Shown here: positions 1-64,000 of the stretch, in pieces | How positions within the stretch are numbered: the first letter of the stretch is position 1 | Layout: the number at the start of each line of letters is the position of its first letter | Origin: Rhizobium subbaraonis | GTDB lineage: Bacteria; Pseudomonadota; Alphaproteobacteria; Rhizobiales; Rhizobiaceae | DNA length: 64,000 bases | Assembly: GCF_900220975.1 (NCBI RefSeq) | Contig: NZ_OBQD01000012.1 | Location: 1-64,000, forward strand | Reading direction: 5' to 3' | Notes under the pieces: generated by a model | Database searches by the model: none | Told to the model about the DNA's origin: nothing | Seen by the model: only the letters and a program-made list of their open reading frames with translations | Made by a program: the position numbers and the translations under genes

Positions 1-440
1 CTCTTCTGCCTTGTGTCTTTTCCCTGCCATTTCAATGTCCTTCCTCGGCTCAATAGCCATACTTCAAGAAGGATCACTTTTCAGGGGGCAGACCAACCTG
101 CACCAGCACTGAATTGGCATTCATACGTACGACTTTCGCGTTTTCCCGCCTCAAAAAGTTCGGCGCACGCTAGTGGCGTGCCACGCCCGCGTCAACGGTC
201 CAGGGCCGGGCAAACTCACGTGGGCGCGCTTTCTCAACGCTTTCCGCATGCATCAAGCGATGCACGCCTGCGGGCACCGTGGTTGTAAAGCAAGCCACTG
301 CCGATCCGAGCCTCGCTGGCGCTTCGCACGAGAGGCATCGCGGCCGTTCGAACACCCCCTTACCCCGACGGAGGCATCATCGGCAACTTCGACTTTCGCG
401 AACCGCGAATGCGCGGCACCATCGCACCTCTCCCGGCAGG
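1..440. other. No gene recognised at left edge
   Basis: This is the region downstream of the leftward aspartoacylase-like gene. Its open frames are short, lack a recognisable domain or a good ribosome binding site, and overlap each other. I see no RNA gene, repeat or strong terminator. It is probably intergenic, or the end of something outside the window. Confidence 0.5.
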
Positions 441-1646
441 CTACTCGGGATAGGCCTCGACGCCATCCGGCGCCGGCCTTTTGAAGAGGATGAACACCAA
501 GGGGTTTCCCGGCTCGGCCATCGCATCGCTGCGCTGGCCCGTCACCTCCCCGGCGACATCGCTGACGTATTCCGCGACCACTTCGCCAAAGCCGTTGCGC
601 TGAACGGCCACCGTCTGTCCGGCTTCGATCTTGTCGTTAAGCTTGACCAGATGCTCGACGAGACCGCCCGCGGTGGCAAGGATCGGGAACGCACTGTTGC
701 CGACAAAGACGTTCACGTCCTTACCCGTGCGTCCCATCGGGCCGGAAACGATGCCATGATGCTTGAGCACGTTCATGGTGCCTTCCACGAACAGCGAGAC
801 CATCTCGAGATCCAGCACGCGGGCGGCGCCGATCTCCGGCGTGAAGGCGGGTATGCCCACATCCATGAAGGCGTTGTGGAGCACGCCTGGATAGACGTGG
901 TTGTCGAAGATCTGGCCGACGGGATAGAGCTCCACCATCGCCTTCACCTCGGGGACATCCATGCCGCCAATGTTGAACGCGGTGACATCGAAGCCGGTTG
1001 TCCCGGTGTGGAAGTCGATTGCGAAGTCCGCGTTCGGCCGCAGCAGCCGGTTGAACAGGAGACCGGCGTGTCGGCTGGGGGCCGTGGCGCCGTTCTCGTT
1101 TCCGGGCCACTCCCGGTTCATATCGATCAGATCGATGCCTCTGCCCTGATTGGGCCATCTGCGCTGCATGCCTTCCACCGCGGGGCGGGACACGTCCGTG
1201 ACCGCCATAACCGTGCCCGACATCTGCGCCGGATCGAGCTGGTTCATCACGGTCTGAACCGTGTGTATGGAACTCATTTCGTCGCCATGCACACCACTGA
1301 CCAGAACGGCGCGCCTGCCCGGCCTCGCTCCCCGGGCGACCGTCACAGAGACATGCCAATGCTGTCCGGATGGCATCGCGACGCCCTGGAAGTACAAATA
1401 GTGCCTCTGCCCCGGCTCCAGGTCGTTGACGTCGAGCGTGCTGACAACCTTCTTTCCGTCGACCACATCGCCCGTGTAGATCGTCCCCCGCGAACTTTCT
1501 GATACCGCATCACCAGAGGAGGTGGCCGTCTCCTTCGCATAGGTTGCGCCTGCGCTTCCGGCGATAACCGCCGACGCTCCTGCCGAGGCAAGGGAGGCCA
1601 GCATGAACTTGCGGCGATCAAGGCCTTCTTTGGGTTTGTGCGACAC
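441..1646 (-). CDS. Tat-exported succinylglutamate desuccinylase/aspartoacylase-family protein
   Basis: This 401-residue protein begins with a twin-arginine signal (RRKFML at residues 11-16, then an alanine-rich hydrophobic stretch), so it is probably exported folded. The mature part is an AstE/AspA-like M14-type zinc hydrolase. The first metal motif HGDE is at 120-123, a DMNREWPG segment is near 175-182, and the third zinc ligand is probably His213 in DFHTG. Family members remove acyl groups from N-acyl amino acids or related amides. Most are cytoplasmic, so Tat export here is unusual. No neighbour suggests the substrate: the flanking genes are a divergent small secreted protein and a LuxR regulator. 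Family assignment is firm; the specific reaction is unknown. Confidence 0.85.
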   Translation of the reverse strand: MSHKPKEGLDRRKFMLASLASAGASAVIAGSAGATYAKETATSSGDAVSESSRGTIYTGDVVDGKKVVSTLDVNDLEPGQRHYLYFQGVAMPSGQHWHVSVTVARGARPGRRAVLVSGVHGDEMSSIHTVQTVMNQLDPAQMSGTVMAVTDVSRPAVEGMQRRWPNQGRGIDLIDMNREWPGNENGATAPSRHAGLLFNRLLRPNADFAIDFHTGTTGFDVTAFNIGGMDVPEVKAMVELYPVGQIFDNHVYPGVLHNAFMDVGIPAFTPEIGAARVLDLEMVSLFVEGTMNVLKHHGIVSGPMGRTGKDVNVFVGNSAFPILATAGGLVEHLVKLNDKIEAGQTVAVQRNGFGEVVAEYVSDVAGEVTGQRSDAMAEPGNPLVFILFKRPAPDGVEAYPE

Positions 1647-1986
1647 GGCGTCCGTCCTTTGTCATCTGCACGAGGGGCAATGTTCGAAAAGTGACACGTG
1701 CATCAGTAGCGAGAAACCCGCGTGGTCGCAAACGAGGCGTGTGCTTCGGAAACGCGCAGGGGTGCACAGGTAAGAGACGCGATATCCAGACAGGAGGGAG
1801 CGATTTGCGGTCGGCCCATCGTTCAGTCCGGCGCCAACAGGGACCCAATCATTCCATTCCGCCGCCTCATCGCCCTCCCATGTCTGGGAAGGTCTATTCG
1901 TGACGCTCACCCAAATTGGGGACGACACGGGACCTGCAACCTGCAAGGCAGGCATGTCAGTCAAAATCAGAAATGAAAGGTGAGGC
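1647..1986. other. Divergent intergenic region
   Basis: About 340 bp separate the leftward Tat-exported hydrolase from the rightward small secreted protein. It should contain both promoters. Open frames here have no convincing start or domain. I see no strong palindrome. Confidence 0.5.
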
Positions 1987-2325
1987 ATGCGTGCGGTTTC
2001 AATCGTACTCTCATTCGTGATGGTTCTTTCCGGTGCCGCGCTGGCGGCCGCGGGCGAATTGGACGGGACCTGGACGGGAGCGACACCGGGAGGGTCATCG
2101 ATCAAGGTCGTCGTCGCCAATAATCAAGCCAAATCCTACTACTTCAAAGGCAAATCCCAGGGCGGGATCGGTGGGAAAGTCTCCGGCGGCAAGGCGGCCT
2201 TCGGCTTGCGCACCAACAAAAGCGCGAAAGTCGTATTGCAGGGTCAGAAAGGCAACAAACTGGTATTCGTCTACACAGACAACACCGGCCCCGACGCGCT
2301 CAAAGTCACCCTGACGAAGAACTGA
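1987..2325 (+). CDS. Small secreted protein of unknown function
   Basis: This 112-residue protein starts with a clear Sec signal peptide: Met-Arg, a hydrophobic core, and an Ala-rich cleavage region near residues 20-23. The mature part is short and rich in Gly, Lys and Thr, with alternating polar and hydrophobic residues suggestive of a beta-barrel or lipocalin-like fold (ELDGTWTG near its start). An AAAGG-type ribosome binding site lies just upstream of the ATG. I recognise no family. It is monocistronic and lies convergent to the LuxR gene. Confidence 0.7.
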   Translation: MRAVSIVLSFVMVLSGAALAAAGELDGTWTGATPGGSSIKVVVANNQAKSYYFKGKSQGGIGGKVSGGKAAFGLRTNKSAKVVLQGQKGNKLVFVYTDNTGPDALKVTLTKN

Positions 2326-2375
2326 GAGAGCGGCGAACTCGACGCCGATGCGTCATCGGTAAGGCGGCAGGCCAG

Positions 2376-3473
2376 TTATTCGCTGGCGACATTCCGAAAC
2401 GACGAGAAGCGCGCGACGAATTCGGCCTGGCGCGAGATGCCCGTCTTTGCAAGAATGCTCTTGGTCTGCGTGCGAACGGTCTCCTGCGATATGCGGTAAA
2501 GCAACGCAATCTGGGCTGCGGAACGGCCCGCGACCAGATTTTCGGCGACGCGCGCTTCCGCCGGGGTGAAATCATAAAGCCTCTGCACCAGCAACCGGAA
2601 CGGCAGGCCCGGCTGCGTCAGCGGCACGATCGCCACGATGAAGGCAACGCCGCTGAAGACGTCGCGGCCCTGCCCGCGCAGCGGCGTCAGATGCAGCACG
2701 AACGGCGCCTCGTCCCCGGTGCCACGGACGCCGATCGACATCGGCGCCCCGTTGTGAAGATCCGCTTCGCCCAGGGCCCGACGAAGAAGCCTGTTCGCCG
2801 CTTCGTCAGCCACGCGAATCTGATCAAGCGCTCCGGCGCCGATCTGGGATTGCAGGCGCGAAAACGGCTCGTTCATCAATCGGACCCGGCCACGCGCATC
2901 GATCGCGGCGGCCGGAATGCCGACCGTCTGCAGCCCCTGCAGCGATCCGGTGACGGCCTGCGCCTGGAACTTGCTCGCCAGCAGAACCGCACGAGATATG
3001 TGCGGTCGCAAGGTATCCAGGAAAGCTATCGCATCCCGGTCGAATGCGCCCTGAGCATGGCGCCTGTCGATCGAGAAGATCGCAATGTCGTCGCCGGCCC
3101 CCATGATATGGGTAGCCGCGGTCCACCCCAGGCCGCGCGGGCGGAGAAACTCGGTATAGATGGGATGGTGGGCGATTTCCTCTGGACTGGCGAAGTCTTC
3201 GTCTGAAACGAACCCCATCTCCGCCATGGCGACGACGCGCTGCGCGCGAATGTTGATCGCGCTCCAATGGCCCTTCAACAGAGCGTCCAGATGCTCGACG
3301 CAATTCTCCGACGCGGCTACGGCGGAGTGGTTCGGCCCCACCGTGAACAGCGATCCGCCAAAAGAGCCCGTTGCCGCGGCCACTTTCTCGATCACGCCGG
3401 GCCAGAGGCTCGGCAAAACGGCCGCCTCATAGATCGAATCGACAAGGGATGAAGGATGTTCCATATCCGCCAT
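2376..3473 (-). CDS. LuxR-family transcriptional regulator
   Basis: This protein of about 365 residues ends in a LuxR-type helix-turn-helix, from about 60 to 10 residues before the end. It carries the usual F-TPAEARVAE start and the SQETVRTQTKSILAKTG recognition-helix region. The long N-terminal part has no recognisable autoinducer or receiver domain and may be a PAS/GAF-like sensor. I chose the ATG at 3473 (MADMEHP) because it begins the conserved-looking segment; an in-frame ATG 42 bp upstream is possible, and neither has a strong ribosome binding site. The target genes are unknown. Confidence 0.8.
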   Translation of the reverse strand: MADMEHPSSLVDSIYEAAVLPSLWPGVIEKVAAATGSFGGSLFTVGPNHSAVAASENCVEHLDALLKGHWSAINIRAQRVVAMAEMGFVSDEDFASPEEIAHHPIYTEFLRPRGLGWTAATHIMGAGDDIAIFSIDRRHAQGAFDRDAIAFLDTLRPHISRAVLLASKFQAQAVTGSLQGLQTVGIPAAAIDARGRVRLMNEPFSRLQSQIGAGALDQIRVADEAANRLLRRALGEADLHNGAPMSIGVRGTGDEAPFVLHLTPLRGQGRDVFSGVAFIVAIVPLTQPGLPFRLLVQRLYDFTPAEARVAENLVAGRSAAQIALLYRISQETVRTQTKSILAKTGISRQAEFVARFSSFRNVASE

Positions 3474-3724
3474 GTATATCGCGCAATAAATAGTTGAGCA
3501 GCGACGCCGATACAATCACATCAACGTTTAGACTTCATGAAGATCTTGCACAGTGAGCGGCGTACCGCTTCTCAACCTGCCTGCCGTACCCTGTCATACC
3601 AAGTCCGGCCCGGTTCACCCCGAGCTGATAGCAAGGATGCAGCGGAGAGCGTCTCGTTCAGGCTGGCCATCGACTTATCGATCGAAACCGGAGGCGGCCT
3701 GTTTGACGAGCGACGGCCTTCCCC

Positions 3725-4822
3725 TCACCCCGCACGGAAATGCTTGGACAACTTCAGCCCCTGTGCCTGGTAGTTGGAGCCGAGCCCGGCGCCATAGAGG
3801 CTCTCGGGGAGTTCCAGCATGCGCTCGTAGACGAGGCGGCCGACGATCTGTGCGTGATCCAGGATGAAGGGCACTTCATGGCTGCGCACTTCCAGGACCG
3901 CCCGGCTGCCGGAGCCGCCGGCGGCCGCGTGGCCGAAGCCGGGGTCGAAGAAGCCGGCATAATGGACGCGGAATTCGCCCACCAGCGGATCGAACGGCGT
4001 CATCTCGGCGGCATAGAGCGGGGGCACGTGGACGGCCTCGCGGGAGACGAGGATATAGAACTCGTCGGGGTCGAGGATGAGTTCGTTGCGACCGCGGCTG
4101 AAGAGCGGCTCCCAGAAATCGAAGACGTCGTGCTGGTTCTTCTTGTCTACGTCGACGACGGCCGTGTGATGCTTGCCGCGATAGCCGATCAGCCCGTCGG
4201 GACCGGTTCCCTGCAGGTCGATCGACAGCGCGATCCCGCCGCCGGAGACGTTCGGCGTCTCGCTTGCCACCAGCGTGTCGCTCTTGTGCAAGGCCAGAAG
4301 CTCGGCATCGGAAAGCAGCGCGTTGCCGCGGCGGAAGCGGATCTGCGACAGGCGCGAGCCGCGTCGGACGACGATCGGGAAGGTTCGCGGCGAGATTTCC
4401 AGATACAGCGGGCCGCTGTAGCCGGCCGGGACTTTGTCGAATTCCTGGGCGCGGTCGGTAATGACGCGTGTGAAGATGTCGAGGCGGCCGGTCGAGCTCT
4501 TCGGATTGGTGGAGGCCGAAAGCTCCGCGGGCAGGTCGAGGCTTTCCATCAAGGGCACGATGTAGACGCATCCCGTCTCCAGCACGGCACCTTCGGAGAG
4601 GTCGATGACATGCAGCTTCAGACGGTCGAGCTTGTCGGAGACGAGATGCGCGGGTCCGGGCAGAAAACTTGCGCGCACGCGAAACGCTTTCGAGCCGAGC
4701 CTGAGATCGAGGCTAGCGGGCTGGATCTGATCCTGGTCGAGCTTCGCCTCGCTTGCCAGTCTCCCGCCCTCGAACAGTTCGGCGATGGCGCGGTCCGCCA
4801 GAATTCCCGTTGCGTTTGCCAT
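3725..4822 (-). CDS. dcd: 2'-deoxycytidine 5'-triphosphate deaminase (long rhizobial form)
   Basis: This 365-residue dCTP deaminase converts dCTP to dUTP for thymidylate synthesis. It is nearly twice the length of the E. coli enzyme (about 190 residues) and appears to contain two tandem Dcd/dUTPase-like units. The first has PASLDLRLGSKAF near the N-terminus and STNPKSSTGRLDIFTR in the middle. The second begins around GIALSIDLQG. The long form is usual in Rhizobiales. An open frame continues upstream of ATG 4822 across the antisense strand of metZ, but the conserved protein starts at MANATG. It is divergent from metZ. Confidence 0.9.
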   Translation of the reverse strand: MANATGILADRAIAELFEGGRLASEAKLDQDQIQPASLDLRLGSKAFRVRASFLPGPAHLVSDKLDRLKLHVIDLSEGAVLETGCVYIVPLMESLDLPAELSASTNPKSSTGRLDIFTRVITDRAQEFDKVPAGYSGPLYLEISPRTFPIVVRRGSRLSQIRFRRGNALLSDAELLALHKSDTLVASETPNVSGGGIALSIDLQGTGPDGLIGYRGKHHTAVVDVDKKNQHDVFDFWEPLFSRGRNELILDPDEFYILVSREAVHVPPLYAAEMTPFDPLVGEFRVHYAGFFDPGFGHAAAGGSGSRAVLEVRSHEVPFILDHAQIVGRLVYERMLELPESLYGAGLGSNYQAQGLKLSKHFRAG

Positions 4823-4903
4823 GACCCTATCCTTAAAACTGGCAGACAAAACCAAATGCAGGCAATTGACGCAAGCGCCTCCAGGCAGTATGGACCGGAT
4901 ATC

Positions 4904-4960
4904 CCGTGGTGATTTGGCCGGTCGGCTTGCAGCCACGTTAAATAAGTAGCTAAAAAGGCC
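4904..4960 (+). promoter_or_regulatory. SAM-II riboswitch aptamer in metZ leader
   Basis: The sequence matches the SAM-II (metA) motif. P1 pairs CGTGG (4905-4909) with CCACG (4933-4937). The loop has the conserved GATTTGGCC (4911-4919), followed by CTTGCAGCC and then the TAGCTAAAAAGG tail. The tail GGCC at 4957-4960 can pair with loop GGCC at 4916-4919 to close the H-type pseudoknot. SAM-II commonly precedes metA/metZ genes in Alphaproteobacteria and lowers expression when S-adenosylmethionine is plentiful. It lies 58 bp before metZ on the same strand. Confidence 0.92.
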
Positions 4961-4997
4961 GGGTGCAGAACCGGCCCGTATTGCGGCCGGTTTTTTT
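4957..4997 (+). terminator. Attenuator: antiterminator overlapping an intrinsic terminator
   Basis: Three complementary blocks follow one another: GGCCGG (4957-4962), CCGGCC (4971-4976) and GGCCGG (4985-4990), then seven T residues (4991-4997). Block 2 can pair with block 1 (antiterminator) or with block 3 (intrinsic terminator), but not both. Block 1 includes the GGCC that closes the SAM-II pseudoknot, so ligand binding should free block 2 for the terminator. The pairing is read directly from the sequence; the switching direction is inferred. Confidence 0.85.
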
Positions 4998-5017
4998 GTT
5001 TGGAAAGCGATGATCCC

Positions 5018-6202
5018 ATGAGCAAGTCCTGGCGCCCGGCAACCCAACTCGTCCACGGTGGCACTACCCGTTCGCAGCACGCTGAAACCTCCGAAGCGAT
5101 CTTCCTGACGCAGGGATTCGTCTACGAGAGTTCGGAAGCCGCCGAGGCACGCTTCAAGGGCGAGACGGACGGCTTTATCTACGCCCGCTACGGCAGCCCG
5201 ACAAACGACATGTTCGAACGCCGCATGTGCCTGCTGGAAGGTGCCGAGGAGGGCCGGGCGATGGCGTCGGGCATGGCCGCTGTCGCCGCCGCAATCCTCT
5301 GCCAGGTGAAGGCCGGCGACCATATCGTCGCCGCGCGCGCCCTGTTCGGCTCCTGCCGCTATATCGTCGAGACGCTGGCGCCGAAATACGGCGTGGAATG
5401 CACGCTGGTGGACGGACGGGACCTGGCGAACTGGGAAAAGGCAATCCAAAAGAATACCAAGGTCTTCTTCCTCGAAAGCCCGACCAATCCGACGCTCGAA
5501 GTGGTCGACATCGCCGGCGTCGCCAGGCTTGCCAACCAGATCGGCGCCAAGGTCGTGGTGGACAATGTCTTCGCCACGCCGATGTTCCAGAAGCCGCTGG
5601 AGCTCGGTGCGCACGTCGTCGTCTACTCCGCCACCAAACACATCGATGGCCAGGGCCGCTGCCTCGGCGGCATCGTGCTTTCGGACAAGCAGTGGATCGA
5701 GGAGAGCCTGCAGGACTACTTCCGCCACACCGGTCCGGCGATGTCTCCGTTCAACGCGTGGACGCTCCTGAAGGGCATCGAGACGTTGCCGCTGCGTGTC
5801 AGGCAGCAGACCGAGAACGCCGCGCGCGTGGCCGATTTCCTCGCCAGCCACCCCAAGGTGGAGCGCGTCATCTATCCAGGCCGCAAGGACCATCCGCAGG
5901 CCGATATCGTGGCCAAGCAGATGTCTGGCGGTTCGACCCTCGTCTGCCTCCACCTGAAGGGCGGCAAGGAAGCGGCCTTCACCTTCCAGAATTCGCTGGA
6001 GATCGTGGAAATCTCCAACAACCTCGGCGATGCAAAGAGCCTGATCACGCATCCTGGAACCACGACGCACAAGAACCTGACCGACGAGGCCCGTGCGGAA
6101 CTCGGCATCTCGCCGGGCACGATCCGCTTCTCTGCCGGCATCGAGGACGGCGACGACCTGCTGGCCGACTTCGCCCAGGCCCTCGACAAGGTGAAGGCGT
6201 AA
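5018..6202 (+). CDS. metZ: O-succinylhomoserine sulfhydrylase
   Basis: This 394-residue PLP enzyme of the Cys/Met-metabolism family converts O-succinylhomoserine and sulfide to homocysteine in direct-sulfhydrylation methionine synthesis. The PLP lysine is in SATKHIDGQGR (Lys207), and the family landmarks YARYGSPT and FLESPTNP are present. The start is ATG 5018, with GGAAA upstream; an in-frame TTG at 5000 is less likely. Expression is evidently controlled by the SAM-II riboswitch and attenuator just upstream. The next gene, apaG, is 220 bp away. Confidence 0.95.
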   Translation: MSKSWRPATQLVHGGTTRSQHAETSEAIFLTQGFVYESSEAAEARFKGETDGFIYARYGSPTNDMFERRMCLLEGAEEGRAMASGMAAVAAAILCQVKAGDHIVAARALFGSCRYIVETLAPKYGVECTLVDGRDLANWEKAIQKNTKVFFLESPTNPTLEVVDIAGVARLANQIGAKVVVDNVFATPMFQKPLELGAHVVVYSATKHIDGQGRCLGGIVLSDKQWIEESLQDYFRHTGPAMSPFNAWTLLKGIETLPLRVRQQTENAARVADFLASHPKVERVIYPGRKDHPQADIVAKQMSGGSTLVCLHLKGGKEAAFTFQNSLEIVEISNNLGDAKSLITHPGTTTHKNLTDEARAELGISPGTIRFSAGIEDGDDLLADFAQALDKVKA

Positions 6203-6422
6203 GCGCTCGCATGTCTGGTCGCGCATTGCTGCGGCAGTGCGCGACGATCTTTGTGCCGGACGCTGCCGGCAACGTTATTTCAGTAAATTAACTTGATCCA
6301 GCCGCGTCAGACGTGGCAACGAATAAGCGGGCGCGCATGTACGGCTTGCACATCGGCCCGGTGGCGGCCGCCTGCAAGGGCGCCGCGCCATAACAATAAC
6401 GCGTTCGAGCCAAGGCGTTGAA

Positions 6423-6815
6423 ATGTACAGAGCCCTGACCCGCGACATCGAGGTAACGGTGGAGCCTTACTTTCTGGAGGAGCAATCCGATCCGGACGAC
6501 AGCCGCTATGTGTGGGGCTACAGGGTGGTCATTGCCAACCATTCCGACGTGACCGTCAAGCTCGTGACGCGCTACTGGCACATCACGGACCAAAACGGCA
6601 TCGTCGACGAGGTCAGCGGACCGGGGGTTGTCGGAGAGCAGCCCGTCCTCGAACCGGGCGACACGTACGAATATTCGTCCGGATGCCCGCTGGACACGCC
6701 CTCCGGCGTGATGTTCGGGCACTACCAGATGGAAACACCGTCCGGCGAAGCGTTCAACGTGGCCATTCCGGCCTTCTCCCTCGACACGCCCGGCCAGGCG
6801 AGAACGCTGAACTGA
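6423..6815 (+). CDS. apaG: ApaG protein
   Basis: This 130-residue single-domain protein has the fibronectin-III-like ApaG fold. Typical landmarks are [13 protein letters not shown], the [10 protein letters not shown] strand, [14 protein letters not shown], and a C-terminal [13 protein letters not shown] region. The length is normal. In enterobacteria apaG is linked to Co/Mg resistance, but its biochemical role is unclear. Here it stands alone between metZ and the convergent hslO. Confidence 0.92.
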
Positions 6816-6817
6816 AA

Positions 6818-6838
6818 TCGCCCGCCGGAGGCGGGCGA
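6818..6838. terminator. Hairpin between convergent apaG and hslO
   Basis: A perfect 9-bp stem (TCGCCCGCC with GGCGGGCGA, 3-nt loop) begins just after the apaG stop. It has no long T tract on either side. Its position between convergent genes suggests a bidirectional terminator. Confidence 0.6.
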
Positions 6839-6864
6839 CAGGGTCATCGACGTGGCGCGCGCCG

Positions 6865-7854
6865 TTAGGCCGGCGACACTTCCGCAACATCGAAACGATA
6901 GGTCGTCGAGCAGAACTCGCACGTCGCCTCGATATGCCCGTCGGTCGCGGTGTGCTCTATCTCGTCTGCGGAAAGCCCCGATATGACGGCCTTCAGCTTG
7001 TCACGCGAGCACGAGCAGCGGTCGAGGACCTTCTGCGGGGGATAGACGCGCACGCCCTGCTCGTGGAACAGCCGGAACAGCAGGCGCTCGGTGCCGACGT
7101 TGGGATCGGTCAGCTCGTCCGTGTCGATCGTCTCGACCAGGGTGCGGGCTTCCATCCACTTGTCGTCTTCGGCGATCTTGTGTCCGGCCTCATCACCATC
7201 GCCACCCGGCAGATCCGCCTGCCGCATCCGATCGGGCGCTTCCGGCAGGAACTGGGCGACCACGCCGCCGGCACGCCAGCGATGGCGCCTCTTGCCGTCA
7301 CCGTCGCGATCGTAGAGCTCGGCAACGCCCAGGCGGACGCGCGTCGGTATCTGCTCCGACTGACGGAAGTAGACGCCGGCAATCTCCTCCAGCGTATGGC
7401 CGTCGAGCGCCACGATGCCCTGGTAGCGCTGGGTATGGGCGCCCTGGTCGATCGTGAACGCAAGCACGCCCTTGCCGAGAAGCTCGTGCGGTGCGCCTCT
7501 GCCATCGGCGATCGCCTGCTCCAGGGCCTCGGCGTCATAACGGGCATAGGCGCGAACGTTCTCGGGGCTGGAGAAATCGGCGACCAGAAGATCGACCGGA
7601 CCATCGCCCTTCGTCTGGAGGATCAGCTTGCCCTCGAACTTCAGCGACGTGCCGAGCAGGACGGTCAGCACGATCGCCTCGGCCAGCAGGCGCGCCACCG
7701 CTTCGGGGTAATCGTGCCGTTCCAGAATGGTGTCGAGCATCGGGCCGAGCTGGACCGCGCGGCCGCGCACGTCGAGGCCTTCGACCTGAAACGGCACGAC
7801 GTGATCGTCGCCGGCAAAATCGAGTTCGCCGAGTGTGGGGACTGGCTGAGCCAT
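6865..7854 (-). CDS. hslO: Hsp33 redox-regulated chaperone
   Basis: This 329-residue cytoplasmic holdase is activated by oxidative stress. The four zinc-binding redox cysteines are present near the C-terminus as CSC (280, 282) and CEFC (312, 315). The length is slightly above the E. coli protein, with a charged insertion around residues 205-230. Two adjacent ATG codons occur; I chose the one at 7854 because AAGGAG (7861-7866) lies 6 nt upstream of it and only 3 nt from the other. argF lies upstream on the same strand, 206 bp away. Confidence 0.95.
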   Translation of the reverse strand: MAQPVPTLGELDFAGDDHVVPFQVEGLDVRGRAVQLGPMLDTILERHDYPEAVARLLAEAIVLTVLLGTSLKFEGKLILQTKGDGPVDLLVADFSSPENVRAYARYDAEALEQAIADGRGAPHELLGKGVLAFTIDQGAHTQRYQGIVALDGHTLEEIAGVYFRQSEQIPTRVRLGVAELYDRDGDGKRRHRWRAGGVVAQFLPEAPDRMRQADLPGGDGDEAGHKIAEDDKWMEARTLVETIDTDELTDPNVGTERLLFRLFHEQGVRVYPPQKVLDRCSCSRDKLKAVISGLSADEIEHTATDGHIEATCEFCSTTYRFDVAEVSPA

Positions 7855-8060
7855 CATTCGCTCCTTCGACGCCATAGACCGGCCCGGGCGGGATGCTTTT
7901 CACATCTGCCAGGGACGGGTGCGTTCATCAGTGATTCTGCGCCATGACCGCCGCGATGTTTTCACATCCGGCGGCGCGATGCCAGCAAGGCACCGCGGCG
8001 ACATCGGGTTGCGCCATACATTGTGGCCGCGCCGGCGCATTTCAATAGCGCCGGGACGCC

Positions 8061-8978
8061 TCAGATCGCGTTCAGGCACCAGGCCAGGATCGACTTCTGC
8101 GCATGCAGCCGGTTTTCGGCTTCGTCGAACACCACCGACTGGGGTCCGTCGATCACCTCGTCCGTCACCTCTTCGCCGCGATGGGCGGGCAGGCAATGCA
8201 TGAAGAGCGCATCCTTGTCGGCCTTGCTCATCAACGTCTCGTTGACCTGGTAGGGCTGGAAGACGTTGTGGCCGCGGGCGCGGTGCTCCTGGTTCATCGA
8301 CACCCAGCAATCGGTGACGACGCAGTCGGCGCCGGCGACCGCCTGGTCGGCATCGTGGCAGAGCCTGATGTCACCGCCATTGTTGCGCGCCCAGTTGAGG
8401 ATCTTGTCTTCCGGCTCCGAGCCGAGCGGTACCGCCATGTTCATGCGGTAGCCGAACCGGGCGGCGCCTTCGACGAAGGAGTGAAGCACGTTGTTGCCGT
8501 CGCCCGTCCAAGCAATGGTGCGGCCCTTGACCGGCCCGCGATGCTCCTCGAACGTCATGATGTCGGCCATGATCTGGCAGGGATGGGTCAGATCCGTCAG
8601 GGCGTTGATGACCGGAACGGTGGCGTGCTCGGCCATTTCCAGCAGGCGGGCATGGTCGGTCGTACGGATCATGATCGCATCGACATAGCGCGACAGCACC
8701 TTGGCGGTGTCACCGATCGTCTCGGCACGACCGAGCTGCATCTCGGTGCCCGACAGAAACAGCGTGTCGCCACCCAGCTGGCGCATGCCGACATCGAAGG
8801 AAACGCGGGTCCGTGTCGAGGGCTTCTCGAAGATCATCGCCAGCATCTTGCCGGCCAGCGGCTTGTCCGCCGTTCCCGCCTTCGTCGCAACCTTGCGGGT
8901 CTTGGCGTCGTCCATGATCACGCGAAGGTTCTCGGCCGTCATGGCGGAGAGATCGAGGAAATGTCTGGTGCCTGCCAT
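8061..8978 (-). CDS. argF: Ornithine carbamoyltransferase
   Basis: This 305-residue enzyme transfers the carbamoyl group to ornithine to give citrulline in arginine synthesis. Diagnostic motifs are the carbamoyl-phosphate loop STRTR (54-58), HPCQ (132-135) and HCLPAHRG (260-267). It lies 38 bp downstream of argD on the same strand, an arrangement usual in Rhizobiaceae, and the two probably form an operon. Confidence 0.96.
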
Positions 8979-9016
8979 TCTATGTCAGTCCTGCTGTTCT
9001 GCCCCGGGTCTCGACC

Positions 9017-10210
9017 TCAGGCGCTCTTCTTCTCTGCGCTCAATTTTTCCGCCGCCCGCTCGATGCGTGCAAGCCCCTCGCGCGCTTCTTCTGCGGAAAT
9101 CACCAGAGGCGGCAGCAGCCGCAGCACGTTTTCGCCGGCCGGCACGAGGAGCATATGCTCGGCACGCACCGCCTTCAAAAGGTCCGCCGACGGAACCTTG
9201 GCCTTGATGCCGAGCATGAGGCCCTCGCCGCGAATATCCTCGATGACATCGGGAAAGCGATCCTTCAACGAGGCCAGCCCCTGGCGCAGCACCAGAGCCA
9301 CGTCGCGCACGTGTTCAAGGAAGCCCTCGGAGAGAACCACGTCCAGAACGGCATTGCCGACAGCCATGGCGAGCGGATTGCCGCCATAGGTGGAACCGTG
9401 CGTGCCGGCGACCATGCCCGAGGCGGCCTCGGCCGTCGCGAGGCAGGCGCCGAGCGGGAAGCCGCCGCCGATACCCTTCGCCACGGCCATGATATCCGGC
9501 GCCACGCCGGCCCACTCGTAGGCGAACAGCTTGCCCGTGCGCCCGACGCCGGTCTGAACCTCGTCGAAAATCAGCAGCAGGCCGTATTCGTCGCAAAGCG
9601 CGCGCAGCTCCTTCAGGAACTCGCTCGGCACCACGCGGATGCCGCCCTCGCCCTGCACCGGCTCGATCAGGATGGCTGCCGTTTCTTCCGTGATCGCCTC
9701 GCGGACGGCACCGATGTCACCGAAGGGAACCTGATAGAAGCCGGGCGCCTTGGGCCCGAAGCCCTCCAGATACTTTTCCTGTCCGCCGGCAGCGATCGTC
9801 GCCAGTGTGCGGCCATGGAAGGCGCCCTCGAACGTGATGACGTGGAACTTGCCGGGATAGCCCTTGGCGAACTGGTAGCGACGCGCCGTCTTGATCGCAC
9901 ATTCCAGCGCCTCCGCTCCGGAATTGGTGAAGAAGACCTTGTCGGCGAAGGTCGCTTCGGTCAGCCGCCTGCCGAGCCGTTCCTGGCCCGGCACCTCATA
10001 GAGGTTCGACAGGTGCCAGACCTTGTCGGCCTGCGCCTTGAGGCTTTCGACGAGGTGCGGATGCGCATGGCCCAGCGAGTTGACGGCGACACCGGCGGCG
10101 AAATCGAGATAGCGCGACCCGTCCTCTGCGATCAGCCAGGCGCCTTCGCCGCGCTCGAAGCGCAGCGGCGCACGCATATAGGTGTCGTAGAGCGGCGTGG
10201 CATCAGCCAT
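9017..10210 (-). CDS. argD: Acetylornithine aminotransferase
   Basis: This 397-residue class-III PLP aminotransferase converts N-acetylglutamate semialdehyde to N-acetylornithine. The PLP lysine is Lys245 in AVAKGIGGG, preceded by the [11 protein letters not shown] motif that carries the cofactor-binding Asp216. It is the first gene of the argD-argF pair. The 418-bp gap upstream is shared with the divergent gcrA. Confidence 0.95.
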
Positions 10211-10628
10211 GGCGCGTATCTCCTTCGCAGCGGATGCGGAAATCAGGGTCCCGGGGTCGCCCGGGAAAATCGAAAATGCCGCCTTACGGCGGCGGCGGCA
10301 CTATCGGCATTTCAGGGGGCGATGTCAACAAAAGTCGCCGCACTCAATCCGCCTCAATATGCCGCTACGTGAGGATTCACGACACTGATGGAACTGTCGC
10401 AAGTGAGTCACACCCGACGAGCAAGTTGGGGAAAACTGGAAAATCGATTCGGGCGGATTCCGGCGACTCTTGTCACAGAGTCCCCCTGTCAGTAGGTTAA
10501 AAGCCAATTACTAGACTGCATGCGGCGGAACTAGTCACCAACAGTATCAAGGCGTTTCGTGCTCCGGAACCATTCGGGGCAGCGAGAATGGATTCTCGGT
10601 AGCGAAGCCCGGAACGGAGGCGATTGAG
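10211..10628. other. Divergent argD/gcrA control region
   Basis: This 418-bp gap has no convincing gene. It must hold the promoters of argD and gcrA, and its gcrA-proximal half is crowded with GANTC motifs, listed separately. Confidence 0.7.
10374..10595. promoter_or_regulatory. Cluster of seven GANTC (CcrM) sites upstream of gcrA
   Basis: GANTC sites occur at 10374-10378, 10405-10409, 10446-10450, 10456-10460, 10465-10469, 10478-10482 and 10591-10595. By chance one expects roughly one per 256 bp, so seven in 222 bp is strongly enriched. In Alphaproteobacteria CcrM methylates GANTC and GcrA acts at methylated promoters. The cluster suggests methylation-dependent control of gcrA itself. The sites are seen; the function is inferred. 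Confidence 0.7.
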
Positions 10629-11147
10629 ATGAACTGGACAGACGAGCGGGTCGAGAAGCTCAAGAAGCTCTGGTCCGAAGGACTGAGTGCCAGCCAGATC
10701 GCAGCACAGCTCGGCGGGGTCAGCCGCAATGCCGTCATCGGCAAGGTCCACCGCCTTGCCCTGCCCGGCCGCGCAAAGGCCGGCGGCGCTCCGACGGCGG
10801 CAAGGCCGAAGCGGCCGGCAGCCCCTGCCCGTCCGGCGACCTTCACCGCCCGCGTTGCCACCCGCACGGTGGCCCGTCCGGCTGGCGCAACCGTCCTCAA
10901 GGAAGAGGTTGCCTTCGAGTACGACGAAGAGCCCGTGACCCGCGTCGTTTCCAACGTCGTCGTGCCGATGTCTCGCAATCTCGAGCTGACCCAGCTGACC
11001 GAGCGTACCTGCAAATGGCCGAACGGCGATCCGCTGAAGGACGATTTCCACTTCTGCGGCAACGAGTCTCCGGACAACTCGCCCTACTGCGCCTATCACC
11101 AGCGGCTGGCCTACCAGCCGTCTGCCGAGCGCCGCCGGATGCGCTGA
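10629..11147 (+). CDS. gcrA: GcrA cell cycle regulator
   Basis: This 172-residue DNA-binding protein works with RNA polymerase sigma70 at GANTC-methylated promoters. The N-terminal helix-turn-helix signature is intact (MNWTDERVEKLKKLW, then SASQIAAQLGGVSRNAVIGK). A Pro/Ala/Arg-rich linker covers roughly residues 50-85. The conserved C-terminal segment contains CKWPNGDP, FHFCGN and SPYCAYHQRLAY. GGAGG precedes the ATG. It is followed by a strong shared terminator. Confidence 0.95.
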   Translation: MNWTDERVEKLKKLWSEGLSASQIAAQLGGVSRNAVIGKVHRLALPGRAKAGGAPTAARPKRPAAPARPATFTARVATRTVARPAGATVLKEEVAFEYDEEPVTRVVSNVVVPMSRNLELTQLTERTCKWPNGDPLKDDFHFCGNESPDNSPYCAYHQRLAYQPSAERRRMR

Positions 11148-11182
11148 GCGGTACGCCCGCTCAAAAGCGAGCAAGCCGACAA

Positions 11183-11214
11183 CGAAAAACGGGCCTCTTG
11201 AGGCCCGTTTTTCG
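11183..11214. terminator. Bidirectional intrinsic terminator between gcrA and phoB
   Basis: A 14-bp perfect stem (11183-11196 with 11201-11214) and 4-nt loop is flanked on each side by the A/T runs of its own arms (AAAAAC and GTTTTT). It lies just after gcrA and just before the phoB stop, so it can end transcription from both directions. Confidence 0.9.
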
Positions 11215-11250
11215 TTTGTGTTCTTTGACGCTGATCGCTCTATGCCGGCG

Positions 11251-11934
11251 TCAGGTCTCCAGCGAATATCCCGCACCACGCACCGTGCGGATCACGTCGT
11301 GCATGTTGGAGAAGTTGAGCGCCTTGCGCAGGCGGCCGACATGGACGTCGACGGTGCGCTCGTCGACATAGATGTCGTGACCCCAGACGCCATCGAGCAG
11401 CTGCGAGCGCGAGAACACCCGTCCCGGAGCGGACATAAGGAACTCCAGCAGGCGGAACTCGGTCGGGCCGAGGCGGACTTCGCGCGATCGGCGGTGAACG
11501 CGGTGCGTCTCACGGTCGAGCTCGATGTCGCCGCACTTCAGCAGCGTCGAGACGACCTCGGGGCGGGCGCGGCGCAGCATCGCCTTTACCCGCGCCATCA
11601 ATTCCGGCGTGGAGAACGGCTTGACCACATAATCGTCTGCACCGGTCGCCAGGCCGCGCACCCGCTCGCTCTCTTCCCCGCGCGCCGTCAGCATGATGAT
11701 CGGCAGCCGCTCGGTTTCGGAGCGCTGGCGCAGCCGCCGGCACAGCTCGATGCCGGACACGCCGGGCAACATCCAGTCGAGGATCAGAAGATCCGGCTGC
11801 CGCTCCTGAAGCCTGATCTCGGCTTCGTCACCGCGCAGGATTGTGTCCACCTCGAAGCCTTCGGCCTCGAGGTTGTAGCGCAGGAGAACGCTCAGCGCCT
11901 CCTCGTCTTCGACCACGGTAATCTTGGGAACCAT
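11251..11934 (-). CDS. phoB: Phosphate regulon response regulator PhoB
   Basis: This 227-residue OmpR/PhoB-type regulator has a receiver domain with the acidic pair EDE (9-11), phospho-acceptor Asp53 and the switch lysine in VVKPFS. The C-terminal winged helix has the usual VWGHDIYVDERTVDVHVGRL region. It is the last gene of the leftward phoR-pstSCAB-phoU-phoB cluster, and PhoR is its presumed kinase. Confidence 0.96.
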   Translation of the reverse strand: MVPKITVVEDEEALSVLLRYNLEAEGFEVDTILRGDEAEIRLQERQPDLLILDWMLPGVSGIELCRRLRQRSETERLPIIMLTARGEESERVRGLATGADDYVVKPFSTPELMARVKAMLRRARPEVVSTLLKCGDIELDRETHRVHRRSREVRLGPTEFRLLEFLMSAPGRVFSRSQLLDGVWGHDIYVDERTVDVHVGRLRKALNFSNMHDVIRTVRGAGYSLET

Positions 11935-11981
11935 TCCTTGCCAACTCCTGGGGTCTGGTTTTCGCTCCGGCCGGAGGCCGG

Positions 11982-12695
11982 CTACTCCTGCACTGCGCCC
12001 ACGGAGGTGGTGTTGTCGTCCTTCGGACGTTCACCTTCCGGCTGCGCGCCGGTCGCCATGTAGAAGATCGTCTCGGCGATGTTGGTCGCATGGTCGCCGA
12101 TGCGCTCGATGTTTTTGGCGCAGAAAAGAAGATGCGTGCAGGGGGTGATGTTGCGCGGATCCTCCATCATGTAGGTCAGGAGCTCGCGGAACAGCGAGGT
12201 GTAGATCGCGTCGATCTCGTCGTCGCGCTCGCGGATTTCTTTCGCCTTCTCGATATTGCGCGAGGCGTAGACGTCGAGCACTTCCTTCAGCTGCATCAGC
12301 GCCAGTTCGGCCAGATGCTCGAGGCCGCGGGCGAGCTTGCGCGGCATGCCCGAGCTCTGGACGGCGATCACGCGCTTGGCGGTGTTCTTGCCGAGGTCGC
12401 CAACGCGCTCCAGTTCCGCGGCAATGCGGATCGCGCCCATGATCTCGCGCAGGTCGGCGGCCATCGGCTGGCGCTTGGCAATGGTGATGATCGCCTTTTC
12501 ATTGATCTGACGCTCGGCATTGTCGAGGACGACGTCCTCGGAAATGACCTTCTGGGCCAGCGCCGCATCGGTATCGACAAGCGCGCGCACGCTGTCGCCG
12601 ACCATCTGCTCGGCAGTACCCCCCATCTCCGAGATGCGGCGGGCGAGATACTTCAGTTCTTCGTCGTAGATCGAAACGATATGGGTCGATGACAT
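11982..12695 (-). CDS. phoU: Phosphate transport regulator PhoU
   Basis: This 237-residue protein is made of two three-helix PhoU repeats. Metal-binding-type ERVGD (first repeat) and ERIGDHATNIAE (second repeat) motifs are visible. PhoU links the Pst transporter state to PhoR and keeps the Pho regulon off when phosphate is sufficient. It lies between pstB (59 bp upstream) and phoB (47 bp downstream) in one operon. Confidence 0.95.
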   Translation of the reverse strand: MSSTHIVSIYDEELKYLARRISEMGGTAEQMVGDSVRALVDTDAALAQKVISEDVVLDNAERQINEKAIITIAKRQPMAADLREIMGAIRIAAELERVGDLGKNTAKRVIAVQSSGMPRKLARGLEHLAELALMQLKEVLDVYASRNIEKAKEIRERDDEIDAIYTSLFRELLTYMMEDPRNITPCTHLLFCAKNIERIGDHATNIAETIFYMATGAQPEGERPKDDNTTSVGAVQE

Positions 12696-12754
12696 GTCTC
12701 TGTTTCCTCAACTGGCGCAGATGCGCCGGGCCGCGCTGCTGACGACATCATGCG

Positions 12755-13570
12755 TCAGCCAAAGCGGCCCATGATGTAGTCCTGGGTGCGCTGGTCGTCG
12801 GGATTGGTGAACATCTTGTCGGTGTCGTTCTCCTCGACGAGATTGCCGAGGTGGAACATGGCGGTGCGCTGCGAAACGCGCGCGGCCTGCTGCATCGAGT
12901 GCGTGACAATGACGATCGTGAAGTTCGCGCGCAGTTCGTGGATCAGTTCCTCGACCTTGGCGGTCGCAATCGGGTCGAGCGCCGAGCAGGGCTCGTCCAT
13001 CAGGATCACCTCCGGGCTGACGGCGACGGCCCGCGCGATGCACAGGCGCTGCTGCTGGCCGCCGGAGAGGCCGGTCCCGGATTCATGCAGGCGATCCTTC
13101 ACCTCGTTCCAGAGGCCAGCCCTCTGCAGGCTCTGCTCCACAACCTGGTCCAGCTCGGCCTTCGTCCTGGCTAGTCCATGAATGCGCGGGCCATAGGAGA
13201 CGTTCTCGTAGATCGACTTCGGGAACGGGTTTGGCTTCTGGAAGACCATGCCGACGCGAGCGCGCAGTTCCACCACATCGATCGCCGGGTCGTAGATATC
13301 GCCGCCATCAAGCGTGATCAGGCCGGTGACGCGGCAACCGTCGATCGTATCGTTCATGCGATTGAGCGTGCGCAGGAAGGTGGACTTGCCGCAGCCGGAC
13401 GGGCCGATCAGCGCGGTCACGGTGTTCTCGCGGACATTGAGGTTCACGTCGTACAGGGCGCGCTTGTCGCCGTAGTAGACCGAAACGTCCTTGCCGACCA
13501 TCTTCAGGGGAACGGTGTTCATCTTCTTTTCCAGCGCTTCCTCGGTCGCGGCTTCTGTCATGATGTTCAT
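12755..13570 (-). CDS. pstB: Phosphate ABC transporter ATP-binding protein
   Basis: This 271-residue ATPase energises the high-affinity phosphate importer. Walker A is GPSGCGKST (56-64), the signature is LSGGQQQR (168-175), and Walker B is [21 protein letters not shown] after the Q-loop is typical of PstB. A short N-terminal extension precedes the core. It lies 14 bp downstream of pstA. Confidence 0.96.
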
Positions 13571-13584
13571 CTTCTAATACCCCA

Positions 13585-14907
13585 CTACCAACGGCGTTCG
13601 AAACGACGCCGCAGCAGAATGGCGCCAAGGTTCATGATAATCAGGAATGCGAGCAGCACGATGATCGCACCCGAGGTCCGTTCAACGAAGGCACGCTCCG
13701 CCTCGTTTGCCCACATGTAGATCTGCACCGGCAGCGCAGTCGAGGGATCGAGCGGCGTGGCGGGCACGTTGGCGACGAAGGCGACCATGCCGATCAGAAG
13801 CAGTGGCGCGGTCTCGCCGAGCGCATGCGCCAGGCCGATGATCGTGCCGGTCAGGATGCCCGGCATCGCGAGCGGCAGTACGTGATGGAAGATCGTCTGC
13901 ATGCGCGACGCACCCAGTCCGAGTGCGGCCGAACGGATCGACGGCGGGACGGCCCGGAGCGCTGCGCGCGTGGCGATGATGATGGTCGGTAGCGTCATCA
14001 GGGTCAGCACCAGGCCGCCGACGAGCGGCGCCGACCGGGGTAGACCGGCGAAGTTGATGAACACCGCAAGGCCCAGCAGACCGTAGACGATCGAGGGAAC
14101 GGCGGCGAGGTTGTTGATGTTCACCTCGATCAGGTCCGTCAGCCGGTTTTTCGGTGCGAACTCCTCCAGATAGATCGAGGCGGCGACCCCGATCGGAAGC
14201 GACAGCACCAGCACGATCCCCATCAGGTAGAGCGACCCCACCAGCGCCACGCCGAGACCGGCAGCTTCCGGGCGGCTGGAATTGCCGTTGACGAACAGGC
14301 CCGTGTTGAAGCCCTTGGAGAGCACGCCTTCTTCGGCGAGCGTGTTCACCCAGCCGAGCTGCTGATCGGAGACCTTGCGGCTGCCTTCATCGACGGTCAG
14401 GTCGAACTGGCCCTTAAAGGCGCTGTCGATGTTGGCACTGGCGAGCACCGTCACGGGCACCGTCTTGCCGATGATCGACGGGTCGGAGACCACCATGTCG
14501 CGCAGCGTGACGCGGGCACTATCGGAAAAGAGGCCGGAAACCTGGCGGAGCGCCGGGCGGTCGCTGGAGGCGATGCCGAGCTTCTCGGCGAGAGCGTCCC
14601 GGACGAGCAGCGGATAGTTGGCCGTCTGCAAGACCTTCGGATCACTCTCGCGCTTGTTGCCGGGGTCGATCAACTGTTCGGAGAACGTGATCGGAAGGGT
14701 GATCTCGGTCTGCAGGAACGCGGTGTAGCCCTTGCTGACGACGGTCCAGAGCAGGATGAACAGGAACACGAGACCGAAGGCGATGGCAGCGAGGCCGTAG
14801 AAGCGAAACCGGCGTTCGGCGGCGTAGCGACGACGGATGCCGATGTCGCGGCGCGGGGGTGCGGCCGATACCACCTTGCCGGAAGCCTGAGAAACGATGT
14901 CGGTCAT
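13585..14907 (-). CDS. pstA: Phosphate ABC transporter permease PstA (long form)
   Basis: This 440-residue permease has a long extra N-terminal region of about 200 residues. It starts with one membrane segment near residues 35-58, followed by a periplasmic portion (a DUF3333-like arrangement usual in rhizobial PstA). The transport core with the EAA-type loop (AALGLGASRMQTIFHHVLPLA) is C-terminal. Its start codon overlaps the pstC stop by 4 nt, implying translational coupling. Confidence 0.95.
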   Translation of the reverse strand: MTDIVSQASGKVVSAAPPRRDIGIRRRYAAERRFRFYGLAAIAFGLVFLFILLWTVVSKGYTAFLQTEITLPITFSEQLIDPGNKRESDPKVLQTANYPLLVRDALAEKLGIASSDRPALRQVSGLFSDSARVTLRDMVVSDPSIIGKTVPVTVLASANIDSAFKGQFDLTVDEGSRKVSDQQLGWVNTLAEEGVLSKGFNTGLFVNGNSSRPEAAGLGVALVGSLYLMGIVLVLSLPIGVAASIYLEEFAPKNRLTDLIEVNINNLAAVPSIVYGLLGLAVFINFAGLPRSAPLVGGLVLTLMTLPTIIIATRAALRAVPPSIRSAALGLGASRMQTIFHHVLPLAMPGILTGTIIGLAHALGETAPLLLIGMVAFVANVPATPLDPSTALPVQIYMWANEAERAFVERTSGAIIVLLAFLIIMNLGAILLRRRFERRW

Positions 14908-16385
14908 TCGTACTGCTCCCGGTACTTGCGAACGATGTAGAGCGCGTAGATGTTCAGCGCGAGCGTGATGCAGAAGAGGGTAATGCCGAGCGCAAAGGCC
15001 ACCAGCGTCTGCGGCGAGGTGAATTCAAGGTCGCCGGTCAGCTGGTTGACGATCTTGACGGTCACGGTCGTCATCGGTTCGAACGGGTTGATCTGCATGC
15101 GGGCGGCCACGCCGGCGGCGAGAACCACGATCATGGTTTCGCCGATGGCGCGCGAGGCGGTCATCAGCAGTGCGCCGACGATGCCCGGCAGGGCGGCCGG
15201 CAGGATGACCCGCTTGATCGTCTCGGAGCGCGTGGCGCCGAGACCGAGCGATCCGTCGCGCAGGGCGCGCGGCACGGCCGTAATGATGTCATCCGACAGC
15301 GACGAAACGTACGGGATCAGCATGATGCCCATGACGATACCGGCCGTGATGACGCTCTGCGCCTGAATGAAGTTGGCGTAGTTACCGGTCGCCAGCCCGT
15401 TGAGCTGGGCGGAGAGGTCGCGCAGGAACGGGCCAACCGTGACGAGTGCGAAGAAGCCGTAGACGATCGTCGGAATGCCGGCCAGGACTTCCAGCAGCGG
15501 CTTTGCCAGCGAGCGCATGCGCGGGGTCGCGTATTCGGCCATGTAGATGGCGGCGAACAGCCCCACCGGAACCGCGACCAGCATGGCGACGAAACCGATG
15601 TAGAGCGTGCCGGCAAGAAGCGGGATGAGGCCGAACTGCCCGCTCGAGGTCGCACCGGCACCCGCAAAGCGCGGATCCCAGACGGTACCGAAGAAGAATT
15701 CGTGCGCCGGCACCATGGTGAAGAAGTGCAGTGCCTCGGTAGCCATCGAAGCAACGATGCCGATCGTCGTTAGGATGGCGATCGACGAGGCCAGCAGCAG
15801 CGCCCAGAGGATGACGCGCTCGACCTTGTTGCGGGCGCGGAAGCGCGGCGCAACGGAGCGCAGCGAGAAGAAGGCGCCGGCGAGCGACAGGCCGATGGCA
15901 ACGGCCGCAAGCGCCAGCCGGCTCGTCCGGGTCATGCCGTTCAATGTCGCCGCCGATTCCAGCATGTAGGGCCGCGCCTCGGCGGCGACCGCGACACCCT
16001 TGGTGGCGAACACCGCCTGCAAGGTGGAAGGATCCTGCTGGATCGCGCGAAGCTCTTCCTCCGTCAGCTTCGGCAGACCCCGGGCAATCGTGGCGACCAT
16101 CCCGAAGGCGAGGCTCTGCTGTGCGGGCGACTGAGCCTTGACCTCATCCGGGAAGGTATCGCGGACCGAAGAATTGACGATGAACGGGCTGATCGCCAGC
16201 CAGGCGGCAACGACGATCAGGGGCGGCAGGAATGCCGCAAGCGCCACGTAGGCGCCGTAATAGTTGGGTCGAGAGTGAAGCGCGGAAGACTTCCCCCCCG
16301 CCACGGCGTTTGCCCGCATGCGACCGAGAGTGTAGGCCACGGCGGCAATTGCAAGGAGAATGCCGATTAGAAGCGTCGTGCTCAT
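14904..16385 (-). CDS. pstC: Phosphate ABC transporter permease PstC (long form)
   Basis: This 493-residue permease has extra N-terminal membrane segments and a periplasmic insertion compared with the E. coli protein of about 320 residues. The core carries the EAA loop (GSLGLGATRSETIKRVILPAALPG). It partners with PstA and is fed by PstS. It is separated from pstS by 81 bp that hold a long hairpin. Confidence 0.95.
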   Translation of the reverse strand: MSTTLLIGILLAIAAVAYTLGRMRANAVAGGKSSALHSRPNYYGAYVALAAFLPPLIVVAAWLAISPFIVNSSVRDTFPDEVKAQSPAQQSLAFGMVATIARGLPKLTEEELRAIQQDPSTLQAVFATKGVAVAAEARPYMLESAATLNGMTRTSRLALAAVAIGLSLAGAFFSLRSVAPRFRARNKVERVILWALLLASSIAILTTIGIVASMATEALHFFTMVPAHEFFFGTVWDPRFAGAGATSSGQFGLIPLLAGTLYIGFVAMLVAVPVGLFAAIYMAEYATPRMRSLAKPLLEVLAGIPTIVYGFFALVTVGPFLRDLSAQLNGLATGNYANFIQAQSVITAGIVMGIMLIPYVSSLSDDIITAVPRALRDGSLGLGATRSETIKRVILPAALPGIVGALLMTASRAIGETMIVVLAAGVAARMQINPFEPMTTVTVKIVNQLTGDLEFTSPQTLVAFALGITLFCITLALNIYALYIVRKYREQYE

Positions 16386-16429
16386 GCGTTTTTCCCAGCC
16401 GCCTCATGCGGATACGGTGCGGTAACGAG

Positions 16430-16457
16430 AACCGGCGCAGACAGGTCTGCGCCGGTT
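16430..16457 (-). terminator. Intercistronic hairpin between pstS and pstC
   Basis: A 13-bp perfect inverted repeat (16430-16442 with 16445-16457) sits just after the pstS stop and before pstC. It has no T tract in the direction of transcription. It is therefore probably a processing or mRNA-stability element, or a leaky terminator, allowing more PstS than PstCAB to be made. Confidence 0.65.
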
Positions 16458-16466
16458 TCCGTTTCT

Positions 16467-17501
16467 TTACATGCTCTTGCCGGCTTCGACGGCGGCGCGG
16501 ATTTCTTCGCGCTCGGCGTCCGGAGCAGCGACGAGGCCGTATTCAGCCAGCGGGCTGTCCGGGCCGATCATCTGGTCGGATACGAAGAACTCGACGAATT
16601 CCTTCAGGCCCGGGACCACGCCGAGATGCGCCTTCTTGACGTAGAAGAACAGCGGACGGGAAACCGGATATTCACCCGAGGAAATGGTCTCTACCGACGG
16701 GGTGATGCCGCTGACGGTTGCAACCTTCAGCTTGTCGGCATTGTTTTCATAGAACGACAGGCCGAACACGCCGACGCCGGTCTTGTTGGCAGCGATGCGG
16801 GCGAGAGTTTCGGAATAGTCACCGTCGATGTCGACGGCCAGACCATCCTTACGGACGGCGACGCACTTGGCATGCTGTTCCTTTTCGTCGGAAACGGCGG
16901 CCTTGATGGCGTCTGCTGCGCCGGCGTCCTTGCAGCCCTGGGCAAGCATCTTCTCTTCGAAGACTTCGCGGGTGCCGTGCTTTTCGCCCGGGATGTAGGC
17001 GGCGATCGCGACATCCGGAAGAGCCGAATTCACTTCGGACCACTTCTTGTAGGGGTTAGCGACGAGCTTGCCGTCGACGACGACTTCGGCAGCGAGGGCC
17101 TTGTAGAGGTCGGCCGGAACGAAAGCGATGTCCGGGTTGCCGGCGTCAGTTGCGAAGACGATGCCGTCATAGCCGATCTTGACTTCCTGAACGTCGGTCA
17201 CGCCGGCTGCCTTGCAGGCTTCCAGCTCGGAATCCTTGATCTGGCGCGATGCATTGGCGATGTCGATCGTGTCTTCGCCGACACCCTTGCAGAATTCCTT
17301 CAGACCGGCGCCCGTGCCGCCGGATTCTACGACCGGCGTCTTGAAGTCGCCGAAGGTCTCGCCGAAAGTTTCGGCAACGATCTTGGAGTAAGGCAGGACC
17401 GTGGAGGAGCCAGCGATCTGGACCTGGTCACGCGCAGCGGCAGCGCCTACGAAGGCAACCGAAGCGACCAGAGCGGCTACGGTGAGTTTAAGAGATTTCA
17501 T
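16467..17501 (-). CDS. pstS: Phosphate-binding periplasmic protein PstS
   Basis: This 344-residue solute-binding protein has a Sec signal peptide (residues 1-23, ending AAAARD). The phosphate-binding motif GSSTVLPYSK follows directly, with ESGGTGAG and the DIANASRQIK segment later. It delivers phosphate to PstCA. It is transcribed with the downstream pst genes; a probable PhoB control region lies just upstream. Confidence 0.94.
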   Translation of the reverse strand: MKSLKLTVAALVASVAFVGAAAARDQVQIAGSSTVLPYSKIVAETFGETFGDFKTPVVESGGTGAGLKEFCKGVGEDTIDIANASRQIKDSELEACKAAGVTDVQEVKIGYDGIVFATDAGNPDIAFVPADLYKALAAEVVVDGKLVANPYKKWSEVNSALPDVAIAAYIPGEKHGTREVFEEKMLAQGCKDAGAADAIKAAVSDEKEQHAKCVAVRKDGLAVDIDGDYSETLARIAANKTGVGVFGLSFYENNADKLKVATVSGITPSVETISSGEYPVSRPLFFYVKKAHLGVVPGLKEFVEFFVSDQMIGPDSPLAEYGLVAAPDAEREEIRAAVEAGKSM

Positions 17502-17590
17502 CTGAAGTTCTCCCGTTATGGGCTTGTGTGGGTGCGGCGCCGGTCGTTCATGACCGACGTCGATCAGCGGCCCCTGTCTAGCGCCCGATC

Positions 17591-17632
17591 GTCATAGCTT
17601 TTATGTCACTTTGACGAAACATTTGTGACAGA
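17591..17632. promoter_or_regulatory. Candidate Pho box region upstream of pstS
   Basis: About 90-130 bp upstream of pstS are several TGTCA/TGACA-type half-sites: GTCAT at 17591, TGTCAC near 17604, and TGACAG near 17627. They are separated by A/T-rich bases, as in PHO boxes. The spacing is not the textbook 11 bp, so the exact PhoB site is uncertain. Confidence 0.4.
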
Positions 17633-17692
17633 CTAATGCGTTGAAATAATTTATATATTTTTCCAGAGACGACGCCCCTGCCATCTTATGTG

Positions 17693-18979
17693 TCAAAACT
17701 TGACGGTAAAGACGGTTCCCTTGCCGAGTTCGGACTTCACGCTGAGGCGCGCACGGTGGCGTGTGAGGATGTGCTTGGCGATGGCAAGGCCCAGTCCGGT
17801 GCCTTTCTTGGAGCGGCTGGCCTCGACATTGACACGGTAGAACCGTTCGGTCAGGCGGGGCACATGTTCTGGCGGAATGCCGGGGCCGAAATCGGTGACG
17901 GAGACTTCAGGATGGCCGCCCTCGCCCGGCGCGAGCCGGACTTCGACGCGCCCGCCCTCCTGGCCATATTTGCAGGCATTCTCCATCAGGTTCTCGAACA
18001 CCTCGATCAGTTCGTCGCGGTCGCCGGCAACCTCGACCTTGCCGTCCGGCAGATCGAGCACGATCTCAACGCCGAGCTCGGTGGCGAAAGGTTGCAGGCT
18101 GTCGCGAACGTGCCCCAGAAGCGGCGCCAGTTCCACCCTCTGGTCCGGGGGGACGTGCGACTTGATCTCGAGGCGCGACAGCGACAGCAGGTCGTCGACG
18201 AGGCGGCTCATCCGCGTCGCCTGTTCGTGCATGATGCCGAGAAAGCGCTGCTGCGCGGCCTGATCGTTCCGCGCCGGCCCCTGGATGGTCTCGATGAAAC
18301 CTTTCAGCGAGGCGAGCGGCGTGCGCAGCTCATGGCTGGCATTGGCGACGAAATCCGAGCGCATCCGGTCGATCCGGCGCGCCTGCGAGACGTCGCGGAA
18401 GGTAATGAGGAAGTAGCGCGTGCCCCCAAGCCGCTGGCCGAGTGCCTGCATCGGCGCGACGCGAACGATATAGACCGTCTCGGACGGCAACCGGTCGGAA
18501 TGCTCGATCTCCTTGGCCTGGCCGCTCGCGATCACGTCGCGCGCCATGTCGAGGATGCCCGGGGCGCGAATCCGCCCGGCGAGATCGGCATTGCGTGGAA
18601 TAGGACCAAAAAGCAGGGTGGCGGCCCGGTTCTGCAGCCGGACAGTTTCGTCAGCCGTGACGATCAGCACCGGCATGTCGAGCGCATCGATGAGCGCGGC
18701 GATGGAATCGAGGGTTTCGGAGGCATCCGCTTCAGGCCGAATTGCCGCCGTTGCCGCGGCCGCTGGCGGACCCTCCAGCCTTTCCGTCCGGGCGAAGCCG
18801 GCAAGGACCAGGAGCGTGGCGGCAAAAGCGATCCAGCCGGCCGGAATACCGCCAAGCCACATCAGGAAGGCGGTGAAGACGACAGCCGCGAGCAGCACGC
18901 GCTCGTCCCAAAGCTGCGTCATGAGCCACCGGATTGTCGATCCGCGCTCTTCCACCACGATTTCCCTTCTCGCCTTCAT
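17693..18979 (-). CDS. phoR: Phosphate regulon sensor histidine kinase PhoR
   Basis: This 428-residue kinase has an N-terminal pair of membrane segments (about 28-63), a PAS-like domain (about 90-195), a HisKA domain with phospho-acceptor His216 in ASHELRTPL, and an HATPase domain with N, G1 and G2 boxes (NLMENACKYG, DFGPGIP, KGTGLGLAIAK). It phosphorylates PhoB under low phosphate. It is the first gene of the leftward cluster and is divergent from ppk2. Confidence 0.95.
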   Translation of the reverse strand: MKARREIVVEERGSTIRWLMTQLWDERVLLAAVVFTAFLMWLGGIPAGWIAFAATLLVLAGFARTERLEGPPAAAATAAIRPEADASETLDSIAALIDALDMPVLIVTADETVRLQNRAATLLFGPIPRNADLAGRIRAPGILDMARDVIASGQAKEIEHSDRLPSETVYIVRVAPMQALGQRLGGTRYFLITFRDVSQARRIDRMRSDFVANASHELRTPLASLKGFIETIQGPARNDQAAQQRFLGIMHEQATRMSRLVDDLLSLSRLEIKSHVPPDQRVELAPLLGHVRDSLQPFATELGVEIVLDLPDGKVEVAGDRDELIEVFENLMENACKYGQEGGRVEVRLAPGEGGHPEVSVTDFGPGIPPEHVPRLTERFYRVNVEASRSKKGTGLGLAIAKHILTRHRARLSVKSELGKGTVFTVKF

Positions 18980-19111
18980 CAGTCTGCTCCGCGATTTGCC
19001 AATGCAACACGAAGCGATAGCGCGATTTCATGACATGTTTTTCACGGTGCGCTTGAAATCGCAACGCGGTTATGGCCTCCTCCCCCTACCTCTGCCCGCA
19101 GGAGCCGAAAC

Positions 19112-19993
19112 ATGGTGACGTTTCCCGACATCAAACCAGTGGAAATCGAGATTGGCGGCAAGAAGCGATCCTTCGACATCGACGACCCCAAGCTGCCAAA
19201 CTGGATCGACGACAAGAGCCTGTCGTCCGGCGGCTTCCCCTACGACAATAAAATGAACAAGGACGAGTACGCGGCGGAACTGGAAAAGCTGCAGATCGAA
19301 CTGGTCAAAGTGCAGTACTGGCTGCAGGCAACGGGAAAGCGGATCATCTCCGTCTATGAGGGGCGCGACGCGGCCGGCAAGGGAGGGCTCATCTTCGTCA
19401 CCCGCGCCTTTCTCAACCCGCGCTCTGCCCGTGTCGTCGCCCTCGCCAAACCGACGGAAGCCGAGCAAGGACAGTGGTATTATCAGCGCTACGTCGCCCA
19501 GTTTCCGACGGCCGGCGAGTTTGTCCTGTTCGACCGCTCCTGGTACAACCGCGCCGGCGTGGAACCGGTGATGGGTTTCTGCACACCGGAGCAATACGAA
19601 AAGTTTCTCATCGAGACGCCGGATTTCGAGCGGATGGTCATCACCGACCGGATCATCTTCTTCAAATTCTGGCTTGATATCGGCCGGGAGATGCAGATCA
19701 AACGCTTCCACGACCGCCGACACGATCCGCTGAAGACTTGGAAGCTCTCCCCGATGGACATTGCTGCGCTCAACAAGTGGGACGACTACACTGAAAAGCG
19801 CGACCGGATGCTGGAGGAGACACACCGGTCCTGGGCACCGTGGACCATCATACGCGCAAACGACAAGCGCAGCGCGCGGGTCAATGCCATCCGCTACATC
19901 CTTCACAGACTCGACTACGAGGGCAAGGACAAGAAAGCGATCGGCGAGATCGACGAGCGGATCATCGGTGCAGGGCCGAAATTCCTCAAGTGA
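19112..19993 (+). CDS. ppk2: Polyphosphate kinase 2
   Basis: This 293-residue PPK2-family enzyme transfers phosphate between polyphosphate and nucleotides. Walker A is [10 protein letters not shown] (83-92) and the Walker B-like segment is [13 protein letters not shown], both diagnostic. It diverges from phoR, placing polyphosphate metabolism beside phosphate sensing and uptake, as in other Rhizobiaceae. Confidence 0.93.
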
Positions 19994-20037
19994 CCGTCAG
20001 CAAGACGCGGTAACGCGCCACCGCGGCGCGGCGACCT

Positions 20038-21222
20038 TCATTCGCCGGGCAGGATGCGGACGGCGTACAGGTTGACCCCCGCACCGCCGCCGGTAACGTC
20101 GCTGTTGACGAAGAGGCGGCCCGCCTCGCTCGGCGAAAGCGACCCCTCGAACTGGACCTGGAACAGAAGGTCGGTGCGTTCGGAGACGGTGAAGCGGTGG
20201 CGCTCGCAGTCGCCCATCGTGCCGAAATCGCACTCGACGGCGAGCTGGGCGGGCTTGCCGTTTTCCGCTTCCACAGTGAGCGCGACCGTCGAGGTCTTGC
20301 CGGCCATTGCCTGCAGCACCGCTGGCGACACGGCGATCGCGACAGATCCTTCGCGGTCAGGCGCAGACGAGACGACACGGATCGCGGGCCCCTCGTCGGT
20401 GCTTATGGCTTCGAAGCGTCCCTTCGCTCCGGCCGACAGCACGCTTGCATCCGAGGGGCTGAGAACCTCGCGCCATTCGGCGGAGAAGCTGTTATGGGTG
20501 TCGAGCGCCTCCTTGAGGGGATCGCTTGAGGAGAAGTCGTCGCCGGTCACCGTCTGCTTCGGATTGGCGACGCTGCCGTCGCGAGCCGATTGCGGCAAAA
20601 GCAGCCCGCTCGTCTGCACCCACCAGGCCGCCGTACCCACGGCGGCGATGAGCGTGGCGACCACCAGCAGGAGGGAGAACAGCCGCCCGCGGCGCTTCGG
20701 CGCCTTGGCCATGCGCGGCGATGCGGCAACCATGCCCTCCTCGCCTTCCAGCGACGCGCTGCGCGACCGCGCATCGGCCTTCGCCGACGTCCTGTGGGCC
20801 GGCCCGAAGCCCTCGGCGCGGTCGGGGCGGATATCGCCCAATTGCGGCTCCGCATCTTGTCCGCTCCGGCGGGGGGCGGCGGGCGACCGGCTTTCCGGCA
20901 GCACTTCGGGCTCGACCCGATCTGGGCCCGGTCCGTTGGCCGGCTTGCCGGCAGCGGCGACCGGACGGTCCGGCGCGGCAACGGTAACCTGCTCCGCCGG
21001 CGGCGCCTTTGCCGCCGCACGCTGCTCGGTTTCGATCTGGCGGATCGTCATTTCCAGGCGGTGGCGTTGGGCTGCTATCGTCTCGGGATCGTTGACCTCC
21101 TGCTTGCGCAGGCCGGCCTCCAGTGCATTGCGCGCCGACTGGTAGATCCGGGCGCGCGTTTCGGGATTGTTGCTTTCGGCGCGCGCCAAAGCATTTCTGA
21201 TCGCTTGTTCCAGTCCGCTCAC
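20038..21222 (-). CDS. Conserved rhizobial membrane-anchored protein of unknown function
   Basis: This protein of about 394 residues has an N-terminal helical segment (about 1-70, heptad-like, possibly coiled coil) and then a low-complexity Pro/Ala/Arg-rich cytoplasmic linker. One membrane segment follows at about 183-203 (LFSLLLVVATLIAAVG). The C-terminal periplasmic domain of about 180 residues has two cysteines. I chose the GTG at 21222 because AAGGAGG lies 5 nt upstream. I do not recognise a characterised family. Confidence 0.8.
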   Translation of the reverse strand: MSGLEQAIRNALARAESNNPETRARIYQSARNALEAGLRKQEVNDPETIAAQRHRLEMTIRQIETEQRAAAKAPPAEQVTVAAPDRPVAAAGKPANGPGPDRVEPEVLPESRSPAAPRRSGQDAEPQLGDIRPDRAEGFGPAHRTSAKADARSRSASLEGEEGMVAASPRMAKAPKRRGRLFSLLLVVATLIAAVGTAAWWVQTSGLLLPQSARDGSVANPKQTVTGDDFSSSDPLKEALDTHNSFSAEWREVLSPSDASVLSAGAKGRFEAISTDEGPAIRVVSSAPDREGSVAIAVSPAVLQAMAGKTSTVALTVEAENGKPAQLAVECDFGTMGDCERHRFTVSERTDLLFQVQFEGSLSPSEAGRLFVNSDVTGGGAGVNLYAVRILPGE

Positions 21223-21533
21223 TCTGCCTCCTTGGGCTCCGCGCACGCCTGCATGCGGCGCGGGCAAACGAAGCCACGGCGTCCATGTCTCTGTCTGTTA
21301 AGAATTCGGTAAACGTTGACGCCGCGTTCCGCAAGTGTTGCGGTCATGTGCCGCCAGCGCTGCCGGGGATAACGCCGCATATGCCGGCATGGCATGGCCA
21401 ACGTGCACGCGAAAGGACGGACGGCGGAGTGAGCGGGAAACCGGGCGACGCGGCGACAACCGGGCGGCTTTCCATCCGGAACGAATGTTGTTAGCTTACG
21501 TTTGCGTAAACGTCACTTAAGCCGGACCGAGAC
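21223..21533. other. Divergent intergenic region with palindromic site
   Basis: This 311-bp gap separates the leftward membrane-anchored protein from the rightward nitronate monooxygenase. Apart from the TTACG/CGTAA element listed separately, I see no gene or RNA. Confidence 0.5.
21496..21515. promoter_or_regulatory. Palindromic operator candidate before the nitronate monooxygenase
   Basis: TTACGTTTGCGTAA is an inverted repeat (TTAC-N6-GTAA) followed by ACGTCA. It lies about 20 bp before the start codon of the next gene. It resembles MerR-type LiuR sites (ACGTAAACGT-like), but no cognate regulator is visible here. Confidence 0.3.
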
Positions 21534-22496
21534 ATGACCCTGCCCGCCATCCTACGAAACAACCTGCGCCTGCCCGTGGTCGCAGCACCGCTCTTCATCA
21601 TTTCGCATCCGGCACTGACGCTCGCGCAGTGCAAGGCGGGCGTGGTCGGGGCCTTTCCGGCGCTGAACGCGCGACCGCAGTCGCAGCTCGACGAATGGCT
21701 AGCCGAGATCACCGAGACGCTGCGCGACCATGACGCCAGCCATCCCGACCGCCCGGCTGCACCGTTCGCCGTCAACCAGATCGTCCACAAGTCGAACCGC
21801 AGGCTCGAACAGGACCTGATGCTGTGCGTGAAATACAAGGTGCCGATCGTTATTTCCTCGCTTGGTGCCGTGCCTGAGGTCAACGACGCGATCCATTCCT
21901 ACGGCGGCATCGTGCTGCACGACGTCATCAACAACCGCCACGCCAACTCGGCAATCCGCAAGGGGGCCGACGGGCTCATCGCGGTGGCAGCGGGCGCGGG
22001 CGGGCATGCAGGCACGCTTTCGCCATTCGCCATCGTGCAGGAAATCCGCGAATGGTTCGAGGGTCCTCTGCTTCTCTCCGGCGCGATCGCGACCGGCGGC
22101 GCAATCCTTGCCGCGCAGGCGATGGGCGCGGACATGGCGTACATCGGCTCGCCCTTCATCGCCACCACCGAGGCGCGCGCCGGCGCCCCCTACAAGCAGG
22201 CGATCGTCGAGGGCAGCGCCGCCGACATCGTCTACTCCAACCATTTTACCGGGGTGCACGGCAACTATCTGCGCTCGTCGATCCGCACCGCCGGCCTCGA
22301 CCCCGACAATCTGCCGGAAGCCGACGTGAGCATCATGGACTTCGAAAAGGCCGAAAGCGGGCCGAAGGCCTGGAAGGACATCTGGGGCTGCGGTCAGGGA
22401 ATCGGTGCCGTCAAGGATATCGTCGCGACGGAAGCGCTCGTGGCGCGCCTGGAGGCCGAATATCGAGCCGCCCGCGACCGCCTTCGCACACCATGA
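21534..22496 (+). CDS. Nitronate monooxygenase / 2-nitropropane dioxygenase family
   Basis: This 320-residue FMN-dependent TIM-barrel protein has the family catalytic histidine in AAGAGGHAG (His158). Flavin phosphate-binding glycines (SGAIATGG, MGADMAYIGSPF) follow. Such enzymes oxidise alkyl nitronates and often detoxify propionate 3-nitronate. It is the last protein gene before tRNA-Thr. Confidence 0.9.
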   Translation: MTLPAILRNNLRLPVVAAPLFIISHPALTLAQCKAGVVGAFPALNARPQSQLDEWLAEITETLRDHDASHPDRPAAPFAVNQIVHKSNRRLEQDLMLCVKYKVPIVISSLGAVPEVNDAIHSYGGIVLHDVINNRHANSAIRKGADGLIAVAAGAGGHAGTLSPFAIVQEIREWFEGPLLLSGAIATGGAILAAQAMGADMAYIGSPFIATTEARAGAPYKQAIVEGSAADIVYSNHFTGVHGNYLRSSIRTAGLDPDNLPEADVSIMDFEKAESGPKAWKDIWGCGQGIGAVKDIVATEALVARLEAEYRAARDRLRTP

Positions 22497-22622
22497 GCTC
22501 CGCCCGCTCCACAGCAGCTTTGAGAAAAATGACCAAGTGCCAACAGATCACTTGAAATCTCCGCGCAATGCGGCTATCAGCCCCTCACATTCCGGCCCAC
22601 GACAGTTCGCGGGCCGATGCGG

Positions 22623-22698
22623 GCCGCTTTAGCTCAGTCGGTAGAGCACATCATTCGTAATGATGGGGTCACGTGTTCGAGTCACGTAAGCGGCACCA
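22623..22698 (+). tRNA. tRNA-Thr (anticodon CGT)
   Basis: All arms fold. The 7-bp acceptor pairs GCCGCTT with AAGCGGC. The D arm is GCTC-AGTCGGTA-GAGC. The anticodon stem CATCA/TGATG closes loop TTCGTAA, and the T arm is ACGTG-TTCGAGT-CACGT. The loop reads anticodon CGT, which decodes ACG (Thr). CCA is encoded. Its 3' end is the apparent integration site of the following island. Confidence 0.97.
22685..22698 (+). repeat. Candidate attL (14-bp repeat in tRNA-Thr 3' end)
   Basis: CGTAAGCGGCACCA, the last 14 nt of the tRNA gene, recurs exactly at 60133-60146. A match of this length is not expected by chance in 64 kb. tRNA 3' ends are classic targets for tyrosine recombinases. Confidence 0.65.
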
Positions 22699-22954
22699 TT
22701 TCCTTATAAATAAGATAGCGATAACAATCACCTAGGTTGGCCGACCTGAAGTCAGCCCCCCCTTTTAACCCACCTTAGATCTTTCGCTATGCCCCACGCG
22801 AAACGGCCGTCGGACCATTGCATCCGATTGTGATTGCCGGAAAACTGTCTCCTGGAGTGATACCTTTGGAGGCTCCGTCTCCACCTGTGCACGATTGAGG
22901 CGACCTTGGAAAAATTTCTCCATAGCCAAAACAGTTCAAATTTGACGGGACCCA
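22699..22954. other. Non-coding stretch after tRNA-Thr
   Basis: Visibly less GC-rich than the upstream core. No convincing gene; short frames on both strands lack ribosome binding sites. This may be the left end of the island. Confidence 0.4.
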
Positions 22955-23326
22955 ATGCGTGAACGACAGACGATAGCTGGCCACGCTCTTGACACTGCCG
23001 CCCGAACTCAAGAAGCCAGCATCCAAAATGATCCGGCGGATCATGCACAGCAAAGGCGCCGCGAATCGATACTGACGGAATCTGATTACGACCCTGATTG
23101 GGATAGCCCGGAGGCCATGGCGAAGTGGCGCGTTCGAGGGATACGGGACATCCATCAAAGAGCGAAGGAGTTCCATCGTATAAGGGCGGACATCGAGATG
23201 GAAATCAGCTCGACGCAACAACCCTCTGCACCTAAGTCGCTCATGCAAGAAGAGGAAATTGAGGCCGCGATACAAAGTATCCGTCCGGCAAACACCGCGG
23301 ACGCCCCTCCACCTAGCTTGATCTGA
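22955..23326 (+). CDS. Hypothetical protein at island left end
   Basis: This 123-residue reading frame has plausible, charged, helix-rich composition (SDYDPDWDSPEAMAKWRVRG, then Arg/Glu/Ile-rich helices). Codon use is less GC-biased than in the core genes. The ribosome binding site is weak. I recognise no domain. It could be a real accessory gene or a fortuitous open frame. Confidence 0.4.
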   Translation: MRERQTIAGHALDTAARTQEASIQNDPADHAQQRRRESILTESDYDPDWDSPEAMAKWRVRGIRDIHQRAKEFHRIRADIEMEISSTQQPSAPKSLMQEEEIEAAIQSIRPANTADAPPPSLI

Positions 23327-23630
23327 GTTTCAGTGGCTGCTGCAGACCCCTCGTACAGCATCTTGGTGGTGCAGGGCAGAACGGAATCACGCACCAGCTA
23401 GTGCGAACCTTGAAATTCCAACTAAACGCCCCCCGCATCCCGGCCACTTGACGCCTTCACCGATTGTAGCGGCCGTCGCGGAAGACATGCTCTCCGAGCG
23501 GTCGAGCACTCAGGCCCTAGGCTTCCGCCTGAATCATCGTTCGCCGCCCCCTTCCCCAACCCACGAGGGGCATTCTCGTTGGCCAAGGATTGCCATCCAT
23601 ATTCTTTGAACATTCGAGGCGAATAGAAGA
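23327..23630. other. Non-coding stretch before the MscS gene
   Basis: About 300 bp downstream of both flanking genes. No gene, RNA or strong terminator was recognised. Confidence 0.4.
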
Positions 23631-25895
23631 TCAATTGGTCTCTTGGGCCTGGTGATCGCGGTCGGATATACCAACAGATTTCCCTTGGGTTTTCTCGGCC
23701 TTCGCAGCTTTTTGCTCCTTCATGGAGAGGAAGGCCGGCGGGGCATTCCCATGTTTGTCAACGCCAAAATAGAGCGTCTGATGCGGGAATGGGATCTCGA
23801 TCCCGCGGGCATCGAAGACGCGCTTGACGGCGCCGTTCAAGGCCCTGCCGACACCCCACTGTTTTCCCGGCAGCGTCTTGATGCGCACTCGAACGATGAC
23901 AGCGCTATCGGCAAGCTCCTGAACGCCGAACCATTCCATGTCGCCAAGAATGACGCCGTTCAAATCCGGATCGCCGCGCACCTCCTCGAACGCATCGAAC
24001 AGTGCCGCGCGGGCTTCTTCCACATCCTCGCGATACGCGATCCCGACGTCGCCGACGTGATAGGAGAAGTCACGCATCAGGTTTGTGACCATATCCACCG
24101 AGGAGAACGAGATAATGTGGTAGGCGCCCTGGACGTCGCGCAGGCTGACGGAGCGGATCGTCAGGCGCTCCACCGTACCCGTCGTGCTGCCAACCGTGAT
24201 GACGTCGCCGACATTGATCGCATTTTCGAGCTGGATGAACACGCCGTTGATAACGTCCTGCACGAGCTTCTGCGCCCCGAAACCGATTGCCAAGCCTATC
24301 ACGCCGGCGGATGCCAGGAGTGGCGCGATGTCCAGTCCCATCTGAGACAATGAGAACATCAGCGCGATCACCACGATCGCGATCGTGGCTGCGTTTCTGA
24401 GAAGCGTCAGGAGGGTGGATTCACGCGCGGTGGCGATGGAGCCGAACGCCGGGTTCAGGCGATAGTCGACCCATGACGTCAGCGCGAGCCAGCATATATA
24501 GGCGACCAGCAGGATGACGCAGACCGAGGCGATAGCGCCGGTAAAAGCCAGCCCGAGACGCGATTGCATCAGCGCGGCCAAGTCGAAAATCCCCATCGCC
24601 GACAGGACAACCCCGACAACCACCGCGAGGATGGCCAGGCGAAGGATCGTCAGGAAACGCGGCACCAGACCGTTGACGCGCCTTTCGAGAAGCGGGAGCC
24701 GTTCGTTGACATTTTCCGGCAACCGCACGCCCTTTGTTACCGCGCGCGCCAGCCAATCGGCGACGACGAAACCGATGATGATGGCCGCACAGGCCTGGGC
24801 ACTCGCGGCCAGTACCGAAAACAGGCGATCGGCAGACCCGACCAGCACGACAAAAAACAGGAACGCGAGATAGACGAGCACCGGCCAATGCCAGCGTGTG
24901 GCAATGAAACGGACTTGCCGATGGCGAGGGCTATGGTCCGGGGTCGTCAACAGCCAGTCGGTCACGGCCCGCCGGTTTATTAAGGTCGCAGATATGGCGG
25001 TGATGAGGGCGGCGAGCGCCACGAGACCAGACACGGCTCGCCCGGAGGCAACGGACACTGCTTGCGAGAGCACCGGCTGGAGAAGAAGCTGGCCGTAGCC
25101 GAGAATGCCGACGATCCATGCGAGTATGCGGCTGGTTCGCCTTGCGGCTTCATCCGATATGCGCACGAGCCGCAATTCGCCGGTCGAGGGCGAAAGGACT
25201 GTTGTGATTGCCACCTTCGCCAGTTGCACCACAGTGAAGGCATTCAGGTAAAGCGTCTGCTGGATGTCCATCCGCCCCAGTTCGCCAAAAACCGTCAGAG
25301 CCGCAACGTACCCCGCAGCCCAGGCGGCGAAGACGATGGCGACATCGAGTGCTGCAGACGCAGCGATCAGAATGATCTTCTCGAAAAATCCGGCCGTAAC
25401 GGCGCGCGCGCCGAACGATCGGTCAATCCGCCAGGTGACGAATCGCAGGACCATGAAGACCCCGTAAGTCACGACGATCACGAGAACGAGGTCGCGCATG
25501 GTGCGCAGCAACACTTCGCCTTCGTCTCCACTCAGATTGGCAAACATCGCCGGCGCCGCGGCCAGTTGCCGTGAGAACACGATCACGGAGGAAACCGCCT
25601 TCTCGGCGGATTGCCGGGTGACTTCGGCGATTTTCTGGCCGAGCGAGGGTTCGCGCATGGTCGCGGGTTGTGTAGCGTCTCCGGGAGACGACGCATCGCC
25701 ATCCACAGCCTTCTGCAATTCGCCAAGGAAGGCTTCTCGAGTCCTATCGTCGCGAAGGACATCGATGAGATCCTGAAGCTTCGCGGCCTGGGCCGGCTGC
25801 TCCTGTTTGGCGCCAGGCAGGAGAGATTGCTGCGCGGCCGCCGGGATGACGCCTGCCACGAACATGAAGATCAAAAGAAGGAAGGTTCGTATCAC
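23631..25895 (-). CDS. MscS-family mechanosensitive ion channel
   Basis: This 754-residue inner-membrane protein has a signal peptide (1-21), a periplasmic region, around ten membrane segments, and the MscS pore helix with its Gly/Ala-rich pattern (LLASAGVIGLAIGFGAQKLVQD) followed by the beta domain. The C-terminus is a charged Lys-rich tail. Large MscS homologues release osmolytes on hypo-osmotic shock. Its start overlaps the stop of the N-acetylglutaminylglutamine synthetase gene by 4 nt, so release and synthesis of the osmolyte appear co-expressed. Confidence 0.9.
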   Translation of the reverse strand: MIRTFLLLIFMFVAGVIPAAAQQSLLPGAKQEQPAQAAKLQDLIDVLRDDRTREAFLGELQKAVDGDASSPGDATQPATMREPSLGQKIAEVTRQSAEKAVSSVIVFSRQLAAAPAMFANLSGDEGEVLLRTMRDLVLVIVVTYGVFMVLRFVTWRIDRSFGARAVTAGFFEKIILIAASAALDVAIVFAAWAAGYVAALTVFGELGRMDIQQTLYLNAFTVVQLAKVAITTVLSPSTGELRLVRISDEAARRTSRILAWIVGILGYGQLLLQPVLSQAVSVASGRAVSGLVALAALITAISATLINRRAVTDWLLTTPDHSPRHRQVRFIATRWHWPVLVYLAFLFFVVLVGSADRLFSVLAASAQACAAIIIGFVVADWLARAVTKGVRLPENVNERLPLLERRVNGLVPRFLTILRLAILAVVVGVVLSAMGIFDLAALMQSRLGLAFTGAIASVCVILLVAYICWLALTSWVDYRLNPAFGSIATARESTLLTLLRNAATIAIVVIALMFSLSQMGLDIAPLLASAGVIGLAIGFGAQKLVQDVINGVFIQLENAINVGDVITVGSTTGTVERLTIRSVSLRDVQGAYHIISFSSVDMVTNLMRDFSYHVGDVGIAYREDVEEARAALFDAFEEVRGDPDLNGVILGDMEWFGVQELADSAVIVRVRIKTLPGKQWGVGRALNGAVKRVFDARGIEIPFPHQTLYFGVDKHGNAPPAFLSMKEQKAAKAEKTQGKSVGISDRDHQAQETN

Positions 25896-27697
25896 GGGAA
25901 ATTCCCCACGTCAGGCTTCATGCGCGTGCCGGGAAACAACAGGTCGACGAAACGGGCCGCCGTCGGTTGCGGTTCATGATTGGCGAGGCCTGGACGCTCA
26001 TTGGCCTCGATGAACACGTAATCCGGTTTCGAAGGATCATCGACCATGAAATCGATACCGACGACCGGAATGTCGATTGCGCGTGCGGCCCGGCAAGCAG
26101 CCGCAACAAGATCGGGATGCACCATGTCGGTCACATCGTGGATCGACCCGCCGGTGTGCAGGTTGGCGGCCTTGCGCACCATGATCTCCCGCCCTTCTTC
26201 CAGCACGGTTTCCAGCTCGAGCCCCTGCCCGGCAAGACAGCGTTGGGTTTCCGAGTCGATCGGGATCCGGCTCTCCCCGCCCGTTGCCGCCTGCCGGCGG
26301 CGGGATTGTCTCTCGATGAGGGCAGCAATCGTGCTGATGCCATCGCCGGTGACAGCTGGGGGGCGGCGGACGGCGGCGGCGACAAGCGCATAGCCGATGA
26401 TCACGAGGCGCAGGTCTTGCCCCTCGAAGCACGCTTCGAGCAGCACCCGCTCGCAGACCTGACGCGCCGAGTCGATCGCCGCGTCCAGTCCGTCCATCGA
26501 GGTTATGCCGATCGAGATCCCACGCCCCTGTTCTCCGCGCGCGGGTTTCACCACGACCTTGCCGTGCTTTTTGAGAAAAGCCTGAATTGCTGCTCTGTCC
26601 CCGCCAACCTCGATCTGGTCGGGAACGGCAAGGCCTGCGGAGGAAACGACGCGCCGCGCGATGGCCTTGTCATCGCTGATCGACATCGCGACACCGGAGG
26701 TCAGTTCCGAGAGGCTTTCGCGGCAATGGATGGACCGGCCGCCGTGGGTCAGGCGAAAGAACCCGCACTCGGCATCGGTGATGTCCACGTGGATACCGCG
26801 TCGCGTCGCTTCATCCACGATTAGCCGCGCATAGGGGTTGAGGGCATCGTAGGACTGATGCGGCATCGCGAAAAACTTCTCGTTGATGGCGTTCTTCCGC
26901 TTGATGGCGAAGAGCGGCATGCGCTGGAAGTTCAGTTTTTCGTAGAGTTTTATCGCCAGTGCATTGTCGTGCATCACCGACAGATCGATGTAGGAGAGGC
27001 CGCGCGCCTGGAAATGTTCGGCCAACTTGCAGAGCAGCTTCTCGCCGATGCCAGGCTGGCGCGCATGCGGATGGACGGCAAGGCACCAGAGCGAAGCGCC
27101 TCGATCGGGATCGTCGAACAGCCGCTGATGGTCGATGCCCGTCACGGTGCCGACGATCTCGCCGGTGGCATCGTCCTGGGCAACAAAATAGGTGAGCGAC
27201 CGGTTGTCCCGTTCGGAGGAGAAGAAATCCGAACGAATCTGCACCATGCCGCAAGCGGCATAGACATGGTTGATGCCCTCGGCATCGGCTTCCGTCGCCA
27301 GCCGGCGGATGGTGATACCGCGCATGCGGCGCGGTTTTGCCCGATAGATCGAAAGGTTGAGCCGGAACGTGTGCGACGGATCAAGGAAAATCTCCTGCGG
27401 CGCGCGCGACAAGAGCACATGCGGATCACGCACATAGAAGGCGATGTCCCGGCTGGACGGCGCTTCGTCGCGCAGCTCCGACAGCAGCGTCTCATCGTCG
27501 GAAAACGTCTGGGCGAAGACGAGCCGTCCCCATCCGCAGTCCAGCACCACGTCCTTCTTCTGCTCGCCGGAGATTTCCGGCCGCCCGACATGCCGCCCTG
27601 GCTGCGCACGCGTGCGCAGTTGCTCCAGTCGATGACTGACCGCCTTGGTTCCCTTGCTGCGCTGGCGCGGCGATGTCAGCTCCCTTGCCTTCTTCAT
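25892..27697 (-). CDS. ngg: N-acetylglutaminylglutamine synthetase (GNAT plus ATP-grasp)
   Basis: This 601-residue two-domain enzyme has a GNAT acetyltransferase domain at about 125-285 (acetyl-CoA-type segment VHPHARQPGIGEKLL). An ATP-grasp ligase domain spans about 305-595 (VVKPARGEQGRGISIG lid, DFMVDD and FIEANERPG metal/ATP motifs). Together they acetylate glutamine and ligate a second glutamine, giving the precursor of the osmolyte N-acetylglutaminylglutamine amide. It is 1 nt downstream of asnO and overlaps the channel gene. Confidence 0.92.
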   Translation of the reverse strand: MKKARELTSPRQRSKGTKAVSHRLEQLRTRAQPGRHVGRPEISGEQKKDVVLDCGWGRLVFAQTFSDDETLLSELRDEAPSSRDIAFYVRDPHVLLSRAPQEIFLDPSHTFRLNLSIYRAKPRRMRGITIRRLATEADAEGINHVYAACGMVQIRSDFFSSERDNRSLTYFVAQDDATGEIVGTVTGIDHQRLFDDPDRGASLWCLAVHPHARQPGIGEKLLCKLAEHFQARGLSYIDLSVMHDNALAIKLYEKLNFQRMPLFAIKRKNAINEKFFAMPHQSYDALNPYARLIVDEATRRGIHVDITDAECGFFRLTHGGRSIHCRESLSELTSGVAMSISDDKAIARRVVSSAGLAVPDQIEVGGDRAAIQAFLKKHGKVVVKPARGEQGRGISIGITSMDGLDAAIDSARQVCERVLLEACFEGQDLRLVIIGYALVAAAVRRPPAVTGDGISTIAALIERQSRRRQAATGGESRIPIDSETQRCLAGQGLELETVLEEGREIMVRKAANLHTGGSIHDVTDMVHPDLVAAACRAARAIDIPVVGIDFMVDDPSKPDYVFIEANERPGLANHEPQPTAARFVDLLFPGTRMKPDVGNFP

Positions 27698-27698
27698 G

Positions 27699-29474
27699 TC
27701 AAACCCCCTGTGCCTGCAGCCACATTTCCAGAAGCCCGACCTGCCAGAGTTCGGAACCGCGCAACGGCGTTATATGGTCCGACGGCCTGTCGAGCAGGCG
27801 ATCGAGATAATCGTCGCGGAAGAAGCCGCGGTCGCGGGCCTTTTGCGAACGCAGGGTGTCGCGGATCATGTCGAGATAGGGGCCTGCGATATACTTGAGC
27901 TGCGGAACAGGGAAGTAGCCCTTCTTGCGATCGATCACCTCGCTTGGAACGACCTTGCGGGCGACGTCCTTGAGGATGCCCTTGCCACCGTCGCGCAGCT
28001 TCTCTTCCGGCGGAATGCGCGCGGCAAGCTCTACCAGCTCATGGTCGAGGAAGGGCACGCGGGCTTCCAGACCCCAGGCCATGGTCATGTTGTCGACCCG
28101 CTTCACGGGGTCGTCTACCAGCATGACATTGCTGTCGAGACGGAGCGCCTGGTCGACGGGCGTATCGGCGCCGTCGCGCAACAGGTGTTCGGCAAGCAGC
28201 GCGCCGCTCGCATCGTGATCGGTGATCCAGTCGCCCGAGAGCTGCGTGCGCAAAACGTCATGCGACCGGTCGGCAAACGCCTTGCCGTAGTCGGAGACGA
28301 CATCGTTGGAATTCACCAGCGGCGGATACCAGTGATAGCCCCCAAAGACCTCGTCCGCGCCCTGGCCCGACTGCACGACCTTGATGTGCTTCGACACTTC
28401 CTTGGAGAGCAGGTAGAAGCCGACATTGTCATAGGAGACCATCGGCTCGGACATTGCCGCGATGGTGCCTGGCAGCGCGCCCATCAGATCGGCGGAGGGC
28501 ACGAAGATCTTATGGTGATCCGTGCCGAAGTGCCGGGCGATGAGGTCCGAATAGACGAATTCATCGCCCTTCTCGCCATTGGCCTCCTCGAAACCGACGG
28601 AAAAGCTCATCAGGTCTCGCTGGCCGGCTTCGGCAAGCAGGCCGACGATCAGGCTGGAATCCACACCCCCTGAAAGCAGCACGCCAACCGGCACGTCGGC
28701 GATCATACGGCGCTTCACCGCGAGACGCAGAGCTTCGAGAAGCTTCTCCTGCCATTCCTCGCGCCGGATCGCGGTATCGCCGGTCTGGCGACGGTATGGC
28801 GGATCCCAGTAGCGACGATCCTTGAAGGTGCCGTCGCGCTGGTAGACGCGGATAGTTGCGGGCGCCAGTTTGCGCACGCCGTTGAGAATAGTGCGCGGCG
28901 GCGGCACGACGGCATGGAAGGTCATGTAGTTGTGCAGTGCAGCCCGGTCTATGGACGTGTCGACCCCGCCCGCCTTGACGAGAGCCGGCAGGCTGGACGC
29001 AAAACGCAGCGCGCCCGCGATCTCGGCGACGTAGAGGGGCTTGATGCCGAAGCGGTCGCGGGCCATGACCACGCGGCCGCTGTCGCGTTCATGAATGACG
29101 AAGGCGAACATGCCGTGGAAGCGCGAAACGCAATTTTCTCCCCAGGCGTGCCATGCCTTGAGGACAACTTCTGTGTCGCCGTCGGAAAAGAAGCGGTAAC
29201 CCCTTGCTTCGAGTTCCTCCCTGAGTTCGCGGAAATTATAGAGGCAGCCGTTGAAGACCAGCGAGAGGCCGAGATCGGGATCGACCATCGGCTGCTGCGA
29301 TTTGTCCGACAGGTCGAGGATGCGCAATCGCCGGTGTCCCAGCCCGACATTCCCCCGTACCACGATACCTGACGCATCCGGCCCGCGAGGGGCGAGAACG
29401 TCCGCCATGATCGAGACCGCCGAAACAGACGGTGACCCGCCATCGAACCTGACTTCTCCACAAATTCCACACAT
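27699..29474 (-). CDS. asnO: N-acetylglutaminylglutamine amidotransferase (asparagine synthetase-like)
   Basis: This 591-residue class-II glutamine amidotransferase carries the N-terminal nucleophile Cys2 (MCGICGE, exposed after Met removal) and the synthetase domain with pyrophosphate loop SGGVDSS (268-274). It amidates N-acetylglutaminylglutamine to the final osmolyte NAGGN. I set the start at ATG 29474 because Cys2 must be exposed; the open frame continues 32 codons further. AAGGAGG lies 14 nt upstream. It forms a unit with ngg and the MscS gene. Confidence 0.93.
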   Translation of the reverse strand: MCGICGEVRFDGGSPSVSAVSIMADVLAPRGPDASGIVVRGNVGLGHRRLRILDLSDKSQQPMVDPDLGLSLVFNGCLYNFRELREELEARGYRFFSDGDTEVVLKAWHAWGENCVSRFHGMFAFVIHERDSGRVVMARDRFGIKPLYVAEIAGALRFASSLPALVKAGGVDTSIDRAALHNYMTFHAVVPPPRTILNGVRKLAPATIRVYQRDGTFKDRRYWDPPYRRQTGDTAIRREEWQEKLLEALRLAVKRRMIADVPVGVLLSGGVDSSLIVGLLAEAGQRDLMSFSVGFEEANGEKGDEFVYSDLIARHFGTDHHKIFVPSADLMGALPGTIAAMSEPMVSYDNVGFYLLSKEVSKHIKVVQSGQGADEVFGGYHWYPPLVNSNDVVSDYGKAFADRSHDVLRTQLSGDWITDHDASGALLAEHLLRDGADTPVDQALRLDSNVMLVDDPVKRVDNMTMAWGLEARVPFLDHELVELAARIPPEEKLRDGGKGILKDVARKVVPSEVIDRKKGYFPVPQLKYIAGPYLDMIRDTLRSQKARDRGFFRDDYLDRLLDRPSDHITPLRGSELWQVGLLEMWLQAQGV

Positions 29475-29602
29475 GAACTGGGTCGAAACCTCCTTTGTTT
29501 GTACAGAATGCAACGTTAGGGCCGTGAAAAGGTCCACGGCCCTGACGTCGTACGAAAAAGTTAAATGCACGACGCGGCCAGGCGTTCCCGTTTTGACCGT
29601 AT

Positions 29603-30394
29603 TTACTGTCCGGTCGTTTCTGCACGCGCCAGCATGTAAGCCTCAGCGAAAGCCATGTGTTCGGCCGCGATGCGGCGCGCATCGTCTGTTCGGCCGTCCT
29701 TCAATGCGGCCATCAGGCGATACTGGTACGACAGCCCTTCCTCCCGGGAACTCGGCGCAGGATCGGCATAGATCTTTCTGGCCAGCGGAAGTTCGCGCAA
29801 CAGGTTGTGCATCAGGCCGCAGAGGAAGCCGAGCAGCGGGTTGGGACTGAGCTGCGCCAGCTGCGAGTGGAAGTCGAGCTCCGCCACCCGCTGGCGATAC
29901 TGCTCCTCAGGATCGACCGGCGGGTGATCATAGATGCGGATCGTGCTTTCGAGCGATGCAAGCTGTTGCGCCGTCATCTGCCCCGCGAGCAGGGCCGCAA
30001 CCTCCGGCTCCAGTGCCTTGCGGATCGCATAGATGTCGGAAAGGCTCGGCTGGTCGAAGAAGAAATGCGTCGACAGCAATTCCATGGCGTGCTGGGCGGA
30101 TGGGGCCGCTACGAAGGCACCGCCACCCGGACCGCTGCGCGTGAAGATGAGCCCCTGGGTCTCCAGCGCCTTCATCGCTTCCCGCACAGTACCCTTCGCC
30201 GCCTTAAAGCGGTCGATCAGTTCGCGCTCCTGAGGCAGGCGGTCGCCGGGAGCAAGGCCCTCCGATCGGATATAGTCCTTCATGCGGTCAGCAATCGCCT
30301 CCGGCCGCCGCTTCGTCTTGCCGGCAGGCGTGAAAAAACGCTTGCCGTCTTCGCCGGAAATCTTCCGGTTTTCCCTGATGCCTGGCAGAACCAT
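29603..30394 (-). CDS. GntR/FadR-family regulator
   Basis: This 263-residue regulator has an N-terminal winged helix (about 30-100; LPQERELIDRFKAAKGTVREAMKALETQGLI) and a C-terminal all-helical FCD ligand domain with a probable metal site. The ATG at 30394 overlaps the TGA of the upstream ATPase gene (TGATG), with AGGAG 6 nt upstream, so it is translationally coupled to the peptide importer. It probably controls that importer. Confidence 0.88.
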   Translation of the reverse strand: MVLPGIRENRKISGEDGKRFFTPAGKTKRRPEAIADRMKDYIRSEGLAPGDRLPQERELIDRFKAAKGTVREAMKALETQGLIFTRSGPGGGAFVAAPSAQHAMELLSTHFFFDQPSLSDIYAIRKALEPEVAALLAGQMTAQQLASLESTIRIYDHPPVDPEEQYRQRVAELDFHSQLAQLSPNPLLGFLCGLMHNLLRELPLARKIYADPAPSSREEGLSYQYRLMAALKDGRTDDARRIAAEHMAFAEAYMLARAETTGQ

Positions 30395-31191
30395 CACTCT
30401 CTCCTGATGCAAGGCGCGCTCGCGACAAGCCGCTGTGTATAGGCGTGCCCGGGATTGGCAAAGAGACGCGCCGCAGGCGCCATCTCGACCACCTCACCGA
30501 AGTACATGACCGCGACGCGGTCGGAGATCGCCTCGACGACGGCAAGGTCGTGGCTGATGAAGAGGTAGGTCAGGCCGAAGCGCGTCTTCAGGTCGCGCAG
30601 AAGCAAAAGGACCTGCGCCTGCACGGAGACGTCGAGCGCGCTGACGGGTTCGTCGAGCACGATGATTTCCGCTTCCGCCGCCAAGACCCGGGCGATCGCG
30701 ATGCGCTGCGCCTGCCCGCCGGAAAACTCGTGTGGATAGCGGGCAAGCGTATCCTCCGGCATCTGGACGGCATCAAGCAATTCCTTCATGCGCACGGCAC
30801 GCCTTGCGGCCTCGTAGCCGCACAGGAGTTTCAGCGGCGTTTCGAGGATATCCCGAATGGTCTTGCGCGGATTGAGCGAGGCGACCGGGTCCTGAAAGAC
30901 GTACTGGATCATCTTGCCGAAAGCGCGCGGCCCCTCGCGCCGCAACGCACCCGCATCCTTTCCGCCGATCAGCAGGCTGCCGGCGGTCGGCGCTTCAAGG
31001 CCGACGAGCATGCGGGCAAGCGTGCTCTTGCCGGAGCCGCTTTCGCCGACGACGGCGAGCGTTTCGCCGCGCGCCACGTCGAGCGAGACGGATTTCACCG
31101 CCCTGACCTCGTGGCGCGCCTTGCCGAGCAGGCTCCTGCCGCCGCCGAACGTCTTGGAAAGGTCGCGGATCTGAATGGCGGAGACCGTCAT
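30394..31191 (-). CDS. Dipeptide/oligopeptide ABC transporter ATPase (DppF-type)
   Basis: This 265-residue ATPase has Walker A (GESGSGKST), signature LSGGQ-like FSGGQAQR, and Walker B (IIVLDEP). It ends after the peptide-importer consensus PGHAYTQRLV rather than with a long extension. It is the second ATPase of the importer; the first is fused to a permease in the gene upstream, with which it overlaps by 4 nt. Confidence 0.9.
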   Translation of the reverse strand: MTVSAIQIRDLSKTFGGGRSLLGKARHEVRAVKSVSLDVARGETLAVVGESGSGKSTLARMLVGLEAPTAGSLLIGGKDAGALRREGPRAFGKMIQYVFQDPVASLNPRKTIRDILETPLKLLCGYEAARRAVRMKELLDAVQMPEDTLARYPHEFSGGQAQRIAIARVLAAEAEIIVLDEPVSALDVSVQAQVLLLLRDLKTRFGLTYLFISHDLAVVEAISDRVAVMYFGEVVEMAPAARLFANPGHAYTQRLVASAPCIRRE

Positions 31192-32984
31192 GATGCCTGC
31201 TCCTTGCCGCCCGCGAAGAGCCCGGTGACACGCTCCAGGAAGCGCTCCCCCGTGCCGAGTTCGGGCACGCAGGCGATCAGCCGCTTGGTATAGGCATGCT
31301 GCGGATTGGCGAGCACCGCGCGGGTTTCACCCGTCTCGACGATCTCGCCGTCCTTCATCACCGCCACCCGGTCGCAGATTTCCGAGACGACACCGAAATC
31401 GTGGGTGATGAACAGCAGGGCCATGCCGCGCTCGCGCTGCAAATCGCGCAGGAGTTCGAGGATGCGGGCCTGCACGGTGACATCGAGGGCGGTCGTCGGC
31501 TCGTCGGCGATGATCACGTCCGGGTCGTTGGCAAGCGCCATGGCAATGCCGACACGCTGGCGCTGGCCGCCCGAAAGCTGGTGCGGATAGTGTTTTGCCC
31601 GCTCCCGCGCCTCCGGGATGCCAACCTTTTCGAGAAGGGCGACCGCCCTCTCCCGGCACGCCGCCGCACCAATCGACTGGTGCGCGGCGATCGCCTCCTC
31701 CACCTGCCGCCCGACCGGATACATCGGGTGCAACGTCGTCAGCGGATCCTGGAAGACATAGGCGACGCGGCTGCCACGGCTGGCGATCAGGCGCGTCTCG
31801 GGCATCGCCAGCACGTCCTCGTTTCCGAGATAGACCGCGCCGTTGCGGATCAGCCCCGGCGGAGACGCCACCAGCCCCATGACGGAGAGCGCCGTGACGC
31901 TCTTGCCCGAGCCGCTTTCGCCGATGAGGCCGAGGCATTCGCCGGGCTTCACATAAAGCGAGACGCCGCGCACCGCCGGCACGATTTTCGAACCGCGCTG
32001 GAAGCCGGTTTCGAGACACGCGATCGAAAGAGCGGCATCGGCCGCGGCATTTGCCGGCACGGCACGGCCGCTCGCGACGTCGGTCACCGGCCCAGGCCGC
32101 GCAAGCGCCCCCGAACGAAGGCGCGGGTCGAGCACGTCGCGGACCCCGTCGCCGAGCACGTTCAGGCTGATGACGATGAGGAAGATCATCACGCCCGGCA
32201 CGATGGAGACGTGCGGCGCCGTGAACAGCTGCGCCCGTCCCTCGCCCAGCATGGAGCCGAGATCGGCTTGCGGCGGCTGCGCGCCAAGGCCGAGGAAGCT
32301 GAGGCCGGCCGTCTCAAGGATCATCCAGCCCGCCGTCGTCGACATGGTGATGACGATCACGGGCAGGACATTCGGCAGGACCTCGGTGAGGATGATCGAG
32401 AGGTTTCCCTTGCCGGAAAGGCGGGCTGCATCGACGAATTCTCGATGCACATAGCCCAGTGTCACCCCACGCACATTGCGGGCGAAGAAGGGTATGTTGA
32501 CGACGGCGATGGCGTAGAGCGCGTTCATCAAGCCCGGACCAAGTGCTGCGACGATTGCCAGCGCCAGCAGGATATAGGGAAAGGCCATCAGCATATCGAT
32601 GCCGCGCATCATTGCATTGTCGGTGCGCCCGCCGGCATAGCCCGCCACGATGCCGATCGCGGAACCGACGAAGGCAGCGATCAGCGTTGCGGCAAAACCG
32701 ACTGCGACGGACACGCGTGTGCCCCAGAGCAAACGGCTCAGGATATCTCGACCAAGCTGGTCGGTGCCGAGCAGGTGGCCTGCCGTAAACAGGGGTTTCA
32801 GCCGGTCGGCCGGCGCGGTAACGTCGGGATCGGGCAGCGGCAGGATCGGCACCAGCAGGATCATGAGGGCGACCAGGCCGAGCAGCACCAGCCCTGCCGT
32901 CGCCAGACGGTTGTTGAGCAGCAGGTGCCAGGACGTGATCCGCCGGGGCGCTTTCGGCGCTGATGCTTCTGCAACCGCGCTCAT
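31188..32984 (-). CDS. Fused peptide ABC permease-ATPase (DppC-DppD)
   Basis: This 598-residue protein joins two normally separate subunits. Residues 1 to about 290 are a DppC-like permease with the LGTDQLGRDILSRLLWG signature and an EAA loop. After a linker of about 25 residues, residues 315-598 are a DppD-like ATPase with Walker A GESGSGKS, LSGGQRQR and VIIADEPTTALD. The join is in frame without a stop, so the fusion is real. It overlaps both neighbours by 4 nt. Such fusions are known in some proteobacterial peptide importers. Confidence 0.92.
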   Translation of the reverse strand: MSAVAEASAPKAPRRITSWHLLLNNRLATAGLVLLGLVALMILLVPILPLPDPDVTAPADRLKPLFTAGHLLGTDQLGRDILSRLLWGTRVSVAVGFAATLIAAFVGSAIGIVAGYAGGRTDNAMMRGIDMLMAFPYILLALAIVAALGPGLMNALYAIAVVNIPFFARNVRGVTLGYVHREFVDAARLSGKGNLSIILTEVLPNVLPVIVITMSTTAGWMILETAGLSFLGLGAQPPQADLGSMLGEGRAQLFTAPHVSIVPGVMIFLIVISLNVLGDGVRDVLDPRLRSGALARPGPVTDVASGRAVPANAAADAALSIACLETGFQRGSKIVPAVRGVSLYVKPGECLGLIGESGSGKSVTALSVMGLVASPPGLIRNGAVYLGNEDVLAMPETRLIASRGSRVAYVFQDPLTTLHPMYPVGRQVEEAIAAHQSIGAAACRERAVALLEKVGIPEARERAKHYPHQLSGGQRQRVGIAMALANDPDVIIADEPTTALDVTVQARILELLRDLQRERGMALLFITHDFGVVSEICDRVAVMKDGEIVETGETRAVLANPQHAYTKRLIACVPELGTGERFLERVTGLFAGGKEQAS

Positions 32985-33928
32985 GTGCGGATCCTCGGAT
33001 CGAGCATCGACTGAAGCACGTCGGCGACAAGGTTGAACAGCACGTAGCTCGCCGCGACAACGAGGACACCACCCTGTACAAGCAGGATGTCGCGGGTCGA
33101 AATCGCCTTAACGAGCATCGCCCCGATACCCGGCCACTGGAACACCGTTTCGATATAGACCGCACCGCCGAGCACGAATCCGGCCTGGATGCCGATGACG
33201 GGAATGATGCTGACGAGCGCCGCGCGGAAGGCATGGCCATAGATCACGCGCCGTTCGGGCAGTCCCTTGGCGCGGGCCGTGCGCACATAGTCCTGACGCA
33301 GCACCTCCAGCATTGCACCGCGCGTCAGCCGGGCGATGACCCCGGCGGCAACGACTGCCAGCGTGGTTGCCGGTAGGATCAGATGGATCAGAAGGTCCTT
33401 GAGATCCCCGCCGCCATAGACCGCATACATGCCGGACGCCGGCAGGATGCGCCAATGTATGGCGAACAGATAGATGAGCAGGAGCCCGAGCCAGAAGGAC
33501 GGCATGGAGATGCCTGCGAGCACGAAGAAGGTGATCGCCCGGTCCGCCCAGCCGAACTGCCGCACCGCCGAAACCACCCCAGCCAGCAGGCCGATCACGG
33601 AACACAGCACGAGCGATACGCCGGCCAGCACGAGTGTTGCCTGGAAGCGCTCCAGCACCTCGTCGAGCACGGGACGGTTGAGGGCGAAGGACCGCCCGAA
33701 ATCGCCATGCACGACATTGCCGATCCAGATCAGGTATTGCTGCACCAGTGGTTCGTCGAGTCCGAGATCACGGTTGATGCGCTCGACATTTTCCGGCGTG
33801 GCATAGGCACCGAGAATGGCCGTGGCGGTATCGCCCGGAATCAGCGCCATCACCAGAAAGACGATGATGGAAAGCCCGAACAGCACGGGCACGACGGCGA
33901 TCAGCCGTTTCAGGATATAGGCCGGCAT
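32981..33928 (-). CDS. Peptide ABC transporter permease (DppB-type)
   Basis: This 315-residue inner-membrane permease with six segments starts with the typical MPAYILKRLIAVVPVLFGLS and contains LGLDEPLVQQYLIW and the EAA-type loop (DYVRTARAKGLPERRVIYGHAFR). It pairs with the permease half of the downstream fusion, whose start it overlaps by 4 nt. Confidence 0.94.
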   Translation of the reverse strand: MPAYILKRLIAVVPVLFGLSIIVFLVMALIPGDTATAILGAYATPENVERINRDLGLDEPLVQQYLIWIGNVVHGDFGRSFALNRPVLDEVLERFQATLVLAGVSLVLCSVIGLLAGVVSAVRQFGWADRAITFFVLAGISMPSFWLGLLLIYLFAIHWRILPASGMYAVYGGGDLKDLLIHLILPATTLAVVAAGVIARLTRGAMLEVLRQDYVRTARAKGLPERRVIYGHAFRAALVSIIPVIGIQAGFVLGGAVYIETVFQWPGIGAMLVKAISTRDILLVQGGVLVVAASYVLFNLVADVLQSMLDPRIRT

Positions 33929-33992
33929 GGAACCTCCCGGACATCCGTGGCACTGCCGGCGTTTCTGCCGGCAGTGGTTTTACAGACGAGGA

Positions 33993-35558
33993 CTACTGCT
34001 TCGTCACGCCATGGAGATCGAGCAGGAAGGAGGGTTGCAGCTTGAAGCCCTGCACGGCCGCCGTGGTGACCGCGTTCTGCTTCCAGTTGGCAACGAAGAG
34101 CCAGGGCGCATCATCATGCACGATCGCCTGCACCTCGCCGTAGAGCTTGCCGCGCTCGGCCTGCTCCGTCGATACGCGCGCCTTTTGCAGAAGCTCGTCG
34201 ACTTTCGGGTTCGAGTAATAGCCCGAGTTGAAGCCACCCTTTTCCGGCATCGCGTCCGTGCGCAGCGTCAGATAGGGCACCGTGTCCGGATCGTTGGTCA
34301 TCCAGGCCATCTCGGCCATGTCCGCCTTGCCCTCGAGACCCGAATTGACCCGGCCGAGGAAGGTGTTCCACTCGTAGGTCTCGATCTTCACCGTGAACCC
34401 GACGGCCTGAAGGTCCGCCTGGATCGCCGCGCCCATGGTGATCGGATCAAGCATGCCCGATCCGCCCTCGGTGACGTAGAAGGTCAGCTGTGGATTTTCG
34501 ACACCTGCCTCGGCGAGCAGCGCCTTGGCCTTTTCGGGATCGTAGGGATAGGGCTCGACCGCGCTTTCCACCCAGTTGAAGGCCGGCGGAATGGGGCCTG
34601 CGGCCACCGTCGCGGTCCCCTGCAGGACATCGTTGACGAGCGTTTCCTTGTTCACGGCAAAGTTGGCGGCCTGGCGCACGCGTTTGTCGGCGAAGGGACC
34701 GGTCTTGGTGTTGAGAATGCCGAACCAGACATGCGGGCCAGCCTGTTCCGCAACGGCGAAATTGGCGTCCTTCTTGAAGGTCGCGAGATTGTCCGGCGGG
34801 ACCTCCACCATGACATCGATGCCACCGGCCATCATCTCCGCAACGCGCGTATTGGCATCGGTGATCGGCCGGAACACGACGGCCTCGAGGCTCGCTGCGC
34901 CATCCCAGTAGTCCGGATTGCGCTCGATGACGACGCGCTGGCTCGACAGCCACTCGACGAACTTGAACGGCCCGGTGCCCGAGGGGCTGCGACCATAGTC
35001 CTTGCCATGTTGCTCCACCGCGGCGGGCGAGACGATCAGTCCCGTCGGATAGGCCAGATTGGAAAGGAACGGCGCGAAAGCCTCGCTCAGCTTGAACTCG
35101 ACGGTCTGCGGATCGACCACGTTGACGGATTCCACCGAGGCAAAGTTGAAGGACAGCGGGAACGGTCCGGTGTTGTAGAAGGGATGGTCCTGCTTCAGCA
35201 TGCGATCGAAATTGAACTTCACCGCCTCGGCATTGAAATCCGAGCCGTCACGGAACTTCACGCCCTGGCGAAGCTTGAACGTGTAGGTCTTACCGTCGTC
35301 GGAAATGTCCCAGCTTTCGGCAAGCGCCGGCTCGACCTCCAGCGTGCCGTCCTTGAAGCGCACGAGGCCGTCATAGATGTTGACGAGGATCCGGAAATCG
35401 TTGGTCGCGGTAACCGTGTGCGGATCGAGAGACTGGGGCTCGGCGATCTGGCCGACGACCAAAACATTGGGTGGTGTTTGTGCGGCGGCCGGCCCTGTGG
35501 CAAGGGCGGCGCAGGCAAGGGCAGCAGCCGCAAGGGCGCTCCGAAACAGCCTCTTCAT
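33993..35558 (-). CDS. Peptide ABC transporter substrate-binding protein (family 5)
   Basis: This 521-residue periplasmic binding protein has a Sec signal peptide (1-27, ending AAAQT). The family-5 landmarks EPQSLDPHT, KFRDGSDFNAEAVKFNFDRM and SPSGTGPFKF are present. It is the first gene of the importer operon. The 175 bp upstream are A/T-rich near the start and probably hold the promoter. Next to NAGGN genes it may scavenge peptides or recapture the osmolyte dipeptide; the ligand is not established from sequence. Confidence 0.92.
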   Translation of the reverse strand: MKRLFRSALAAAALACAALATGPAAAQTPPNVLVVGQIAEPQSLDPHTVTATNDFRILVNIYDGLVRFKDGTLEVEPALAESWDISDDGKTYTFKLRQGVKFRDGSDFNAEAVKFNFDRMLKQDHPFYNTGPFPLSFNFASVESVNVVDPQTVEFKLSEAFAPFLSNLAYPTGLIVSPAAVEQHGKDYGRSPSGTGPFKFVEWLSSQRVVIERNPDYWDGAASLEAVVFRPITDANTRVAEMMAGGIDVMVEVPPDNLATFKKDANFAVAEQAGPHVWFGILNTKTGPFADKRVRQAANFAVNKETLVNDVLQGTATVAAGPIPPAFNWVESAVEPYPYDPEKAKALLAEAGVENPQLTFYVTEGGSGMLDPITMGAAIQADLQAVGFTVKIETYEWNTFLGRVNSGLEGKADMAEMAWMTNDPDTVPYLTLRTDAMPEKGGFNSGYYSNPKVDELLQKARVSTEQAERGKLYGEVQAIVHDDAPWLFVANWKQNAVTTAAVQGFKLQPSFLLDLHGVTKQ

Positions 35559-35734
35559 GGGGAAGATCCTTTCGATTTGGCATCGTTCGTGAACCGCTAT
35601 TTATAGATATAAATAAACTCAATGCAATAATTTATCATGATTGAAATTGGAGTTTGCACGCATCCAGCCCTTCCCGCACTTCGCGGGAAGTCAAGAAACC
35701 GTGACAAAACAGATAATTACCTTAAAATGAGTGA

Positions 35735-36892
35735 TCAGTGCACGTCGGGCTCGTCCGCACTAAGATCCTGATCGGCACGCTCGACTTTCTGGTGAGTGAA
35801 ACCTCGCAGGCCCGAGACTTCCTCGGCGTCGCGCTCGATCTGCACCTCGCTCATCGCATAGTGCACCACCAGCTTGGCGACCGACATCAGGGCATGGAGG
35901 TGGATGCGCTCATAGCCATGCGAGGCATCGACGCCGAAGGCCAGAAGCGCGGTGCGCACGTCATGCCCGGCCTCCACCGCCGAAGCAGCATCGGAGCGAT
36001 AATATCGGAAAACATCCTTTTGGACGCGGATGCCATGTTCGCCGCAAAGCTCGTACAGTTTCTTGGAAAGGTGATAGTCGAACGGGCCGGTCTGGTCCGC
36101 CATGGCGAGCGTCACGCCGAACTCGTCGGAATTCTGGCCCGGCGCGGTCGTCCCGTTGTCGATGGCAACCAGCGAGGCGATATCCGGAACGAGAGCCGCC
36201 GACGCGCCGACGCCGACCTCCTCGCCGATCGTGAATAGCCAATAGGTATCCACCCGCGTTTCAATCGCCTCCCGCTGCATCGCCTCAAGCGCGGCCAGCA
36301 TGATCGCTACCCCGGCCTTGTCATCGAGATGGCGCGAAACGATGAAACCATTGTCGAGAAATTCCGGCTGCGGGTCGATGGCGACGATATCGCCGATATC
36401 AATTCCGAGCTGCACGATGTCCTTCCGGTCACGCGCAAGCGCATCGATACGCAACTCGACATGGCGCCATCCCGTTGGCTGCGTGTCGACTTCCTCGTTG
36501 AAGGTATGGCCCGACGCTTTCAACGGCAGGATGGAGCCGCGATAGATCCCCTTGCCGGACAGGATCGAGGCGCGGGCGCCTTCCGCAAACCGCGCGGACC
36601 AATGGCCGATCGAAACGAGTTCGAGCCGGCCATTGTCCTTCAGCGACTTGACCTGTGCGCCGAGCGTGTCGAGATGCGAGACTATGCCACGGGCCGGCCG
36701 CTCCGCAGCGCCGGGACGGCGTGCACGGATTGCACCGCGGCGCGTCAGCCTGACCTCCAGCCCGAGGCGTTCCAGTTCGCGCGCTGTGTAACGCACGGCT
36801 TCGTCAGTGAAACCGGTGGGGCTCGGGATGTCGAGCAGCGCCTTCAGCCGGCTCCTGAGATAATCCGGGTCGATATTGATCGGTGTCTGCAT
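35735..36892 (-). CDS. M42/M20-like metallopeptidase of the NAGGN system
   Basis: This 385-residue co-catalytic zinc peptidase carries VSHLDTLGAQV (first metal His-Asp), SRHLDDKAG (bridging Asp) and IGEEVGVGAS (Glu-Glu), with DNGT and a C-terminal GYERIHLHAL histidine. This set fits the M42 aminopeptidase family that accompanies NAGGN synthesis genes, perhaps degrading the osmolyte. The start is ATG 36892; a TTG 13 codons upstream is less likely. It directly abuts the imuA remnant, suggesting a recombination junction just upstream. Confidence 0.88.
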   Translation of the reverse strand: MQTPINIDPDYLRSRLKALLDIPSPTGFTDEAVRYTARELERLGLEVRLTRRGAIRARRPGAAERPARGIVSHLDTLGAQVKSLKDNGRLELVSIGHWSARFAEGARASILSGKGIYRGSILPLKASGHTFNEEVDTQPTGWRHVELRIDALARDRKDIVQLGIDIGDIVAIDPQPEFLDNGFIVSRHLDDKAGVAIMLAALEAMQREAIETRVDTYWLFTIGEEVGVGASAALVPDIASLVAIDNGTTAPGQNSDEFGVTLAMADQTGPFDYHLSKKLYELCGEHGIRVQKDVFRYYRSDAASAVEAGHDVRTALLAFGVDASHGYERIHLHALMSVAKLVVHYAMSEVQIERDAEEVSGLRGFTHQKVERADQDLSADEPDVH

Positions 36893-36929
36893 GGGGGCCG
36901 TTGTCGCAGCCAGCACCGGTTTCGTCAAC

Positions 36930-37439
36930 AATCCCGGAGCCGGCGAGCGCGATGCCTACCTCAAATCGACGGCCGAGCTTTCGAAGTCGAAGAGCAGTGG
37001 CGAACAGCGATACCGATCGTGCCCGAGCTCTCGGCCGCAAGCTGCAGGCGCCGTGACGCGGTCGCCGCGACAACCGCGCCGAGACCGCCATGGCGCAGCC
37101 CTTCTTCAAAACAGGCGAGCAGCGCCTTCTCGTCACCCGCTTCCAGATCCACCAGCCGGTCCGGGTGAAGCCGGCCTGTGCGAACGCCGGCATGAATAGA
37201 TCCCGGCGCGTTACTACCCAGAGGATCTTGCCTTTCGTGCGCGCGGCGATGCCGGCGCCAAACAATGCCGCCGCCGGCAACCTCATGCAGGCACCCCAAT
37301 GCCAGCCCTCCTCCCGGAAGTTTCGATTTCCCGAACCCCAAACGGCAGGACCTTGCGCGCCCGTCCCTGCCCGCCTTCAAGAGCGCTCAATGCGCGCGCG
37401 AAGCTCTGCAATGACGGGATTGGCGGCGGTCTCGGGCAT
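36930..37439 (-). pseudogene. imuA: Frameshifted and truncated imuA (SOS mutagenesis) remnant
   Basis: Reading from ATG 37439, ImuA-like protein is recoverable in several frames: MPETAANPVIAELRARIER, then LEGGQGRARKVLPFGV, then LPGGGLALGCLHEVAGG, then FGAGIAARTKGKILWVVTRR, then LVDLEAGDEKALLACFEEGL and ASRRLQLAAESSGTIG. At least four frameshifts separate these blocks, and the C-terminal third is missing or scrambled beside the peptidase gene. Intact ImuA acts with ImuB and DnaE2 in SOS mutagenesis; neither partner is here. A LexA box is preserved upstream. Confidence 0.85.
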
Positions 37440-37489
37440 TCCAAATACGGTTCCGTTCAGGGGTTTGCAGCGGGGTTTCAAGTTGATAT

Positions 37490-37504
37490 GTTCATTCTTT
37501 GTTC
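37490..37504. promoter_or_regulatory. Alphaproteobacterial LexA (SOS) box
   Basis: GTTC-N7-GTTC is exact (37490-37493 and 37501-37504), the direct-repeat SOS box of Alphaproteobacteria. It lies about 50 bp upstream of the imuA remnant start codon, as expected for its promoter. Confidence 0.8.
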
Positions 37505-37728
37505 CGATTGATTTCTTCTGTCAATCGGGCCGCGGTCCACAAAATCCTGCCGCAGCTAAGTCATTGAGACGAATCCGATAGCTAGATCAGGGAGATATCG
37601 AGCCACCGAGGACAGGAAATTTTCTTATTGCGCGACGGGGACGAATGGCGGCCTATCTGGAAAAACTCAATGACAGGCAGCGCGGTCGCCCTTGAGCTTC
37701 GTTCAAACGAACTGATATCGTGACTGGT

Positions 37729-38292
37729 TCAACGTTCGAACCGCTCCAGCATCTTCCTCAGTTGTGCATTCTGCAGGCGAAGCTTGCTTGCCAACTGCCC
37801 CCGCAGGATCCTGATCTCTCCATCCAGGCTGGTCATTTCGTCGGAAATGATGGGGATGGCTGGAGAATTCTGCGACACGACAACGCCCGTTTTGACTGAC
37901 CGGGCACGACGTCTCCGCTTGGCCGACGCGGCTTCAGGAGTCTCTTCGACCTTCGAAGTGCCATATGCGAGGGCGACGCCGACGTCAGACGAAGCCGGGC
38001 CAGAGACTTTCACGACCTCGGCGGCACTATCTCTGTCCATCGTGCCGTGAACATCACCGCCCGTTTCTTCCAACGGCCCCAGTGCGGCGGAGAGCGCATC
38101 GGATCGATCGAAGGGCTGCGGCTTTTCTCCTCCCGGCAGACCGACGCTATTCAGGCGCTCTTCGGCGGGCTTCTCGGTCGAACCCGCGATCCCCAGCACG
38201 TCCGGATTCGCGTCCTCGATCGGGCCATCTTCCTGCCTTTTCTGGCGTCGCGGCGACACTAGTCGGGCAAGGAAATTCCACGGAGACGCCAT
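37729..38292 (-). CDS. SyrB-like regulator (first copy)
   Basis: This 187-residue rhizobial protein has a conserved start (MASPWNFLARLVS), a long acidic low-complexity middle, a basic AT-hook-like patch (AKRRRRARS) and a C-terminal coiled-coil (DEMTSLDGEIRILRGQL, then LRLQNAQLRKMLERF). The same C-terminal design appears in the next gene and in S. meliloti SyrB, a symbiosis regulator. GAGGT precedes the ATG. A role in gene regulation is inferred from family resemblance only. Confidence 0.7.
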   Translation of the reverse strand: MASPWNFLARLVSPRRQKRQEDGPIEDANPDVLGIAGSTEKPAEERLNSVGLPGGEKPQPFDRSDALSAALGPLEETGGDVHGTMDRDSAAEVVKVSGPASSDVGVALAYGTSKVEETPEAASAKRRRRARSVKTGVVVSQNSPAIPIISDEMTSLDGEIRILRGQLASKLRLQNAQLRKMLERFER

Positions 38293-38422
38293 TTATTCGA
38301 CCTCGCGTTTTATCCCGCATGCAGGCCGCGAGTTCACGTGTTGGTGGCGGCCGTGACCGCCACCAGAATACTCGTCTCAAAAGACATGAAAATGCGGCCG
38401 GCGATTGGTTACCTGCCTGCTA

Positions 38423-39133
38423 TCAATCGAGCTTCAGCCGCTTACGCAGATCAGCGTTTTCAGCGCGAAGCTTTTCGGCCAGCAGCTTGCGCAGCCTTTG
38501 GTTTTCTGCTTCCAGCTGCAGCAGATCCGCCATCTCGTCAACCGCTGCCGGCACGACAGACGCCGCCTGCACCACCTTCGGGCCACGCTTCATGGGCGCA
38601 CGCTTTGCGGTGCCCGCACCGTCGATCGATTTCGGCTTGCGTCCTCGCTTCTGCTTTCCAACTGCGCCGGGTGAAACGACTGTCGGTTCTGCTGCAACGT
38701 CAACAGATGTCGCTTCAGGAGCTACCTTTTTGGCGCGGGGTTTGCGTTGCTTCTTCGGCGCAATGGGCGTTTCAACAACGGCCGGTGCATCTGTATTGGT
38801 CATCGTATCGCTTTCGTCGCCCATGAGCGTCTCCTCTGTAGCCGCTGCAGTTGTGTGCTGCCGGACCGGTTGCGTCAACAGCGGCCCTGCTGGCTCAGCT
38901 TTCGATGGACACACGTCGCCCGCGGAATTGCCATCCAGTTGCTCGCCCGGCACAAATGGCATCGCCTCTTTCTCGACATCGCGGGCAACGGACTTGAGAT
39001 CCATGTCACCCCAGATCGAGTTCGACTTGGGATCTGGTTTTCGCCGACCGGATTTATATTCGACAGCAAAGCTCCGTTGGACTTTTTTCAAAGTTGGAGG
39101 CCCTACGTATCCAAGGAGGTTTTTCGACGGCAT
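38423..39133 (-). CDS. SyrB-like regulator (second copy)
   Basis: This 236-residue frame has a basic, Lys/Arg/Pro-rich core with AT-hook-like KKQRKPRAKK and KQKRGRKPK and the SyrB-type C-terminal coiled coil (DEMADLLQLEAENQRLRKLL). An upstream half (SFAVEYKSGRRK, SIWGDMDLKSVARDVEKE) is in the same frame. The start at 39133 has no clear ribosome binding site. An internal ATG at 38824 has GAGGAG well placed and would give a 133-residue protein of normal SyrB size. Either or both may be used. Confidence 0.7.
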   Translation of the reverse strand: MPSKNLLGYVGPPTLKKVQRSFAVEYKSGRRKPDPKSNSIWGDMDLKSVARDVEKEAMPFVPGEQLDGNSAGDVCPSKAEPAGPLLTQPVRQHTTAAATEETLMGDESDTMTNTDAPAVVETPIAPKKQRKPRAKKVAPEATSVDVAAEPTVVSPGAVGKQKRGRKPKSIDGAGTAKRAPMKRGPKVVQAASVVPAAVDEMADLLQLEAENQRLRKLLAEKLRAENADLRKRLKLD

Positions 39134-39552
39134 CTCAGTGTCGCCGCGGGCCCAGGAAATAACGATTGCCGACCTCGCAGTCCAGCCCATTGCGTATCTG
39201 GCTCCCAGTGCGCTAGACGATTTACCGCCCCCGACTGGGAACTGCTCTGAGACCGAGTTTGGAGGATGGGACATTGGAGGTTCCAGGCTCTTGCTCTGAC
39301 ACCAATTTTTGGACCGCCGGGGATGCCGGCCGGGAGAAATTCAGAATGACGTCGTTGGCAGGCCCAAAGGCCCTTCAGCGTGGCTGCCATCGGCTGTGCG
39401 CTGAAGGATCGTGCCGCAGCCGGTGGCAGATTGCTATCGCGACCGGCTGTCGTGTGATCGCCGGGCTTGGCCGGGCGCGCTCTAACCCCGTGGAAGTTGC
39501 TCCGCAGCAGCTCGACCACGCCGTTCTGCGCGAAAGATAGATCTACCCGAGG
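39134..39552. other. Gap upstream of the second SyrB-like gene
   Basis: About 420 bp between the SyrB-like gene and the end of the TRAP operon. Open frames are fragmentary with no domain I recognise. With the imuA ruin nearby, this is probably recombination debris. Confidence 0.4.
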
Positions 39553-40806
39553 TCAGCGGATAAGGATTGCGCGGAAATCATTGACGTTCGTGCCGGTTGG
39601 TCCGGTCACATGGAAGTCGCCGATGGTGGAGAATGCGGTGTAGCTATCGTTGCGATCCAATATTTCGCGCGGATCGATTCCGGCGGCGCGCAGACGTCGC
39701 ACTGTCGTTCCGTCGGCGAAAGCGCCGGCATTGTCCTCGGAGCCGTCGATGCCGTCCGTATCGGCCGCCAGAACCTCGATGGCGTGGCCGTCGATGGCAA
39801 GCGCCATGGCGAGCGCGAATTCACCGTTTCGGCCGCCCCGCCCGCCCCTTCCCCGCAATGTCACCGTCGTCTCGCCGCCGGAGAGCAGCACGGCCGGTCG
39901 CGAAAACGGGCGGCCGCGCGCCAGCACCTCACGGGCGATCGCGGCATGGACGAGCGCGACGTCTCGCGCCTCGCCTTCCATCGCATCCGACAGGATGACC
40001 GGCATGACGCCGTGGCCCCGTGCCTCGGCCGCAGCAGCCTCCAGCGAAACGCGCGCCGAGGCGACGATGTGATGCTCGTGTCGGGCGAAGACCGGATCGT
40101 CGGGCATCGGTGCGTCGGCTGCCGGCCCGTTCAGATGCGCCATGACGGCGGCCGGCAGATCGAGGCGGTACTGCGCGACGATCGCCAGCGCATCCGCACG
40201 CGTCGAGGCGTCGGGGATCGTCGGGCCGGAGGCGATGGCGGCCGGATTGTCGCCGGGAATATCGGAGACCAGCAGGCTGACGACGCGGGCGCGGGTCGCG
40301 GAAGCGAGCCGCCCGCCCTTGATGCGCGAGACGTGTTTGCGCACCATGTTCATCGCCGAGATCGGCGCGCCGGAGGCGAGCAGCGCCTCGTTGACGGCGA
40401 TCTCGTCGGCGAGCGTCAGCCCTTCGGGTGGCGCCGGCAGTAACGCCGATCCGCCGCCGCAGACCAGCGCGATGACGAGATCGCTTTCCGTCAGGCCGGA
40501 AACCAGATCGAGGAGCCGCGCGCCGGCTGCAAGCCCGGCCTCGTCGGGAACCGGGTGCGCCGCCTCCAGTACCTCGATGCCACGCGTCTCGCAGCCATAG
40601 CCGTAGCGCGTCACGACGATGCCGGTGAGTGGGCCGGGCCAGAGCGTTTCCAGCGCCGCCGCCATCTGTGCCGCGCCCTTGCCCGCCCCGATAACGACCG
40701 TGCGGCCGCTCGGCGGCGGCTCCGGCAGGTGGGCGCGGATGCCGGTCAGGGGATCGGCCGCCTGCACGGCCACGTCGAAGAGGGCGGCGAGGAAAGGCTT
40801 GTCCAT
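39553..40806 (-). CDS. Glycerate 2-kinase (MOFRL family)
   Basis: This 417-residue type-2 glycerate kinase has the N-terminal DUF4147 nucleotide domain (VIGAGKGAAQMAAALE, VCGGGSALLPAP) and the C-terminal MOFRL domain (LLSGGETTVTLRGRGGRGGRNGEFALA). It phosphorylates D-glycerate to 2-phosphoglycerate, feeding lower glycolysis. It is the last gene of the ten-gene TRAP operon, 3 bp after the dehydrogenase gene, and points to glycerate as the exit product of the pathway. Confidence 0.92.
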   Translation of the reverse strand: MDKPFLAALFDVAVQAADPLTGIRAHLPEPPPSGRTVVIGAGKGAAQMAAALETLWPGPLTGIVVTRYGYGCETRGIEVLEAAHPVPDEAGLAAGARLLDLVSGLTESDLVIALVCGGGSALLPAPPEGLTLADEIAVNEALLASGAPISAMNMVRKHVSRIKGGRLASATRARVVSLLVSDIPGDNPAAIASGPTIPDASTRADALAIVAQYRLDLPAAVMAHLNGPAADAPMPDDPVFARHEHHIVASARVSLEAAAAEARGHGVMPVILSDAMEGEARDVALVHAAIAREVLARGRPFSRPAVLLSGGETTVTLRGRGGRGGRNGEFALAMALAIDGHAIEVLAADTDGIDGSEDNAGAFADGTTVRRLRAAGIDPREILDRNDSYTAFSTIGDFHVTGPTGTNVNDFRAILIR

Positions 40807-40809
40807 CGC

Positions 40810-42246
40810 TCAGTCCCGCGGCTTGCCGGTGAAGGGGCCATGAAGGCCGAGTGCGCGCATCAGGGCGGCCTGCCGATTGACGTCCAGCATCAAGCCGTCG
40901 CCCATCGCCGCGCAGAGGGCCTGCCGCTCTTCGGCATCCGCCGCGGCGGCGAGACGTGTCCAGAAATCATGGAGTCGACCGGCCATACCGGCGAGTTCCT
41001 TCACGACGTCAGCGTCCTCGGCAACGCCCGCCAACGTGCCGGCGGAAACGCCGCCGATGCCGTGGATCGCGCGGCCGGGCACGGCGGTATAGCCATCAGG
41101 GAGATCACCCTTGAGATTGCCCACGCGACGGAAACGAATCGCCTCGAGGATCTGGTCTACGGCCTGTTTCGCGCCCGCCACCCGCGACGGATGGTCGGTG
41201 TCGGCAACCGCATGCGGCAGAAGCAGCAGGCGGCCGCCATGGCGTTCCATCAGCGGCAGATAGGGCGCGAGCGGGCCGGAGACCTCGCCGGCCGCGGCCT
41301 CGCTGAAGATGTCGGCGTCGATCGCGGCGAAGCGGATGCGGCCGTCGCCCATCGCGGTGTCGAGGGCTGCGGCGTCGACCAGTTCGCCGCGATCGAAATT
41401 GACGAGCGTCGCGCCGGGGCTGACCGCATCGAAGATCGCCTCGCCGATAAGGCCGGCATTGGCGAAGCGCCCGCTCGTGGCATCGGCCTCGCCGAGGCCG
41501 AGATGGACGGAAACGATGTCGGCGCCGGCGGACGCCTCGACGGGCCTCGCCGCGTAACTGAAGCCTTCGGCTTCGATCCAGCGGCGATGCCGCTCGCGGG
41601 CATAGATCACAGGCCGCATGCCGAAGGCGTCGGCAAGGCGCGCCACCTCGCGGCCGATATTGCCGTAGCCGAGCACGGCGATGCGCCTGCCTTCCAGCTT
41701 CCCAGTAGGGAAATGCTTGAGGTCGCGGCCCGTATCGAAACGCCCGGACACGGAGCGTTCGTGCAACAGGTCGAACGGCAGATCCGGCAGGAAGCGCAGG
41801 ATCGCCTTCATCACCATCTGCGCGGTGGCGCGGCTGTTGATGCCGGGCGTGTTCATCAGCGGCGCCGCGCCGCCGGCACCCGATCCGCCGCCCCAGGAGC
41901 GGGACTGCATGTTGCCCGTGCCCGCCCCGATCCGAACGCCGCCCTCGGAAAAGACGGTGTCGGCCGGCACCACGGTCGCTGCGGCGATCACCGCGTCGTA
42001 CAGGCCATCACCCGCTTCGGCGACGAGGTCGGCGGCGGTGTTCAGGTCCGGCCGGTAAACGAAGTGGATACCGCCACCGCCTATGTCGGCCGCGACGATG
42101 CCGTCGCCGTCGTGGAACGTGCAGCCGGCCTGCTCGACGTGTCGGCGCACCTCGGAGCAGTCCGGCCGCCCGTCAGGCCCCGGCCGCAGGCCCACCAGGT
42201 CGCAGATGAGGATCCGGTAGGTCCGGCGGGCGTCAGTGTCATGCAT
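40810..42246 (-). CDS. D-2-hydroxyacid dehydrogenase family protein, extended
   Basis: This 478-residue protein has the NAD-binding core GYGNIG (193-198), the VNFDRGELVD segment with catalytic-type Arg286, and catalytic-type His345 in LLLPHAVAD. NTPGINSRATAQ is typical of the family. It is about 140 residues longer than most members: a Gly-rich insertion (about 118-128) and a C-terminal extension of about 120 residues are unusual. By context it may interconvert hydroxypyruvate or a related oxoacid and D-glycerate. Confidence 0.85.
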   Translation of the reverse strand: MHDTDARRTYRILICDLVGLRPGPDGRPDCSEVRRHVEQAGCTFHDGDGIVAADIGGGGIHFVYRPDLNTAADLVAEAGDGLYDAVIAAATVVPADTVFSEGGVRIGAGTGNMQSRSWGGGSGAGGAAPLMNTPGINSRATAQMVMKAILRFLPDLPFDLLHERSVSGRFDTGRDLKHFPTGKLEGRRIAVLGYGNIGREVARLADAFGMRPVIYARERHRRWIEAEGFSYAARPVEASAGADIVSVHLGLGEADATSGRFANAGLIGEAIFDAVSPGATLVNFDRGELVDAAALDTAMGDGRIRFAAIDADIFSEAAAGEVSGPLAPYLPLMERHGGRLLLLPHAVADTDHPSRVAGAKQAVDQILEAIRFRRVGNLKGDLPDGYTAVPGRAIHGIGGVSAGTLAGVAEDADVVKELAGMAGRLHDFWTRLAAAADAEERQALCAAMGDGLMLDVNRQAALMRALGLHGPFTGKPRD

Positions 42247-42285
42247 GGTTTCGTCCTCTCGGCCGGTCGTTGAGGTGCGTCAGGC

Positions 42286-43098
42286 TCAGTTCACCAGATC
42301 CGGATCGGTCCGGATGATCCAGTCGTAGATGGGCTGGAAGTGTAGCCACCCCATGAAAGGCGTCGCAAGGTGCTTGGCGGAATGGGCGGCCTTTTCCGGC
42401 GCGACCAGTTTCAGCGGCGAGCCGGTCGCCTCGGCCTTCAGCTGGATTTCGCAGGCGCGTTCCAGCGCGATGAACCACCAGGCGGCCTCGTCGATGCTGT
42501 GCCGCCCGACGCTGAACAGCCCGTGGTTCTGGTGGATGGCGACCTTAGCGTTGGCGAAGGCGTTGGCGACGGTGTTGCCGGCCCCCTTCTCCACCACCAC
42601 GGCGCCGGCCTCCTCGGTGATCACCGCCTGATGACCGTAGAAGCCGCAGGCGGTCTGGGTGATCGGATCGAGTGGACGCCCGAGAGCCGCCCACGCCATG
42701 CCGTTGACGGTGTGGGCATGGCAGGAGGCCACGATGTCGGGATGCGCTTCGTGGATCGCCGAATGCAGCACGAAGCCGGCGCGATTAACGGCCCAGGTGC
42801 CCTCTACAACCTTGCCGGCGTGATCGACGAGGATGAGATCCGAGGCGCGCACCCGCGAGAAACTCATGCCGAAGGGGTTGGTCCAGAACAGGTCGTGGTG
42901 CTCGGGATCGCGCACCGTGACGTGGCCCGCGAAGCCGTACTCGAACTTGTAGCGGCCAAAAATCCGGCAGACGGCGGCCAGCCGCTCGCGGCGATGCTGG
43001 CGTCCCTCCGCCAGCGTCTGGAAGACCGGTTCGCGGGGGAAATGCAGGCCTTCCTGATCGGGTTCGTAGATCGATTTCTTCTGCTGTGCGGCCGGCAT
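42286..43098 (-). CDS. Class II aldolase/adducin-family protein
   Basis: This 270-residue zinc enzyme carries the metal-ligand histidines in CHAHTVNG and the later IHQNHGLFSVG segment, as in class II aldolases and decarboxylases (FucA/AraD fold). The start is ATG 43098 with AGGAGG upstream; the frame continues further without support. It lies inside the TRAP operon, after the large permease gene. Members cleave or decarboxylate sugar phosphates and sugar acids; the substrate is not evident. Confidence 0.88.
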   Translation of the reverse strand: MPAAQQKKSIYEPDQEGLHFPREPVFQTLAEGRQHRRERLAAVCRIFGRYKFEYGFAGHVTVRDPEHHDLFWTNPFGMSFSRVRASDLILVDHAGKVVEGTWAVNRAGFVLHSAIHEAHPDIVASCHAHTVNGMAWAALGRPLDPITQTACGFYGHQAVITEEAGAVVVEKGAGNTVANAFANAKVAIHQNHGLFSVGRHSIDEAAWWFIALERACEIQLKAEATGSPLKLVAPEKAAHSAKHLATPFMGWLHFQPIYDWIIRTDPDLVN

Positions 43099-43129
43099 GG
43101 AAATCCTCCTTCGTTGGTCGGCGTGACGA

Positions 43130-44431
43130 CTACTTGAACAGTTGCGGAAGCCAGAGGGTGAGGCCCGGCACATAGGTGATGATCGCCAAACAGATGAGCA
43201 GCGACAGGTAGAAGGGCAGCATGCTGCGGATGATGTGCTCGATCCTCAGCCCCGCTACCTGACAGGCGACGAAGAGATTGACGCCGACCGGCGGCGTGGT
43301 CATGCCGACCGCGAGATTGACGATCATGACGATCCCGAAATGGATCGGGTCGATGCCCATCTTCAGCGCCACCGGCGTCAGGATGGGGGCCAGCACGGTG
43401 ATCGCGGCACCCGTCTCCAGGAACATGCCGACGAGAAGCAGCAGCAGGTTGATCAACAGCAGGAAGACCAGCGGATTGTCGGAGATCGACACGAAGACCT
43501 GCGAGATCAGCTCAGGGATGCGGTTTGCCGTCAGCACCCAACCGAAGACGCTGGCAGACGAGATGATCAGCAAGATGACGACGGTGTTGAGCAGAGACGA
43601 GCGCAGAGCCGTCACCAGCTTCTCAACGGTGATGGTGCGGAACACGACGACGCCGATGATCAGCGCAAAGCAGACGGCGGCCGCCGCGGCTTCGGTCGGC
43701 GTGAAGACGCCGCCGTAGATGCCGCCGAGGATCAGTACGGGCAGCATGAGCGGCAGTATGGCCGCCTTGAAGCTTTCCCACACGCCGGGCTGCGGGCCGA
43801 GGCCGTCGCCGGTCGCGCCGGGTTTCGCCCTGCCATAGCCCTTGCGCTTGGTGACGAGGTAGACGGTCAGCATCAGACCGCCGGCCACCAGCAGGCCGGG
43901 AAGGATACCAGCGAGAAAGAGATCGCCGATCGAGACCGGCACGCCGGCGGTCAGCGCGAAGATGATCATCGGGATCGACGGCGGGATGATAACGCCGAGC
44001 TCGCCGGAAGACGCCTGTACGGAAGTGGCGAAGGGCCGCGAATAGCCACGCGCCGCCATGGCCGGGATGAGGATACCGCCGATCGCCGCCGTCGTCGCGG
44101 CGCTCGATCCGGAAATCGCGGCGAAGAACATCGCCGACAGCACGGCGACGAGGCCGAGGCCGCCGGTGGCGCGGCCGACGAGCGACTGGGCGAAATTGAC
44201 CAGACGGGTGGAGATGCCGCTCACTTCCATCAGCGCGCCGGCAAGGATGAAGAAGGGAATGGCTGTCAGCGGGAAGGAATCGAGCGCAGCGAACATGCGC
44301 TGGATCATGGCCTGCAGCGGGATGCCGGAGCCGTACATGGTCATGGCGGAGACCATGCCGAGCGTGACGGCGATCGGCACCGCGCAGGTGAAGAAGACGA
44401 GCATGGAAGCGGTGAGCGCGACGGGAAACAT
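43130..44431 (-). CDS. TRAP transporter large permease (DctM)
   Basis: This 433-residue membrane protein has about 12 segments and the TRAP signature regions (IPFFILAGALMEVSGIS, SGSSAATTAAIGGILIP, PPSIPMIIFA). It couples sodium flow to import of an organic acid captured by the DctP protein encoded two genes upstream. The gap to the small permease gene is 10 bp. Confidence 0.95.
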   Translation of the reverse strand: MFPVALTASMLVFFTCAVPIAVTLGMVSAMTMYGSGIPLQAMIQRMFAALDSFPLTAIPFFILAGALMEVSGISTRLVNFAQSLVGRATGGLGLVAVLSAMFFAAISGSSAATTAAIGGILIPAMAARGYSRPFATSVQASSGELGVIIPPSIPMIIFALTAGVPVSIGDLFLAGILPGLLVAGGLMLTVYLVTKRKGYGRAKPGATGDGLGPQPGVWESFKAAILPLMLPVLILGGIYGGVFTPTEAAAAAVCFALIIGVVVFRTITVEKLVTALRSSLLNTVVILLIISSASVFGWVLTANRIPELISQVFVSISDNPLVFLLLINLLLLLVGMFLETGAAITVLAPILTPVALKMGIDPIHFGIVMIVNLAVGMTTPPVGVNLFVACQVAGLRIEHIIRSMLPFYLSLLICLAIITYVPGLTLWLPQLFK

Positions 44432-44441
44432 GGCGATGCTC

Positions 44442-44999
44442 TCAGCTTGCGGCCTGAACGATCACGCTCGGCGGCGGATCGACGGCGACAGCGATGGTGT
44501 TCACGAGGGCGAGGAGCGCCCCGACCGGAATGGCGAGGTAGACGTAGCGCATCGGCAGTTCGAGCGAGCCGGACATCAGGGTTCCGACCATGCCGCTGAC
44601 GGTCCAGCCGTAGTAGATGAGGATTGCCCAGAAGACGATGCTGACGGCGACGCTGAAGACGCCTATGATCCGCGCCACGGAGGCGGGCACGGCGATGTAG
44701 ATCGCTTCGACGGCGACCAACATGCCGCGGCGCACCACGACGCCTGCGCCGAGGAAAACGCACCAGATCAGCGCGAAACGGATGAACTCCTCCGACCAGG
44801 AAAAAGGCGATTTCAACACGTAGCGCGCCACGACCTGGGCGATCCCGAGACAGGCAAGAAGGCCCATGACGCCCGCCAGGAAATTGAGGATCAGGGCGTT
44901 GAGCATGTCGAGCCAGCGGATCATCGCCCATTTCGGGCGATGATCTTGCTGGCTCGTCGAAAGGCCGACAACGGCCTCGTTGGACGAGGGTTTCATCAA
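44442..44999 (-). CDS. TRAP transporter small permease (DctQ)
   Basis: This 185-residue protein has four membrane segments and the small-subunit pattern FSWSEEFIRFALIWCVFLGAG. It forms the membrane complex with the large permease. It lies 22 bp after the binding-protein gene in the operon. Confidence 0.92.
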   Translation of the reverse strand: MMKPSSNEAVVGLSTSQQDHRPKWAMIRWLDMLNALILNFLAGVMGLLACLGIAQVVARYVLKSPFSWSEEFIRFALIWCVFLGAGVVVRRGMLVAVEAIYIAVPASVARIIGVFSVAVSIVFWAILIYYGWTVSGMVGTLMSGSLELPMRYVYLAIPVGALLALVNTIAVAVDPPPSVIVQAAS

Positions 45000-45021
45000 A
45001 GCATCTTCCGGTTAGGCGGGC

Positions 45022-46011
45022 TTACTGCCCGGTCGGGGCCTCGACAGCGGCGACGCTGTCGTAGAGATCGGCGACGGGAGCGAACGTCTTGTGGACGAAC
45101 TCCGTGCCGACACGCTCCTGGAAGGGCTTCTTGTCCGGCTCGTTCAGTGTCATGCCCGCGTCCTGAAGCTGCTTAACGAAGGTCTGTTCGCCCTTCAGCA
45201 CCTCTTCTGAGGCATAGGCCTTGGCGGCGCCGTTCGCGGCATCGACGATCGCCTTGCGCTGGTCTTCCGGCATAGCGACCAGGCGACCGGCATCCATGAC
45301 GACCACCACCGGCTCGTAGGCATGCTCGGTGCGCACGAGATGCTTCACGACTTCCGAGAACTTCGAAGACAGGATCAGCGACAGCGGGTTTTCCTGCCCG
45401 TCGATGACGCCCTGCTGGAGGGCGTTGAACACCTCGCCGAAGTTCATCGGCGTCGCGGAGGCGCCGAGCTGGTTCCAGGACTGCACGGTGACCGGGCTGT
45501 CGGGAACGCGGATCTTCAGGCCGGAAAGATCTTCCGGCTTTTCGACCGGGACCTTCGTGGTCAGCCAGCGCGGGCCGCGCAGCCAGTAGGCGACGACCTC
45601 GTAACCGGATTCGTCACGGATGCGCTTGGTGATCTCGCCACCCACCGGACCGCCATAGACGGCGTTGTAATGGTTCACGTCGCGGATCATGAATGGCAGT
45701 GTAAAGATACGAGCGGTCTCGGATGCCGTCGATAGCACGCCGGCGCCGCCGACCCAGATGTCGTTGGATGAGAACTTGATGCCTTCGAGCAGTTCGCGGT
45801 CGCTGCCGAGCGTGCTGTTGCCGTGGATCTCGATCCTAACCTCGCCGTTCGTGGCGGCCGCGACGTCGTCGGCGAACTTCTTCGCCGCCGCTGCGTGGAT
45901 TTCCGAATCCGGCCAGACATGGCCGAGTCGAAGGACGGTTTCTGCGGATGCACCGGTGGCAAAGAGAGCCACGGCGGCCAGCAGGGCTGCCGTTTTCAGT
46001 TTCATGTTCAT
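45022..46011 (-). CDS. TRAP transporter substrate-binding protein (DctP)
   Basis: This 329-residue periplasmic protein has a signal peptide (about 1-24). The DctP fold includes the carboxylate-binding arginine region (LKIRVPDSPVTVQSWNQLGASATPM). The start is ATG 46011 with GGGAGGA about 6 nt upstream. Family members bind C4-dicarboxylates, sugar acids or hydroxy acids through the conserved Arg. The operon enzymes suggest a hydroxylated acid. Confidence 0.93.
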   Translation of the reverse strand: MNMKLKTAALLAAVALFATGASAETVLRLGHVWPDSEIHAAAAKKFADDVAAATNGEVRIEIHGNSTLGSDRELLEGIKFSSNDIWVGGAGVLSTASETARIFTLPFMIRDVNHYNAVYGGPVGGEITKRIRDESGYEVVAYWLRGPRWLTTKVPVEKPEDLSGLKIRVPDSPVTVQSWNQLGASATPMNFGEVFNALQQGVIDGQENPLSLILSSKFSEVVKHLVRTEHAYEPVVVVMDAGRLVAMPEDQRKAIVDAANGAAKAYASEEVLKGEQTFVKQLQDAGMTLNEPDKKPFQERVGTEFVHKTFAPVADLYDSVAAVEAPTGQ

Positions 46012-46034
46012 GTTGGTCTCCTCCCGATTGAACA

Positions 46035-47519
46035 CTAGCTTTGGAAATAGACGGCCTTGACGGTCGTGAAGAACTCCTGGTTGGAATGGCCGATGGAATA
46101 GGCGCCGAAGCCGGACGCCTTGACGCCGCCGAAGGGCATGTGCGCCTCGCTGGCCGTTCCGTGGTTGACATGGACCATGCCGGACTGGCTCTCGCGGGCG
46201 AACCGCAGCGAGAGGTTGACGTCGTTGGTGTAGACGGAGGCCGCCAGCCCGTATTCGACGCTGTTGGCCACCTCGATCGCCTCATCGATCGAGCCGACTG
46301 GAATGACGGCGAGCACCGGACCGAAGACCTCCTCCAGCGCGAGCCGCGAGGTCTTGGCGACGCCGGTGAACAGCGTCGGCACGACGAAATGACCCCTGGC
46401 GAAATCGCCGTCCTCCATGGATGTGCCGCCGAGCGCGAGCGTCGCGCCATCCTCCCGCGCATTGGCGATATGCCCCATGACGGAGGCCTTGTGCTGGGCG
46501 GTGATCAGCGGGCCCATCGTGGCGCCGGCCTGCCAGGCAGGGCCGACCCTGATCGCCGCCATTTCTGCTTCCAGCGCCTCGGTGATCTCGCGGGCGTTCT
46601 TCTCCAGCACGACGATGCGGCTCAGCGCCGTGCAGCGCTGGCCCGAACAGGCGAAGGCGGCGCCGGAGATCTGCCTGGCGATGGTCGCAGCATTGTCGTA
46701 GTCGAGGACGACGGCGGGGTTCTTCCCGCCGAGCTCCAGCTGGGTGCGCACCAGTCGGCGGCCGGCCTCCGCGTTGATCGCGACGCCCGTGCCGGTCGAA
46801 CCGGTGAAGGATACGCCGCGCACTAGCGGGTGGCGGATCAGCGCCTCGCCGACCGCGCGGCCGGAACCCAGCACGAGGCTGACGACGCCTGCCGGGACGC
46901 CGGCGTCACGGAACACGTCCATGAGCTTGACGGCGGACCACGGGGTGAGGTTCGACGATTTCAGGACGACGCTGCAGCCGAAGGCAAGCGCCGGGCCGAT
47001 CTTGCGCACCGGGGTGACGACCGGGAAGTTCCACGGGCCGATGGCGGCGACGACGCCGATCGGCTCTCGCAGCGTCATGGCGAAGCCGTTGCGCTTTTCG
47101 CTGGGCAGCACGTCACCGTCGATACGGCTCGCCTCGCCGGCGGAAAAGCGCAGCTCCTTGGCGGCGCGGCCGACTTCGCCGCGCGCCTCCGCCAGCACCT
47201 TGCCCTGCTCGGCGGCAAGGATGAAGGCGAGTTCGTCGATACGCTGCTCCAGAAGGTCGGCGGCGCGGAACAGGATCGCGCCGCGATCCGGACCCGGCAC
47301 CTGCCGCCATGAGAGCCATGCCTTGTGGGCCGCGACGACCGCCTCGTCCACTTCCGCCGCGCCGCTGTCGGAGAAACGGCCGAGGGACTGGTCGCGATCT
47401 GCGGGGTTGAAGATCTGGGACGTCTTGTCGCCGGCAGGCTTCCATTCGCCGCCGATGAAGTTTCCGTAGGTTCCGCCAACGGCTCCGGCGAGCCAGCTCA
47501 ACATGTCGGACATCGTCAT
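46035..47519 (-). CDS. NAD(P)-dependent aldehyde dehydrogenase
   Basis: This 494-residue ALDH superfamily member has cofactor region FTGSTGTGVAI, catalytic Glu in LELGGKNPAVVLD and nucleophile Cys in CSGQRCTALSR. It oxidises an aldehyde to the acid. In the operon it probably acts on an aldehyde released by an aldolase, such as a semialdehyde or glycolaldehyde (inference). It sits between the iron-type alcohol dehydrogenase and DctP genes. Confidence 0.93.
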   Translation of the reverse strand: MTMSDMLSWLAGAVGGTYGNFIGGEWKPAGDKTSQIFNPADRDQSLGRFSDSGAAEVDEAVVAAHKAWLSWRQVPGPDRGAILFRAADLLEQRIDELAFILAAEQGKVLAEARGEVGRAAKELRFSAGEASRIDGDVLPSEKRNGFAMTLREPIGVVAAIGPWNFPVVTPVRKIGPALAFGCSVVLKSSNLTPWSAVKLMDVFRDAGVPAGVVSLVLGSGRAVGEALIRHPLVRGVSFTGSTGTGVAINAEAGRRLVRTQLELGGKNPAVVLDYDNAATIARQISGAAFACSGQRCTALSRIVVLEKNAREITEALEAEMAAIRVGPAWQAGATMGPLITAQHKASVMGHIANAREDGATLALGGTSMEDGDFARGHFVVPTLFTGVAKTSRLALEEVFGPVLAVIPVGSIDEAIEVANSVEYGLAASVYTNDVNLSLRFARESQSGMVHVNHGTASEAHMPFGGVKASGFGAYSIGHSNQEFFTTVKAVYFQS

Positions 47520-47535
47520 TCTCCTCCCCGGCCGC

Positions 47536-48690
47536 TCAGACCAGTTCGGCCCTAAGCAGGGCCTTCATGTCGTCGTTGGTCGGCTGTCGCGGATTGACCG
47601 GCACGTTGCCGGACAGCATCGCCTCATCGACAATCTCGTTGAAGCGGCCTTCCGTGACGCCGAAATTGCTGAGCTTTGCGGTGATGCCGACATCGAGCTT
47701 CAGCTTCTCGATGGCCGAGACGGAGAGCGCGGCAGCCTCCTCGACCGGAAGACCGGCGGTCTTCTCGCCGAAGATCTCGGCGATGCGGGCGAACTTGCGG
47801 GGGTTGGCGAGATGGTTGAAGCGCATCACCTCCGGCAGCATGATCGCGTTGACCAGGCCGTGGGGAATGCCGAACTTGGCGCCGAGCGGCATGGCGAAGG
47901 CATGTACCAAGCCCAGGCGCGTGCTGTTGAAGGCCATGGCCGCGATGGTGCTGGCGAGCAGCATGTCGCCACGCGCCTCGACGTCGGAGCCATCGGCGAC
48001 CGCCTTGCGCAGGCTCCTTGCGATTAGCGTCATCGCCTGGTCGGACATCGCCTCCGAGATCGGCTGCGTCGCGGTGTTGACGTAAGACTCCAGCGCGTGG
48101 GTCAGCGCGTCCATGCCGGTGGCGGCGGTGATCTGCGGCGGCAGCGAAAGCGTCAGTTCCGGATCGAGAAGCGCGATCGCCGGGCAGTTCAGCACGCTGC
48201 CGACGCTGATCTTGGCCTTCGCGACTTTGTCGGACAGCACGGACCAAATGGTGAGTTCGCTGCCCGTACCGGCCGTGGTGGGTACGGCGATCACCGGCGC
48301 GCCGGCCCTCGGTACCTTGCCGATGCCGACATAATCCTTGATGTTGCCGTCGTTGACCAACATCAGGCCGATGGCCTTTGCGGTGTCCAGCGCGCTGCCG
48401 CCGCCGATGCCGACCACGAGGTCGCAGCCGTTCGCCTTGCCGTGGACGGTGCCCTCATCAACGGAGCGGGTCGCCGGATCGCTTTCGACGTCGGCGAAGA
48501 CCGCGTTGAAGATCGAGGCGCCGGTGAGGATCGCCTGGACGCGATCGATAAGGCCGGCGCGCTGCACGCCGGGGTCGCCGACGACCAGCACGCGCGAGCC
48601 GCCGAGGACCTTGACGAACTCCGGCAGCCGGGCGATCGCGCCATTGCCGAATTCGATCTGCGTCGGGATGTGGTAGGAGAATGCACGCAT
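47536..48690 (-). CDS. Iron-containing alcohol dehydrogenase
   Basis: This 384-residue group-III alcohol dehydrogenase has the NAD-binding GIGGGSALDTAK, the PTTAGTGSE motif, and the metal-ligand set in LTHALESYV and HAFAMPLGAKFGIPHG. Substrates in the family are primary alcohols, diols or hydroxy acids. It lies 11 bp after the Ldh2-type gene. Confidence 0.93.
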   Translation of the reverse strand: MRAFSYHIPTQIEFGNGAIARLPEFVKVLGGSRVLVVGDPGVQRAGLIDRVQAILTGASIFNAVFADVESDPATRSVDEGTVHGKANGCDLVVGIGGGSALDTAKAIGLMLVNDGNIKDYVGIGKVPRAGAPVIAVPTTAGTGSELTIWSVLSDKVAKAKISVGSVLNCPAIALLDPELTLSLPPQITAATGMDALTHALESYVNTATQPISEAMSDQAMTLIARSLRKAVADGSDVEARGDMLLASTIAAMAFNSTRLGLVHAFAMPLGAKFGIPHGLVNAIMLPEVMRFNHLANPRKFARIAEIFGEKTAGLPVEEAAALSVSAIEKLKLDVGITAKLSNFGVTEGRFNEIVDEAMLSGNVPVNPRQPTNDDMKALLRAELV

Positions 48691-48701
48691 GGTTCGTTCT
48701 T

Positions 48702-49763
48702 TCAGGACAATTGAAGTTCGTTGAGCGAAAGGCCGTAGGCCGCGCCGAGAGCGTTGAGTTCGTCCTCGACCTTGGCCGGCAGCGTGATGCCGTCGCGGAG
48801 GCGACAGGCCTCGAGCCGGCTTTCGATCTCGCCCGCGTAGAAGATTTCTTCTACGCCGCCCGCCCGGGGCTCCAGCTTCAGAAGGCGGATGTAATCATCG
48901 AGGCGGCCCTTGAAGGTTTCGAGCGGCATCCAGCGCGCAATGTCGAGCACGATGAACATGTGGCCGACGTTCTGGGGCTCCTCCCAGTTGTCGTACATGT
49001 TGTTCACCGAGGGGCCGAAGCCCGCGCCGGTCAGCACGCCGCACAGGATGTCGATCGCCATGGCGAGGCCCGAACCCTTCGGCCCGCCGAGCGGCAGCAC
49101 AGCGCCGTCGAGAGCGGCATGGGCGTCGGTCGTCGGATTGCCGTCCTTATCGACCGCCCAGCCGAGCGGGATCGCCTCGCCCTTGCTGGCCGCGACGATG
49201 ATCTTGCCGCGGGCGACGAGGCTCGTCGCCATGTCGAGGATGAAGGGGACGTCGGTGCCGGTCGGAAAACCGAAGGCGATCGGGTTCGTTCCCATGAAGG
49301 GGCGCACACCGCCTGTCGGCGGCATCGTCTGGGACGCGTTGGACATGACGATCATCGCCAGCCCCTGCGACACCGCCTGCTGCAGGTAATGCGCGCCGGT
49401 GCCGAAGTGGTTGGAGTGACGGACGCCGAGAATGTAGGCGCCGTGGGTCTTGGCGCGGGCCATGGCGATGTCGAGGCCGCGGGCGCCGACATAGGCGCCG
49501 AAATTGTTGCGGCCGTCGAGCAGGCCGACCGGCCCGTCGTCGCGCTCCATTTGGGGTTCGGCCTTCGGATCGATCATGCCCTCGGCCATGCGCTTCAGGT
49601 AGACGCCGAGGCGCACGACGCCATGGGAACTGACGCCACGCACATCGGCCGCGACAAGGCTTTCAGAGACCGCGCGGGCCACGGCGTCCGGCGCACCGGC
49701 CGCCGTCAGTAGCTTCGTGGAAAAATCGACGAGTTTCGAGACGCTGTGGGCCATGGCGCTCAC
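48702..49763 (-). CDS. Ldh2/malate-lactate dehydrogenase family oxidoreductase
   Basis: This 353-residue NAD(P)-dependent 2-hydroxyacid dehydrogenase of the non-Rossmann YlbC/MdhII fold shows DVRGVSSHGVVRL (catalytic His), RHSNHFGTGAHY, MGTNPIAFGFPT and LGGPKGSGLAMAID. Relatives oxidise malate, lactate, ureidoglycolate or sugar acids. Its start overlaps the stop of the RraA-like gene by 4 nt. Confidence 0.92.
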   Translation of the reverse strand: MSAMAHSVSKLVDFSTKLLTAAGAPDAVARAVSESLVAADVRGVSSHGVVRLGVYLKRMAEGMIDPKAEPQMERDDGPVGLLDGRNNFGAYVGARGLDIAMARAKTHGAYILGVRHSNHFGTGAHYLQQAVSQGLAMIVMSNASQTMPPTGGVRPFMGTNPIAFGFPTGTDVPFILDMATSLVARGKIIVAASKGEAIPLGWAVDKDGNPTTDAHAALDGAVLPLGGPKGSGLAMAIDILCGVLTGAGFGPSVNNMYDNWEEPQNVGHMFIVLDIARWMPLETFKGRLDDYIRLLKLEPRAGGVEEIFYAGEIESRLEACRLRDGITLPAKVEDELNALGAAYGLSLNELQLS

Positions 49764-50422
49764 AGTCCCTTGGTGCGCAGCGTCTGGTCGACCCAGGTGC
49801 GGTCGACGGTGCCGTCGGCGATGCTGGCGAGGATGCCGGCCTCGCGAGCCTGCTGGGCGACCGCGAGCGCCAGGATCTCCTCCGCGTGGCTTTGCGGAAC
49901 GGCGAGCACGCCGTCCTCGTCGCCGAGCACGATATCGCCGGAGGAGACCACCATGCCGCCGACCGTGACCGGCACGCCGACCTCGCCGGGGCCGTCCTTG
50001 TAGGGGCCGCGATGGGTGACGCCGCGGGCATAGACCGGAAGGCCGCCGTTTGCGATCGCGCCGGTATCGCGTACCGCGCCGTCGATGACGAAGCCGGCGA
50101 CACCGCGGGTGATTGCGTAGTTGAGCATGATCTCGCCGATGATGGCGTTGGTGAGATCGCCGCTGGCGTCGACCACGATCACGTCACCCGGCCTGGCGAT
50201 ATCGAGCGCCTTGTGGACCATGAGATTGTCGCCTGGGCGAGTGCGCACGGTCAGCGCTGAGCCGCACAGCACGGCATCACCGTGGAAGGGCCGCAGGCCC
50301 GTGCCGCCGGCGAAGATGCGGTGCATGTTGTCGCTGACGATGGCGGTGGGGATCGTGCGAAATTTTTCGACGAGTTCCTTCGACGGACGACCGAAGTCCT
50401 CCGCTACGCGAAATCCTAGCAA
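49760..50422 (-). CDS. RraA/HMG-aldolase family protein
   Basis: This 220-residue protein has the DNMHR, GDNLMVHKALD, DGAVRDT and GDEDGV motifs shared by RraA regulators and class II pyruvate aldolases (4-hydroxy-4-methyl-2-oxoglutarate or oxaloacetate-decarboxylating type). The Arg-Asp pair in GAVRDT is typical of the enzymes. I set a TTG start at 50422 because GGGAGG lies 5 nt upstream. It is the first gene of the ten-gene operon. Confidence 0.86.
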   Translation of the reverse strand: MLGFRVAEDFGRPSKELVEKFRTIPTAIVSDNMHRIFAGGTGLRPFHGDAVLCGSALTVRTRPGDNLMVHKALDIARPGDVIVVDASGDLTNAIIGEIMLNYAITRGVAGFVIDGAVRDTGAIANGGLPVYARGVTHRGPYKDGPGEVGVPVTVGGMVVSSGDIVLGDEDGVLAVPQSHAEEILALAVAQQAREAGILASIADGTVDRTWVDQTLRTKGL

Positions 50423-50479
50423 TGTAACCTCCCGAAACGCAGTCACGTTTTTTGTTCGTGTGGGGGGATCGTAGGCAGC

Positions 50480-50519
50480 CCTTCTATTGACGTCCAATAC
50501 ATTATGAGCCTTCTATTGA
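50480..50519. promoter_or_regulatory. LysR-type operator between RraA-like and lysR genes
   Basis: TATTG-N5-CAATA at 50485-50499 is a perfect dyad of T-N11-A type. In addition, the 11-mer CCTTCTATTGA occurs at 50480-50490 and again at 50509-50519, 29 bp apart. The placement in the divergent promoter region fits binding by the adjacent LysR regulator. Confidence 0.6.
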
Positions 50520-50538
50520 TGCCCTGGAGGTATTACCG

Positions 50539-51462
50539 ATGCTCGAAATCCGTCAACTGCGCTATGTGCAGGCCGTGGCCGAGGAACTGCATTTCGGCCG
50601 GGCGGCGGCACGGCTGCACATCGCCCAGCCGGCGCTGTCGCGGCAGATCCAGCAGATCGAGCAGCAGACGGGTGCCGCACTCTTCGTGCGCACCCAGCGG
50701 AAGGTGGAACTGACGGCCGCCGGCGCGCTGATGCTGGAGCGCAGCCGCTCCATCCTGCGCGAACTCGAGCAGCTGGAGCAGGACGTGCGCCGCGCCGGCA
50801 AGGGCGAACTCGGACGGCTCACCATCGGCTTCATCCATTCCTCGACCTACGGGCTCCTGCCGCGAACGCTGCAGCGTTTCCGCGATCTCTACCCGGACGT
50901 GGAGCTTGAACTGAGGGAGATGAGCATCGCCGACCAGGCCACGGCGCTCGGCCGCGACCATATCGACGTCGGACTGACGCGGCCGGCCCGCTATGCGCCG
51001 GGCATCGAGACGCTGTCGATCATGGAGGAGGATTTCGTAGTCGCGGTGCCGGCCTATCACGCGCTGGCCTCGTCGGCGTCCACCCCGCTGGCGCGGCTTT
51101 CGAACGAGCCGTTCATTCTCTTTCCCCGCGCCAGCAGCCCGCTGTTCAACGCCTCGATCCTCAGGATGTGCGAGGCGGCCGGCTTCACCCCGCAGGCGAT
51201 CCAGACGGCGACGCAGGTGCACACCGTCGTGGGCCTCGTCAGCGCCGGCATGGGGGTCGCGATCGTGCCGGTGACCGCCAAGAACATGCAGGTCTCCGGG
51301 GTCGCCTTCCTGCGCATCCAGGAGGACCCGCCGCCGGTCAGCGTCGTGCTGGCCTGGCGGACGAGCCGCGAAACGCCGTCGCTGCGCGCCTTCCGCGCCA
51401 TCGCGCTGACGGTCGGCGAGGAGTTCATGGCCGCGCAGGCGCGAACTCGACTGCGGAGGTGA
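50539..51462 (+). CDS. LysR-family regulator of the TRAP operon
   Basis: This 307-residue protein has the N-terminal LysR winged helix (MLEIRQLRYVQAVAEELHFGRAAARL, then QPALSRQIQQIE) and the two-lobed effector domain with GLVSAGMGVAIVP. CTGGAGG precedes the ATG. It is divergent from the ten-gene operon and probably activates it in response to a pathway intermediate. Confidence 0.93.
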   Translation: MLEIRQLRYVQAVAEELHFGRAAARLHIAQPALSRQIQQIEQQTGAALFVRTQRKVELTAAGALMLERSRSILRELEQLEQDVRRAGKGELGRLTIGFIHSSTYGLLPRTLQRFRDLYPDVELELREMSIADQATALGRDHIDVGLTRPARYAPGIETLSIMEEDFVVAVPAYHALASSASTPLARLSNEPFILFPRASSPLFNASILRMCEAAGFTPQAIQTATQVHTVVGLVSAGMGVAIVPVTAKNMQVSGVAFLRIQEDPPPVSVVLAWRTSRETPSLRAFRAIALTVGEEFMAAQARTRLRR

Positions 51463-51603
51463 TGTCAGATTGTAGTCGCGACCATGGTCCAGCTTTCCGT
51501 CAACTACCAACGTTATCGCCATCTGTCGCACAACTAGTGAGCTTCGCGACCGGCGATGTCACGTTGTCTACATCTGAACGCAATGCGACCTGCGGCGCCG
51601 TTG

Positions 51604-52305
51604 TCAGCTGACGCCGGTCACGGCTTTCCATTCCGCCATGGCCTGCAGGCGGTGAATATGTATATTGAGAGCGGAGCGTTTTGAGCGGGGCCGGACGAGG
51701 AGATTGCGCAGAGCCGAAAAGATCGAGACGAAGCGTTGCAGTGCGCCTGGTGATCGGAAGCCCTGCATCTTCCGCTTCAGTTTTCGCAGCGGCACATGGG
51801 AATTCTCCGCGCGGTGGTTCAATTCCTTGTGTGAGCGATGCTCGACATCCGGCATCACCTGTCGTTTTGCCGCTCCGCACGAGCGCAGCTTGTCGGTGAT
51901 CATGCGCTTTGGCGCGATGCCCTGCTTCTCAAGAGGCGCTTTCAATAATCGCTTGGCGGCCTTGGCATTGCGGAGGGTCTGCACGATCTCGTCGAGCACA
52001 TACCCGTCCTGATCGACGGCGCGCCACAACCAATGCTTCTTGCCGGCGATCCTGATGGCCACCTCGTCGAGGTACCAAACATCGTCGCGGCGTGGCTGCT
52101 TTCGGCGGAAACGGGGAGCATAGTCGGGCCGAATTTCTTGGACCAGCGGCGGATCGTTTCGTAGGAGACCACGATGCCTCGCTCCGGCAGCATTTCCATG
52201 ACCAGGCGCAGGCTCAGCGGAAACCGGAAATAAAGCCAGACTGCATGGGCCATGATCTGCGGCGGGGAAACGATGGCGCTTGTAGCTGAGGGTTGCGGTC
52301 TTCAT
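51604..52305 (-). pseudogene. IS6-family transposase, frameshifted remnant
   Basis: Catalytic DDE residues are intact in the downstream frame (WYLDEVAI, ITDKLRSC, NHRAENSH). The N-terminal part (MAHAVWLYFRFPLSLRLVMEM, then ETIRRWSKKFG) lies in another frame. An extra C near 52265 and a missing C near 52120 explain the two shifts, which cancel each other. I do not see matching terminal inverted repeats, so the element looks degraded. It separates the LysR/TRAP block from the ABC block. Confidence 0.85.
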
Positions 52306-52355
52306 GCCATCGCATTCATGCCGCAAATCCTGACTGAGAAAGTTGATAACACCGA

Positions 52356-52868
52356 TCAATCTGATCCGGGCGCTATCTTGGTGTCGACCCTGATATCCAG
52401 GCTTTCAACCTTTACCTCCTCGTAGTCCTGTAGGTTGTCAGAACCCACCCGATCGATAACAAGGAATCTACCGGCAGACAGAGTAATCAGCGGATGGTGC
52501 CACGTACCGCGCAGGTAGCTGAAGCCCTGTCTCCCGTCGGTGAGAAATGCCTGGATGTTTTCGTGAGACGGTGTTTCATCGGCAGGCGCGACAACCACAA
52601 TTGTCGGCACTAAATCCAAAGGAACGAACGCCTGACTCGAAATCGGATGGCGTTCCATCAATCGCAGCCGCGTGGCAGCGGTTGGCTGGTGAACTTGAAA
52701 AATGCTAATGATCGCCCGGCCATCTTCAGCCGAGCAGTCAATATCAGACAGCTCGTGAATTCGGGTTACCTCCCCACGATTGGTGGGGAATGATCGTCCG
52801 CCTGCGCTATCGATTACACGACCATATCTCGCAAACCCCGAATGGGTTAAGGGGAGAAGTTTAATCAA
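52356..52868 (-). CDS. Ureidoglycolate lyase-like protein (AllA family)
   Basis: This 170-residue cupin-fold protein shows FARYGRVID, ISIFQVHQ, MERHPISSQAFVPLD and GTWHHPLI, characteristic of AllA. That enzyme splits ureidoglycolate to glyoxylate and urea at the end of purine/ureide breakdown. I chose TTG 52868 because AGGAGG lies 4 nt upstream. No other allantoin genes are adjacent except the allantoinase-like deacetylase upstream in the same direction. It ends next to the transposase remnant. Confidence 0.82.
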   Translation of the reverse strand: MIKLLPLTHSGFARYGRVIDSAGGRSFPTNRGEVTRIHELSDIDCSAEDGRAIISIFQVHQPTAATRLRLMERHPISSQAFVPLDLVPTIVVVAPADETPSHENIQAFLTDGRQGFSYLRGTWHHPLITLSAGRFLVIDRVGSDNLQDYEEVKVESLDIRVDTKIAPGSD

Positions 52869-52999
52869 GACGCCTCCTGAAAACAAACACGCCAACAGCC
52901 GTTCTTCAGGGCCACGGTCTGTAAATCGACACATCCAGTGAAGTGCCCGTCATCAACTGACGGCCGTGTCACGAAACCCAATCTGGCCCGTTATATGCA

Positions 53000-54103
53000 C
53001 TAAACTCCTTGGAGGAGGCGTCCAGCTGCCTTGTCCCATCGTATCGCGACCCGCGCACCTTCGATCGGTGCCTGGACGGCATAATCGGATCGCTCGCGCA
53101 GTTCGATTACACCCAGACCCGTCTCGACGAAGGTTACAAACTCGCGACCGGTATAGCTGGAGTTGACCACTTCACCGACCAGCTGGTTACGTTCGTCATT
53201 CGTGTCGAGTTCTTCGCAAGTGCGGAGACTTTCGGGCCGAACGGCCAACTCGACACGCTCGCCGACCTTGAACGCGCTGTATGGAGCAGTGTGCACAATC
53301 GTTTGTCCGCAAATATCAAGGACGAGATCGTCGCCATGCGTTGACTTGACGGTTCCGGAAAAAAAGTTAGCGCTGCCGAGAAAGTCGGCCACGAAGCGAT
53401 TGACGGGAGCGCGGTATAGTTCGTCCGGCGTGCCTGTCTGCTGTATGCCGCCGTCCTGCAACACCACGATACGATCGGACATCGTCATGGCTTCTTCCTG
53501 ATCATGCGTGACGTTCACAAACGTAACGCCAAGCCGGCGATGCAGGCGCTTCAGCTCCATCTGCAATTCGCCGCGCATCTTCTTGTCCAATGCAGAAAGG
53601 GGCTCATCGAGGAGAACCACTTTGGGGTCGAAGACCAATGCTCGCGCCAAGGCCACACGCTGCTGCTGTCCACCGGACAATTGCGACGGCATCCGATCTC
53701 CAAATGCACCGAGGTGAACCATCGACATAATTTCTTCGGCTCTTTCGAGACGCCGCTGTTTCTCGTAACCACGTAGTTTTAACGGATAGGCGATGTTTTC
53801 CCGCACGGTCATATGCGGGAATAGAGCGTATCCTTGGAACACAACACCGAATTGGCGATGCTCGGGCGCCAGGTTGGTGATGTCGAGCCCGTCCCGCAAG
53901 ATCGAGCCGGAGTCCGGCGTTACAAATCCCGCCATTGCCATTAGGACGGTCGATTTGCCCGACCCCGACGGGCCAAGCAAACTGACGAACTCTCCCGCTG
54001 CAAACTCGAATGAAACATTATCGATCGCAGTTACCTTGCCATAGGTCTTACGCAGCCCAACAAGGGAAAGGCTCGAGGCAGATGCTTCGGAAATATCGGC
54101 CAT
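53000..54103 (-). CDS. Polyamine-type ABC transporter ATPase (PotA-like)
   Basis: This 367-residue ATPase has Walker A GPSGSGKST, the Q-loop FQGYALFPHMTV, signature LSGGQQQR, Walker B VVLLDEPLSALD and a C-terminal TOBE regulatory domain. ATG 54103 follows the TGA of the deacetylase gene by 1 nt. It powers the importer encoded by the genes upstream. The substrate class (polyamine, or a related cation or amide) is inferred. Confidence 0.92.
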   Translation of the reverse strand: MADISEASASSLSLVGLRKTYGKVTAIDNVSFEFAAGEFVSLLGPSGSGKSTVLMAMAGFVTPDSGSILRDGLDITNLAPEHRQFGVVFQGYALFPHMTVRENIAYPLKLRGYEKQRRLERAEEIMSMVHLGAFGDRMPSQLSGGQQQRVALARALVFDPKVVLLDEPLSALDKKMRGELQMELKRLHRRLGVTFVNVTHDQEEAMTMSDRIVVLQDGGIQQTGTPDELYRAPVNRFVADFLGSANFFSGTVKSTHGDDLVLDICGQTIVHTAPYSAFKVGERVELAVRPESLRTCEELDTNDERNQLVGEVVNSSYTGREFVTFVETGLGVIELRERSDYAVQAPIEGARVAIRWDKAAGRLLQGV

Positions 54104-54104
54104 C

Positions 54105-55028
54105 TCAGATTTTCCTTGCAGGCTCGACCAGATGTGGGACCGGTTGTTCCCAATGCGGCACACGCTCTCGTCTCGGTGCCCACTCTCCTCTGTCAATCAG
54201 GCCCCTGATGTGTGTCGCTATTACCCGCATGGGGGCGAACCAGACGTCGCCCTTTTGATGCATGTATTCGATCAACTCCAGCATGGCATCTGCGCGGGCA
54301 AGACGCCCTGACACGAATGGATGCCAGATTGAAACCCAAAGGCCGCCATGCTTCCAGGCGGCATCGAATTCCGCGCGGAAGAGGCGCATGGCTTGCTCGG
54401 GCGACTGGATTTGCATCGAGAACCCGAATTCCTTCATGTTCACATATTGTATCCAGTCGTCCATCGCGTAGTCGGCAGGAAGCTCGATCAGGTCACCGCG
54501 TGCAGTGTCGAGAATGTAGGGAACGTCATCTCCCATGAGGGATGCATCGTACCTAATGCCGCGATCCAGCAGCAATTCCGGTGTGTGTTCGGAGAGTGCA
54601 TAAGCCGGCGCCCGATAGCCTTCGGGTTCTGTATTCGTCACCTTGCGGAACGCCTCAATTGCGCGGTCCAGCACTCGCTCCTCGTCCGATCTGGTGAGAT
54701 TATACGGGCGCTCATGCAACCAGCCATGGTGGGCTATCTCATGGCCCGCGTCCATCAACGCCTTGACGGCATCCGGATACGTCTCGATGCACCAACCTGG
54801 AGTGAATATCGTCTGCCGCATGTCGAAGCGGGCGAAGATGTCGATCAGTCTGGGGATCGCCACGTTAGGGCCGTAGCGAAGGGCCGAGGATACGGCAATC
54901 CTGGAGCGCGCGGTATCGGGATGATTGATGTGCAGCAGGCTTTCCACGTCCATGTCGAAGCTGAAGCAGACCGCGCAACGCGCACCGTTGGGCCACTTCG
55001 GGGGGTTTGCGATCAACGCTTTGGACAT
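54105..55028 (-). CDS. Polysaccharide deacetylase/PuuE-allantoinase-like hydrolase
   Basis: This 307-residue NodB-fold metal hydrolase shows the catalytic-base motif FSFDMDVE, the metal motif HEIAHHGWLHE and RAPAYALS. This resembles PuuE-type allantoinases and cyclic imidases more than chitin deacetylases. There is no signal peptide, so it acts in the cytoplasm on an imported small amide. I start at ATG 55028 (AAAGG upstream), 7 bp after the permease gene. It is embedded within the ABC operon. Confidence 0.85.
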   Translation of the reverse strand: MSKALIANPPKWPNGARCAVCFSFDMDVESLLHINHPDTARSRIAVSSALRYGPNVAIPRLIDIFARFDMRQTIFTPGWCIETYPDAVKALMDAGHEIAHHGWLHERPYNLTRSDEERVLDRAIEAFRKVTNTEPEGYRAPAYALSEHTPELLLDRGIRYDASLMGDDVPYILDTARGDLIELPADYAMDDWIQYVNMKEFGFSMQIQSPEQAMRLFRAEFDAAWKHGGLWVSIWHPFVSGRLARADAMLELIEYMHQKGDVWFAPMRVIATHIRGLIDRGEWAPRRERVPHWEQPVPHLVEPARKI

Positions 55029-55035
55029 GGCACGA

Positions 55036-55848
55036 CTACCTTTCATGGGTGTATCGATTGCGCGCTTTGCTTCGGAGTGAATAGATCCCCGACGCAAGCA
55101 TTCCGACTAGGGTCAGTAAGATGAGGACGGTTGCGACCGCTGTTATCGTTGGGTCCACGTTTTCGCGGAGCCCGTCCCACATTCGCCGCGGAAGCGTGTA
55201 GACGCTGCGGCTTGATACAAACATCGTCACGACAACCTCATCCCATGAAGCAATGAAGGCGAAGATTGCGCCGCTGAAGATGCCCACACGAATATTGGGC
55301 GCAATGATCTCGACTGCCGTTCTCAAAGGCGAGGCGCCGAGACTGCGGGCCGCCTGCTCTAGGCGTCTGTCGAGAAGCATCAACGAACTGGAAACCGCAA
55401 TCAAAACATAGGGTAGCGCTAGGATACTATGGGCCAGAACCACACCGATCCAGGTATCGTACAGGCCTATTGCCACCCATACCCGGTATAACGCCAAAGC
55501 CGATACGACGGGTGGGAAGATCATCGGAGCCAGCATCAAGGCGCCGACACCTGTCGCAAGCCAAGGGCGTACCCGCCAGAGGCCGATTGCGCAGAGGGTT
55601 CCAACCGTCGTTGCGACCGTGGTTGCAGCGAGCGCCACACTCAGGCTGTCCCAGGCACTTTGCCACCATGCGGACGACGCAAGGAGATTTTCAAAATGCC
55701 GGAACGACCAACTGCCCTGGGGCATGGCGATAAACCGACTGTCATTAAAGGCAACAGGTACCGCCACGAATCCGGGCAGCAACAGGAAGCCGGCAATAAG
55801 CCAGGCACAAGAGAAGACTGCAATCCTTGCGTTCCCGGACAAGTTCAT
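55036..55848 (-). CDS. Polyamine-type ABC permease (PotC-like)
   Basis: This 270-residue permease has six segments and the EAA loop LEQAARSLGASPLRTAVEIIAPNIRVG. PotC-type SRFIAMPQGSWSFRHFENLL occurs near the N-terminus. It overlaps the upstream permease gene by 4 nt. Confidence 0.92.
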   Translation of the reverse strand: MNLSGNARIAVFSCAWLIAGFLLLPGFVAVPVAFNDSRFIAMPQGSWSFRHFENLLASSAWWQSAWDSLSVALAATTVATTVGTLCAIGLWRVRPWLATGVGALMLAPMIFPPVVSALALYRVWVAIGLYDTWIGVVLAHSILALPYVLIAVSSSLMLLDRRLEQAARSLGASPLRTAVEIIAPNIRVGIFSGAIFAFIASWDEVVVTMFVSSRSVYTLPRRMWDGLRENVDPTITAVATVLILLTLVGMLASGIYSLRSKARNRYTHER

Positions 55849-56693
55849 CGCGCTGCTCCGAGCAATTTGCCGGCTCCGGCAAAGCGCCGGACGAGTGCGA
55901 TCAAAGCAAGTGTCGTGACCAACAGCAGTACCGATAACGCAGCCGCCAACCCCCAGCGCACGGTCTGCAACACGGAAATGCTGACATACTCACTGAGCAT
56001 CACGACACGTCCACCGCCAAGGATGGCAGGCGTTATGAAGAATCCGAGACCAAAAACGAATACCAGCAGTCCCGCACCGAGAACGGATGGCACCGTCAGA
56101 GGCAGGTAGACGTCGAAGAACACGCGCCAGGGCCGGCCGCCGACACTGCGTGCGGCCATGAACACGCGGCTGTCGAGCGATTGCATCGCGGCATAGATCG
56201 GGAACACCGCATAAGGCACCAGATAGTGGACCATACCGATAATGACCCCCGTCTCGTTTCGGACGAGCGGCAGCGGTGAACCGATGAGTCCTGTCTCCAG
56301 AAGAGCACTGTTTACCAGGCCGTTGTTGCGAAGGAGGATCAACCAGGACAAAGCTCGAACGAGCACCGACAGCCAGAAAGGTATGAGAACGCATAAAAGC
56401 AGCAGCATTCTCTGGCGTGGCCCCATATGGGCAAGGGCATAGGCAACAATATAGGCCAGCACCACGGCAATAATACTCGTCAATGCCGTGATGCGAAGCG
56501 TCGTCAGAATGATGCGATGGATCGACTCCGTCGCCATTATCTGACGATAGAATTGCAACGATGGCTCCGCGAAACCATCGAATGACAAGATGATGAGCTG
56601 GCCAACGGGTATCAGAAACAATCCGCCAATCAGGATGATGGCAGGCGCCAAGAAAGGCAGATATGGCTCTTTTGATATAATTCCGGCTGGCAC
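55845..56693 (-). CDS. Polyamine-type ABC permease (PotB-like)
   Basis: This 282-residue permease has six segments and an EAA-type loop (MAARSVGGRPWRVFFDVYLPL). It pairs with the downstream PotC-like protein and receives substrate from the binding protein encoded 25 bp upstream. Confidence 0.92.
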   Translation of the reverse strand: MPAGIISKEPYLPFLAPAIILIGGLFLIPVGQLIILSFDGFAEPSLQFYRQIMATESIHRIILTTLRITALTSIIAVVLAYIVAYALAHMGPRQRMLLLLCVLIPFWLSVLVRALSWLILLRNNGLVNSALLETGLIGSPLPLVRNETGVIIGMVHYLVPYAVFPIYAAMQSLDSRVFMAARSVGGRPWRVFFDVYLPLTVPSVLGAGLLVFVFGLGFFITPAILGGGRVVMLSEYVSISVLQTVRWGLAAALSVLLLVTTLALIALVRRFAGAGKLLGAAR

Positions 56694-56718
56694 GGCAGCT
56701 TACCCCATTCTAGCTTGG

Positions 56719-57837
56719 TCAGCCTGAGATGCCATCAATCCAGCGTTCCACAGCGGCATCGTAATGCTGCTCGTACCAATCTTCGTCGCGCAGAACCTGC
56801 ACGGCGAAATTAGGCTCGAATCCCGGATCGAGCCGCTGCAGCTCAGGGGGCAGCATAGCGGAAGCAGCGGGATTGGAAGGCCCATTGCCGAGCAATTCAA
56901 GAAGTCGAATCTGGCGCTTTGGCTCCAAGACGGAAGCTAGAAATCGCTGCACCTCAACACCCGCCGGATTGCCCCTCGGAATTATGAATGCCGACGGCTG
57001 ATACAGGCCGTCATTCCAAGTCCAGGTGACATCGCCATTCGTATCGCGATCCAGAACTGATGCGCGGGTGTTCCAGATATTCCCCATGACGACTTCACCA
57101 TCGAGAAACATCTGCTGACTCGCAGCACCGGATTCCCAATAGATGATATCGTCTCCCAGTGAGCGTGCCTTAGCGATCGCGCGGTCAACGTCGGCAGGAT
57201 AAAGCTGATCCTTAGGGACCCCGTCGCCCAGAAGGCAGGCTTCCATCGCGCCCATCTGGTATTTCCACATCGTGCGTTTTCCAGGATACTTCTTCGTGTC
57301 AAAGAAGTCGGCATAGGTCGGCGGCGCGTCAGGGAACATGTCCTTGCGATACGCCAGGACGAAGCTATAGGCGTAGTTCGCGATACCCTGCGGCCAGGCC
57401 CAGCCGGCGCGAACCATCGATTTGTCCACCACTGAGTAATCGACGTCCTCGAGCAGGCCCTTCTTGCCAAGCTGCCCGCACAGAAATCCGTCTGCATCGC
57501 AAACGTCCCAAGCCACAGCTCCTGATTCGACCATCGCGGTGATCTTCCCCGCCAAGGGACCAGCACCATCGACGCGAACCGGAATTCCTGTATCCGCAGT
57601 AAATGGCGCGCCCCAAGCTTCCGCCATTCCGGTCACGGCATCACCACCGTGATTCGCAATCACAATCTCCTTGGCCCGCGCCATCACAGGGGTGGACGAC
57701 AACGTTCCTGCGGCAAATGCTGCCGCGGCGCCTGTTGCCCCGAGAAGCGACAGAAAATCTCGACGGTTGAGCCGCCCGGCGACCATCTCTTGTGCGGCCA
57801 ACTCCAAGAGGTCCTGACCAAATGTTTGACGAGGCAT
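56719..57837 (-). CDS. ABC substrate-binding protein (PotD/F-type, Tat signal)
   Basis: This 372-residue solute-binding protein has a twin-arginine signal NRRDFLSLLG (Arg25-Arg26) and a hydrophobic stretch to about residue 47. The mature part is a type-2 periplasmic binding fold (IVIANHGGDAVTGM, then WPQGIANYAYSFVLAYR). I start at ATG 57837 with GGGAG upstream. It is the first gene of the ABC operon, and its promoter region is shared with the divergent tetR. Confidence 0.9.
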   Translation of the reverse strand: MPRQTFGQDLLELAAQEMVAGRLNRRDFLSLLGATGAAAAFAAGTLSSTPVMARAKEIVIANHGGDAVTGMAEAWGAPFTADTGIPVRVDGAGPLAGKITAMVESGAVAWDVCDADGFLCGQLGKKGLLEDVDYSVVDKSMVRAGWAWPQGIANYAYSFVLAYRKDMFPDAPPTYADFFDTKKYPGKRTMWKYQMGAMEACLLGDGVPKDQLYPADVDRAIAKARSLGDDIIYWESGAASQQMFLDGEVVMGNIWNTRASVLDRDTNGDVTWTWNDGLYQPSAFIIPRGNPAGVEVQRFLASVLEPKRQIRLLELLGNGPSNPAASAMLPPELQRLDPGFEPNFAVQVLRDEDWYEQHYDAAVERWIDGISG

Positions 57838-57961
57838 AATATACTCCCTGTTTGAAGGCTGCGTCACAGCCACTTCCCCGTCCGTCTTCGCCCTGCATAG
57901 CGAGAAGAAACTTCAAGCAGGGTCTCTTGCGGAACTGGGGTGAGGCTAACGGAGAAAATAA

Positions 57962-57993
57962 TTGAGTCAACACAAACTTATGTGTCGACTAAA
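57962..57993. promoter_or_regulatory. TetR operator candidate
   Basis: GTCAACACA (57966-57974), 6 bp, then TGTGTCGAC (57981-57989) form a 9-bp inverted repeat with one mismatch. Flanking A/T bases (57962-57965, 57990-57993) extend it. It lies about 40 bp before the tetR start and about 125 bp before the ABC operon start. Confidence 0.65.
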
Positions 57994-58034
57994 ACTTTTT
58001 TTGAGGCTACGATCCTGGGAAAATTGGGGGAAGC

Positions 58035-58670
58035 ATGTCAGGACTACGGCAAAGAAACAGGTTGGCCCGCGAGGCTCAAGTGCTGGACGCAGCCGCGGAA
58101 CTGTTTCGTCGACAGGGTTACGAAACGACGCGGATAGAAGAGGTCGCGGATCTCGCCAAGGTCTCGGCTCAGACGGTCTATAACTACTTTGCCAACAAAC
58201 CGAATATCCTGATTGCTCTGGCTGTCAGACATGTCAGAAGCTCCATTCCGGAGCGTAGCGCCTTCGTGCGCAACCCGCCCGAAAATCCGATTGAAGCAAT
58301 AAAGGGATTCGAAAGTTTGCTTGCTGATCAAGCGTTGCGAACGCTCACACGGGAAAGCTGGTGCGCAATCCTGGCGGCTTCGATGCTTGATCCGCGCAGC
58401 AGGGCCAGACGCATGTCACTACGCTTCAACGGACTTATTCGCCGTCATTACAAGATCATGCTTCGCCCATTTCAGGATGAGGGCAAGATCCGGCGTGAAA
58501 TCGATGTGGACGCGCTTGCCGAACTTTTGACGGCGATCGGCACCCACAATTTCGCGCGCCTGGTTGCTGAAGACGGCATGACGCTCGACGAATTGAAGGC
58601 AGCTGTGGAGCGGCAACTCGCACCAGTGTTTGTGGGAGTTATACCGCCAGGGAAGGAGAATGCAGAGTGA
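58035..58670 (+). CDS. TetR-family regulator
   Basis: This 211-residue protein has the N-terminal TetR helix-turn-helix (ARREAQ-like ARE AQVLDAAAELFRRQGYETT, then AKVSAQTVYNYFANK). The all-helical ligand domain is not assignable. GGGGGAAG precedes the ATG. It is divergent from the ABC operon and overlaps the SDR start by 4 nt; it probably represses both. Confidence 0.92.
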   Translation: MSGLRQRNRLAREAQVLDAAAELFRRQGYETTRIEEVADLAKVSAQTVYNYFANKPNILIALAVRHVRSSIPERSAFVRNPPENPIEAIKGFESLLADQALRTLTRESWCAILAASMLDPRSRARRMSLRFNGLIRRHYKIMLRPFQDEGKIRREIDVDALAELLTAIGTHNFARLVAEDGMTLDELKAAVERQLAPVFVGVIPPGKENAE

Positions 58671-59410
58671 ACCATCCAACAAAAAGATCGGTGCTGATCA
58701 CAGGAGCAGGAAGCGGTATCGGTGAGGCTACTGCAAAAGCGTTCGCGAATGCTTACGCACGCGTTCTTGTCCAGGATGTCGACGCCGCTCGAGTTGAACG
58801 CGTGGTCGGAGAGCTGACCAGCGCCGGACATGACGCATCTGGCTGCGTTTGCAGTGTGACGAATGAAGAAGCATTGAGGGCTGCGGTGGAAGCTGCCGGC
58901 GGCGTGGATATCTTGATCAATAACGCCGGCGTTCCCGGTTTCAATGCATCGATCGAGGAAATCGACTACGCCGCGTACCAACGCCTCTACGATATTCACG
59001 TCTGGGGCTGCTTCGCCGCCACACGCGCGGTGTTGCCCGAGATGAAGGAGCGACGGTTCGGCCGGATCGTCAATATTGCATCGAACCGCGGCCAGGTCGG
59101 TTTCGAACGTTCAAGTCACTACGCTTCAGCCAAGGCCGCTTCTATAGGACTTGCGAAATCCTGGGCGCGCGAGCTTGCCCCGCATGGGATTCTAGTGAAC
59201 GCGCTTGCACCTGGAGTCGTCCGCTCCGCAATGACTTTGGGTTACGGCGAGGAAGCTCTCCACGATGAGGCGCAGACCAACCTTGTCAAACGCTGGGCTG
59301 AACCTGAAGAGATCGCCGCGTGGCTGGTGTTTGTAACTGGACCCGACGGCGGCTTTATGACCGGGCAAGTTCTGACGCCGAACGGTGGCGACCCGATTGT
59401 TGGAATTTGA
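58667..59410 (+). CDS. Short-chain dehydrogenase/reductase
   Basis: This 247-residue SDR has the cofactor motif TGAGSGIG, NNAG, and the catalytic YASAK with upstream Ser. Asp in VQDVD after the second strand suggests NAD(H) preference. The GTG start overlaps the TetR stop (GTGA) with GGAAGGAG upstream, so the two are co-translated. The substrate is unknown; it may process a product of the adjacent ABC/deacetylase system. Confidence 0.9.
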   Translation: MNHPTKRSVLITGAGSGIGEATAKAFANAYARVLVQDVDAARVERVVGELTSAGHDASGCVCSVTNEEALRAAVEAAGGVDILINNAGVPGFNASIEEIDYAAYQRLYDIHVWGCFAATRAVLPEMKERRFGRIVNIASNRGQVGFERSSHYASAKAASIGLAKSWARELAPHGILVNALAPGVVRSAMTLGYGEEALHDEAQTNLVKRWAEPEEIAAWLVFVTGPDGGFMTGQVLTPNGGDPIVGI

Positions 59411-59484
59411 GCGTGGAACCGGAGTCCAAAGAAGAACCTGACTTGACGCTTAGTTGTGACGAGCCGCCTCCCGTATATTCGCTG

Positions 59485-59533
59485 TGATCAGTCAGAGGCA
59501 TCATTTCAATCATGCGCCGCCTCCGACTGATCA
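59485..59533. repeat. 15-bp inverted repeat downstream of the SDR gene
   Basis: TGATCAGTCAGAGGC (59485-59499) and GCCTCCGACTGATCA (59519-59533) pair with one mismatch around a 19-nt spacer. There is no T tract. It may be a terminator-like stem or the ends of a lost small element. Confidence 0.55.
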
Positions 59534-59592
59534 GTGTCTGTGGCGTCTATTTGCCGATGGCGGAACGGCTTGCGCCTGATCGCTACGACCGC

Positions 59593-59870
59593 CTACATCA
59601 TTTCATCTCGGATGGTGACCTGCTCGACCGTATGTACAACCCTGTCGACTCCGCTGCTTCGCTCCTCGCAGATATACATGCGCCGCATGAGGTCGGTCAG
59701 CTTTTCGTTTCGCGACTGATACCCGTCGATGAAGCGCTCGACCGGCACGATGGGTTTCCCCGGATTAGAGATTTCCACCCGGTTGGCATAGATCTCGATC
59801 ATCGGGCCCGCGCCAGTGGCAGTGAAATCCTGATGTACAAAGCATTGGCCACCAACTCGCGTATGACCGC
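59593..59870 (-). pseudogene. Remnant of an AlbA_2/HATPase_c_4 ATP-binding regulator (COG2865-like)
   Basis: The frame reads HQDFTATGAGPMIEIY, FSNPGKP-like ISNPGKPIVPVERFID, QSRNEKLTDLMRRM and ICEERSSGVDRVV, which is the C-terminal third of the RecG-like/AlbA_2 ATP-binding family common on mobile islands. Just upstream, VIRELVANAL continues it in a different frame, so a frameshift is present too. The N-terminal two thirds are absent; it is joined directly to an integrase fragment. Confidence 0.75.
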
Positions 59871-59976
59871 CACCGTCCTCGCGCTTGTGAAGCCATAGGC
59901 CGCCTCCATCCGAGTACTTTCCGGGTGGGTTCCCTTTGGTTTCCATCGCCGTCAACTTATTTAGCATGCGGACCAA
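59871..59976 (-). pseudogene. N-terminal remnant of a P4-type tyrosine integrase
   Basis: About 35 codons (LNKLTAMETKGNPPGKYSD, then GGGLWLHKREDGG) match the arm-binding DUF4102 start of P4-type integrases. The fragment then runs straight into an ATP-binding-protein fragment; the catalytic R-H-R-Y domain is missing. It begins 157 bp from the 14-bp tRNA-Thr repeat and reads away from it, the usual attP-int layout. Confidence 0.75.
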
Positions 59977-60295
59977 ACGCCAATCCCCCTTCTATCCACC
60001 CTTGAGATTGGCATGAATTGAGTTCACAAGATAGCCTATGAGTATGAACAGAACTGGAACATTTCTTGAATTCTGCGCCCTTTGATAGTCACTGAGACTA
60101 AACGAAAGCCAACGATTGTGGAATTCAATGCCCGTAAGCGGCACCACTTTTCTCTGGAAAATTCAAGCAGTCCGCCAGGGGCGCCACAAGGCAGCTCCAC
60201 AGGCATGGGTTCGTGTAGGTGACCTCGGTTTCACATTGTCTGGCGGGGGCGACAATCGGGCTGCGGCCATGCCGGATTGCTGGCGAAAGCCCACA
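59977..60295. other. Non-coding island right end
   Basis: This stretch is A/T-richer than its surroundings. No gene was recognised. It contains the 14-bp tRNA-Thr repeat listed separately. Confidence 0.5.
60133..60146 (+). repeat. Candidate attR (14-bp copy of tRNA-Thr 3' end)
   Basis: CGTAAGCGGCACCA, including the CCA, is identical to 22685-22698. The rest of a tRNA is not present here. A few neighbouring bases after it are similarly T-rich but not identical. Confidence 0.65.
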
Positions 60296-60703
60296 TCAGC
60301 TCAGAGGCCTCAGCCGCTTTACTGAAAAGCCCGACCTCGGGTATCGACCGTGGATCACGCCGCCTTCGTTTTCCCATACCTGCAGGTCCGACTCGTCGGA
60401 TTGCTTCGCCTTCCGTAAAGTCCTGATACCGGGCAGACCCTGGATGGCATGGCGCGGAAGCATCGATTTGTAGGGGACACGCGCGCGATCTGATCTGCCG
60501 AAATTCCGTTCCAGCTGCGCGGCGAGAGCGTATGGAGATGTTTCTCCCGAAAGGAACAGCTTCGTCACCAGTAACGCGGCCGCGTTGAAGAGCGATCGAT
60601 CGACGCTGAGAACGTCGGCGTCATAGCCCGCTTCGTTCAAAACAGTCTGGAGCATGTTCATGTCGGAAGGTGAAATGGAACTGGTTCTGGGGGCGGAAGA
60701 CAT
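60296..60703 (-). CDS. Conserved-looking hypothetical protein
   Basis: This 135-residue protein starts at ATG 60703 with AAGGAGG well placed. The sequence is coherent and mostly helical (MNMLQTVLNEAGYDADV, then SPYALAAQLERNFGR), with a basic C-terminus. No domain or signal peptide is recognised. It is monocistronic. Confidence 0.7.
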   Translation of the reverse strand: MSSAPRTSSISPSDMNMLQTVLNEAGYDADVLSVDRSLFNAAALLVTKLFLSGETSPYALAAQLERNFGRSDRARVPYKSMLPRHAIQGLPGIRTLRKAKQSDESDLQVWENEGGVIHGRYPRSGFSVKRLRPLS

Positions 60704-61247
60704 GACGTCCTCCTTATGTTGGGGCCAGGGTAACGAGCCCTCAACCAGTAGCGCCCGTGACATGGCTACCGACACGCGAAGCATGCTCCCCGAACGGGCC
60801 GAACGCAAGCGCCCCACGGTTTAATTCGTGTTCCTGCCGTTCTGACTGCGCAACGTGCCTGCGGCAGTTCCAGATTTTGACCGCCGCCAGTGCGAACGCC
60901 GTGATCACACAACAAAAAAGGCCGGGGCGTAAACGCACCGACCTTCCTCACCAATCACCTCTCGTCCAGTGCCAGTACATCCGTGGTCAAAGGCAGACGG
61001 TAATTGCGGTTTCGCGAGCGGCAGATGCATTCCAGCGCTCATCAGCGATACCGATGCCGCGCTTGTAGAGGGACATTGTGTTGGAAACAAGTCAGAGCCC
61101 AGATATCGCAACTACTTCAATTGGTCTGGATCGTTTCCTTGCCAATCGATCCGGTTACGCGCACTGTCGCACCGTCAGCAGTCGATATTAAGGGCGCTGC
61201 TGCTTAAGGGCCCTCACACCCTAGCCCCGACGCGAAAGGAGGACTCA
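60704..61247. other. Intergenic region with an orphan minus-strand terminator
   Basis: About 540 bp without a supported gene. It holds a minus-strand intrinsic terminator (60913-60945). Upstream of that, a 29-codon minus-strand frame (61076 to 60987, MSLYKRGIGIADERW) has no ribosome binding site. A small RNA or small protein is possible, unproven. Confidence 0.4.
60913..60945 (-). terminator. Orphan intrinsic terminator
   Basis: On the minus strand, an imperfect stem (AAGGTCGGTGCG, loop TTTA, CGCCCCGGCCTT) runs directly into TTTTTT. No annotated minus-strand gene ends here. Confidence 0.6.
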
Positions 61248-61657
61248 ATGTCTTCCAACGTGCAGTATGTCGATTTCCGGATGAGTGACATCCGAATTCT
61301 TCAACAAATGCGTAAGCAGGCACACCTGACCGGGAACCTGCGTCCGCTGGAGGGCCCCCTTTTCCTTCGCTCGAAAATGATACTTTGCCGCTTTTCAACG
61401 ACGATCTTGCAGGTGCCGGTACAATGACTGGCGCGGGCCAGTCGCTGCTTCCCTACGGATGTCGCTTGGAGCAAAACCGCACCTGGACGGTGTTCATTAC
61501 CATGTCCGGGAAAGTTGCAGAGTTGGGATTTTATCGCGCAACCCGGTTGACCGAACTGGACGCCAGAGAGTTGGCCGCGCTCTTTAACCGCAACACCGTG
61601 GGCACGCCATCACGGCCGAGCCACCCTGCCATGCAGGGTCCCCCGGACAAATGGTAG
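61248..61657 (+). pseudogene. Frameshifted small hypothetical gene
   Basis: A strong AAAGGAGG precedes ATG 61248. The first frame reads MSSNVQYVDFRMSDIRILQQ and PLEGPLFLRS, then stops at 61427. The neighbouring frame continues sensibly from about 61373 (ENDTLPLFNDDLAGAG, LPYGCRLEQNRTWTVFI) to 61657. One indel near 61355-61372, in a C/T run, would rejoin them into about 136 residues. It is either a recent mutation or a sequence error. No family was recognised. Confidence 0.6.
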
Positions 61658-61720
61658 TCCGCGCTCGGCGCAAAACATCCACCGCAGCTGTCCACAACGA
61701 ACCCCCACGCGAGGTGTGCG

Positions 61721-61930
61721 ATGGTCACTGGCATCGTCAAATGGTTCCACGCCCACAAAGGCATTGGTTTCATTCAGCCCGACGACGGGTCGTCGGATGT
61801 TTTCATTCACATCTCGGCGCTGCATCGGGCGGGTATAAGCAGCCTCTCCGTCGGCCAAAAAATCTCGTTCGAGGTCGGCCGGGAAAGCAGCACCGTCAAG
61901 CTTTCAGCTTTCAACGTTCACTTGATCTGA
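61721..61930 (+). CDS. Cold-shock domain protein
   Basis: This 69-residue protein is a single CSD OB-fold. RNP1 appears as KGIGFI and RNP2 as VFIHISA, preceded by the family start GIVKWF. It binds single-stranded nucleic acid and acts as an RNA chaperone. Monocistronic. The rhizobial csp paralogue cannot be named from the sequence. Confidence 0.93.
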
Positions 61931-62122
61931 GGGGCGGCGACCGCTCGCCGGAAGGCAACCTGAAAGGCACTGTGCACGCGCAGAACAGCAGGAAACCGGC
62001 AACCGACGCCACGGGGCGTTGCCGCGCCAATGCGCCCTGTGTCGTTCAGGGCAATGTCAGCGTGCCATCTTAGCTCTTTTGTTGCAGCGGGCGAAACTCG
62101 CCCCGGAACCGAGGAGACTGAG

Positions 62123-62395
62123 ATGAAGAACGTCGCAATCGCATTGTTCGTACTCGTGTCGGCCGCAGGCGTCGTGCACGCCGAAGACAACAAGATGTGC
62201 GGTGACACGCCAAAAGATAAATGGCTGACCGAGGATGCAGTCAAGGCCAAGGCGGAAAAGGACGGCTACGAGGTGCGCAAGGTCAAGGTCGAAGACGGGT
62301 GCTACGAACTCTACGCGGTCGATGCCAAGGGCGGCAAGGTCGAGATGCTCGTCAATCCAGGCACTGGCGAGGTCGTTGGCACAGAGGACGATTGA
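62123..62395 (+). CDS. PepSY-domain periplasmic protein
   Basis: This 90-residue protein has a signal peptide (1-20, ending VHAED) and a PepSY-like mature part (LTEDAVKAKAEKDGYEVRKVKVEDGCYELYAVDAKG), plus two cysteines that could form a disulfide. GAGGAG lies upstream of ATG 62123. It is 2 bp before the cytochrome b561 gene, so the two are one operon. Confidence 0.85.
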   Translation: MKNVAIALFVLVSAAGVVHAEDNKMCGDTPKDKWLTEDAVKAKAEKDGYEVRKVKVEDGCYELYAVDAKGGKVEMLVNPGTGEVVGTEDD

Positions 62396-62397
62396 TC

Positions 62398-62970
62398 ATG
62401 CCGGGGCGTGAGACGAAAGCGGCAGAACGTCTTCCAACGCGCGCGGTCAGGGTCTGGGACCCCTTCGTCCGCATCTCCCACTGGTCGATGGTGGCTCTCT
62501 TGCTAATATCCTACCTGACCGGAGACGAGTGGCGGGCTGCGCATCTCTTTTCGGGTTACGTGATCATGGCACTACTGCTGGCCCGGGTAGTATGGGGTTT
62601 CTTCGGATCACGACATGCGCGCTTTTCCGACTTTGCGTATCCCCCGAGGGCGACACTTGGCTTCCTCGTCGATGCGCTCAGGGGACGGGCGCGACGCTAT
62701 CTCGGACACAACCCGGCCGGCGGCGCCATGATCCTGGCACTGCTTTTCATGATCGCGGGCATTGCGACGACGGGCTACATGATGACCACGGACGCCTACT
62801 GGGGCGTCGAATGGGTCGAGATCGCGCATGAGACCTTTGTCAACGTCACCCTGGGCCTCGTCTGCCTCCACGTCGCCGGCGTCGTTCTGGCCAGCATCGA
62901 ACACCGCGAGAATCTCGTTGGTTCGATGGTGACGGGATCGAAGCGTCCGCTCGAAGAACCCCCGGAATAG
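62398..62970 (+). CDS. Cytochrome b561 family membrane protein
   Basis: This 190-residue protein has four membrane segments. Haem-ligand-type histidines occur in RISHW and AHLFSGY near the first segments and in AHETF and LHVAGVV in the last. It probably passes electrons between the quinone pool and a periplasmic partner, and the coupled PepSY protein is the obvious candidate. Similar pairs are common in proteobacteria. Confidence 0.88.
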   Translation: MPGRETKAAERLPTRAVRVWDPFVRISHWSMVALLLISYLTGDEWRAAHLFSGYVIMALLLARVVWGFFGSRHARFSDFAYPPRATLGFLVDALRGRARRYLGHNPAGGAMILALLFMIAGIATTGYMMTTDAYWGVEWVEIAHETFVNVTLGLVCLHVAGVVLASIEHRENLVGSMVTGSKRPLEEPPE

Positions 62971-62986
62971 CATCGCACTCTGAAAC

Positions 62987-63009
62987 GCCCCGCCCGAACC
63001 GGGCGGGGC
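62987..63009. terminator. Hairpin between convergent cytochrome b561 and HAD genes
   Basis: A perfect 9-bp GC-rich stem (GCCCCGCCC with GGGCGGGGC) has a 5-nt loop. No T tract follows. It lies between convergent genes and may stop both. Confidence 0.55.
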
Positions 63010-63082
63010 CAAAGGGACAACCGCAGTACCCTCCCCTAAGGCGGGAGAGCGGCTCGCCGCATGCCGGCAAGCCAGTTTTTTA

Positions 63083-64000
63083 TCACCGCTTCGGAAAGAT
63101 CTCCTTCCAGTCATTCTTCATGTCCACGACGACCCATCCGTTGTCCGTCGCAACATCGAGCGCCTGGTCCAGGCGGCCGAAATCGGTCTTGCGATCATAG
63201 GCATATTCGCGATCGGCGTCGGTGTGGTGAACGATCATCCCCAGACGCGGCGTGGATCCGCCGGACGTGGTCCACTCCAGCATTTCCAGGTCGCCGTCAG
63301 AATTGCCAAAGGCCGCGATGGGACGCCGGCCGATGAACTGGTTGATGCCGACCGGCTTGCCGGCCTTGTCGTCGATGAAGTTCACCTCCGGCAGTCGGAA
63401 CAGGATCGGCACGCCGTCGCGCTCCTTGAACTCGGTCTTGACGGACGAGCCGATCACCTGCTCGGGCGGAATGCCATAAACCCTCTCCGTCCATGGCCGC
63501 ATGAATTCGACGCCTCCGCCCGAGGCGATGAAGGTCTTGAAACCGTTTGCCCGCAGGTAGGCAAGCAGTTCGAGCATCGGCTGGTAGACGAGCTCCGTAT
63601 AAGGACGTTTGAAGCGCGGATCGCGCGCCGTCGCGATCCAGTCCGTTACGATCTTCTGGAAGTCATCGACAGTCATGCCGGCATGCGTCGTCATCACGAG
63701 CTCGAGGAGGCCTTTCTCGCCCGAAGCGGCAAGCGCCGAAAGATCCCCCTCCAGGGCCGCCTTGAACGGCTGCTGCTCGTTCCACTCCGGATGTTCCTTG
63801 GCCATGACCTTCACGCGGTCGAGTATGAAGGCAAGCTGCGTATACATCGGATGCTCGACCCAGAGCGTGCCGTCGTTGTCGAACACGGCAATACGGTCCG
63901 GCTCGGGAACGAAGTCGGGGGTATTTTCCCTGGTCACCCGCTCTACGAAGGCGACGATGGCCTTCTTCGGAGCAGTGTCGCTCCAGGAAGGCAGGGGATC
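63083..64000 (-). CDS. HAD-superfamily hydrolase (partial, runs off right edge)
   Basis: The visible 305 residues contain HAD motif I FDNDGTLW, motif II (IASGGG), a Lys-containing region, and motif IV GNSDGDLEML, so this is an Asp-nucleophile phosphatase. The frame stays open to the window edge, and the residues there (DPLPSWSDTAPKKAIV) look like mature protein, so the start lies beyond 64000. Family members of this length are often secreted and preceded by a signal peptide. Substrate unknown. Confidence 0.88.
   Translation of the reverse strand, partial: DPLPSWSDTAPKKAIVAFVERVTRENTPDFVPEPDRIAVFDNDGTLWVEHPMYTQLAFILDRVKVMAKEHPEWNEQQPFKAALEGDLSALAASGEKGLLELVMTTHAGMTVDDFQKIVTDWIATARDPRFKRPYTELVYQPMLELLAYLRANGFKTFIASGGGVEFMRPWTERVYGIPPEQVIGSSVKTEFKERDGVPILFRLPEVNFIDDKAGKPVGINQFIGRRPIAAFGNSDGDLEMLEWTTSGGSTPRLGMIVHHTDADREYAYDRKTDFGRLDQALDVATDNGWVVVDMKNDWKEIFPKR

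Follow-up and report, generated by a model that had tools for sequence, protein, structure and literature searches.

The short interval between dcd and metZ in Rhizobium subbaraonis raises the question of how a SAM-II riboswitch would control the gene behind it, by stopping transcription or by blocking translation. In the window, that is, the whole stretch of 64,000 nucleotides that was analysed, the two genes form a divergent pair, with dcd (an ORF at 3725-4822 that matches NF005734) on the minus strand and metZ, which begins at 5018, on the plus strand, and a promoter-like element, a SAM-II aptamer and three short blocks, A, B and C, all lie between them. This is very probably a SAM-II riboswitch that switches metZ off by premature transcription termination. 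The features involved are these:

4866-4871, plus strand: -35 element TTGACG of the putative metZ promoter, kept in relatives
4889-4894, plus strand: putative -10-like element TATGGA, after a 17-base spacer, kept in relatives
4896-4974, plus strand: SAM-II riboswitch aptamer (Rfam RF00521, SAM_alpha, 84 bits)
4905-4937, plus strand: P1 stem, 4905-4909 with 4933-4937, invariant and paired in 49/49 aligned rows
4918-4923, plus strand: 5' strand of the P2 pseudoknot, CCGGUC, pairing with 4957-4962
4957-4962, plus strand: block A, GGCCGG, the 3' strand of P2 and the 5' strand of the antiterminator (sequence and alignment)
4971-4976, plus strand: block B, CCGGCC, the 3' strand of the antiterminator and the 5' arm of the terminator (sequence and alignment)
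4985-4990, plus strand: block C, GGCCGG, the 3' arm of the terminator (100% of terminator-helix cells paired, 49 rows)
4991-4997, plus strand: T7 tract of the intrinsic terminator (sequence and terminator scan)
5002-5007, plus strand: likely Shine-Dalgarno sequence GGAAAG (by eye), outside the aptamer and downstream of the terminator
5018-6202, plus strand: metZ, O-succinylhomoserine sulfhydrylase, 394 aa (NCBIfam NF005696, 776.9 bits against a cut-off of 675)

The closest named metZ, among the best 80 of 506 relatives, is that of Rhizobium rhizolycopersici, with 93% identity in DNA and 98% in protein. The strict sigma-70 scan of the region upstream of metZ reported no promoter site; the element TTGACG-N17-TATGGA was spotted by eye and afterwards compared across 80 relatives, and in 80/80 of these loci TTGACGCAAG occupies the -35 position, 36-37 bases upstream of the TCCCGTGG that opens P1, and the hexamer at the -10 position, 17 bases on, starts with TA (TATTGC in 28, TATTGG in 19, TATGGA in 6 and other hexamers in 27). 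Elsewhere in the window, the Alphaproteobacterial sRNA ar35 was found at 60911-61055 on the minus strand (113.9 bits).

The aptamer is a clear member of the SAM-II class: the covariance model RF00521 matches over its full length (1-79) with E 1.8e-17 and 84 bits, the cut-off being 36, the architecture of P1 and P2 is present, and a methionine/SAM gene follows. Across 49 distinct leaders from near relatives, the alignment used for all pairing tests, 98.9% of the cells of P1 and P2 are paired, a level reached by 4/500 shuffles. P2 taken separately is paired in 98.0% of cells in these 49 rows and has one pair changed on both sides; its column pair 21/57 keeps pairing through variation (UA 21, UG 18, CG 8, other 2), the two other rows being L008 and L015, which carry a one-base shift of block A in the alignment, were retained, and enter three of the pairs as unpaired cells. 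The first-pass annotation had assigned GGCC at 4957-4960 to the pseudoknot as well as to the antiterminator; the dual role stands, and in the pseudoknot probably all six bases of 4957-4962 pair with 4918-4923. RF00521 exceeds its cut-off once more in the same genome, upstream of a gene that we take, from its sequence and position, to be metA; downstream of this second aptamer (L002, 1512-1640) lie a hairpin and a run of six Ts, an arrangement that resembles the Sinorhizobium meliloti metA terminator.

The coordinates first proposed for the blocks, the T run and the start of metZ (GGCCGG, CCGGCC, GGCCGG, T7, ATG 5018, in that order) are correct to the base. Block A can pair with 4918-4923 in P2, with 4971-4976 in the antiterminator and, partly, through its palindromic core, with 4987-4997, and the partner of block B can be either A or C, never both together. 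Followed by T7, the B-C helix is a standard intrinsic terminator, 5' of the metZ ATG: a consensus scan of 4700-5100 on both strands returned two terminator-like sites against a shuffle mean of 0.5 (sd 0.8), one of which is 4967-4994, with 10 pairs and a T tract to 4997. The scan thus recovered the proposed alternative pairing of B with C before seven Ts, in a stem that is longer than claimed, reaching AGAACCGGCC/GGCCGGUUUU. The leader has two features of an attenuating riboswitch, an intrinsic terminator between aptamer and gene and an antiterminator that shares a strand with the aptamer and is exclusive with the terminator, this last feature having few independent evolutionary events behind it; for a third, an effect of the ligand on read-through, the evidence is indirect and comes from the S. 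meliloti ortholog. On the minus strand, 4956-4977, the antiterminator hairpin itself resembles a terminator, with 7 pairs ahead of TTTT, because the GCTAAAAA of the aptamer adjoins block A, and it could stop antisense transcription heading towards dcd.

These elements suggest a simple sequence of events. At low SAM, A would be free when B leaves the polymerase, the A-B antiterminator would form, and the polymerase would proceed into metZ. When SAM is plentiful, the ligand would hold A in the P2 pseudoknot and leave B unoccupied, so that B-C with T7 would end transcription after about 97 nt (4901 to 4997, with the start placed from the promoter-like element). SAM binding and switching of this kind would be expected in the Rhizobium subbaraonis genome. 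Read-through is likely to be partly a matter of timing, because A-B forms first and yet B-C is near it in stability; A-B would have to last until the polymerase has passed.

Folding with ViennaRNA, in figures that include no pseudoknot, ligand or polymerase, is consistent with this order of events. The minimum free energy of the 115-nt leader is no better than that of shuffles (z -0.60), and folding energy alone was not taken as evidence. In the stepwise folding of the studied leader, P(A-B) is 0.999 for 3' ends at 4976-4982, stays within 0.997-0.999 up to 4984 and declines as C emerges, and the mean P(A-B) over the 49 leaders is 0.95 once B is out. When A is blocked, as it would be in SAM-bound P2, P(B-C) is 0.998-1.0 in the studied leader and 0.99 on average over the 49 leaders (lowest 0.88), in agreement with the first-pass prediction. 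With nothing blocked and the studied leader extended to 5020, P(B-C) is nevertheless 0.93, and two bases past C the same leader gives P(A-B) 0.15 and P(B-C) 0.48. As isolated hairpins, B-C is stabler than A-B in 49/49 leaders, by a mean of 3.1 kcal/mol (range 0.8 to 5.7), whereas in whole-leader ensembles A-B exceeds B-C in 41/49 leaders at the last base of C, in 37/49 two bases later and in 23/49 four bases later. In these models, antiterminator and terminator are thus closely balanced without ligand, and some SAM-independent termination is therefore to be expected. The earlier statement that ligand binding should force termination holds insofar as blocking A favours B-C, but the contrast that it implies may be overstated.

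Conservation was assessed in 81 rows, the studied leader and the best 80 of 506 MetZ loci, a set in which close kin dominate; the aptamer and the three blocks are present in 81/81. In the 49 leaders, 94.8% of antiterminator cells are paired, against 91.1 +/- 0.6 in shuffles (0/500 reach it); two-sided changes affect 25 cells, against 7.1 +/- 6.4 (0/500) and a maximum of 10 in slid versions of the helix; and the covariation score is 0.185 against 0.118 +/- 0.013 (0/500). The other two measures show no excess: 2 antiterminator pairs have a two-sided change, against 1.4 in shuffles (221/500), and there are 5 further pair types, against 5.1 (461/500). Relatedness alone can raise the three positive measures, and the two null measures are those least misled by it. 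The covariation of the blocks that the first-pass annotation anticipated among Rhizobiaceae leaders is therefore borne out in part, three of five measures beating 500/500 shuffles and two remaining at the level of the shuffles. The changes are concentrated at two antiterminator pairs, 57/78 (GC 23, AU 21, GU 3, other 2) and 55/80 (AU 32, GC 4, GU 1, other 12; open in 12/49).

Coupling between single bases was counted in 70 distinct metZ leaders of 71 examined, the remaining one being a metA leader. The A2-B5 pair, which joins position 2 of A to position 5 of B, is G-C in 31, A-T in 30, G-T in 9 and A-C in 0; B5-C2 is C-G in 31, T-G in 28, T-A in 11 and never C-A; P5-A2 is T-G in 30, T-A in 30, C-G in 10 and never C-A. 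With the P2 base P5 = T and the block C base C2 = G held fixed, A2-B5 keeps the same pattern (21/19/9/0), and the coupling is therefore direct, not relayed by P2 or by the terminator. The minimum numbers of changes on the metZ tree (81 rows) are 3 for P5, 3 for A2, 6 for B5 and 8 for C2. On well-supported branches there are 2 independent A2 pairs, in which B5 changes in the same direction in 1.7 on average and in the opposite direction never; a sign test has no power, because there are only these two. Compensatory change at the metZ leader is thus an observation, as are the aptamer, the blocks and their conservation, and the two-sided antiterminator changes rest on about three independent events.

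A metZ SAM-II attenuator is already known, and the present case has no novelty of kind. The 2005 study of the SAM-II (metA) motif in Genome Biol. is reportedly that of Corbino et al., and the 2007 survey of riboswitch mechanisms in the same journal is said to be that of Barrick and Breaker. Terminators after many SAM-II aptamers were noted in 2005 and an OFF switch was suggested (PMC1273637); the 2007 survey found proteobacterial SAM-II switches to act most often by transcription attenuation (PMC2258182); and SAM_alpha lies upstream of metY in 26/30 genomes from two alphaproteobacterial lineages (PMC4239095). The 2005 motif shares with the present leader the aptamer with P1 and P2 and the suggested OFF switch, but the available portion of that account describes no antiterminator blocks (PMC1273637), and the 2007 computation, in the part accessible, is at the level of the class, with no individual leader worked out (PMC2258182). 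Closest is the Sinorhizobium meliloti metZ switch, predicted and studied in 2022, which is alike in gene, aptamer class, terminator after the aptamer and a terminated RNA of about 100 nt, called RZ (PMC9373788). In SAM-rich medium, RZ rises and metZ mRNA falls in S. meliloti; regulation of the promoter is reported as well, and RNAs live longer when SAM is high, so the change in vivo is not due to termination alone, and the accessible sections describe no mutation of the metZ terminator (PMC9373788). The three blocks are present in S. meliloti 4H41 (locus L043), the difference being that its B5 is T, so that A-B and B-C each hold a G-U pair. A search of open-licence papers, mostly by their titles and the beginnings of abstracts, turned up no description of covariation among the three metZ blocks, which is weak evidence of absence.

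Three other readings of the leader have to be weighed against SAM-controlled attenuation through A-B. The alternative to the terminator could be a helix between 4952-4962 and 4987-4997, in which A joins C and the U tract, in place of A-B. This is indeed the minimum-energy fold of the leader ending at 4997 and also of the isolated segment 4950-4997, where it reaches -20.8 and B-C -16.4. Such a fold, however, requires the U tract, which at the time of the termination decision is still within the polymerase, and it is disfavoured for that reason; it also gives way to B-C when the 3' end is at 5020, and it would not account for the compensatory change in A-B at two pairs, all of which makes it, to our minds, very improbable. 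Alternatively, the terminator could be largely independent of SAM and mainly make the short RNA, with the aptamer only stabilising RNAs. The greater stability of the isolated B-C hairpin in every leader agrees with this, as does the large excess of RZ over metZ mRNA that S. meliloti shows in either medium; SAM-rich medium there also prolongs RNA half-lives and reduces promoter activity (PMC9373788). Against it stand the A-B coupling, which neither P2 nor the terminator explains, the 37/49 ensembles in which A-B is still ahead two bases past C, and the finding, in the same study, that reduced metK expression raises metZ mRNA and lowers RZ in S. meliloti (PMC9373788). We regard this reading as unlikely. 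Some SAM-independent termination is expected all the same, and folds near balance, with termination also at low SAM, would fit the excess of RZ over metZ mRNA in both S. meliloti media.

Finally, SAM could act on translation, with the pseudoknot sequestering the ribosome-binding site in the manner of the metX SAM-II RNA that has been crystallised. Of the SAM-II modes this one has been studied most; it is counted as direct occlusion (PMC10907184) and has been proposed for S. meliloti metA (PMC9373788). The metX RNA, a translational direct-occlusion switch (PDB 2QWY as cited in PMC10907184), has the aptamer class in common with the metZ leader but differs in that its ribosome-binding site is inside P2 (PMC10907184). 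In the metZ leader no ribosome-binding site falls within P2, which ends at 4962, with the start codon at 5018, and the likely Shine-Dalgarno sequence lies some 40 bases beyond P2, behind the terminator. Translational control of metZ was rejected on the position of the start codon, and we hold it to be exceedingly improbable. The claim of the first-pass annotation that this is a transcriptional rather than a translational switch is therefore the best reading, given the pairing that is kept, the folding, the Shine-Dalgarno sequence past the terminator and the S. meliloti ortholog; transcriptional SAM-II switches as such are not new.

How widely the design occurs was examined across the order, in which RF00521 is present in 187/249 genomes, against 0/14 control genomes. 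The search gave the best matches only (about 150, down to E 4.2e-15), so that weak aptamers are under-represented, and the leader set was drawn from some of the listed places together with the named loci. This set comprises 184 distinct leaders, 151 before metZ, 8 before metA and 25 unassigned; L175, which the aptamer pattern did not catch, and 46 repeats do not enter the counts, and the NCBI Rhizobiaceae and group code f1 were assumed to be one family. A terminator that starts outside A was found in 130/151 of these listed metZ leaders, from 22/28 families, and in 117 of the 130 A pairs with the 5' arm of the terminator at -8 kcal/mol or better; of the 8 metA leaders in the set, a terminator is present in 4 and such a pairing of A in 2. 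With a laxer finder, in which the stem may start inside A, shuffled metZ leaders yield a terminator in 98/453 cases, against 133/151 true leaders. The finder, which requires the stem to abut the T run, returned none in 21/151 listed metZ leaders, and none in any listed metZ leader of families f50, f30, f39, f44, f25 and f32, but some of the 21 (e.g. L218, L211) appear by eye to have one. A-B is weaker than -8 kcal/mol in 13/130, namely four leaders in f1 (all of genus code g3), four in f2, two in f12 and three in f33.

A leader's own A pairs with its terminator arm better than the A of another genus (-13.64 against -12.86 +/- 0.25; 28/20000 permutations), although genera within families are not independent and one row per family gives 0.079. 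An earlier form of this test (234/5000, and 0.22) let the terminator search use A and missed helices, the studied leader scoring 0; the later version keeps the 5' arm outside A. Much of the order-wide fit between A and B is common GGCC/CCGG content, and own A is only modestly better. Several groups stand apart. In f50 (L210, L212, L213, L214, L220), SAM-II precedes metZ and a terminator was found in 0/5 leaders, which are perhaps a translational or other platform before the same gene. The g3 metZ leaders (L185, L188, L194, L198, L199, L200) have GGACCG as block A and a metA-like terminator farther downstream, with weak A-B pairing (-6.4 to -7.9 in the four distinct leaders scored), and are a differently constructed platform. 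Of the antiterminators in the 56 representatives that were scored, the strongest belong to the f35 loci, with long A-B pairing; in L084 and L128, two of these loci, A-B forms 10 contiguous pairs (CAGGCCGGGGA against ATCCCGGCCTG).

It is conceivable, but we put it forward only tentatively, that the ancestral and general metZ SAM-II design in the order is a terminator-antiterminator in which the P2 strand serves again, that a single base position is linked through the 5' strand of P2, A, B and C, that the folds are near balance so that timing decides, and that much short RNA is made at all SAM levels; the well-studied translational SAM-II would then be derived. The biology of the metZ leader repeats that of the S. 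meliloti ortholog, and what is added is the test of the three blocks by comparison across relatives. As a case in which a strand of a metabolite-binding pseudoknot doubles as an antiterminator, the leader is a textbook example, and it counterbalances the usual view of SAM-II as a translational switch.
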